Source: a virus
Strand: one strand, 5' to 3'
Length of the DNA: 23,691 bases
Virus record (IMG/VR): IMGVR_UViG_3300025736_000207
Coordinates: 1 to 23,691 of that record
How positions within the stretch are numbered: the stretch's first letter is position 1; each line of letters opens with the position of its first letter. The notes beneath the pieces were generated by a model. The model did not search any database, had not been told where the DNA came from, and worked only from the letters and a program-made list of their open reading frames with translations. Made by a program: the position numbers and the translations under genes. Below are positions 1-23,691 of this stretch, piece after piece.

Positions 1-141
1 ATGGAAGATATTTAATCTAAAAAACTTCCACCCCAATGGCTTATCATCAGATATACTATCATCAAATTGTACATCTATTACAAATTCCTTTGACTTTATT
101 TCTTCTAATATTTTTATTTTTGCTTCATCAATTTTCGTCAT
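1..141 (-). CDS. Partial hypothetical protein (N-terminal 47 residues)
   Basis: The open frame starts at an ATG at 141 and runs off the left edge of the window without a stop. A ribosome binding site (GAGGT, 7 nt before the ATG) supports the start. The visible residues begin MTKIDEAKIKILEEIKSKEF and are acidic and lysine-rich, with a likely N-terminal helix followed by a beta-like segment. The gene follows the 276-aa duplicated tail protein by 10 nt, so it is probably the next member of the tail-tip operon. No family is recognised, and since only the start is visible no function is assigned. Confidence 0.7.
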   Translation of the reverse strand, partial: MTKIDEAKIKILEEIKSKEFVIDVQFDDSISDDKPLGWKFFRLNIFH

Positions 142-151
142 TTTTATTACC

Positions 152-982
152 TCATTTTGCTAGGTCTGCACGAAACCAGATTCTCCCTTGACCTGTGGGG
201 CTAGAGGGGTCAGTTGTTCGTAACTCTAATCTAAACTCAAATGCTTCTAAACAATGGAAGTTAATATGTTTACTAGCTGATACACTACTTACTTCAAATA
301 ACATTTCGTTTGAACATGTACTAATTGCAAAGTCACTTCCAGCTTTTATTAATAAACTAGCACCAGAATTACCGAACAGTTCTAATACTGGACATTCATC
401 TGCACTATTTGCATATATGAATAGATCATCGCCAGTTGTTCCACCACCATATAATAATGAATCATCGCCCAAGAAATCAAACTTAAACTTTTCACCAGTT
501 GAATTACTACAATCTGAATACATTACGAAAGGTAAATCACCTTTTTCAGGACACGAATAATCACTACCACAAGGTGCAGTACATACAGCATCCCCTTTAA
601 ACCATATACCATCTTTGTTAACTTTAAGTAATGCCTCATTTGAACATGTTGATATATAAAAATCAGCAGCAAATGGTATTTTAAGCGATGCATCGGAATC
701 ACCGAAAAATTCTAAACGTGGACATAAGTCAACGCTATTAACGTAAATAAATAAGTCATCACCAGCCGTACTGCCACCGTACATTAATGAATCATCATTT
801 AAAAAATCAAATTTAAACTTTTGACCAGTAGAATTACTACAATCGGAATACATATAAAATGTGACTTCTGATTTTTCTGGACATTCCGAACTGACAGATA
901 AATCCTTAATTACCGTAATCATATTATTCCATTCTGTAGGCGTGATACAACTACTTGAATCAACAACATCATCCCATGCCAT
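152..982 (-). CDS. Tail-tip or adhesin-like protein with two 110-aa repeats
   Basis: This 276-aa protein consists mainly of two tandem copies of one unit, about residues 34-121 and 144-231, offset by exactly 110 residues. Conserved blocks are CPEK, MYSDCSNSTG, KFKFDFL, DDSL-YGG, GDDLFIY-NS, CP-LE-FG and ISTCSNE. Each copy carries the same cysteines, which could form disulfides. A beta-rich repeat protein at the distal end of a tail operon is most simply a receptor-binding or fibre protein, but this is inferred from position and composition, not a recognised family. The start at 982 (MAWDD) is chosen because a perfect GGGGTGAT lies 4 nt upstream; a GTG three codons earlier is embedded in that site. 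The C-terminal IWFRADLAK resembles IWFKGDAV in the linker between the repeats and may be the edge of a third unit. Confidence 0.85.
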   Translation of the reverse strand: MAWDDVVDSSSCITPTEWNNMITVIKDLSVSSECPEKSEVTFYMYSDCSNSTGQKFKFDFLNDDSLMYGGSTAGDDLFIYVNSVDLCPRLEFFGDSDASLKIPFAADFYISTCSNEALLKVNKDGIWFKGDAVCTAPCGSDYSCPEKGDLPFVMYSDCSNSTGEKFKFDFLGDDSLLYGGGTTGDDLFIYANSADECPVLELFGNSGASLLIKAGSDFAISTCSNEMLFEVSSVSASKHINFHCLEAFEFRLELRTTDPSSPTGQGRIWFRADLAK

Positions 983-1023
983 ATTAATCACCCCTTATTG
1001 TTTTTTCAATTTGACTTCTTTTA

Positions 1024-1992
1024 CTAATATTCAACATCCCCATGTATTGGTACGTAGTTATCAGATGTTTCACCATCTGCGAGTTCTCTCACCTTCTCTA
1101 ATGTCATTGTCCAACTACGTGAACGTGGTGTCACCGTTTTATAACTAAAATTTTTTATTATATATATTGCATGAATGCAATCACCTAATCCTGCAACTAT
1201 AACTTTTTCGTTGTTATGTGACATTTCCATAATAAACCTGAATTTATTTGTAAATTTCATATTGAAATATAAATTAAACGGTGCACATTTACCAAAACAC
1301 ATGCCAACATATTCAGAATCGCAAGTTGCATGTTCTATCCCATGTAAAATTAATGGTTGACTATTGATACCATCATCATTAATAGCATAATTACCAGACC
1401 AGAAGTTGAAACGATTTATGTTTTTACTAATGCTATTATCTTCACCGTTCTCTAATGGCATTTTAAGATCAACTGTGTAGGAGTACCCTCTTATTTCAAA
1501 CGTATTACAACTACCACATCCTGTATCATCATATGTCACACGTATTTCTATTTTAAAAGCAAACAACCCACCATCACCTGCATCAACAATAACTGCTTCA
1601 ACATCACAATCAAGGAAGTGTAAATTATCCCACGTCCATGTTGTAGGGGCATGTGTATCATTTGTTATGTCTTGCCATGCACTCCACACTTTTGCAGTAG
1701 CACTATTTACAATGTCGTGATTATCACCATCGCCATCTGAAAATACGGGTCGAAGTCTTATATTACTATTTGAATAATTCGCTGTTTCCATATGTAAAAC
1801 TCGAAGTTCAACTTTTGATATCGGATATCCTTTATCTCTTGGTACTGTGTTGGTGTTGCATAATTGGATATCTCCATTTGTCCATGTTTGTCCAGCGGTA
1901 GCTTCATCACCATCTACCATATCTTCTGGTCTCGTTGTCCATTCTTCCCCCCCGATATCATAAGCATCAAAGTAATATGTTACTGTGGTCAT
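1024..1992 (-). CDS. Tail-tip protein: beta-sandwich domain plus shared C-terminal domain
   Basis: The protein has 322 aa. The N-terminal half has the pattern W-T-R-PEDMVDGDEATAG, then PISKVELRVL, then TWTWDNLHFLD, like a single copy of the module that is doubled in the neighbouring 473-aa protein. The C-terminal part (around the NFWSG motif, then VIVAGLGDC, then IYIIKNFSYK) matches the C-terminal domain of the same neighbour (NFWSG, ISLSGLGYND, VKIISFGWKK). The two genes are therefore probably paralogues by duplication. The start at 1992 overlaps the preceding stop by ATGA and has GGAG upstream, indicating translational coupling; an ATG nine codons earlier is not needed. Likely a virion protein at the tail tip; the specific role is not known. 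Confidence 0.82.
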   Translation of the reverse strand: MTTVTYYFDAYDIGGEEWTTRPEDMVDGDEATAGQTWTNGDIQLCNTNTVPRDKGYPISKVELRVLHMETANYSNSNIRLRPVFSDGDGDNHDIVNSATAKVWSAWQDITNDTHAPTTWTWDNLHFLDCDVEAVIVDAGDGGLFAFKIEIRVTYDDTGCGSCNTFEIRGYSYTVDLKMPLENGEDNSISKNINRFNFWSGNYAINDDGINSQPLILHGIEHATCDSEYVGMCFGKCAPFNLYFNMKFTNKFRFIMEMSHNNEKVIVAGLGDCIHAIYIIKNFSYKTVTPRSRSWTMTLEKVRELADGETSDNYVPIHGDVEY

Positions 1993-3410
1993 TGTGCAAA
2001 CTCCAATTCTAAAATCCATTCATATGCTAATGGCTTATCATGCATTTTTTTCCATCCGAAACTAATAATTTTAACTTCTCTATCATAATCATTATAACCT
2101 AATCCAGATAATGAAATAGTTATACCACTTTCTGCAATCGTTCTTACATATTCAATGGTATCACATGCATCATCAGCATATAATTTACCTGTCATAACCA
2201 TTGTTCTATTATTTCTTGATAAACCGTAGACAGCACGCCTACCCGACCAGAAATTTAGCATCTTAACATTTTGTGCATGGTCAACTGATATTTCTTCTGG
2301 TTTATCCATCGTACATGCTGTTGGTGGTATTGTATAATTAACTCTTGCATAACATTGTGTTGTACGAATTTCTGTTGAGGTTAAACCATGATAATCTACA
2401 AGTAAATATAATTGTGTACCTTTATGCATTCCAGATGGACGTTGTGTATTATAGTGAAACCACATACCAATTTGTAGATTATCTATATCTGTCCATTCCC
2501 ATGCTGCGGAATCATCAGGATTTTTATTCCAAATATATGCCTCGGTATTATAACCCATTAATAAATACCATCCATTCCCACTTTCCCAAGCGTTTGAATT
2601 TCCATTGAATGATTGAGTTCCATCAATTTTTATAACAGCTTTTGCCCACTTTCCTTCATTAGGATTGGATGTCGTTCTAAATCTCATAAATAATGATACG
2701 CTATCGATTGTACCAACTTCTGTTGTGTGATTTGGTATTGTATATAAATCATATCTATCACCAAGTAAAGCACCACCTTGATAGGCATATGTTATATCTT
2801 CATCTGGTGACTCCTCGTCAACACATTCCCAATTATTAGCAGCACCACTAGCACCTAGACTACCACTACCTAATGAAAATGCATCACCAGCACCATTTGG
2901 TCTAAATATGGATTGTAATGCACCAATTACTGATGGGCTACTACATTCGGTTCCAATTTGTAAATTATCTATATCACCCCATGACCATTCTGCATCTGTT
3001 CTAGGGTTTGTTAACCACACATTGTTATATGTATTATATGAAGTTGTTAAATCTATATCATCTGATTTATAAATATTTGCACAGGCATCATCTGTTATTA
3101 ATATTTTATAGATACCGTCAATGCTTTGGCCTAAGGGTGTTGCTTTACCCCTTGATAATACTTGAACATAATTAATCGTACCACTTTCAGTTGTATGATT
3201 AGGTAATGCATATAAATCATATTGTGCATTAGTTGCATTACTATATACATAAGTTCCATCATCATCTGGAATTGCAATTGTATCATCAACACACTCCCAA
3301 TTTGCTACATCACCCACTGGTGTAAGTTGTGTTGCACATCCAGCACCATTCGGAATGAAATATGAATTATATGTAATTCCTTCTGTAGGTGTAATTATAA
3401 ATGTTCCCAT
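1989..3410 (-). CDS. Large modular tail-tip/adhesin protein with two lectin-like repeats
   Basis: This is a 473-aa protein. Two related modules are visible, about residues 18-153 and 168-315. Each holds F-PNGAG, NWECVD, an acidic stretch, YDLY-(A/T)IPNHTTE-GTI, a K-I strand and W-W-DIDNLQIG. The pattern suggests a jelly-roll or concanavalin-like beta-sandwich, which is inference. The last ~100 residues form a different domain (LNFWSGRRAVYGL, MVMTGKLYADD, SLSGLGYND, VKIISFGWKK) that is shared with the C-terminal part of the next gene and may be the tail-attachment part. The start at 3410 has AGGT upstream and lies 8 nt after the previous stop. Probably exposed on the virion and involved in host recognition; no enzyme motif is seen. 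Confidence 0.85.
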   Translation of the reverse strand: MGTFIITPTEGITYNSYFIPNGAGCATQLTPVGDVANWECVDDTIAIPDDDGTYVYSNATNAQYDLYALPNHTTESGTINYVQVLSRGKATPLGQSIDGIYKILITDDACANIYKSDDIDLTTSYNTYNNVWLTNPRTDAEWSWGDIDNLQIGTECSSPSVIGALQSIFRPNGAGDAFSLGSGSLGASGAANNWECVDEESPDEDITYAYQGGALLGDRYDLYTIPNHTTEVGTIDSVSLFMRFRTTSNPNEGKWAKAVIKIDGTQSFNGNSNAWESGNGWYLLMGYNTEAYIWNKNPDDSAAWEWTDIDNLQIGMWFHYNTQRPSGMHKGTQLYLLVDYHGLTSTEIRTTQCYARVNYTIPPTACTMDKPEEISVDHAQNVKMLNFWSGRRAVYGLSRNNRTMVMTGKLYADDACDTIEYVRTIAESGITISLSGLGYNDYDREVKIISFGWKKMHDKPLAYEWILELEFAQ

Positions 3411-3418
3411 ATTAATAC

Positions 3419-3979
3419 CTATAACCTAAATGGTATATCAATCCAAATATCTTCCCAAGTTGAATCATTACTATGCATAAGATGAGTATATTGGTTACAA
3501 TCAACTTCAACTTTTAAATATAATCTTTGATTTTCTGTAACTATTTGTTCATTCCAAACATCAATCCAGTAATGATAAACCATTTCATCACCAACACTTA
3601 ATCCGGCATCCCAATTTATTGTATCACTAACAGTAACCCATCCAGTAGTTGCAAGTTCTATATCTGCTTCTGCTGCACCTTCAAATGTTTTACAAACGGT
3701 CACACGATATGATGTTACAGTTGACGATGCACTACTTGCAGTTAAACATATTTCACCTTCGATAACACCTTCAATATAAGCTGTTTTTTTAATGTGTTGT
3801 GGATATAAAAATGAATGAGCGACCGATGCTTCCGATGAGTCAGTTGTACTACATCCCTCACTAATATAATCATTTAATAATATATAATGTGTATTTGAAA
3901 ATGTACCATAGGTATGTTCCCAATCATCAACTGATACACCAAAAAACTTTCTAAATTCACGCTGGTCATCTGATCCCAT
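3419..3979 (-). CDS. Hypothetical tail protein (beta-rich)
   Basis: The protein has 186 aa and is not recognised. It begins MGSDDQREFRKFFGVSVDDW and then becomes beta-rich, with alternating strands and aromatic residues near the end (DEMVYHYWIDVWNE, RLYLKVEVDC). There is no signal peptide and no membrane segment. The start codon shares its A with the previous stop (TAATG), so translation is probably coupled to the C1q-like gene. Its place between the tape measure and adhesin genes argues for a distal tail, baseplate or fibre component. No catalytic motif is visible. Confidence 0.75.
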   Translation of the reverse strand: MGSDDQREFRKFFGVSVDDWEHTYGTFSNTHYILLNDYISEGCSTTDSSEASVAHSFLYPQHIKKTAYIEGVIEGEICLTASSASSTVTSYRVTVCKTFEGAAEADIELATTGWVTVSDTINWDAGLSVGDEMVYHYWIDVWNEQIVTENQRLYLKVEVDCNQYTHLMHSNDSTWEDIWIDIPFRL

Positions 3980-4500
3980 TATCTTCCAACTCCACCACGT
4001 ACCATTTTCATTCCACCCCTATTATTATCCCATCCATCCATAGGTAATGCCTTAATTATTAAACGTGAAGTTTCTGCAATAGTACAAACATCGGAACCAC
4101 TACCAACTGTTTTTATTTGCACATAATCATCTTTATTTAACAATACAATATAATGAAGTACGTGTTCATCACGATATGTTGGTTTACCGGCAGCACCAGT
4201 ACTAAATGTATGTACGAGGCTATTAACTAACTCAACGCCATTCTTATATAATGAAGTTTTTACTTCTCTTAAACTTTGTATTGTTTGATACGAAACTTCA
4301 AATGTAATTTCATAATAACCGCTATGACCCCTTAATATTGTTATTTTGCTATCATCCAAAACATATTGAAAATCACTCGTTTTAAATACAAGAGTATCCC
4401 ATGTTTGATAGCCACCTGTATCTGTAACGCATTGATCTCCACCGGCATCTTGTAAAAAAATACATGGTATTGCAGGTGTTGCAGTTCTATTTCGTGTCAT
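3979..4500 (-). CDS. C1q/TNF-like tail protein (173 aa)
   Basis: The middle and end show the C1q-like pattern: GYYEITFEVSYQTI, then SLYKNGVEL, then a run of strands (HVLHYIVLLNKDDYVQIKTV) ending SRLIIKALP. Such trimeric jelly-roll domains are common in virus fibre tips. The start is placed at 4500 (MTRNRT) because AGGAG lies 8 nt upstream and this ATG directly follows the tape-measure stop. An upstream ATG at 4530 would overlap the tape-measure end and has no good ribosome site. The C-terminal tail is rich in Gly, Met and Arg (RGGMKMVRGG). Assignment to the C1q fold is by pattern only. Confidence 0.8.
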   Translation of the reverse strand: MTRNRTATPAIPCIFLQDAGGDQCVTDTGGYQTWDTLVFKTSDFQYVLDDSKITILRGHSGYYEITFEVSYQTIQSLREVKTSLYKNGVELVNSLVHTFSTGAAGKPTYRDEHVLHYIVLLNKDDYVQIKTVGSGSDVCTIAETSRLIIKALPMDGWDNNRGGMKMVRGGVGR

Positions 4501-4501
4501 T

Positions 4502-7500
4502 CTATCTACTCCTAAAACGGGTACTTCCATTTTTATTTAAAACTCTTGAATTTTTAGCAGAAGATAATAATGCACCTAATTTTTCAACATCATTAATTTC
4601 AGCAATTTCTTTAACATCTATTGTAAGATTTTGAATAATAATACCGCCATTGCCATCAGCTTTTGTACTATCACCTGCTGGAACTATCTTTTCGTGTTTA
4701 TGTACATTGACCATTCCATCTTCGGGAACATTATATGTACCACGTTTCCAATTTATCTTAGTACCAATTTTATATTTTGTTATTCCGGCAAGTATCGCCT
4801 TAGCCGTTGATGAATAGCCATATATCCGCTCTTTTCCACTACTAGATGATACATATAATTGATGCCGTTTAACGGTTGCACGTACAATTCTATATGATGG
4901 TGTTGGTGTTGTACTTCCACCTGAACCACCTTTTTTTGTGGTTGGTGCTGAAACTTCTCCACTTGCTTGAAATTCTCTAAGTCTTTCAAGTGCCGAAATT
5001 GCTTCATCAGATGCGTTAATACCATATAGTTCTTTATACATTTCAGCAGTTTCGGGTCTATCTGCAATTGATTTTAATAATTCAACATATATTTCATTTT
5101 CAGAAAGTAACGCTGCATTTTCTGTTACTGTCCAACCAGTATATTTTTCAAGTAAATTGTGTTTTTCTGTATATGCAACTTCTAAATCAGCAATTTCATC
5201 ATCACGAATGTCCTTTAATAAACCTAAATTAAACTTCGCTCTATCAGTATATTCATCCAATATTTCTTTTGCTGCATCATACTCTGTTTTTAATTCATCT
5301 AAATGTTCATCTTCCATTTTGACTTCAAGGTCAACGGTATTTTGTAGTTGGTCAATTTTCCATCCAGCATTTTCAATTTCAATTTTTTTAATTGCCCTTT
5401 CTTCGCTACGTGTTTGCCCTCTACGTCTCATCATACCTCTAAGTTGTATCTTCATTATTTCAAGGTTGTTCTTACGCATAGCTTTAGCAATTTCATCATT
5501 TGCTTGTTTAAGTGCAACAGTTTCTTTTGCAGCATCTTTACTTGCTGCACTATAATCATGCATTGTGTTAATAATATCTTCCATCGAACCATCATATTTT
5601 TCAATGCCACCTATCATATTCCATATATCTTCATCAAACCATTCAATAGATGAAAATTCATCGCCATATTTAATTGCCATATTTGAAAAGTTACTGAACC
5701 TATCAAAAAAAACTTCACTTTCTTTAGTGTCAATTTGCCATCGTAATTTACCAGTAAAACTTTGTCCACTCATTGCAGTATATGTTTGTTCAACGCTAGT
5801 TCTCAATCCTGTCATTGCATGTTCTAATTCTATTATGTTTGTTTGATGTGCACTAATTGATTGTGATAAATCATCCAATCCAGATGACATATAATCAAAT
5901 GCTGGTTGTAATGATTCTTGTGTTGCTATAATTGTAGCCATTTCAGCATCATAATCTTTTAATAAATCATTAACCCTTGTGAGTTCTGTACTCATGTCAC
6001 CCCAATATGCTGCTGTACCATCAGGTAATGTATATACCTTACCTATCTCTTTTGGTGCATTAACATATGGTTCTAATGTCATTTTTTTCAATAATAACTT
6101 TGCAATTTTTCCACCTTTAATTCTTTTTTCACCTTCAAGTTCAAGATATTGATTAACTTGATCCCAAGGAACTAATTTATCTACAAATGCTTTAACTGGT
6201 ACTGCATCTACCATCATATCAAGTGGATTAATAGCCATATTATTAAATGTGGATAATACATTTTCTTTTATATTTGGAAATATTGTTTCAATTTTAGGAG
6301 ATGTTAACTCTGTCATCAATGTACCTTTACCAGCAAGTGCATTTTGCGTTTGAAATAATGCAAGATATGATGCATTTAAACCAGCAACCCTTTCATCAAA
6401 ATCGGAAAGTGCTTTACTTGCATCACCACCAGATGCTAATGTACCCCACCATAGTTGACTTTTTTTCCACCACATATCAACACCTGACCATGCAGAACCT
6501 ATACTTCTTTCAAGACGTTCCATAGAATTTGCAAGAATGTCTACCTGCATCTGTGATACATTTGTCATCTTTGCCATAGCAGATTCCGTTTGACCTGCTG
6601 CATGTTGCATGAAACCTAAATCTTCGGTCATTCCAGCAATACCTTCATCACTCGTTACTGCCATTACAACACGCAATGAACGCATATTTCTAATCATTTC
6701 AGGTAAAATTGTTGCACTGTTTTCATCAACTGCACGATTTAATTCTTTCATGAATCCAGTTAATCCTTTAACACGCAATGCTAATCCACTCATATCGACA
6801 TTATACTTCCTTGCCGCATCTGCTGCTTGCTGTGTTGGTGATACAATACTTTGAATTGTTAAAGCTAAACCTCTTGATGCCATATCAACATGCAAACCCA
6901 TACGAGTAACCGTTGAAAGTATAGCTGCAATCTCATCAAATGCAACACCAGCAGCAGATGCTATTGGTGTAATATATCCAAGTGCGGATGCTAAATCTTC
7001 AAAAACAAGTTTACCACGCCTAACTGTTTGAAAAAATACATCTGAAATATGTTGTGCTTGTGATACTGTCATACCGTAAGCATTTAAAACGGAAGTAAAA
7101 ATATCAACGGAAGTTGAAACATCAGCTAATCCGGCTATTGATGCCTTTGTTGCAGTTGATAACAACCGCATAGCATCACTTGCACTAAATGCAGCAGATA
7201 AAATATCATATAAACCTTTAGCCATATCGGTTGCAGATTTACCGAATCGAACAGATAATGATTCAACACCAGCGGTAAGACCAGGCATAGCACCTGTTGT
7301 TAAATCACCAATAATTGTTGAAACTTCTGCCATTTTCTTTTCAAAAGCACGAAATTTTGTTATTGATTCTCCTATCCAGGCAATAAGTTTTTGTTGTGCA
7401 CCCATTACTTGACCAAGCACCATGTTATACCCAACGAATCTAAGTGCTAAACCACCCATACCACTACCTAATTTATTAACTGAACCAGTTTGTGTTTTTA

Positions 7501-7693
7501 CAGCTTTATCATGTTTATAAGTATTCCTTGTATTTTGTTTTACCCATTTATCATGTGCACCTATTTTTTTTGTATAACGTGATGTTGTATGTTCAAGACG
7601 TTTTAATGATGCATTGTAATTGTCATGGTATTTTGTCAGCGTTTGGACATTTGTTTTGTAATTGTAATTAATACTTTGGGTGATGTCGGTCAT
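4502..7693 (-). CDS. Tail tape measure protein (TP901-like)
   Basis: This is the longest gene of the window, 1063 aa. After a basic N-terminal stretch, residues ~115-350 match the TP901-1 tape-measure core: KKMAEVSTIIG, LSVRFGKSATDMAKGLYDILSAAFS, ATKASIAGLADVSTSVDIF, LNAYGMTVSQAQHISDVFFQTV, and SALGYITPIASAAGVAFDEIAA. Long coiled-coil regions follow (for example around LEIMKIQLRGMMRRRGQTRSEERAIKKIE), then a Gly/Ser/Thr/Pro linker (GGSGGSTTPTP) and a short C-terminal domain ending FRSR. No lysozyme or peptidase domain is seen. It sets tail length inside the tube during assembly. The start at 7693 has AAGGA upstream and immediately follows the chaperone stop (TAATATG); the ATG at 7726 lies inside the chaperone gene and is unlikely. 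The long flexible tail implied fits a siphovirus-type particle. Confidence 0.95.
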   Translation of the reverse strand: MTDITQSINYNYKTNVQTLTKYHDNYNASLKRLEHTTSRYTKKIGAHDKWVKQNTRNTYKHDKAVKTQTGSVNKLGSGMGGLALRFVGYNMVLGQVMGAQQKLIAWIGESITKFRAFEKKMAEVSTIIGDLTTGAMPGLTAGVESLSVRFGKSATDMAKGLYDILSAAFSASDAMRLLSTATKASIAGLADVSTSVDIFTSVLNAYGMTVSQAQHISDVFFQTVRRGKLVFEDLASALGYITPIASAAGVAFDEIAAILSTVTRMGLHVDMASRGLALTIQSIVSPTQQAADAARKYNVDMSGLALRVKGLTGFMKELNRAVDENSATILPEMIRNMRSLRVVMAVTSDEGIAGMTEDLGFMQHAAGQTESAMAKMTNVSQMQVDILANSMERLERSIGSAWSGVDMWWKKSQLWWGTLASGGDASKALSDFDERVAGLNASYLALFQTQNALAGKGTLMTELTSPKIETIFPNIKENVLSTFNNMAINPLDMMVDAVPVKAFVDKLVPWDQVNQYLELEGEKRIKGGKIAKLLLKKMTLEPYVNAPKEIGKVYTLPDGTAAYWGDMSTELTRVNDLLKDYDAEMATIIATQESLQPAFDYMSSGLDDLSQSISAHQTNIIELEHAMTGLRTSVEQTYTAMSGQSFTGKLRWQIDTKESEVFFDRFSNFSNMAIKYGDEFSSIEWFDEDIWNMIGGIEKYDGSMEDIINTMHDYSAASKDAAKETVALKQANDEIAKAMRKNNLEIMKIQLRGMMRRRGQTRSEERAIKKIEIENAGWKIDQLQNTVDLEVKMEDEHLDELKTEYDAAKEILDEYTDRAKFNLGLLKDIRDDEIADLEVAYTEKHNLLEKYTGWTVTENAALLSENEIYVELLKSIADRPETAEMYKELYGINASDEAISALERLREFQASGEVSAPTTKKGGSGGSTTPTPSYRIVRATVKRHQLYVSSSSGKERIYGYSSTAKAILAGITKYKIGTKINWKRGTYNVPEDGMVNVHKHEKIVPAGDSTKADGNGGIIIQNLTIDVKEIAEINDVEKLGALLSSAKNSRVLNKNGSTRFRSR

Positions 7694-7694
7694 A

Positions 7695-8263
7695 TTATTT
7701 TCCTTGTTCTTTCTTTCTAGTATCAATCATCTTCTGTTGTGATTTGCTAATTTTACTTTGCGTTGTTTTCCCACTAGATGATTTATTTTTATCACTAACA
7801 TATTCAGTTATTTTTGCAAAATCCCAATATGATAAATTATCAATGTCATCCATAGTGTGACCTACCATAAACAATTCACTTCTCCATGATAGCATGTTGT
7901 CTAATTTATCACTAGGGAATAATTCTACTTTGATTGTTTGGGGTTCTTCCCCTTCCGAAAATCCTTTTTTTCTTGTACGATAATACCACGTTTACCTTGT
8001 AGGTATACGGCAGCGAATAATGCTATTTTATCGTCAGGATGCATGTCTTTAAGGTCATCTTCCGTGACATTTGCATCAATTTCACGCAACCCTTTAAGGA
8101 TTATAAAGTTATGGTATTTTACTTCCAATTCTTTTTCTGGTAGTTTATCTTCAAATTTAGCAGTTTCCTTCAAAACTTCCTCTTGCTTTCTAACTGTCCA
8201 AGTACTTAACTCAAACGGCTTTCCCTTTAGTACAAAGGGTACATTATATTTTGTTTTTTTCAT
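7695..8263 (-). CDS. Tail assembly chaperone, frameshifted long form (gpG-T-like)
   Basis: The second open frame (to 7695) has no well-placed ribosome site at its first ATG (7895), but it is open upstream to the region where the gpG frame still runs. Slippage by -1 on A AAA AAG (7970 to 7964) after codon 100 gives QEKK-GFSEGEEPQTIKVEL and then SDKLDNMLSWRSELF up to the stop at 7695, a 189-aa fusion. The T part resembles the usual helical extension (LSWRSELFMVGHTMDDI, SYWDFAKITEYV) with a basic, Ser/Lys-rich tail that could contact the tape measure. The arrangement is the same as in lambda G/G-T and many siphoviruses. The amount of shifted product cannot be judged from sequence. Confidence 0.82.
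7925..8263 (-). CDS. Tail assembly chaperone, short form (gpG-like)
   Basis: This 112-aa protein lies just before the tape measure gene, the standard place of the chaperone that binds nascent tape measure protein. It is mostly helical and charged and ends VQEKKDFRKGKNPKQSK. GAGGT lies 8 nt before the ATG at 8263, which also follows the tRNA-like element at 8279-8332. The function is assigned from synteny and from the frameshift signal near its 3' end, because these chaperones are poorly conserved in sequence. A small share of ribosomes would shift at 7964-7970 to make the long form. Confidence 0.85.
   Translation of the reverse strand: MKKTKYNVPFVLKGKPFELSTWTVRKQEEVLKETAKFEDKLPEKELEVKYHNFIILKGLREIDANVTEDDLKDMHPDDKIALFAAVYLQGKRGIIVQEKKDFRKGKNPKQSK
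7940..7970 (-). promoter_or_regulatory. -1 programmed frameshift site (A AAA AAG) with small hairpin
   Basis: On the minus strand the gpG frame reads GAA AAA AAG, which contains the classical slippery heptamer A AAA AAG at 7970-7964. Eleven nt further a short GC hairpin, GGGG-AAGAA-CCCC (7952-7940), could act as a weak stimulator. The -1 frame is open from here through the second chaperone ORF. The heptamer is certain in the sequence; its use is inferred from the conserved G/G-T arrangement. Confidence 0.85.
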
Positions 8264-8278
8264 TTAAATACCTCTTAG

Positions 8279-8332
8279 TGGGCAAGTTCGGAATTGAACC
8301 GACAAGGATTAGCCAAATTTCTCCACAAGCCC
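8279..8332 (-). ncRNA. tRNA-like element 1: acceptor, D arm and T arm, no anticodon arm
   Basis: Read on the minus strand, this 54-nt element starts GGGCTTG and ends CTTGCCC plus a discriminator A; the acceptor pairs in 5 of 7 positions, with two central U-U mismatches. A D-arm-like hairpin follows (GGA/TCC stem at 8324-8306, loop GAAATTTGGCTAA with the GG and flanking A expected of a D loop). Then, after only UU, comes a T arm (TCGG-TTCAATT-CCGA, 8302-8288) with the canonical B box GGTTCAATTCC. There is no anticodon arm. It lies in the leader of the tail chaperone gene, just after a terminator-like hairpin. A degenerate tRNA remnant is the main alternative. Confidence 0.6.
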
Positions 8333-8334
8333 AT

Positions 8335-8368
8335 ATTAAAAATAAAGAAAAGAGAAATTAATCTCTTT
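8335..8368 (-). terminator. Intrinsic-type terminator after the tail tube gene
   Basis: The minus strand has the stem AAAGAGA/TCTCTTT (7 bp, 6-nt AT loop) starting at the tail tube stop codon, followed by TTCTTTATTTTT (8347-8336). Archaeal termination mainly needs the T-rich tract, which is present; the hairpin may also protect the mRNA 3' end. Downstream genes in the same direction imply partial read-through. Confidence 0.6.
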
Positions 8369-9269
8369 ATGGTTTTGCACTAACGACATTGCTACATTCG
8401 CTAGCATTTGATGGGCGACTTTTAAACGGTGCACTATCTGCCATTTCATCACCGGAAATATTTATGTCAAATTCACCAGATTTCCACTTACAATTTGGTA
8501 ATGTAAGACGTGGGCAACCTTTACCACCTAAATCAACAATAACGTCAAATTCTGTTTGATTAATTACTTCTGCCCAATGAACTCCACCACCTTCATCTAA
8601 TGAAATGTCTATTGTACCATCAATATCTCTAGCACCTTCAATGCAAAACTGTTTCACTAATGAATCGTGATCCCACTTATCTGTAAGATTATGCTCGAAT
8701 GTAATATCAATAGAATCCACGATGTATGCGAAGTCACCACCATCTTTTGCGATTGCACCTGCCCTATGAAATGACAAAAAATCACCAGTTAATGCCGTTG
8801 GTGCCACACCAGTTGCAGCAATTGAAGTTGTTGTACTTTTAACTGAAAAATCAACTGATATGATATACTCAGTATTGAAACTTCCAGTAACTTTTACTGT
8901 TTTTGCTTTACAACCTATCATGTTAAAATAGGTTTTATCCGCAGCAACAATGTTTGCGTTAGTGCCTAATTCAAAATATAATGATTGTAATTTACCCTCT
9001 GCTGTTCTATCAATAACATCATCAATCAGTGTATCATCACATTGCGGTATGTATTCCAAATGGAATATTGGATCAGTACATTGTTCAAGAAGATGACACG
9101 CACCGGGCGAATCTATACCTCTTAACACTTTATGCTTATCATTAATTCCTGGTCTTGCATCTAAAACTTTACATGAAACGGGAAGTGTTGAACCACTTAT
9201 ACCGCCACCATACGTAGCCTCAACCCAATACCAGATTGTTCCCCTAAAGGGAAGTCCTAACTCAGAAAT
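8367..9269 (-). CDS. Major tail (tube) protein with apparent AUU start
   Basis: The protein has about 300 aa and precedes the chaperone pair, the usual place of the tail tube gene. The first GTG in frame is at 9128, but the frame is open further upstream and encodes plausible structural sequence (ELGLPFRGTIWYWVEATYGG and then LPVSCKVLDARPG), so the true N-terminus lies near 9269. No ATG, GTG or TTG exists there. An AUU at 9269 sits 5 nt behind a perfect GGTGAT (9280-9275), the same site and spacing as in other genes here, so it is the best start candidate. Alternatives are a +1 shift from the short ORF 9318-9262 or a one-base error in a TTT run. The middle is beta-rich with a Gly/Asp-rich end, as expected of tube proteins. 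A terminator follows. Confidence 0.78.
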   Translation of the reverse strand: MSELGLPFRGTIWYWVEATYGGGISGSTLPVSCKVLDARPGINDKHKVLRGIDSPGACHLLEQCTDPIFHLEYIPQCDDTLIDDVIDRTAEGKLQSLYFELGTNANIVAADKTYFNMIGCKAKTVKVTGSFNTEYIISVDFSVKSTTTSIAATGVAPTALTGDFLSFHRAGAIAKDGGDFAYIVDSIDITFEHNLTDKWDHDSLVKQFCIEGARDIDGTIDISLDEGGGVHWAEVINQTEFDVIVDLGGKGCPRLTLPNCKWKSGEFDINISGDEMADSAPFKSRPSNASECSNVVSAKP

Positions 9270-9318
9270 AAGACATCACCCATTCGTTAATTTTATTCAT
9301 TTTATTCATTTTTTTCAT
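9262..9318 (-). CDS. Short ORF (18 aa) overlapping the start of the tail tube gene
   Basis: An ATG at 9318 overlaps the HNH stop as ATGA, and the frame reads MKKMNKMNKINEWVMSYF before TGA at 9262. It contains a tandem repeat of ATGAATAAAA. It could be a coupling leader peptide that brings ribosomes to the tail tube start, or the real N-terminus of the tail tube protein split by a one-base frameshift: +1 after TTC gives MSYF-ELGLPF, and loss of one T would give MSYSELGLPF. It is also possibly non-coding. Confidence 0.4.
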   Translation of the reverse strand: MKKMNKMNKINEWVMSYF

Positions 9319-9701
9319 TCTCCATTATTTTTATTTTTATTTTCGTTATAATGTAATTCACGATGACAGTTTGAACATATTAAAATACACTTATTCAATT
9401 CATTAGCAATTCGTATTACATTATTTCTCATTGATCTCATATCTATTTTAAACTTTTTATCTTCTGGACTGACATGGTGAAAATCAAGTGCCCAATCACA
9501 TTTATTATAACCACAAATAGCACATCCATTAATTTTTAAGTTGTGCAATGTTTGTATATCTTCTGTTTTATGTTTCAAATATCTCAAATGGTCATAACTG
9601 ATAATTTTATCAATATTATGCTTTCTATATGATTTAACATTGTTTTTAATATGTTCCTTATGCTTTTGATAATATCGTTTATCATCATCTTGTTTTGTCA
9701 T
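9315..9701 (-). CDS. HNH endonuclease (homing-type, 128 aa)
   Basis: The C-terminal half shows the HNH zinc-finger pattern: CAICG, then LDFHHVSPEDKKF, then ILICSNCHRELH, giving two Cys pairs and the catalytic His region. The N-terminal half is basic and helical (DDDKRYYQKHKEHIKNN), typical of DNA contact regions of phage HNH enzymes. It sits between two structural genes and is very rich in Lys and Asn, suggesting a mobile free-standing homing endonuclease. The start at 9701 follows the previous stop as TAATATG but has no clear ribosome site. Its insertion may explain the disturbed start of the tail tube gene downstream. Confidence 0.88.
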   Translation of the reverse strand: MTKQDDDKRYYQKHKEHIKNNVKSYRKHNIDKIISYDHLRYLKHKTEDIQTLHNLKINGCAICGYNKCDWALDFHHVSPEDKKFKIDMRSMRNNVIRIANELNKCILICSNCHRELHYNENKNKNNGE

Positions 9702-9702
9702 A

Positions 9703-10194
9703 TTAGCACGCATCATTGTTCTCTGCCGTTAATTCAAGTATCCAATGAAACATTGTTTCCTCACATCTTCCTTCTATTACTAATCTTCCTTCATTCCAAA
9801 CATTCATAAAGAATATTCCATCGGTTGCACCCTGATATGTTCTAACATAGTTAACAATTGCATCTGCAACTTTTTTACCAAATGAAGTAACGTCAATACC
9901 TTCTGCATCGTTAAATGTAATATCAACGCTAATTAATGCTTTATATTTTCTAACGGATGCATTAATATTGTGTGGATCAGCTTTAATTGACAATAAATCT
10001 AATCGTATAAACGGTGCTGCTGGACAATTAAGTTCAACTTTTTCACCTATCAACATTGGAACATTTACCGTATCACCACTACCATTTGTTACGGATATAC
10101 ATAATTGCATCTCATCATCAATTAAATGATTTGTACCAATTTTTGTACGAATGATTTTTCTAGGATCAATCCCATCAAATACACTAAACACCAT
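9703..10194 (-). CDS. Putative tail terminator / tail completion protein
   Basis: The protein has 163 aa: a beta-rich beginning (MQLCISVTNG, VELNCPAAPFIRLDLL) and then ALISVDITFNDAEG, FGKKVADAIVNYV and a final strand pair (RLVIEGRCEETMFHWILEL). The alternating alpha/beta layout and the place between the connector and the tail tube gene fit tail terminator or neck proteins. Identity is by synteny and overall pattern only. The start shares its A with the previous stop (TAATG). The HNH gene directly follows. Confidence 0.65.
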   Translation of the reverse strand: MVFSVFDGIDPRKIIRTKIGTNHLIDDEMQLCISVTNGSGDTVNVPMLIGEKVELNCPAAPFIRLDLLSIKADPHNINASVRKYKALISVDITFNDAEGIDVTSFGKKVADAIVNYVRTYQGATDGIFFMNVWNEGRLVIEGRCEETMFHWILELTAENNDAC

Positions 10195-11237
10195 TATCTG
10201 CCACTTCCTATATTTGGTTTTGAAATTGATTCAATTGTTGTAATATATCTATTCCATAATCTGTCAGTAAATGAAACCCTACCCCTTTCATCGCATCCTG
10301 TAACTTTCTTAGATGATAGATTTGATATAGTTGCAATTTCGAACGATGCAAGAAGTACAACAGCTTTTTTAAACAGTTGCTCGTTGTATGACTCCCATGT
10401 CGAATAATAGTTTACAAATATTCCCTCATTGCTTGCCGGAATTGCTGTAACACAATCAGCTTGATACACTTTGATATGTCCACATGTTGCATCAACAACC
10501 TCAACAGCGATATTTGAACATACACCATCGCCATCTTTCCATATGCCACATATATCATTTTGACATTCTTCCAATGCATCATCACATTCGCAACCATGCA
10601 CATTACCGTCAAGTTGTAAATCCATTATTGGTGTAGTATCTAACTGGTACCCGTCACTACATATGGGTGACGATTCTGTCGATATACAACCACCACATTC
10701 TGCATTAGAACTACATTGGCACGTGCCATCGACACATCTGCATAACTTTTCATGATAATGATACTCAGCTATTCTTTGTATAACTTCCTTAAATGAGTTC
10801 CAAGCAATTAATGCTACATCAGCATCTGATATTTTCTTTTTTGTTTGTTGTGAATATATCCTAATTTCGTCTATTATGTTCCAAGGCAATACGAAAAATT
10901 TTTCAGTAAATGTTGACGTATCCGCACCATCAATCGCCTTAACAACTATGTCATATTCACCATAAACTGCCGTATCAGATAACAAATATGAATATGAATA
11001 AACACCAGAACTTGAACTTGCCATAGATGCAGAATTTACAAGTACCGTATCGCATGGTGATGTAATAGTTATTGATACAGATGAGGGGTCAGTCAATGCT
11101 TCGGCTGTATCTCTTAATGTAACTTGATGAAATACTGATTCTCCACGTTCAAATATTGCCATGATATCATTTCCGTAATTTTTTTTACTAACTGTAACTT
11201 TTGTGCTTATTAATGGATCTGCCGTTAATTTTGTCAT
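10194..11237 (-). CDS. Cys-rich head-tail connector candidate with Ig-like N-terminal domain
   Basis: The protein has 347 aa. Residues ~15-120 look Ig-like (SVSITITSPCDTVLVN, then GVYSYSYLLSDTAVYGEYDIVVKA). A helical segment follows (WNIIDEIRIYSQQTKKKISDADVALIAWNSFKEVIQRIAEY) like the helices of gp6-type connectors. Next is an insert with 14 of the protein's 16 cysteines (CRCVDGTCQCSSNAECGGC and CECDDALEECQNDICG), then more helix (LFKKAVVLLASFEIATI). The position after capsid and before tail terminator supports a connector role. The start at 11237 overlaps the previous stop (TAATG) and has AAGGG upstream. The Cys-rich insert is unusual for a neck protein and could be a disulfide-rich or metal-binding loop. 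Confidence 0.65.
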   Translation of the reverse strand: MTKLTADPLISTKVTVSKKNYGNDIMAIFERGESVFHQVTLRDTAEALTDPSSVSITITSPCDTVLVNSASMASSSSGVYSYSYLLSDTAVYGEYDIVVKAIDGADTSTFTEKFFVLPWNIIDEIRIYSQQTKKKISDADVALIAWNSFKEVIQRIAEYHYHEKLCRCVDGTCQCSSNAECGGCISTESSPICSDGYQLDTTPIMDLQLDGNVHGCECDDALEECQNDICGIWKDGDGVCSNIAVEVVDATCGHIKVYQADCVTAIPASNEGIFVNYYSTWESYNEQLFKKAVVLLASFEIATISNLSSKKVTGCDERGRVSFTDRLWNRYITTIESISKPNIGSGR

Positions 11238-11920
11238 TATAACCCTTCCCAAAATTTAGGAATGTTTTTCTGATATCTGAAAATTCCTAATGCAAACTTA
11301 AATGCATGATAAAATGCAATAAGTTCGTCATATGATTTTTCTACTATTTTCATTTTACCGTCACGAATTTGCAAAACAACCGCACCATCTAACTTCACAC
11401 CAGTCATAAGTTCAAATGTAAATACATAAGCTGCAAGTTGTATAAAGAAATCGTTGTAAACTGTTTTGCTTGATTTCCAATCAAATATAACATGTGCATC
11501 TTTACCTAGTTTTTTTAAATCAGCACGACCTATAAAATCGGCAGTACCAGCAAAACCTAAGTGGCTATTCCATACTTTTTGTTCTAGTGCCTCGGCCCTA
11601 ATGTTATATTTTTCTTTTGCAATATTGAACAGTCTCAATGATTCTTGCATTTCATCACTATACTTTGATGCATCAACACTATGACCTTGTAAAGATACTT
11701 CAATTAACTTATGTAGGTTTGTACCAAAAGTACCACGTATTTTCATTATTTTGTTTGCCTCAAACTGTCCAATACTTGCACGCCAGTAATTTAATCCTGG
11801 CTGGTTGATTGAACTTTTAACTCTAGTAATTCTGAAATATTTTTTACCTTCTATTGTATATGAATCAGAATCAACTAGAAGTTCTAATGGAACATCTATT
11901 TTCCACGATTTATTTAACAT
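11237..11920 (-). CDS. PD-(D/E)XK nuclease, Cas4/RecB-like
   Basis: In this 227-aa protein (from the ATG at 11920) the motif order is G-LH near residues 66-70 (GTNLHKLIE), GTADFIG with Asp128, VIFDWKSSK with Asp147 and Lys149, then QLAAY (Gln161, Tyr165). This is the arrangement of RecB/Cas4-family nucleases. The four cysteines of a Cas4 iron-sulfur cluster are not seen. It may process viral DNA during recombination or packaging. It is oddly placed between capsid and connector genes and behind its own terminator and tRNA-like element. Start: the ATG at 11920 has no Shine-Dalgarno, but it is 1 nt from the end of that element; an in-frame ATG at 11950 lies inside the T arm and has no ribosome site either. 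Confidence 0.83.
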   Translation of the reverse strand: MLNKSWKIDVPLELLVDSDSYTIEGKKYFRITRVKSSINQPGLNYWRASIGQFEANKIMKIRGTFGTNLHKLIEVSLQGHSVDASKYSDEMQESLRLFNIAKEKYNIRAEALEQKVWNSHLGFAGTADFIGRADLKKLGKDAHVIFDWKSSKTVYNDFFIQLAAYVFTFELMTGVKLDGAVVLQIRDGKMKIVEKSYDELIAFYHAFKFALGIFRYQKNIPKFWEGL

Positions 11921-11921
11921 A

Positions 11922-11970
11922 TTTCTATTCCAGGATTTGAACCTGTACATACCAAAAATAAAAAATAGAG
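11922..11970 (-). ncRNA. tRNA-like element 2 ahead of the nuclease gene
   Basis: The minus strand carries a T arm CAGG-TTCAAAT-CCTG (11945-11931) with the exact B box GGTTCAAATCC. The following AATAGAA (11929-11923) pairs with CTCTATT (11970-11964) in 6 of 7 positions, as an acceptor stem would. Between them lies TTTTTGGTATG, with the GG of a D loop but no clear D stem, and there is no anticodon arm. The 5' acceptor strand overlaps the T-rich tract of the capsid terminator. If the element were cut after the discriminator A (11922), the nuclease mRNA would begin U-AUG. The acceptor pairing is AT-rich and could be chance; the T arm is clear. Confidence 0.5.
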
Positions 11971-11991
11971 AGAAGGTAGGAAAAACCTACC
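11954..11991 (-). terminator. Terminator after the major capsid gene
   Basis: A perfect 6-bp stem GGTAGG-TTTTT-CCTACC (11991-11975) is followed by TTCTCTCTATTTTTTATTTTT. It begins 14 nt after the capsid stop. It would limit transcription beyond the most strongly needed gene and stabilise its mRNA end. Confidence 0.75.
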
Positions 11992-12004
11992 GTGTCACTC
12001 ATGC

Positions 12005-13309
12005 TCAAGGATTGACCACATGTCCGATTGCACCGGTATCAAGTGCACCAATTGCGAGATATGACCTCATGACTAATTTTGTACTGTCACATTCAATTGG
12101 GTCTTTATCTGTTAATAGGTGTGGTCTTTTACCGTATGCTTCACCAATTGCACGTTCAGGGTCAACCATAACCGCAGCTACACCACCTAATGCGAAATCA
12201 TCACAAGAGTTTGCACCGCAGTATTCAATAACTTTTATGTTACCAATTTTAACTAGGGTGTTTCCTTCCATTTCAATTTCATTTGCCCAAGGTGGCATTG
12301 TACCGCCCTCTTTGTATTTAAGGTATGTTGCGACTCTTGGATTTAAGATTAGGAAAAATCCTTTGCTACCATATCCAGCGTTACGCATTTGTGCTTCCAG
12401 TTCAATTACTTCTTTGTACAACTGAGCACCGTACATACAACACTCGGTAGATGGTGCCGCAGGGTTACATGATAATGATACCTCAGATGTTTCAGTATAT
12501 CCAGGTGTTGCATCGCTCATTGCAGTCCAAATCAAACTATCAATACCAGAAATAAATGCTCGACTCATTGATTCTATAATTGCCGCCTTAACTGAATCAC
12601 CAACGTCAAATACATCAAGTTCACAAAGAACCTTGTAAATATCATATCGTGCTAATGTTAATGTGTGTGTTGTAAATACGTTAGATGAACAGCTTGCACA
12701 TTCACATTTTGATAATGCACTACCCATTGAACTTGCGTTTATCGTTTTTATTTGAACAGATAAACCGTTACCTGCATTTATATCACATGCCCTTTGCGTA
12801 ACGATACCAGATAATTGTTTACCGCACTGCGCTGCTTGCCAAATTAAATCACAATAAACATCGGCAGGCGACCATGCACTCATGTCATCATCACAACCGG
12901 TATCTGAATCCGAAAATGCAAATCCAAGTTCATCTGTCACAAGAGCAACTTGGTTATATGAAACCCTATCAATGGCTTTTCCTTTCAAATACTGCGCATG
13001 AAAAGATTCCCATTTCCCTTCCGGTATCCCTTTCGTTGTATCACCTGCATTTAAATCCGGTGACTGCTCACTGGTATCTTGCAAATTGTATTTTTTTGCC
13101 ATTGCCGCTTCAAACTCTTCACGTTCGTTTATTTTATCAGCTTCAATTTTATCGGCTGCAATTTTTGCTTTTTCTGCGTCTACTGCATTTGCTTGTGCAA
13201 CTATGTCAGCTTCTAACGCTACCGTTTTAGCTAACATTGCAGTTTTATACCTTGCCTCAACTTCTGCAAGGGTTTCTTCATCATTTGTCATGTCTATCCT
13301 ATTCTCCAT
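12005..13309 (-). CDS. Major capsid protein (HK97-like) with N-terminal coiled coil
   Basis: The protein has 434 aa. Residues ~8-75 are Ala/Glu/Lys-rich coiled coil (LAEVEARYKTAMLAKTVALE and so on), like the delta/scaffold domain of HK97 capsid proteins, so no separate scaffold gene is needed. The rest has the HK97-like pattern with VKAAIIESMSRAFISGIDSLIW, KGFFLILNPRVATYLKYKEGG and a C-terminal VMVDPERAIGEAYGKRP. The gene follows the protease gene and precedes a terminator, both expected. It holds 14 cysteines, with clusters KCECASC and ECCMYG, which is unusual for a capsid and suggests disulfides or metal sites. Start: the ATG at 13309 has AAGGA upstream but overlaps the protease gene by 11 nt; the ATG at 13291 (MTNDEE) with AGGAT is equally good. 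Confidence 0.87.
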   Translation of the reverse strand: MENRIDMTNDEETLAEVEARYKTAMLAKTVALEADIVAQANAVDAEKAKIAADKIEADKINEREEFEAAMAKKYNLQDTSEQSPDLNAGDTTKGIPEGKWESFHAQYLKGKAIDRVSYNQVALVTDELGFAFSDSDTGCDDDMSAWSPADVYCDLIWQAAQCGKQLSGIVTQRACDINAGNGLSVQIKTINASSMGSALSKCECASCSSNVFTTHTLTLARYDIYKVLCELDVFDVGDSVKAAIIESMSRAFISGIDSLIWTAMSDATPGYTETSEVSLSCNPAAPSTECCMYGAQLYKEVIELEAQMRNAGYGSKGFFLILNPRVATYLKYKEGGTMPPWANEIEMEGNTLVKIGNIKVIEYCGANSCDDFALGGVAAVMVDPERAIGEAYGKRPHLLTDKDPIECDSTKLVMRSYLAIGALDTGAIGHVVNP

Positions 13310-14072
13310 TTATATCCTTAATTCTATTTTTATAAAATTCTATTTTTTGTTTACTTTCTTTTGTTTGCTTTTCTACTTCTTTCATATCCACATTTTCATA
13401 TGGATCATTAATTTCTTCTATTGTATCAGTTGTTGACTTACCATTTTCAATTCCGCATCCATCCATATCATTACATGCGCCCATTGTTACGGTTGAAACC
13501 ATGAATGGTTGTATATCCTTAAAGCATGGAACTAAATCATCTGCTTTATAGCCATTATGACTATATCCGCTACCTTTTGGTAAATCTCTAGCTTGTATGT
13601 ATTCAACTTGTGCAAATACATACATACTTACATTTGGTGTTCTACCTATTTTTGATGATATGTTAACATAATTTTCCCAATCTTTATATCGTGGTGCAGC
13701 TTTTTCAATATGCACTTGTGCACGAACTTCACCAGTTTTTTCATCATATAATGCGTTATCTTGCCATCCAACGAAATATGATATATCAGGTGGCATTGAT
13801 TCAAACATGCTTATCTGATAACCACTTCCCATATGATTTAAATCATGTAATGTGTTGTTGAATCCCTTATGTGCTAATTTAAGTTCTTTTTTTGATATAA
13901 ACACATCCCTCATAAATCTGTCACCTATTGCAATGACTACGTTATGACCATCATCGCTTATCGCTTTTTCAATAAATTTTTCATAACCAGAGTTAATTGA
14001 TTTGACCCGTGGAGTAATTGCATCGAATTTGAATTTGTAAAATTTTCCTTTTTCATATTTTTTATTAGACAT
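13299..14072 (-). CDS. Capsid maturation (prohead) protease
   Basis: The 257-aa protein lies directly upstream of the capsid gene. It has the order seen in HK97-type serine proteases: a His region TLHDLNHMGSGY (His76/His80), a Ser strand TPNVSMYVFAQVEY (Ser149), and a following strand FMVSTVTMGACNDMDG. The C-terminal tail (from ~residue 205) is charged and helical and may be a scaffold-like or self-cleaved part. It would trim the capsid coiled coil during head maturation. The start at 14072 has GTGAT three nt before ATG, as in several genes here. Catalytic residues are assigned by pattern only. Confidence 0.78.
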   Translation of the reverse strand: MSNKKYEKGKFYKFKFDAITPRVKSINSGYEKFIEKAISDDGHNVVIAIGDRFMRDVFISKKELKLAHKGFNNTLHDLNHMGSGYQISMFESMPPDISYFVGWQDNALYDEKTGEVRAQVHIEKAAPRYKDWENYVNISSKIGRTPNVSMYVFAQVEYIQARDLPKGSGYSHNGYKADDLVPCFKDIQPFMVSTVTMGACNDMDGCGIENGKSTTDTIEEINDPYENVDMKEVEKQTKESKQKIEFYKNRIKDINGE

Positions 14073-14084
14073 ATAATCACTTTT

Positions 14085-14882
14085 CTATTTTTTTTTATTT
14101 AAATCATGTTCTTGCTTTGCTGGCACCATACGTCTTTCAACAACTGAATGTGCATATATTGGAATCTTACCTTCGTCACGTTGTTTTTTCGTTAAAATCC
14201 TACTACGATCCCACACATTAACATACCAGTCATTCGGTTCTATGATATACCTTGCAATTGCAACACGTAATTCTTTTCTCGATATTTTATCCAAAATCCA
14301 AAAGAACGGATCACGATACGCTGTATCCAAATACACTACATATAGTAAAAATTCAACCAACTTTATGCATTTACCATATTCTGCATCCGATAATTCTTTA
14401 TCCATTGAATCTGAAAGCACCGAATGTATAAACGAAATTGCATCGTTACTACAATCGGATAATAAATCGTGTGCCATATTCAAAGAGTACATCCTTTCTT
14501 TGAAAATTTTATCGGAAGTTTTTAATAATATTTTCAATACCGATTTATCCAATAGGTTAAATGATTTATAGCTTTCTATTGTTACATCATAACCATAAAA
14601 TTGTGTTAATACCTCAGATAATATCTTTGAATATTTATCATGTTTACAGCAAATTGCCAATCCAACATCCATCGTGCATTTTATGACATCTGTCTGCCAT
14701 GAATTTGTAATTTTATCTGCTGCATCATATATAACTGAAATCAAATCAACTATCTCTTTATCCGGATGAGACATTAAATAAGTATGACATGACGCAGAAT
14801 CTAATCCGGCAATACGCAACGGTATAGACTTCATTAAGCATCGTGTTATGCCCTTTTCCCTTTCAACGTTGATTATATCCAT
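14085..14882 (-). CDS. Hypothetical helical protein (265 aa) in the head module
   Basis: The family is not recognised. The sequence is almost entirely helical and contains several Cys and many hydrophobic heptads (KCIKLVEFLLYVVYLDTAYR, FFWILDKISRKELRVAIARY). There is no signal peptide; the hydrophobic stretch is too short and charged at its flanks to be a clear membrane segment. It ends with a basic tail (QEHDLNKKK). It starts 5 nt after the 228-aa gene and ends 12 nt before the protease, so it is part of the head operon. It could be an internal head, chaperone or host-interaction protein. Confidence 0.72.
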   Translation of the reverse strand: MDIINVEREKGITRCLMKSIPLRIAGLDSASCHTYLMSHPDKEIVDLISVIYDAADKITNSWQTDVIKCTMDVGLAICCKHDKYSKILSEVLTQFYGYDVTIESYKSFNLLDKSVLKILLKTSDKIFKERMYSLNMAHDLLSDCSNDAISFIHSVLSDSMDKELSDAEYGKCIKLVEFLLYVVYLDTAYRDPFFWILDKISRKELRVAIARYIIEPNDWYVNVWDRSRILTKKQRDEGKIPIYAHSVVERRMVPAKQEHDLNKKK

Positions 14883-14887
14883 TGTGA

Positions 14888-15574
14888 CTACTTTGCCTTT
14901 TTTACAGATTTACAACTTTTGCACTCGCATGTTGATTCTTTAATCTTTTTTGCAGCATTTTCATCAATTTTCTTTTTGATGCCTTTTACAAAATCTCTAT
15001 CTTTTTGTGTCATCTTATCTGCTGCTTTTTCAAATATTACCTGTTCTGCTGATTTTGATGATTTAATTGCTCTATCGCCACGTATTTTTGATAAATCATC
15101 AGATGGTGCCCGTTTTAAAAGTTGGTCAAGTAATGATCTTAAATTTTTCATACTGTCAATATATTCATCATATCTCTGCGACAGTTGTCCTTTTGAAATA
15201 ATATTTGCTTGTTTTAGTGTTTCAACTTCACCCGTTATTTTTTTTGCAACATCCTTCATATCATTTAGAGGTAGAAATAAATTAGCCGTAACTTTTTGCA
15301 TTGCAGCACCTTTTATTTTACCATCCAACATTGCTTGTGCAACCTCATTACCTTTTTGGACACTTGTATCGGTATCAATACATTGCTTTAAAAGGCCAGC
15401 TACATTGTTGCTTAATGTAACCATTTCTTTAAATCTGTTAACATCATTGGTATTCAATGTTCGTATTGGATAGTTTTTAAATAATTCTGTTCTAGTTGTT
15501 AATGGTTTTGGTATAGATTCAACTGCTTTTTTTGCTGGTTGTATATTTGAACGTGCACGACTTCCTTTTGCCAT
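14888..15574 (-). CDS. Hypothetical coiled-coil protein with C-terminal Cys motif (228 aa)
   Basis: The protein is Lys-rich and helical. It begins MAKGSRARSNIQPAKKA, has long amphipathic helices (MVTLSNNVAGLLKQCI, LFLPLNDMKDVAKKITGEVE, YIDSMKNLRSLLDQLLK) and ends with a CECKSCKS cluster that could bind a metal. The start at 15574 has GAGGTG upstream and follows the previous stop by one base (TGATATG). It may be a DNA-binding packaging factor or an internal head protein; both are guesses. No known family is recognised. Confidence 0.75.
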   Translation of the reverse strand: MAKGSRARSNIQPAKKAVESIPKPLTTRTELFKNYPIRTLNTNDVNRFKEMVTLSNNVAGLLKQCIDTDTSVQKGNEVAQAMLDGKIKGAAMQKVTANLFLPLNDMKDVAKKITGEVETLKQANIISKGQLSQRYDEYIDSMKNLRSLLDQLLKRAPSDDLSKIRGDRAIKSSKSAEQVIFEKAADKMTQKDRDFVKGIKKKIDENAAKKIKESTCECKSCKSVKKAK

Positions 15575-15575
15575 A

Positions 15576-15740
15576 TCATGCACCTCGTGTATTTAGATAT
15601 TTGGCTAGATTTTTAACCTGTTCGGCATTAAAAGGAATTTGCGTTTTGCCTTCTATTATATACATTATTCCTTTTTTTGTATCTTCCTTAATTTGCGGAC
15701 AACAATTCTTTCTACCACATAGACTTATCACATTACTCAT
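15576..15740 (-). CDS. Small CGRxxCCP protein (54 aa)
   Basis: This short protein begins MSNVISLCGRKNCCPQIKED and ends with a helix (FNAEQVKNLAKYLNTRGA). The CGR-CCP cluster followed by a small beta part and a helix is a pattern I associate with small phage proteins of unknown role; the three cysteines suggest a metal site. GGAG lies 10 nt upstream of the ATG at 15740, which is preferred over an in-frame ATG at 15821 lying inside the previous gene and across the tRNA-like element. It overlaps nothing and is followed by the 228-aa gene after 1 nt. Confidence 0.72.
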   Translation of the reverse strand: MSNVISLCGRKNCCPQIKEDTKKGIMYIIEGKTQIPFNAEQVKNLAKYLNTRGA

Positions 15741-15766
15741 TTTACATTTCTCCTTTTTTAATATTA

Positions 15767-15802
15767 GGGTATGGGAGGGAATCGAACCCTCAACATCACA
15801 CC
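15767..15802 (-). ncRNA. tRNA-like element 3: acceptor/T-arm minihelix
   Basis: The minus strand has a perfect T arm GAGGG-TTCGATT-CCCTC (15791-15775) with the B box GGTTCGATTCC. The next seven bases CCATACC pair with GGTGTGA (15802-15796) in 6 of 7 positions including one G-U, leaving only TGTT as a linker. This forms an acceptor/T-arm minihelix of 36 nt without D or anticodon arms. It starts 2 nt after the stop of the gp10-like gene and lies in the leader of the 54-aa gene. Confidence 0.58.
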
Positions 15803-15804
15803 AT

Positions 15805-16200
15805 TTATTTATTAAATCCAATAAATAGTCTCTTTATCCTATCTGAAAATGCTTCATTCATAAGAAACAACGCTGGCCTCATGAACGGCCTAAATGCTGG
15901 TTTACCGGATGTACTTGTTACAGCTTTTGGTGATTCTGGTGTTCCAACTTTCATATACATTGTGCCATATTCTTGATAAATTGCCCAAGGAACGCCAACG
16001 ATAATTTTAAAACCAGCGACACCCATTTTTACATATTTTATCGAGTTACTCATTTCACCTTTATCGACAGCGGCATATCTGCGCATTAATGAAACTGTAT
16101 CTTTCACAATCCCTTCATGTATATTTACATATTCCGAAGTCTTTGCCACCTTTTTATTAAATCGAATTGCACCATACAATCCAGTAACTTTTAAACTCAT
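15805..16200 (-). CDS. HK97-gp10-like protein (tail/neck completion)
   Basis: The 131-aa protein shows the typical gp10-family end: VPWAIYQEYGTMYMKVGTPE, then KPAFRPFMRPALFLMNEAF. The N-terminal part is helical (EGIVKDTVSLMRRYAAVDKG). Members are neck or tail-completion proteins in HK97-like viruses. Here it lies next to the portal instead of after the capsid gene, an unusual order. The start overlaps the portal stop by ATGA with GAGGA upstream. A tRNA-like element follows the stop by 2 nt. Confidence 0.82.
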   Translation of the reverse strand: MSLKVTGLYGAIRFNKKVAKTSEYVNIHEGIVKDTVSLMRRYAAVDKGEMSNSIKYVKMGVAGFKIIVGVPWAIYQEYGTMYMKVGTPESPKAVTSTSGKPAFRPFMRPALFLMNEAFSDRIKRLFIGFNK

Positions 16201-17732
16201 TCCTCGTCTTTTCCAAATAAACTATCCTGTTCTTCAATTACCTTATTACCAAGAGCATGTTCTTTCTTTGCAAGTTCTTCAAATTTTCTTTTATCTATTA
16301 TTTCCTGCCTGAGTTGTAAAATACCAGCAGATGCTTTTTTTGGTTTTTTCTCGGCATCTTTAAGTGGTTTTCTTGCAATAGTATTTCCCTTTTCATCGTC
16401 ATTTTCCGTATCATCGGTATCTTTTGCAGTATCATTTAACTCAACTTGCTTTACTACTATAGCTGGATCAAGATATATTTTACCACTATTCATTATCTTC
16501 CTTGATTCTTCTTGGCTAATTACTGGTGGATTTGTACTAAGTAATATTTGAACGGTCGCTGCACGTTTCGTCAATAGTTCGGCTTCTGCTAATTCACCAA
16601 CATAAATATCCTTCCATATTGGTTCATATTTAAATTCTTTGTTATATCCAGCAAAAACTTCTGCATACAAATCTTTAATGAGTGGTGTATCAATCAATTC
16701 CTGTTTATCTTTAACATCACGATAATAGTCACTATATCCTGTCTCTGCACCAGTAACCTTACCTATTTGAACACCAAGCAATACCTGCGTCGGTATAACG
16801 AAAGCAGATGCAATACCTAATATGATATAGTTGTAAAACTCCTTTGGATCAATTGCCGTTGGATTGTGAACCTCTAAATGATACCTACTATCGTACACAT
16901 AATAATTAGGGTGCTGTGCCATATTTTTCTCTATTTCTTTTTTTTCATTCGGTTGCATACCCTCTTTTGTTATTTCATGTGTACCATGACTGAACCATTT
17001 TAAAATCTCACCAGTTGCAATATCAATATCTGCTTCCGATATTATTATATTCTGCAACATATCAACTTTTGAAATACCGAATCGTGAAAATGGTAACTGG
17101 TCATCCATAAAATGCATAATACGACTAGGGTGAATATACATTTCTTTATTTGTTTTTTTGTTGCTATAAAAAAAATGCTGTATACCATCTATTTTAAACT
17201 GTTTGCCTTTCTTTGCATCCCTATCCGTTAAATATTTCATATCTTTAAGATTCTCTGGATTAATCATTTCTAAATTTTTAAGCGATGCACTTTTTGGTGG
17301 TGGTAACTCATAATCAACTTTGCCTTTTTTGTCTACGATATCATTGGCATATTTTTTAAGAATAAAACCATCACCATAAATATCAACACATATGTTTGCC
17401 AATACAAATTTAAATTTTGGGTTTGCCCTAGCATCAAATAATTGCGCTATCTTTGCATCAGCGGCAGATGGTGGTTTTCTTGTGTTTATATTTTCAAATT
17501 CAAACCATGAACGAAATCTATCTAAATTTTTCTTTTTTGTAGCTTTCATGAAAAATGGTGCGGTCAGTGCGATTTCACGTCTAAGTTTTGGTGTCATCTT
17601 TCTATCAGATGCCCATTTACCTCCAAGGTCATAATCACTGGCCCTAAACGTTTTCTTATCGACAGGCTCAACTATTTCTGTTCTACGAACGTAGGCATTT
17701 AAAAATTCATCTACCGAATCCATTAGTGTCAT
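16197..17732 (-). CDS. Portal protein (DUF1073-like)
   Basis: The protein has 511 aa and directly follows the terminase gene. Portal-like features are KWFSHGTHEITKEG, then NYIILGIASAFVIPTQVLLG, followed by VTGAETGYSDYYRDVKDKQE, matching the conserved region of DUF1073-type portals (hydrophobic strand, Gly/Glu turn, then the D-YY-D-V helix). The last ~90 residues are acidic and then basic and low in complexity (DTAKDTDDTENDDEKGN), possibly disordered. It forms the ring through which terminase pumps DNA. The start is 2 nt after the terminase stop with AAGGT upstream. Confidence 0.9.
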   Translation of the reverse strand: MTLMDSVDEFLNAYVRRTEIVEPVDKKTFRASDYDLGGKWASDRKMTPKLRREIALTAPFFMKATKKKNLDRFRSWFEFENINTRKPPSAADAKIAQLFDARANPKFKFVLANICVDIYGDGFILKKYANDIVDKKGKVDYELPPPKSASLKNLEMINPENLKDMKYLTDRDAKKGKQFKIDGIQHFFYSNKKTNKEMYIHPSRIMHFMDDQLPFSRFGISKVDMLQNIIISEADIDIATGEILKWFSHGTHEITKEGMQPNEKKEIEKNMAQHPNYYVYDSRYHLEVHNPTAIDPKEFYNYIILGIASAFVIPTQVLLGVQIGKVTGAETGYSDYYRDVKDKQELIDTPLIKDLYAEVFAGYNKEFKYEPIWKDIYVGELAEAELLTKRAATVQILLSTNPPVISQEESRKIMNSGKIYLDPAIVVKQVELNDTAKDTDDTENDDEKGNTIARKPLKDAEKKPKKASAGILQLRQEIIDKRKFEELAKKEHALGNKVIEEQDSLFGKDEE

Positions 17733-17734
17733 AT

Positions 17735-19021
17735 TTATCTACCTTTTCTTCGCCACCATCCACACCCAAATCCACTATCATCGACATACGGGCTATAATC
17801 CGTAACTCCATATCTCAATGCATCTGGTGCATGGTCATCTTTTTTAATTACTATCTCTGTTCCAGGTTTATACCTATACCCCTGCAACTCAGCAATTAAT
17901 TTATAACATGATGAATCTATATAAATATCATTTGCAACGAATATTGATTTTACTTTAGCAATTCCGTTTTCAACATCATTGTATCCTTGCGTTACAGGAA
18001 CGCCACGATCTTTAATTTGCTCTATTAAATCGGATGCCGCTGGATCAACATAAACATTTTTAAAATGATAATCCTTGTTAAATTCTGCAATTTGCTGCGA
18101 TAATGTGGATGTTGTTACCATTGTTTTATATTGTTCCATTTTAACTACCAATTTGTTATTTTCGGTAACACCCATTATCAATACGCAATGGGGAGTGTTT
18201 AAACCCCAATCAATACCACATATGTTATATTTAACTGGTAAATCTTTAAAATCTCCAACATGCTTAATTGGATTGAACTCCTTATATACCTGCCCTTCAA
18301 ACATTCCCCAAATGCCGCTTAAGTATCTACGCTTCCAATCTTCATCCCATGTTGATTCGATACGGTTTATGTACCGCTTATATTTTGGTAATAGCTTATT
18401 ATCATATGTTGTCGTTGATACAAAAGAGAAATCATCCTGTTTTGTACTTTCATTTATGAAATACTTATGAATCCAATGTAACTCACTACCCGGATTTGTT
18501 GTTAATAATATGAATGGATTTTTTAAATGTCTAGTACCTGATAATCTACCATACAACTGACGAAATACGTTTTCCTCAATATCAACTGGTTCATCTAACC
18601 CAACGAAATCCAGCGTATATCCAGCTAGCTTTCTTTCTTCATCACATGAACGAAATTGTATAATTGAACCATTGTATGCTTCCCATTCCATACTACCGGC
18701 AGTTGTAATTATTCGCTTTGTTAAATTTAATTCGATTCCATTTTTTCGCAACTGTTCTTGGTATAAATCAAGTTCCTCCCTAAAAAGAGAGAAAACTACA
18801 GATTTAAGTTGTGTATGTGTTTGCGAACCTAATACACCTTTTACACCTGGATTTTCTAAACATATCTTAATAACAGCGTTAACAAGCAATAATGTCTTAC
18901 CGGCACGAAATGCACCGCTATATAGTACACCAGATTTTTTATATATCGAAGCTAAAACTTGAAGCTGTGGCGGTAAAAACAATCTTGGTGAACCAATACT
19001 AATAATTTTATCAATTCGCAT
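17735..19021 (-). CDS. terL: Terminase large subunit
   Basis: The 428-aa protein carries all motifs: Walker A SGAFRAGKT (35-43), Walker B LDFVGLDE (Asp143-Glu144), coupling motif LLTTNPG (173-178), and an RNase H-like nuclease with GIDWG (Asp270), YVDPAAS (Asp326) and HAPDALRYG (Asp400). It cuts and packages genomic DNA. The start at 19021 (MRIDKI) is chosen because the upstream in-frame ATG (19078) lies 3 nt beyond the TATA box and could not be in the transcript. With transcription starting about 25 nt after the TATA box, the leader would be about 37 nt. It is the first gene of the late block. Confidence 0.95.
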   Translation of the reverse strand: MRIDKIISIGSPRLFLPPQLQVLASIYKKSGVLYSGAFRAGKTLLLVNAVIKICLENPGVKGVLGSQTHTQLKSVVFSLFREELDLYQEQLRKNGIELNLTKRIITTAGSMEWEAYNGSIIQFRSCDEERKLAGYTLDFVGLDEPVDIEENVFRQLYGRLSGTRHLKNPFILLTTNPGSELHWIHKYFINESTKQDDFSFVSTTTYDNKLLPKYKRYINRIESTWDEDWKRRYLSGIWGMFEGQVYKEFNPIKHVGDFKDLPVKYNICGIDWGLNTPHCVLIMGVTENNKLVVKMEQYKTMVTTSTLSQQIAEFNKDYHFKNVYVDPAASDLIEQIKDRGVPVTQGYNDVENGIAKVKSIFVANDIYIDSSCYKLIAELQGYRYKPGTEIVIKKDDHAPDALRYGVTDYSPYVDDSGFGCGWWRRKGR

Positions 19022-19080
19022 GGCTGTCACTATAAAAAATAATTGATGTTTGTTGATAGTCAATACTATGTAACTCATAC

Positions 19081-19096
19081 TATATAAACCTTTCGG
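19081..19096 (-). promoter_or_regulatory. Late-block promoter (BRE + TATA, minus strand)
   Basis: The minus strand reads CCGAAAGGTTTATATA: a purine-rich BRE followed by TATA box TTTATATA, a textbook archaeal promoter. It is 60 nt upstream of the terminase start, with predicted initiation near 19058. GAAAGGTTTATATA recurs exactly at 22714-22727 on the plus strand. Confidence 0.8.
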
Positions 19097-19099
19097 TTT

Positions 19100-19124
19100 A
19101 CGACCGCAACAGCTGTTCGGTCGT
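19100..19124. promoter_or_regulatory. 25-bp imperfect palindrome between divergent promoters (operator candidate)
   Basis: ACGACCG (19100-19106) and CGGTCGT (19118-19124) are perfect inverted repeats, and the core AACAGCTGTT (19108-19117) is itself a perfect palindrome, with one extra C at 19107. TTTA/TAAA can extend the arms with one more bulge. The centre (19112) is exactly midway between the TATA boxes at 19081-19088 and 19136-19143. A dimeric repressor bound here could control both blocks. A replication or hairpin role is also possible. Confidence 0.65.
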
Positions 19125-19129
19125 TAAAG

Positions 19130-19143
19130 AAAAACTTTAAATA
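19130..19143 (+). promoter_or_regulatory. Rightward promoter (BRE + TATA, plus strand)
   Basis: AAAAACTTTAAATA contains an A-rich BRE-like stretch and the TATA box TTTAAATA (19136-19143). Initiation is expected near 19166, ten nt before the first gene, whose GTGAT ribosome site lies at 19168-19172. It is weaker in consensus than the leftward promoter. Confidence 0.7.
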
Positions 19144-19175
19144 CCAGCAACTATAACATATTAACCAGTGATTGT

Positions 19176-19376
19176 ATGGATGAAATGGATTTAGACGCAG
19201 AAAAAAACGAAATGCCGTATAATGACTACGGTAAATTACTTCGAGACAATAAACTAACAGTCATTCAAATAGTATATGACGGTCAATACGTATTGGTGCA
19301 AGACCCCCGTGGTCAGCTATGGAAAGTTACGGCCATGCTTAAAACATTTACTGCTGTGCTAACTAGGGTGTCATAA
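19176..19376 (+). CDS. Hypothetical protein (66 aa), first rightward gene
   Basis: Not recognised. It has an acidic start (MDEMDLDAEKNEMP), then a short basic helix (YGKLLRDNKL) and two beta strands (VIQIVYDGQYVLVQDPRGQL, WKVTAMLKTF), which could be a small SH3- or OB-like fold. GTGAT lies 3 nt before the ATG. It is the first gene behind the rightward promoter and overlaps the next gene as TAATG. The first position in a divergent module makes a regulatory role possible, but no DNA-binding motif is evident. Confidence 0.7.
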   Translation: MDEMDLDAEKNEMPYNDYGKLLRDNKLTVIQIVYDGQYVLVQDPRGQLWKVTAMLKTFTAVLTRVS

Positions 19377-19648
19377 TGATATTAAAATACCCAAATGCTC
19401 AATTTCAAATATTTATACAGTTGGATATGAATGAAGTTGTAATGACACTTCATAGGATGGCGCATCGTATTTCAAATTATGAAACAGTAATAATAAATAT
19501 AGAACGATTCAAAAATAAACCGGGAAAATTTAATACATATACCCTTGCAATATTAACATCAACAAAACATTTAACAGCAAAAGAAATATCAAAATTGTTT
19601 GATGATGCGAAAATAAACAAAAGGAGAACGATATATGGCCCGTGGTAG
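19376..19648 (+). CDS. Hypothetical protein (90 aa)
   Basis: Not recognised. Alternating strands and helices are suggested: FQIFIQLDMNEVVMTLHRMA, then TVIINIERF, then LAILTSTKHLTAKEISKLFD, and a basic end (KINKRRTIYGPW). LTAKEISKLFDDAKI could be the second half of a helix-turn-helix. The start overlaps the previous stop as TAATG, and its 3' end overlaps the next gene by 14 nt, which carries that gene's AAGGAG site. Confidence 0.7.
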   Translation: MILKYPNAQFQIFIQLDMNEVVMTLHRMAHRISNYETVIINIERFKNKPGKFNTYTLAILTSTKHLTAKEISKLFDDAKINKRRTIYGPW

Positions 19649-20174
19649 AAAAGGAAATGAAGAAAAAATAAAGAAATTCCTAGCGAAAACATTGAAAAAT
19701 AAAAATTCAGATGTTTATAACTCATCCGGTAAGCCAAGCCCATCAAAAATACAGGAAATGCTAAAAAAGGAAATTGGAATAGATATAACACGGCAAACAG
19801 TATCAAAATATCTAGCAGATGACCTGACACCATACCTAATTGATATTGATTTTTCACAAAATTCAAAAATACGAGATATAAAAAGTGCTATGAATATCGC
19901 AAAAGGATTATACGAGAGTGATATAACAAAAGCCGGTGATAAAACAAAGGCGTTAAATTCATGGAAACAACTAAATCAACAACTAATTGATTATGAAAAA
20001 CATTTACGAGAATTAGAAATGAGAAAATTTGAGGCAAATAAACCAAACTATCTAATAAAGATAGAACCTGGATGTGCAGAACAAACATGTCCTAAATGTG
20101 GAAATAAATTTTATACAAACCTAAATGAGGATAATAATAATGAACTTGAAAACGAAAATGATACAAATGCTTAA
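19635..20174 (+). CDS. HTH and zinc-motif protein, possible small terminase or regulator
   Basis: The protein has 179 aa. A helix-turn-helix is visible at ~36-64 (PSKIQEMLKKEIGIDITRQT then VSKYLAD). A helical middle follows (KTKALNSWKQLNQQLIDYEK) that resembles the oligomerisation helices of small terminase subunits, then a C-terminal zinc motif (C147, C152, C155: GCAEQTCPKCGNKFY) and an acidic Asn-rich tail. AAGGAG upstream of ATG 19635 is one of the strongest ribosome sites here. Closeness to terL (on the other strand) and the helix pattern suggest a small terminase; a repressor acting on the palindrome at 19100-19124 is the other option. Confidence 0.72.
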   Translation: MARGRKGNEEKIKKFLAKTLKNKNSDVYNSSGKPSPSKIQEMLKKEIGIDITRQTVSKYLADDLTPYLIDIDFSQNSKIRDIKSAMNIAKGLYESDITKAGDKTKALNSWKQLNQQLIDYEKHLRELEMRKFEANKPNYLIKIEPGCAEQTCPKCGNKFYTNLNEDNNNELENENDTNA

Positions 20175-20370
20175 AACGTTGCATAATTGCCTACCGGCAA
20201 GTAAAAAATCATTGCAAATTGAAAGTAATGCATTTTTAGCTATTCTTGATGCACACGAAGAATTTCAGATGATAAACAGAAAAGATATCATTACATTGGC
20301 AGAAAATATGATGGAACGAAAAACTGAACCAATAACTGAAAAAAAAGAAGATGATGTAATGTACGGGTGA
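20140..20370 (+). CDS. Hypothetical protein (76 aa)
   Basis: Not recognised. It is a small, helical, charged protein (MNLKTKMIQMLKTLHNCLPA, then ESNAFLAILDAHEEFQMINR, KDIITLAENMMERK). The start at 20140 is taken because GAGGAT lies 8 nt upstream; an in-frame ATG 15 nt earlier precedes that site. It overlaps the preceding gene by 35 nt in another frame. Its last codons contain GGGTGA, the ribosome site of the next small gene, implying coupling. Confidence 0.65.
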   Translation: MNLKTKMIQMLKTLHNCLPASKKSLQIESNAFLAILDAHEEFQMINRKDIITLAENMMERKTEPITEKKEDDVMYG

Positions 20371-20376
20371 TAAAAT

Positions 20377-20556
20377 ATGACTAAATGGGAAAAAACGAAC
20401 GAAGGTAGACTTTCTATATACTATCTTGCCATAGAACTTGTCAATGTTGTTGGTGAAAATGCATATATACTAAACGATGATGCAAAACTCGGTGACAGTA
20501 ACGATATTATAGATTTTTTAAGACAATTAATCATTTTAGAATGGATTGGGGATTAA
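20377..20556 (+). CDS. Small hypothetical protein (59 aa)
   Basis: The frame begins MTKWEKTNEGRLSIYYLAIE and ends RQLIILEWIGD. A perfect GGGTGAT lies 5 nt upstream of the ATG, and the gene fills the gap between the 76-aa gene and the phosphoesterase, leaving 3 nt. The helix-loop-helix layout (IYYLAIELVNVVG, then DIIDFLRQLIILEWIG) could be a small winged-helix-like or protein-binding fold. Function unknown. Confidence 0.7.
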   Translation: MTKWEKTNEGRLSIYYLAIELVNVVGENAYILNDDAKLGDSNDIIDFLRQLIILEWIGD

Positions 20557-20559
20557 AAA

Positions 20560-21384
20560 ATGGAAATAAACGTAAAAACAATAATGTTCAAAAACAGTAC
20601 AACGTGGTTTCATGTTATACCAATTGGTGATATACACCTTGGAAACGCTGGTTGTGACGTTGAAAAGTTAAAGAAACTTGTAAAGTGGATAAACGAAAAA
20701 GATAACGTATATTGGATTGGTATGGGAGACTTTTTGGATTGCATAAACCTTACAGATAAAAGATTTGATCCACAAACACTGGCAAAAGAATTTAGAAATT
20801 CATTAGACAACCTTATACCCATGCAGGTACATAGATTAGTTGAGATACTAAAACCAATAAAAGAAAAGTGCCTAGGGCTACACGAAGGAAACCATGAACG
20901 AAAAATAAGACTTGTAAATCAATATGATCCAATATATGAAATATGGAAAGAATTTAATATACCGTCATTACCGATGTTAAAAGATGCAGCAATTACACGA
21001 TTAAAATTCGTACAAGATTGCAAAGGAAAAAGACAACCATCCTATGTGTATGATATATTTAGCGTACATGGAAATGTAGGGGGTAGAAAGGGGGGTGCAA
21101 AAATAAACAGGTTAGAAGATATGTGTGCCAGCTTTAATGCTGACATATATTTGATGGCACATTCACACGTTAAAATGACAGAATCAAAATCTGTGCTTTA
21201 TGTAGACAACCATTTGCACTTAAAACGTGCTAAAAAGGTACTTGCCGTAACTGGATGTTTTCTGAATGGTTATATACAAGGTAGCGGTGGTTATTGTGAA
21301 CAATGGATGCTATCGCCAACGATGACAGGGGTCGTAAAAATATCGTTAAGGCCGAAACAGAGAGATTTGCATATTTCAGAATAG
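20560..21384 (+). CDS. Calcineurin-like metallophosphoesterase (Mre11/SbcD-like fold)
   Basis: The 274-aa protein has the metal-binding motifs in order: GDIHLG (Asp24, His26), GMGDFLD (Asp57), HEGNHERK (Asn111, His112), FSVHGN, and MAHSHVK. These define the two-metal phosphoesterase fold. Virus members next to replication genes are often DNA nucleases or phosphodiesterases; no SbcC/Rad50 partner is visible nearby. GGGGAT upstream supports the start at 20560. The AAA+ gene begins 8 nt after its stop, so both probably act in DNA metabolism. Confidence 0.87.
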   Translation: MEINVKTIMFKNSTTWFHVIPIGDIHLGNAGCDVEKLKKLVKWINEKDNVYWIGMGDFLDCINLTDKRFDPQTLAKEFRNSLDNLIPMQVHRLVEILKPIKEKCLGLHEGNHERKIRLVNQYDPIYEIWKEFNIPSLPMLKDAAITRLKFVQDCKGKRQPSYVYDIFSVHGNVGGRKGGAKINRLEDMCASFNADIYLMAHSHVKMTESKSVLYVDNHLHLKRAKKVLAVTGCFLNGYIQGSGGYCEQWMLSPTMTGVVKISLRPKQRDLHISE

Positions 21385-21392
21385 GTATTCAA

Positions 21393-22709
21393 ATGTCAGA
21401 AGCACCACAAAGATCAATGAAAAAAACCATCGAGTTAAATAAAAAACTGTCTGACAACGAAAAAGTTAAAAAGGGAATGGCTAAACTTGTAGAAAAAGCA
21501 ACTGAAGTAAAAGATAAAAGAGAATATCTTGATCTAAGCAATCCACCGAAAAGTCGTAAGGAACTATATGAACAATTAAGCAAATGGCTTTTCCTTACTG
21601 ATACATATAGAATTGATTTGGTATTGGCCTCAGTTGTTTCAAATCAAGCAAGAAATAGTAAACCATTATGGATATTTACGGTTGGACAAAGTGGTGATGC
21701 AAAAAGCGAAATAGTGCGTGCATTAAAGGATTATCCAGATGTAGAATTTATAGACCAGATTTCAGCTAATACATTAGCAACTGGAAAAACACATAAAGGT
21801 AAAAAGGTACATGATTTGGGAGATGAATTGGAAAATTCTAGTCATATCCTTATATTTTCTGATTTGGCTACATTGAAATCAATAAACAAAGATGAAAAGA
21901 ATGAAATATTTGGTCAACTTAGAGAATTATATGATGGGAACATAAATAAAAGGACAGGTAATGGTACACAAAAAATATATAGTAACTGTCATGTGACGTT
22001 AATTGCATGTACAACACCTGATATAAAAGAAGAATACTCCATACATAACCAATTGGGAACTAGAGAATTTGCATATGACGTTGAATCAAAGCAAATGGAT
22101 GACAATGAAAAAATGACAAGAGCCATGGATCATATGGAAAAGGAAGCGATAATGAAAAAAGAGTTACAAGAAATAATACAATCATTCCTAGGCACATGCA
22201 AATTTAACAAGAAAACAGTAATACCGCCTGAGATTACAAAATGGATGATGGAGAGATGTAAGGAATTGTCTTTATTCAGGGCAACGGCATCGTTTGAAGC
22301 AAGAACGGGTGAACTTAGAGGGTTTGCATCGAAAGAAGTGCCAACACGTCTTATACAGCAGTTTGTGTTGTTATACAAGTCATTGAAATCTATTGATAAA
22401 GATTATCCGGAAGAACGATTTAAACATATAATTGAGAATATAGTAAACGCAACTGGTGATCCTGTGCGTCAAAAAATTTATCATTTCTTAAAAGATAATC
22501 CAGGCGCAGAGTTCAATGTACAAATGTTACACGAACAATTGCTAATAGGAAGAAGAACGGCTAAAAGCCAATGTGAATTGTTAACCGTTATGGGAATAGT
22601 CACTAGAACATTCAAAATAGAATATTATGGTGGAAATAACAATTTAGAACGTAATGTAAGATATTACATGTTCGGAAAGGCACAAAAAATAGAACAAAAG
22701 GTGTTGTGA
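21393..22709 (+). CDS. AAA+ ATPase, MCM-like replicative helicase candidate
   Basis: The protein has 438 aa from the ATG at 21393; an earlier in-frame ATG at 21303 lies inside the phosphoesterase. Walker A is VGQSGDAKSE (~98-106), with the AKS typical of MCM P-loops. The Walker B strand is HILIFSDLAT (~151-160), a sensor-1-like strand is VTLIACTTPD, and an arginine region is LGTREFAY. The C-terminal ~75 residues form a winged helix (RQKIYHFLKDNPG, then LLIGRRTAKSQCELL). The order AAA+ then winged helix fits a small MCM-like helicase without the usual N-terminal domain. Oddity: Walker B has Asp-Leu where Asp-Glu is expected. A loader or regulatory ATPase is also possible. Confidence 0.8.
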   Translation: MSEAPQRSMKKTIELNKKLSDNEKVKKGMAKLVEKATEVKDKREYLDLSNPPKSRKELYEQLSKWLFLTDTYRIDLVLASVVSNQARNSKPLWIFTVGQSGDAKSEIVRALKDYPDVEFIDQISANTLATGKTHKGKKVHDLGDELENSSHILIFSDLATLKSINKDEKNEIFGQLRELYDGNINKRTGNGTQKIYSNCHVTLIACTTPDIKEEYSIHNQLGTREFAYDVESKQMDDNEKMTRAMDHMEKEAIMKKELQEIIQSFLGTCKFNKKTVIPPEITKWMMERCKELSLFRATASFEARTGELRGFASKEVPTRLIQQFVLLYKSLKSIDKDYPEERFKHIIENIVNATGDPVRQKIYHFLKDNPGAEFNVQMLHEQLLIGRRTAKSQCELLTVMGIVTRTFKIEYYGGNNNLERNVRYYMFGKAQKIEQKVL

Positions 22710-22710
22710 G

Positions 22711-22812
22711 ATGGAAAGGTTTATATATGATGACACTACAGAGTTGCAACAGAGTTGGGTTTTGGACAATTTCCCTATGGTACCTGATTCTACTCCACAT
22801 GCGTATTGGTAA
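22711..22812 (+). CDS. Possible 33-aa protein after the AAA+ gene
   Basis: An ATG at 22711, 1 nt after the AAA+ stop, opens a frame beginning MERFIYDDTTELQQSWVLDN and ending STPHAYW. AAGGTG lies 7 nt upstream, a good ribosome site. Against it, the first codons coincide with the promoter-like GAAAGGTTTATATA (22714-22727), and the frame is very short. No family recognised. Confidence 0.4.
   Translation: MERFIYDDTTELQQSWVLDNFPMVPDSTPHAYW
22714..22727 (+). promoter_or_regulatory. Promoter-like BRE/TATA, identical to the late promoter core
   Basis: GAAAGGTTTATATA matches the minus-strand promoter at 19081-19094 in all 14 positions. Initiation would be near 22750, giving a leader of about 185 nt before the glutaredoxin-like gene. 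It may start a second rightward unit. It also falls inside a small possible ORF. Confidence 0.55.
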
Positions 22813-22934
22813 AAGATGATGTAATAGCCCGAACACAAAAAAGAGTGTAATGTCTATCTAGTGGGGGTTGAATTAGGGTTCATAGGGATTCTCGAAGGGA
22901 ATTAAAAAGGAGAGTATAACAGATTTGTGATAAA
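22813..22934 (+). other. Non-coding leader region before the glutaredoxin-like gene
   Basis: No ORF or known RNA is recognised in these 122 nt. It has a small possible hairpin (ACAC/GTGT around 22835-22852) and a G-rich stretch (AGTGGGGG, then AGGGTTCATAGGG). An AAGGAG at 22907-22912 is not followed by a close ATG. If the promoter at 22714 is used this is a long leader or a small RNA. No T-arm consensus is present. Confidence 0.4.
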
Positions 22935-23156
22935 ATGGTGAAAATGATGAAAAATAAGATAGTTGTAATATATACGATGGATGATTGTAGTTTTTGTTTA
23001 AAGGCAAGGAGAATACTTGAGCATCGTCATATTCAATATGTATCATATAATATAAAACCATATTTAGATAGGCCATATCCTTACTTCAATTTAAACAATG
23101 TATTATATGAATATGTAGATATTGCTCGTATGATAAAAAAGGTGAAAAAAAAATGA
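22935..23156 (+). CDS. Glutaredoxin-like protein
   Basis: The 73-aa protein has the glutaredoxin start KIVVIYTMDDCSFCLKARRI, with a CSFC redox centre after the first strand, then HIQYVSYNIKPYL, the second strand pattern. The conserved cis-Pro (TVP) motif is not clear and the protein is shorter than typical (about 80 aa), so it may be a reduced form. It could supply electrons for ribonucleotide reduction or act on the Cys-rich virion proteins. GTGAT lies a few nt before ATG 22935; later Met codons at 22944 or 22947 are possible starts, with GGTGA in front. It overlaps the next gene by ATGA. Confidence 0.75.
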   Translation: MVKMMKNKIVVIYTMDDCSFCLKARRILEHRHIQYVSYNIKPYLDRPYPYFNLNNVLYEYVDIARMIKKVKKK

Positions 23157-23437
23157 ATAAAGAATATATTTATAGAAAGGCAATTGATACCTGGGGTGCA
23201 ATGTCACAGGTAGATATGGCAATAGAAGAATGTTCGGAACTCATAAAATCGTTAATAAAACGCAGAAGGAACCCATCAAATCCAGTAACCACCGATAACG
23301 TACTTGAAGAAATGGCAGATGTTGCGATAATGATTGAACAGTTGAAAGTTATCTATGATTATACATATGATGACACGTCAAGGTTTGAATTATTGAAAAA
23401 ACAAAAAATTATAAGGTTATTAAGGCGGTTGGAATGA
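23153..23437 (+). CDS. MazG-like nucleotide pyrophosphohydrolase
   Basis: In this 94-aa protein the metal-binding pattern of MazG/dUTPase-like all-alpha pyrophosphohydrolases is visible: VDMAIEECSELIKSL (EE-C-E) and NVLEEMADVAIMIEQL (EE-AD). Such enzymes remove non-canonical NTPs or alter alarmone pools during infection. Length and helix pattern fit the single-domain form. It starts inside the stop of the glutaredoxin-like gene (ATGA) and ends in another ATGA with the next ORF, so the three are coupled. Confidence 0.85.
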   Translation: MNKEYIYRKAIDTWGAMSQVDMAIEECSELIKSLIKRRRNPSNPVTTDNVLEEMADVAIMIEQLKVIYDYTYDDTSRFELLKKQKIIRLLRRLE

Positions 23438-23559
23438 CATTAAAGACACGTGATGCAATTATACAATGGTTAATATTAGAATATGCATCAAATCATAAGT
23501 TTGATTGTTATACGTCATTACAAGGTAAACAGGGATTTGTGGAGAGTGAAAAAAAGTGA
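23434..23559 (+). CDS. Small hypothetical protein (41 aa)
   Basis: The frame overlaps the MazG stop as ATGA and reads MTLKTRDAIIQWLILEYASN then HKFDCYTSLQGKQG to TGA. The N-terminal helix is amphipathic. Coupling at both ends (ATGA at its start, GTGA at its end) supports it as a real gene. Function not known. Confidence 0.6.
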   Translation: MTLKTRDAIIQWLILEYASNHKFDCYTSLQGKQGFVESEKK

Positions 23560-23691
23560 CTACATTAAAAGAAGTAATTAAAACAGTTAGAAAAAAATGC
23601 GATAGATGTGGTGAATACTATAAACCTGTTGCATATTGGGATGAAAGTTATAGAATACGGGAATATGCTCATCATATAGATGGTATTTCAT
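23556..23691 (+). CDS. Partial hypothetical protein with CxxC motif
   Basis: A GTG at 23556 overlaps the previous stop (GTGA), with GGAG about 10 nt upstream. The 45 visible codons include KKCDRCGEYYKPV, a zinc-knuckle-like start, and YAHHIDGIS at the window edge. The CxxC followed by HH suggests the beginning of a Zn-binding or HNH-like protein, but the gene is cut by the right edge. Confidence 0.55.
   Translation, partial: MTTLKEVIKTVRKKCDRCGEYYKPVAYWDESYRIREYAHHIDGIS

Follow-up and report, generated by a model that had tools for sequence, protein, structure and literature searches.

tRNA-like elements in the late gene block

The window analysed here (the whole stretch of 23,691 nt) carries a late operon, marked by an archaeal-type BRE/TATA promoter upstream of TerL (Table 1). 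A box of this type (CCGAAA-N2-TTTATATA) is found upstream of TerL in the window as well as in the related viruses G001, G008 and L005, and the host is archaeal, as the first-pass annotation had assumed. Three tRNA-like elements, E1, E2 and E3, lie in gaps of the late block at 8264-8366, 11921-12004 and 15741-15804. Their description as the only gaps of more than 40 nt is nearly right, not exactly: start-codon ORF calling gives a fourth gap (9129-9314), most of which belongs to the 5' region of the tail gene, since the homologous frame continues upstream without an ATG, leaving about 57 nt. The putative capsid gene is conserved and collinear among relatives.

Table 1. Features of the late gene block, with positions in the window and the basis of each assignment
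Feature	Position	Strand	Basis or remark
Gene downstream of E1	7925..8263	-	GAGGT Shine-Dalgarno within 15-nt leader past the discriminator base
E1, reduced tRNA	8279..8332	-	T-arm match, structure, 5' end shared with full tRNA-Ala of G001
Hairpin AAAGAGATTAATTTCTCTTT and U-rich tract, behind putative tail gene, immediately before E1	8333..8368	-	
Putative gene for the major tail protein, upstream of E1	8367..9257	-	Named by position; frame extends upstream of GTG at 9128
Exonuclease-like gene (phrog_298), downstream of E2	11237..11920	-	Start codon 1 nt beyond the discriminator base of E2
E2, minimal tRNA-like element	11922..11963	-	T-arm match, structure, spacing, match to model R1
Hairpin GGTAGGTTTTTCCTACC and U-rich tract, behind putative capsid gene	11957..11991	-	
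Putative gene for the major capsid protein, upstream of E2	12005..13309	-	Named for its size and location; matched no family
Small gene downstream of E3	15576..15740	-	AGGAG Shine-Dalgarno in leader
E3, minimal tRNA-like element	15767..15802	-	T-arm match, structure, syntenic elements in two relatives
Gene upstream of E3	15805..16200	-	ORF calling
Promoter of archaeal BRE/TATA type, CCGAAAGGTTTATATA, upstream of TerL	19081..19096	-	Marks late operon

The T-arm motif GGTTCRANNCC has three exact matches on the minus strand of the window, at 8290-8300, 11933-11943 (first reported as ending at 11942) and 15778-15788. Dinucleotide shuffles of the window contain 0.17 such matches on average, and none of 100 shuffles had three or more. 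When one mismatch is allowed, 8 sites are found against 4.7 expected, a count near chance, so that only the exact T-arm is informative. As noted in the first-pass annotation, each match is accompanied by a candidate acceptor stem and a pairing T-stem and lacks an anticodon arm. E1 has the acceptor GGGCTTG/CTTGCCC (5/7 paired, with two U-U mismatches), the T-arm GTCGG TTCAATT CCGAA (T-stem 4/5, one mismatch), discriminator A and a 22-nt linker containing GGA..TCC plus a GG. The E2 acceptor, TTTTATT/AATAGAA, is paired at 7/7 positions, with T-arm ACAGG TTCAAAT CCTGG (T-stem 4/5), discriminator A and a 10-nt linker, TTTGGTATGT. E3 begins 2 nt past the stop codon of the gene upstream and has a 6-bp acceptor (GGTGTG/CATACC, 6/7) and a fully paired T-stem (GAGGG TTCGATT CCCTC, 5/5). 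Measured against the tRNA family RF00005, all three have the acceptor stem and the T-arm with its TTCRANN loop in tRNA register, and neither anticodon arm nor cloverleaf.

The elements escape every tRNA finder and Rfam model used in this analysis. ARAGORN called no tRNA in the window, the sole Rfam match there was a sub-threshold one to the T-arm of E3 (tmRNA, 14.5 bits), and the RF00005 model gave a sub-threshold T-arm at E3 only (13.4 bits). Energy folding alone gave the tRNA-like fold for E3 and for the element of G008, and missed it in E1 and E2 as well as in several of the minimal forms. A covariance model (R1), trained without the window sequence, recovers E2 with 24.4 bits (E 0.011 in 912 kb).

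Complete tRNAs and shrunken forms in related viruses

About 45 related IMG/VR contigs were compared. The closest relative, G001 (TerL 85%), has a full tRNA-Ala(UGC) in the E1 gap, whose 5' end has the same sequence as that of E1, and a full tRNA-Thr(UGU) in the E2 gap; tRNA-Thr is also found there in G011, G012 and L191. L188 and G008 carry shortened versions of these full tRNAs, many relatives have shrunken forms of 36-57 nt, and five diverged viruses (L170, L184, L192, L195 and L200) have minimal forms at both gaps. Syntenic counterparts of E3 occur in G001 (8932, minus strand) and L051 (3963, plus strand). Several stages appear to have been caught, a full tRNA, a tRNA minus its anticodon arm, and acceptor plus T-arm alone, in the change of a tRNA gene into a putative processing signal.

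In the 17 shrunken elements, the T-stem is paired at 4.82 of 5 positions, compared to 3.01 when partners are dealt anew, and the acceptor at 6.53 of 7, compared to 5.31 (0/5000 in both cases). Two-sided changes were found in all 12 base pairs, 98.7% of cells are paired (slid versions reach at most 65%), and the covariation score is 0.88 versus 0.27 in shuffles; the tRNA-like top half is thus a conserved RNA structure, as in t-elements. Absence from relatives, or a lack of compensatory change in the stems, had been named in the first-pass annotation as grounds for refuting it; this test was passed, as relatives have the elements in the same gaps and two-sided changes in all 12 pairs. The T-loop is kept across the shrunken forms, and the linker (4-25 nt) mostly contains a D-loop-like GG, seen in 16/17 shrunken elements versus 9.2 in shuffles.

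The distribution of the element is patchy. T-arms of at least 4 bp, counted as an upper limit, are found in 10/40 E1 gaps, 17/35 E2 gaps and 3/33 E3 gaps of the relatives; within the gaps 23 are sense and 1 antisense, with a mean of 1.0 for permuted loops. At least ten changes of the element at E2 and six or more at E1 are required on the tail-protein tree. Since it is missing from most relatives, the element must be dispensable, and a hairpin without it is the common state. The hairpin with U-tract is present in 38/40 relatives in the tail-gene (E1) gap and in 29/35 in the capsid-gene (E2) gap, where shuffling predicts 5.8 and 6.6, respectively. By sequence, these hairpins resemble intrinsic terminators, with a G+C hairpin followed by a U-tract behind a gene, and the U-rich tract of the GGTAGGTTTTTCCTACC hairpin doubles as the 5' acceptor strand of E2. 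A finding that goes beyond the first-pass annotation is that the elements are tRNAs in reduced form that are exchangeable for complete tRNA genes and lie behind a conserved hairpin and U-tract.

The distance from the discriminator base to the next start codon is bimodal. It is 1-2 nt in 13 cases, which have no Shine-Dalgarno sequence outside the element, and 12-29 nt in 14 cases, 13 of them with a Shine-Dalgarno; no start codon lies at a spacing in between. In some of the leaderless cases (L170, L184, L192) the paired 3' strand contains purines resembling a Shine-Dalgarno, e.g. GAAAGGA in L170, and about half of the leaderless cases have no Shine-Dalgarno even within the element.

The same element was found behind the capsid gene of one unrelated gut phage (n = 1). 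The best Rfam match of L312 is to RF01684, at a sub-threshold 27.4 bits (E 0.18; gathering score 42.5). An RNA motif from metagenomes, Mu-gpT-DE, has reportedly been described downstream of Mu gpT-like capsid genes; no Rfam family of this type matches L312. Most hits of the collection scan outside the family (L299, L302, L303, L307-L311, L313, L314, L316 and L318-L321) were judged to be chance, with 2-4/5 pairs in the T-stem and 2-4/7 in the acceptor, and L301 is a tRNA-array phage and not a case of the element. No relative was found among genome contigs scanned with capsid and TerL alignments for a proviral host, and in a search for cultured relatives the capsid, tail, portal and a further late protein (1989-3410) matched none of 50,697 phage records.

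Proposed role of the elements

Having retained the half that tRNA-cutting enzymes recognize but not the codon-reading half, the elements are most likely cutting marks in viral mRNA. In our reading, which we consider probable, they are tRNAs cut down to the portion that RNase P and tRNase Z recognize, and process late mRNA in the manner of archaeal t-elements. The polycistronic late transcript would run past the hairpin and U-tract that follow the tail gene and the capsid gene, and the transcribed element, with its coaxial 7-bp acceptor and 5-bp T-stem, T-loop and short linker with a D-loop-like GG, would adopt a fold like the tRNA elbow. The RNase P of archaea measures the 12-bp acceptor/T stack, and its T-loop anchor is stacked against the TpsiC loop and the D loop (PMC6565675). 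tRNase Z would cleave past the discriminator base and thereby create the 5' end of a downstream mRNA that is leaderless or has a short leader with a Shine-Dalgarno; the bimodal spacing fits an element whose 3' end would set the 5' end of the neighbouring RNA. A further cut by RNase P, on the 5' side, is probable at E1 and E2, so that capsid and tail mRNAs would end in their own hairpin. In G001 and L051 the 5' acceptor strand of E3 reaches into the last part of the reading frame upstream, which speaks against a 5' cut there, as such a cut would remove the stop codon. Both cuts, and a benefit to the virus, are what we infer from these observations. The proposal of the first-pass annotation, processing marks that separate late mRNAs, agrees with the full tRNAs nearby, the 12-bp stack, the T-loop, the GG and the spacing; a general or required role as separators is not upheld, since most relatives show the hairpin alone.

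One alternative, which we regard as unlikely, is that tRNA-Ala and tRNA-Thr once served translation and have decayed to functionless remnants in the window. Full tRNAs in the same gaps of relatives and the repeated changes on the tail-protein tree would fit this, as would the mismatches of window E1, from which the alanine determinant G3:U70, kept in G001, has been lost. Decay would, however, not spare one half of the molecule, and two-sided changes maintain every acceptor and T-stem pair; five diverged viruses hold minimal forms at both gaps, and T-loop, linker GG and start-codon spacing all persist. Uncompensated loss of pairing, as in a decayed pseudogene, is not seen in the shrunken forms, and only window E1 is partly mismatched. 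Chance T-arm-like sequences in AT-rich gaps would explain why one-mismatch sites are no commoner than random, but are refuted by the exact matches, synteny, covariation and the hit of model R1, and their probability is close to nil.

It is improbable that the helix acts as a translation switch in cis, masking or exposing the start region of the downstream gene without cleavage. Its 3' strand adjoins the start codon in the 13 leaderless cases, three viruses having Shine-Dalgarno-like purines in the paired strand, but the start codon is outside in the other 14, mostly with its own Shine-Dalgarno, around half of the leaderless cases lack one even within the element, and the tRNA T-loop, the GG and the exchange with complete tRNAs are left unaccounted for. 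The released RNA might act in trans as a decoy, e.g. towards a host defence directed at tRNA or an enzyme that binds tRNA, the operon site merely ensuring high expression. The position behind the putative genes for capsid and tail, which are likely to have the highest expression, is in favour of this, and phage tRNAs reportedly can counter defences (PMC11555353). Anticodon nucleases would nevertheless find no anticodon arm to target, acceptor sequences vary freely with conservation limited to the elbow, and the spacing to the following start codon indicates a role in cis, which makes a decoy highly improbable.

Further readings were rejected. For the B box as a Pol III-type promoter, no BRE/TATA was found in the three element gaps of the window, and the B box is not a known promoter signal in Archaea. 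Remnants of integration (att) sites are at odds with three sites in a single genome, complete tRNAs with conserved neighbours and no integrase noticed. An HNH gene lies directly after the tRNA-Ala of G001 and near the element of L193; it does not adjoin the elements of the window, and a link to homing endonucleases is therefore not general.

Returning to reduced tRNAs as processing marks, we tentatively propose an undescribed class of minimal tRNA-like elements in archaeal tailed viruses and at least one unrelated gut phage, in which a viral tRNA gene minus its decoding half may be kept as a processing mark behind capsid and tail genes, where host RNase P and tRNase Z would free leaderless or short-leader mRNAs. 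If cleavage is confirmed, tRNA-based mRNA punctuation, best known from mitochondria, reaches archaeal viruses, the elements are natural minimal substrates of archaeal RNase P and tRNase Z, and leaderless mRNAs arising within an operon are accounted for.

Comparison with known systems

tRNA genes of tailed viruses are usually clustered and complete. The elements share their origin, as indicated by the complete tRNA-Thr and tRNA-Ala that relatives have in these gaps, but are single, reduced and located behind terminator-like hairpins. Mitochondrial tRNA punctuation similarly has tRNAs between protein genes with a start codon right at the tRNA 3' end, and here too tRNA 3' processing would yield the 5' end of the mRNA that follows. 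Mitochondrial tRNAs decode and sit between many genes, whereas the viral elements occupy two or three chosen gaps and many are unable to decode. A literature search on viral tRNA punctuation found nothing for viruses of prokaryotes. The mascRNA/menRNA family (RF01684) likewise places a tRNA-like element at a transcript end for processing rather than decoding; it belongs to eukaryotic long RNAs, and neither the elements of the window nor those of its relatives match its model.

Haloarchaeal t-elements, located upstream of 5S rRNA in Haloferax volcanii, are also archaeal tRNA-like structures beside another RNA; they define its end, as the viral elements would, and are substrates of RNase P and tRNase Z, the latter generating the 5' end of 5S rRNA (PMC4326828 and work cited therein). 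They serve rRNA and synthetic crRNA, whereas the viral elements lie between mRNAs, lack the anticodon arm and in most cases the D-arm, and are interchangeable with complete tRNA genes. Model RNase P substrates have the identical minimal architecture of acceptor stem, T-stem and T-loop (PMC11143913). These are synthetic, whereas the viral elements, with a linker between the stems, would be natural, and in the 43-nt form the synthetic minimal RNase P substrate would have a counterpart in nature.

tRNA-like elements in the late block

The window, 23,691 bases of a viral record, has only three exact matches to the tRNA T-arm motif GGTTCRANNCC, all on the strand that codes for the late block, compared with 0.17 expected in shuffled window sequence. 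The first-pass annotation had listed these three sites, and they are indeed genuine T-arms, each with an acceptor-like stem; neither ARAGORN nor Rfam calls E1-E3 in the window. Its statement that they fill the only sizeable gaps of the late block is correct with the exception of 9129-9314, where the tail gene runs on without an ATG. This gene (8367-9257) lacks an in-frame ATG, which would reflect a frameshift or a non-standard start; in G001, the nearest relative, its counterpart does have an ATG (MAELGLPFRG...). The window tail gene is preceded by a very short reading frame (MNKMNKINEW..., 9258-9314 region), of which G001 also has a counterpart.

tRNA-like elements of the window and their T-arm matches
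Element	Position	Strand	GGTTCRANNCC	Features
E1	8279-8332	minus	8290-8300	T-arm and acceptor-like stem
E2	11922-11963	minus	11933-11943	T-arm and acceptor-like stem
E3	15767-15802	minus	15778-15788	T-arm and acceptor-like stem

Recognisable genes in the window are TerL, portal, exonuclease and metallophosphoesterase; the capsid and tail genes are named by position only, and no cultured phage matches the window's capsid, tail or portal. The host is archaeal, as shown by a BRE/TATA promoter that precedes TerL in the window and in three relatives. The U73 discriminator (the base directly after the 3' acceptor strand) of the relatives' tRNA-Thr is of archaeal type as well.

Full and shortened tRNAs in relatives

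Searches with TerL and the tail protein retrieved a collinear family from many metagenomes. In G001 (IMGVR_UViG_3300033145_000588; TerL 85%), the E1 and E2 gaps contain a full tRNA-Ala(UGC) and a full tRNA-Thr(UGU), and the E3 gap a minimal element of wholly different sequence with 7-bp acceptor and 5-bp T-stem intact. G011, G012 and L191 likewise have a full tRNA-Thr after the capsid gene, and in G008 the same tRNA is shortened to 45 nt with both ends retained. The E1 element of L188 has kept the D-arm and lost the anticodon arm, and its 5' end is common to window E1 and the G001 tRNA-Ala. Five relatives (L170, L184, L192, L195, L200) carry elements of ~43 nt at both E1 and E2, consisting of a TTCTTTC-like acceptor strand, the linker GTGGGAATNNN, a T-arm with TTCRACT and a GAAAGAA-like acceptor strand; in several of these the 5' acceptor strand is the U-tract behind the gene itself.

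Other tRNA-like sequences were seen in the family. A weakly scoring tRNA (29.3 bits) at L138 13507-13578 (G008 33507-33578, minus) lies beyond the late block and is laid out as in the late gaps: hairpin, U-tract, tRNA-like element, then CT-ATG. Behind the tail gene of L210 (9230-9320) is a tRNA-like sequence whose acceptor is perfect and whose variable arm is long; it may have a CUA (amber) anticodon, and ARAGORN does not call it. L148 (6855-6963; G013) and L193 (6260-6410) have longer elements after the capsid gene; between acceptor and T-arm these share a GGGTCATGGTTA...CTCA-CCCCC core, and possibly they are tRNAs whose variable arm is odd or long. L182, in which further genes separate capsid and exonuclease, has a tRNA-Ser(ACU)-like call (7376-7453) upstream of the exonuclease gene. 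An HNH-like gene (window 9315-9716; L045 1297-1626 and L046 10744-11091) changes place: in the window it is flanked by other late genes, and in G001 it directly follows tRNA-Ala (start codon 2 nt past the discriminator), with a second copy near another T-arm element at G001 30508.

Conservation of the elements

A covariance model built from eight ~43-nt elements, with window sequence excluded, matched window E2 (24.4 bits, E 0.011 in 912 kb), L192 E1, which was not used in building (45.4 bits), L206 E2 and the E2 element of L200's contig. Across 108 unique gaps, 23 T-arms were in sense orientation and one in antisense; the mean for 59 permuted loops in the same gaps was 1.0, and the only loop to stand out (11) overlaps with the real one. 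For 17 shrunken elements, T-stem and acceptor pairing was above all 5000 redealings of partners, and this fixed-register T-stem test is independent of the model fit. In the model alignment, which leans towards structure and whose 13 rows are related, 98.7% of cells were paired, two-sided changes occurred in 12/12 pairs, the covariation score was 0.880 vs. 0.273, and pairing fell to at most 65% when partners were slid along. Several minimal forms do not adopt the tRNA-like fold when folded by energy alone. The linker contains GG in 16 of the 17 shrunken elements, resembling the D-loop GG of tRNA where D-loop meets T-loop.

Genomic setting

A hairpin with U-tract follows the tail gene in 38/40 relatives, the capsid gene in 29/35 and the E3 gene in only 2/33; thus E1 and E2, and not E3, immediately follow the terminator-like signals of the putative tail and capsid genes. 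In 13 elements the next ATG is 1-2 nt past the discriminator, and none of these has a Shine-Dalgarno beyond the element itself; in 14 it is 12-29 nt past, 13 of them with a Shine-Dalgarno, and a distance of 3-11 nt does not occur. Such spacing is what a predicted 5' end at the discriminator would need, the message being either leaderless or provided with space for a whole leader. The elements are patchy across the relatives' gaps, and E2 presence shows at least 10 changes on the tail-protein tree, hence they are dispensable.

An element in an unrelated phage

A scan of 2.9 million viral contigs with TGGGAATNNNNNNNGTTCRACTC gave 24 stretches; nearly all inside the window's family pair, and most outside do not. 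One, L312 (IMGVR_UViG_3300027276_000218), is an unrelated phage with a phrog_371 major head protein, whose host is probably a gut bacterium, as the closest relatives of its head protein come from human faeces. Directly behind its head gene (2058-2130, minus) are a hairpin and a minimal tRNA-like element, TGAATCC ATGGGAATAAG CCGGG TTCAACT CCCGG C GGATTCA (covariance model E 4.4e-7). A 53% relative of this head protein has the hairpin and lacks the element, which either moves between viruses or arose twice in the same setting.

Proposed processing

The elements are real and conserved, and the explanation that best fits the sequence comparison is that tRNAs were pared down to a processing mark. 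The earlier proposal of processing marks separating late mRNAs was right in direction, with the cleavage step itself a prediction, but too strong for general separators in view of the patchy presence. We propose that all elements would undergo 3' processing, and E1 and E2 5' processing as well. In G001 and L051 a 3' cut alone appears more likely at E3, because the 5' acceptor strand there extends as far as the stop region of the preceding gene. Archaeal RNase P measures the 12-bp stack of acceptor and T-stem and stacks onto the T and D loops (PMC6565675). Haloarchaeal t-elements are tRNA-like structures accepted by RNase P and tRNase Z, and through them the 5S rRNA 5' end is made by tRNase Z (PMC4326828). 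The viral elements keep exactly those features and have dropped the rest.

Follow-up and report, generated by a model that had tools for sequence, protein, structure and literature searches.

A tRNA-derived minihelix directly before a viral nuclease gene, probably kept as a signal for RNA processing

In this study, a stretch of viral DNA of 23,691 nucleotides (positions 1 to 23,691 of IMG/VR record IMGVR_UViG_3300025736_000207, hereafter the window) was found to carry, between its capsid and nuclease genes, a tRNA-like acceptor/T-arm minihelix, E1 (11922-11970, minus strand), which ends one base before the nuclease start codon. From comparison with related genomes, we consider it fairly probable that E1 is a viral tRNA-Thr gene cut down to the domain used in end processing and kept as a signal for tRNase Z, and perhaps for RNase P, so that the nuclease mRNA would begin 5'-U-AUG. 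The broader proposal, to which we give an even chance, is that this lineage has repeatedly turned tRNA genes into non-decoding half-tRNA signals, at which host enzymes would cut the late transcript into messages, including a leaderless 5'-U-AUG nuclease mRNA formed solely from terminator read-through. The evidence for E1, being comparative, is carried by its conserved position, as complete tRNA-Thr genes of relatives stand in the same place and with the same spacing to the ATG.

On the minus strand, E1 together with the start codon reads CTCTATTTTTTATTTTTGGTATGTACAGGTTCAAATCCTGGAATAGAAATATG (11970-11918). Its T stem and loop are ACAGG-TTCAAAT-CCTGG (11946-11930), of which four stem pairs form (CAGG-TTCAAAT-CCTG), its 3' acceptor strand is AATAGAA (11929-11923) and its discriminator is the A at 11922, followed by a spacer U at 11921 and the nuclease ATG at 11920-11918. 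The 5' acceptor strand can be placed in two ways, either as CTCTATT (11970-11964), with six Watson-Crick pairs and a linker of 17, or as TTTTATT (11963-11957), with seven pairs including one G-U and a linker of 10. With its TTCRANN T loop, G53-C61 closure, T stem of 4-5 bp and adjoining 7-bp acceptor, E1 is by structure a tRNA-derived minihelix, and its computed nearest-neighbour minimum free energy (MFE) fold is other than the minihelix. ARAGORN and Rfam did not report E1 when run on the window. The anticodon and D arms are absent, the gap from acceptor to T arm being just 10-17 nt, and the archaeal threonine identity elements (U73, G1-C72 and C2-G71; PMC9976931) are also missing, with A73 and an A/U-rich acceptor in their place. 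Because the anticodon arm and the identity elements were tested for and are absent, E1 is not a functional tRNA.

The nuclease gene (11237-11920, minus strand) encodes 227 aa from ATG 11920 and matches PHROG 298 exonuclease, with a weak PD-(D/E)XK match. The earlier note, which had proposed that E1 could create a leaderless nuclease mRNA, left the ATG at 11950 as an alternative start. That candidate lies just 5' of the T arm and reads through it, and it was rejected because the N-termini of homologous nucleases, which start MLNKSW or MLKKDW, align at ATG 11920. No Shine-Dalgarno sequence precedes either ATG in the window, as had been said of 11920, although the contrast drawn with most genes was overstated, since a clear one is missing at several other late-gene starts as well. 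Upstream of the nuclease is the capsid gene (12005-13309, minus strand), which has no PHROG or Pfam match and was assigned by its place between the portal and tail genes and by its conservation in the family. A terminator-like hairpin followed by a T-rich tract lies 3' of the capsid gene (11975-11991, minus strand), an arrangement that recurs after the capsid gene in relatives, and E1 is located within and past its T-rich tail, where the earlier note had placed it.

About 20 related, likewise uncultivated viruses that share the late gene order were recovered by scans with multi-sequence terminase and capsid alignments; single-protein scans with capsid and nuclease queries returned one relative or none. 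Complete tRNA-Thr(UGU) genes occupy the capsid/nuclease boundary in L002 (IMGVR_UViG_3300033145_000588, with terminase 86% and capsid 64-65% identical to the window), L056, L057 and L150, and those of the first three contain U73, G1-C72 and C2-G71. Minihelices without D and anticodon arms stand at this site in the window, L053 and L156. The L053 minihelix (GCTGATA - 13 nt - CTCTG.TTCGATT.CGGAG TGTCGGC) matches the tRNA-Thr of L002 in both acceptor strands and the T arm, with 28 nt of the middle missing, while in L156 (GCCAATG - 11 nt - TAAGG.TTCGACT.CCTTA TATTGGC) the nuclease, now about 740 nt away from the capsid gene, still has the element directly before it. In all seven of these genomes the discriminator, one U and the AUG follow each other with identical spacing. 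The tRNA-like nature of E1, its discriminator at 11922 and the geometry of a 1-nt leader (U before AUG), all put forward in the earlier note, are therefore borne out by conservation in six related viruses. The U-AUG opens the nuclease in the window, L002, L053 and L156, and a small ORF of about 40 aa ahead of the nuclease in L056, L057 and L150; this small ORF, the intact tRNA-Thr or tRNA-Ala genes of relatives at the same sites, and the fact that E1 is one of three such elements in the window had escaped the earlier note.

The boundary is arranged differently in other relatives. In L145, L058, L149 and L166 an element is present, followed by a leader of 20-30 nt with a Shine-Dalgarno, and in about nine relatives, including L055, L059, L146, L151, L154 and L155, no recognisable element was found at this boundary, its role being taken in several of them by a simple hairpin with a Shine-Dalgarno nearby. 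Since a simple hairpin takes the same place in element-free relatives (L059, L151, L154, L146 and L155, mostly followed by a Shine-Dalgarno 3-4 nt before the ATG), a structure just upstream of the start codon may be favored for its own sake, and the minihelix could gate translation at the AUG or stabilise the downstream RNA with no processing at all. Some mRNA leaders are known to contain tRNA-like operators, for example that of E. coli thrS (PMC9976931), and GGAG or GGTG inside the elements of L053, L056 and L057 offers a possible Shine-Dalgarno on uncut RNA. We nevertheless regard an uncut element as improbable: the anticodon arm that operators of the thrS type mimic is exactly the part missing from E1, the complete tRNA-Thr sites need the RNA to be cut at maturation if the tRNA is used, and the window offers no Shine-Dalgarno for translating the uncut RNA.

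Some further structures were noticed after capsid genes. At the E1 position, L058 (6850-6965) and L149 (6320-6400) harbor a longer tRNA-like element, with about 60-80 nt from acceptor to T arm, common inner motifs AGGGTCATGGTTA and a hairpin TGAGN, which may be either a tRNA that has a long arm or an intron, or a structured RNA of another kind. The small hairpin that replaces the tRNA element before the first post-capsid ORF of L059, L151 and L154 has a common loop, TTTCTCATAAACT, with stems that are changed yet paired (ATACC/GGTAT, AATCA/TGATT), and an SD-like GAGG occurs 3-4 nt before the ATG in two of the three. L144 displays a minihelix-like sequence after its capsid gene, TCCTCA ... TATTGG-TGCAATT-CCAATA TGAGGA, then AAT ATG; the T loop, TGCAATT, is non-standard.

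Two more elements were observed at other boundaries of the window. E2 (15767-15802, minus strand) is an acceptor/T-arm minihelix, GGTGTGA TGTT GAGGG-TTCGATT-CCCTC CCATACC with discriminator C, whose MFE fold is exactly the minihelix, and a Shine-Dalgarno leader and ATG 15740 come after it. In each of the three genomes with an element at the E2 site (the window, L002 and L050) this element is a minihelix, the sequences being unrelated. Apart from a 17-nt match of E2 to the T arm of tmRNA, Rfam returned nothing beyond chance matches, even in a relaxed search. E3 (8279-8332, minus strand), which follows the hairpin of the major tail protein gene and precedes a Shine-Dalgarno leader (GAGGT) and ATG 8263, is derived from tRNA-Ala; it retains acceptor, D-arm-like and T-arm parts and lacks the anticodon arm, and in the copy of the window the G3-U70 pair is gone and two U-U mismatches occur. 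At the corresponding boundary a complete tRNA-Ala(UGC) with G3-U70 is found in L002, and the same reduced form in L154; the three boundaries of L002 thus contain the complete tRNA-Thr(UGU), the E2-site minihelix of different sequence and the complete tRNA-Ala. L154, whose copy lies at 10320-10385, shares about 44% terminase identity with the window, while L002, a much closer relative, has the complete gene.

These losses bear on a reading in which the elements would act in trans as small tRNA-like RNAs, either charged half-tRNAs or decoys of tRNA enzymes, with their position before genes being secondary. Minihelices can be substrates of the CCA-adding enzyme and of some synthetases (PMC3714273; PMC9976931), but E1 is without the archaeal threonine determinants, E3 in the window without the G3-U70 of tRNA-Ala, and the AUG spacing would be left unexplained, so that we think a trans-acting role very unlikely.

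Beside these boundaries, an antisense ORF of the window (15532-15828, plus strand) ends in VWEGIEPSTSHHL, which is a reading of the E2 T arm; false ORFs of this kind are common beside tRNA genes. Free-standing HNH endonuclease genes occupy different late boundaries in the window (9315-9716, minus strand) and in L002 (10672-11082), and the HNH ATG of L002 is 2 nt past the tRNA-Ala discriminator. Again, a direct repeat of 194 nt with 73% identity (360-553 and 690-883), probably a duplicated structural domain, lies within the last late gene of the window.

When the boundary states were placed on the capsid tree, the complete tRNA-Thr was found on widely separated branches and the minihelices of the window, L053 and L156 on separate ones; this scatter suggests several independent reductions or losses of the element, with some forks of the tree being weak. 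The main rival to processing, which we judge unlikely, is decay with inherited position, whereby the decoding tRNA-Thr and tRNA-Ala genes of relatives would have lost their middles in the window and now drift without function, the 1-nt spacing being inherited and the nuclease being translated from a long read-through mRNA. Intact tRNAs at the same sites in relatives, the T stem of only four pairs and non-significant acceptor pairing of E1, the U-U mismatches of E3 and the whole loss of the element in several relatives would all fit such pseudogenes. They would not lead one to expect that the same acceptor and T-arm parts survive on separate branches, that the T-loop consensus, paired stems and exact spacing are kept despite a wholly changed acceptor sequence in the window, or that the E2 site has a minihelix in three of three genomes, and the nuclease of the window has kept no Shine-Dalgarno.

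Regarding chance, a T arm of the quality of E1 under the strict definition is expected at 5.7e-6 per position in first-order random sequence of the window's composition. Three were seen in the window (11941, 15786 and 8298), all on the late strand and all at gene boundaries, against about 0.27 expected on both strands, and the 34 related records (617 kb) contain 25 against 7.8 in shuffles. The acceptor pairing of E1 taken alone is not significant (p = 0.20) in a shuffle test of low power, in which two tRNAs called by ARAGORN score p = 0.15-0.26; combined over seven degenerate elements it reaches p = 0.0014. In a set of 15 trimmed elements, standard pairs make up 93% of cells, compared with 54% when shuffled and 35-50% when slid, and each of the 12 pairs has changed on both sides; covariation is overstated in this test, the 5' acceptor strand of each minihelix having been selected for best pairing, a choice from which the T arms and complete tRNAs are free. 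Thermodynamic z-scores are weak for most elements. Short T-arm motifs do arise by chance, and tRNA genes are frequently used for integration by archaeal proviruses (PMC8651126), in which case an att site would resemble a tRNA 3' half. Either origin is nonetheless hard to credit here and is the least probable of the readings considered, given the excess in the window, the homologous elements, full tRNAs among them, at the same boundaries in relatives, the presence of both acceptor strands in the better elements, and the lack of any recognised integrase among the genes searched, a subset of the ORFs of the window and of partial relatives.

Similar structures were also met farther away. T arms in relatives with about 25% terminase identity (L040, L047 and others) were set aside, as their contexts are unrelated. 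One of these, at L047:1704 (minus strand; 25% terminase identity, GC 0.51), is an intergenic minihelix-like CGGGGCA-18 nt-GTCGG.TTCGAGT.CCGAC TGTCCCA, and since it comes from a very distant viral contig, reduced intergenic tRNAs may have a wider distribution. In a non-late region of L123 (13475-13560, minus strand; about position 33526 of IMGVR_UViG_3300025698_000002), a tRNA-like element that ARAGORN misses follows a hairpin, with possible D, anticodon-like and T arms, and ends A-CU-AUG before a 10-codon ORF overlapping an SD-led gene.

A BRE/TATA-type archaeal promoter, GAAAGGTTTATATA, was detected before the late operon of the window (19081-19094, minus strand, upstream of terminase) and, with variation, in L002, L053, L055, L056 and L059, whereas no motif of this kind was seen at the nuclease boundary and sigma-70 promoters showed no excess over shuffles. 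BRE/TATA elements at operon starts occur here together with a tailed-phage gene set, as expected of an archaeal tailed virus, and these promoters and the archaeal threonine identity of the tRNA-Thr genes make an archaeal host likely on sequence grounds; no provirus was found in cellular genomes. The capsid and tail-protein genes end in hairpins with T-rich tails, and as E1 and E3 lie beyond them, only read-through transcripts would carry these two elements. From the gene order, E1 would be co-transcribed with the nuclease.

The processing that we favor would proceed as follows. A viral tRNA-Thr gene between capsid and nuclease would be the ancestor of E1, which in the window retains only the portion recognised by the enzymes of tRNA end processing, its acceptor stem and T arm. 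Transcription continuing past the capsid terminator would yield an RNA in which the half-tRNA folds; host tRNase Z would cut 3' of the discriminator at 11922, with an RNase P cut possible at the 5' side, and the resulting 5'-p-U-AUG end would be translated as a leaderless message. We infer this folding, cleavage and translation in vivo from the homologous position, the identical spacing in seven genomes, the loss of decoding parts and the family-wide retention of acceptor and T-arm pairing; as the element ends one base before the start codon in all seven, host tRNase Z probably releases the nuclease message. For both RNase P and tRNase Z, the coaxial acceptor/T-arm half of tRNA is an accepted substrate (PMC3714273), and an element selected for processing and not for decoding would keep just the half that the enzymes recognise and a fixed AUG spacing, as is seen. 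By geometry, the predicted product has a 1-nt leader, inside the 0-5 nt before the start codon by which leaderless transcripts were defined in Haloferax (PMC4983044). The statement in the earlier note that leaderless mRNAs are well translated in archaea is host-dependent, as 72% of Haloferax volcanii transcripts are leaderless and about 11-16% in two methanogens (PMC4983044).

The closest likeness is to the t-element of Haloferax volcanii (Hoelzle et al. 2008, 2012, as cited in PMC4326828), an archaeal tRNA-like structure directly 5' of another RNA, where according to that account a tRNase Z cut on the 3' side makes the 5' end of 5S rRNA; such tRNA-like elements are employed as processing tags (PMC4946936). 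E1 has the same immediate placement, its discriminator being one base from the AUG in seven genomes, and its cut is predicted. As the t-element is described there, it differs in that its downstream RNA is 5S rRNA in a cellular operon, whereas that of E1 is a viral mRNA with the AUG one base past the predicted cut, and E1 is derived from a real tRNA gene that is intact in relatives.

In animal mitochondria, functional tRNAs lie between most genes of the polycistronic RNA, and their excision leaves near-leaderless mRNAs. The viral elements likewise place tRNAs between genes, and their excision would leave almost no leader, but the virus has them at only three operon boundaries and partly reduced to non-decoding minihelices. 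We liken E1 to the t-element or to a mitochondrial punctuation tRNA by analogy and do not assign it to either processing system. Tailed archaeal viruses such as HGTV-1, with 36 tRNA genes (PMC8651126), also encode tRNAs, as do L002, L056, L057 and L150 with canonical tRNA-Thr and L002 also with tRNA-Ala; in contrast, there are one or two per genome here, inside the late operon behind terminator-like hairpins and in several genomes reduced below decoding ability. Archaeal leaderless mRNAs, whose AUG is within 0-5 nt of the 5' end with no Shine-Dalgarno (PMC4983044), resemble the predicted nuclease message, though in their case transcription begins at the start codon or close to it, while the 5' end of the nuclease message would come from processing. 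A search mostly outside the subscription literature found no published tRNA punctuation in archaeal viruses.

The related genomes form a series from a complete viral tRNA, through an armless tRNA, to a minihelix of acceptor and T arm, in which the distance to the following start codon is kept. This suggests that viral tRNA genes may be retained for RNA cutting instead of decoding, and that leaderless mRNAs could arise in archaea by processing, as in mitochondria. If true, it would give the virus a means of keeping nuclease output low beside a presumably very highly expressed capsid gene.
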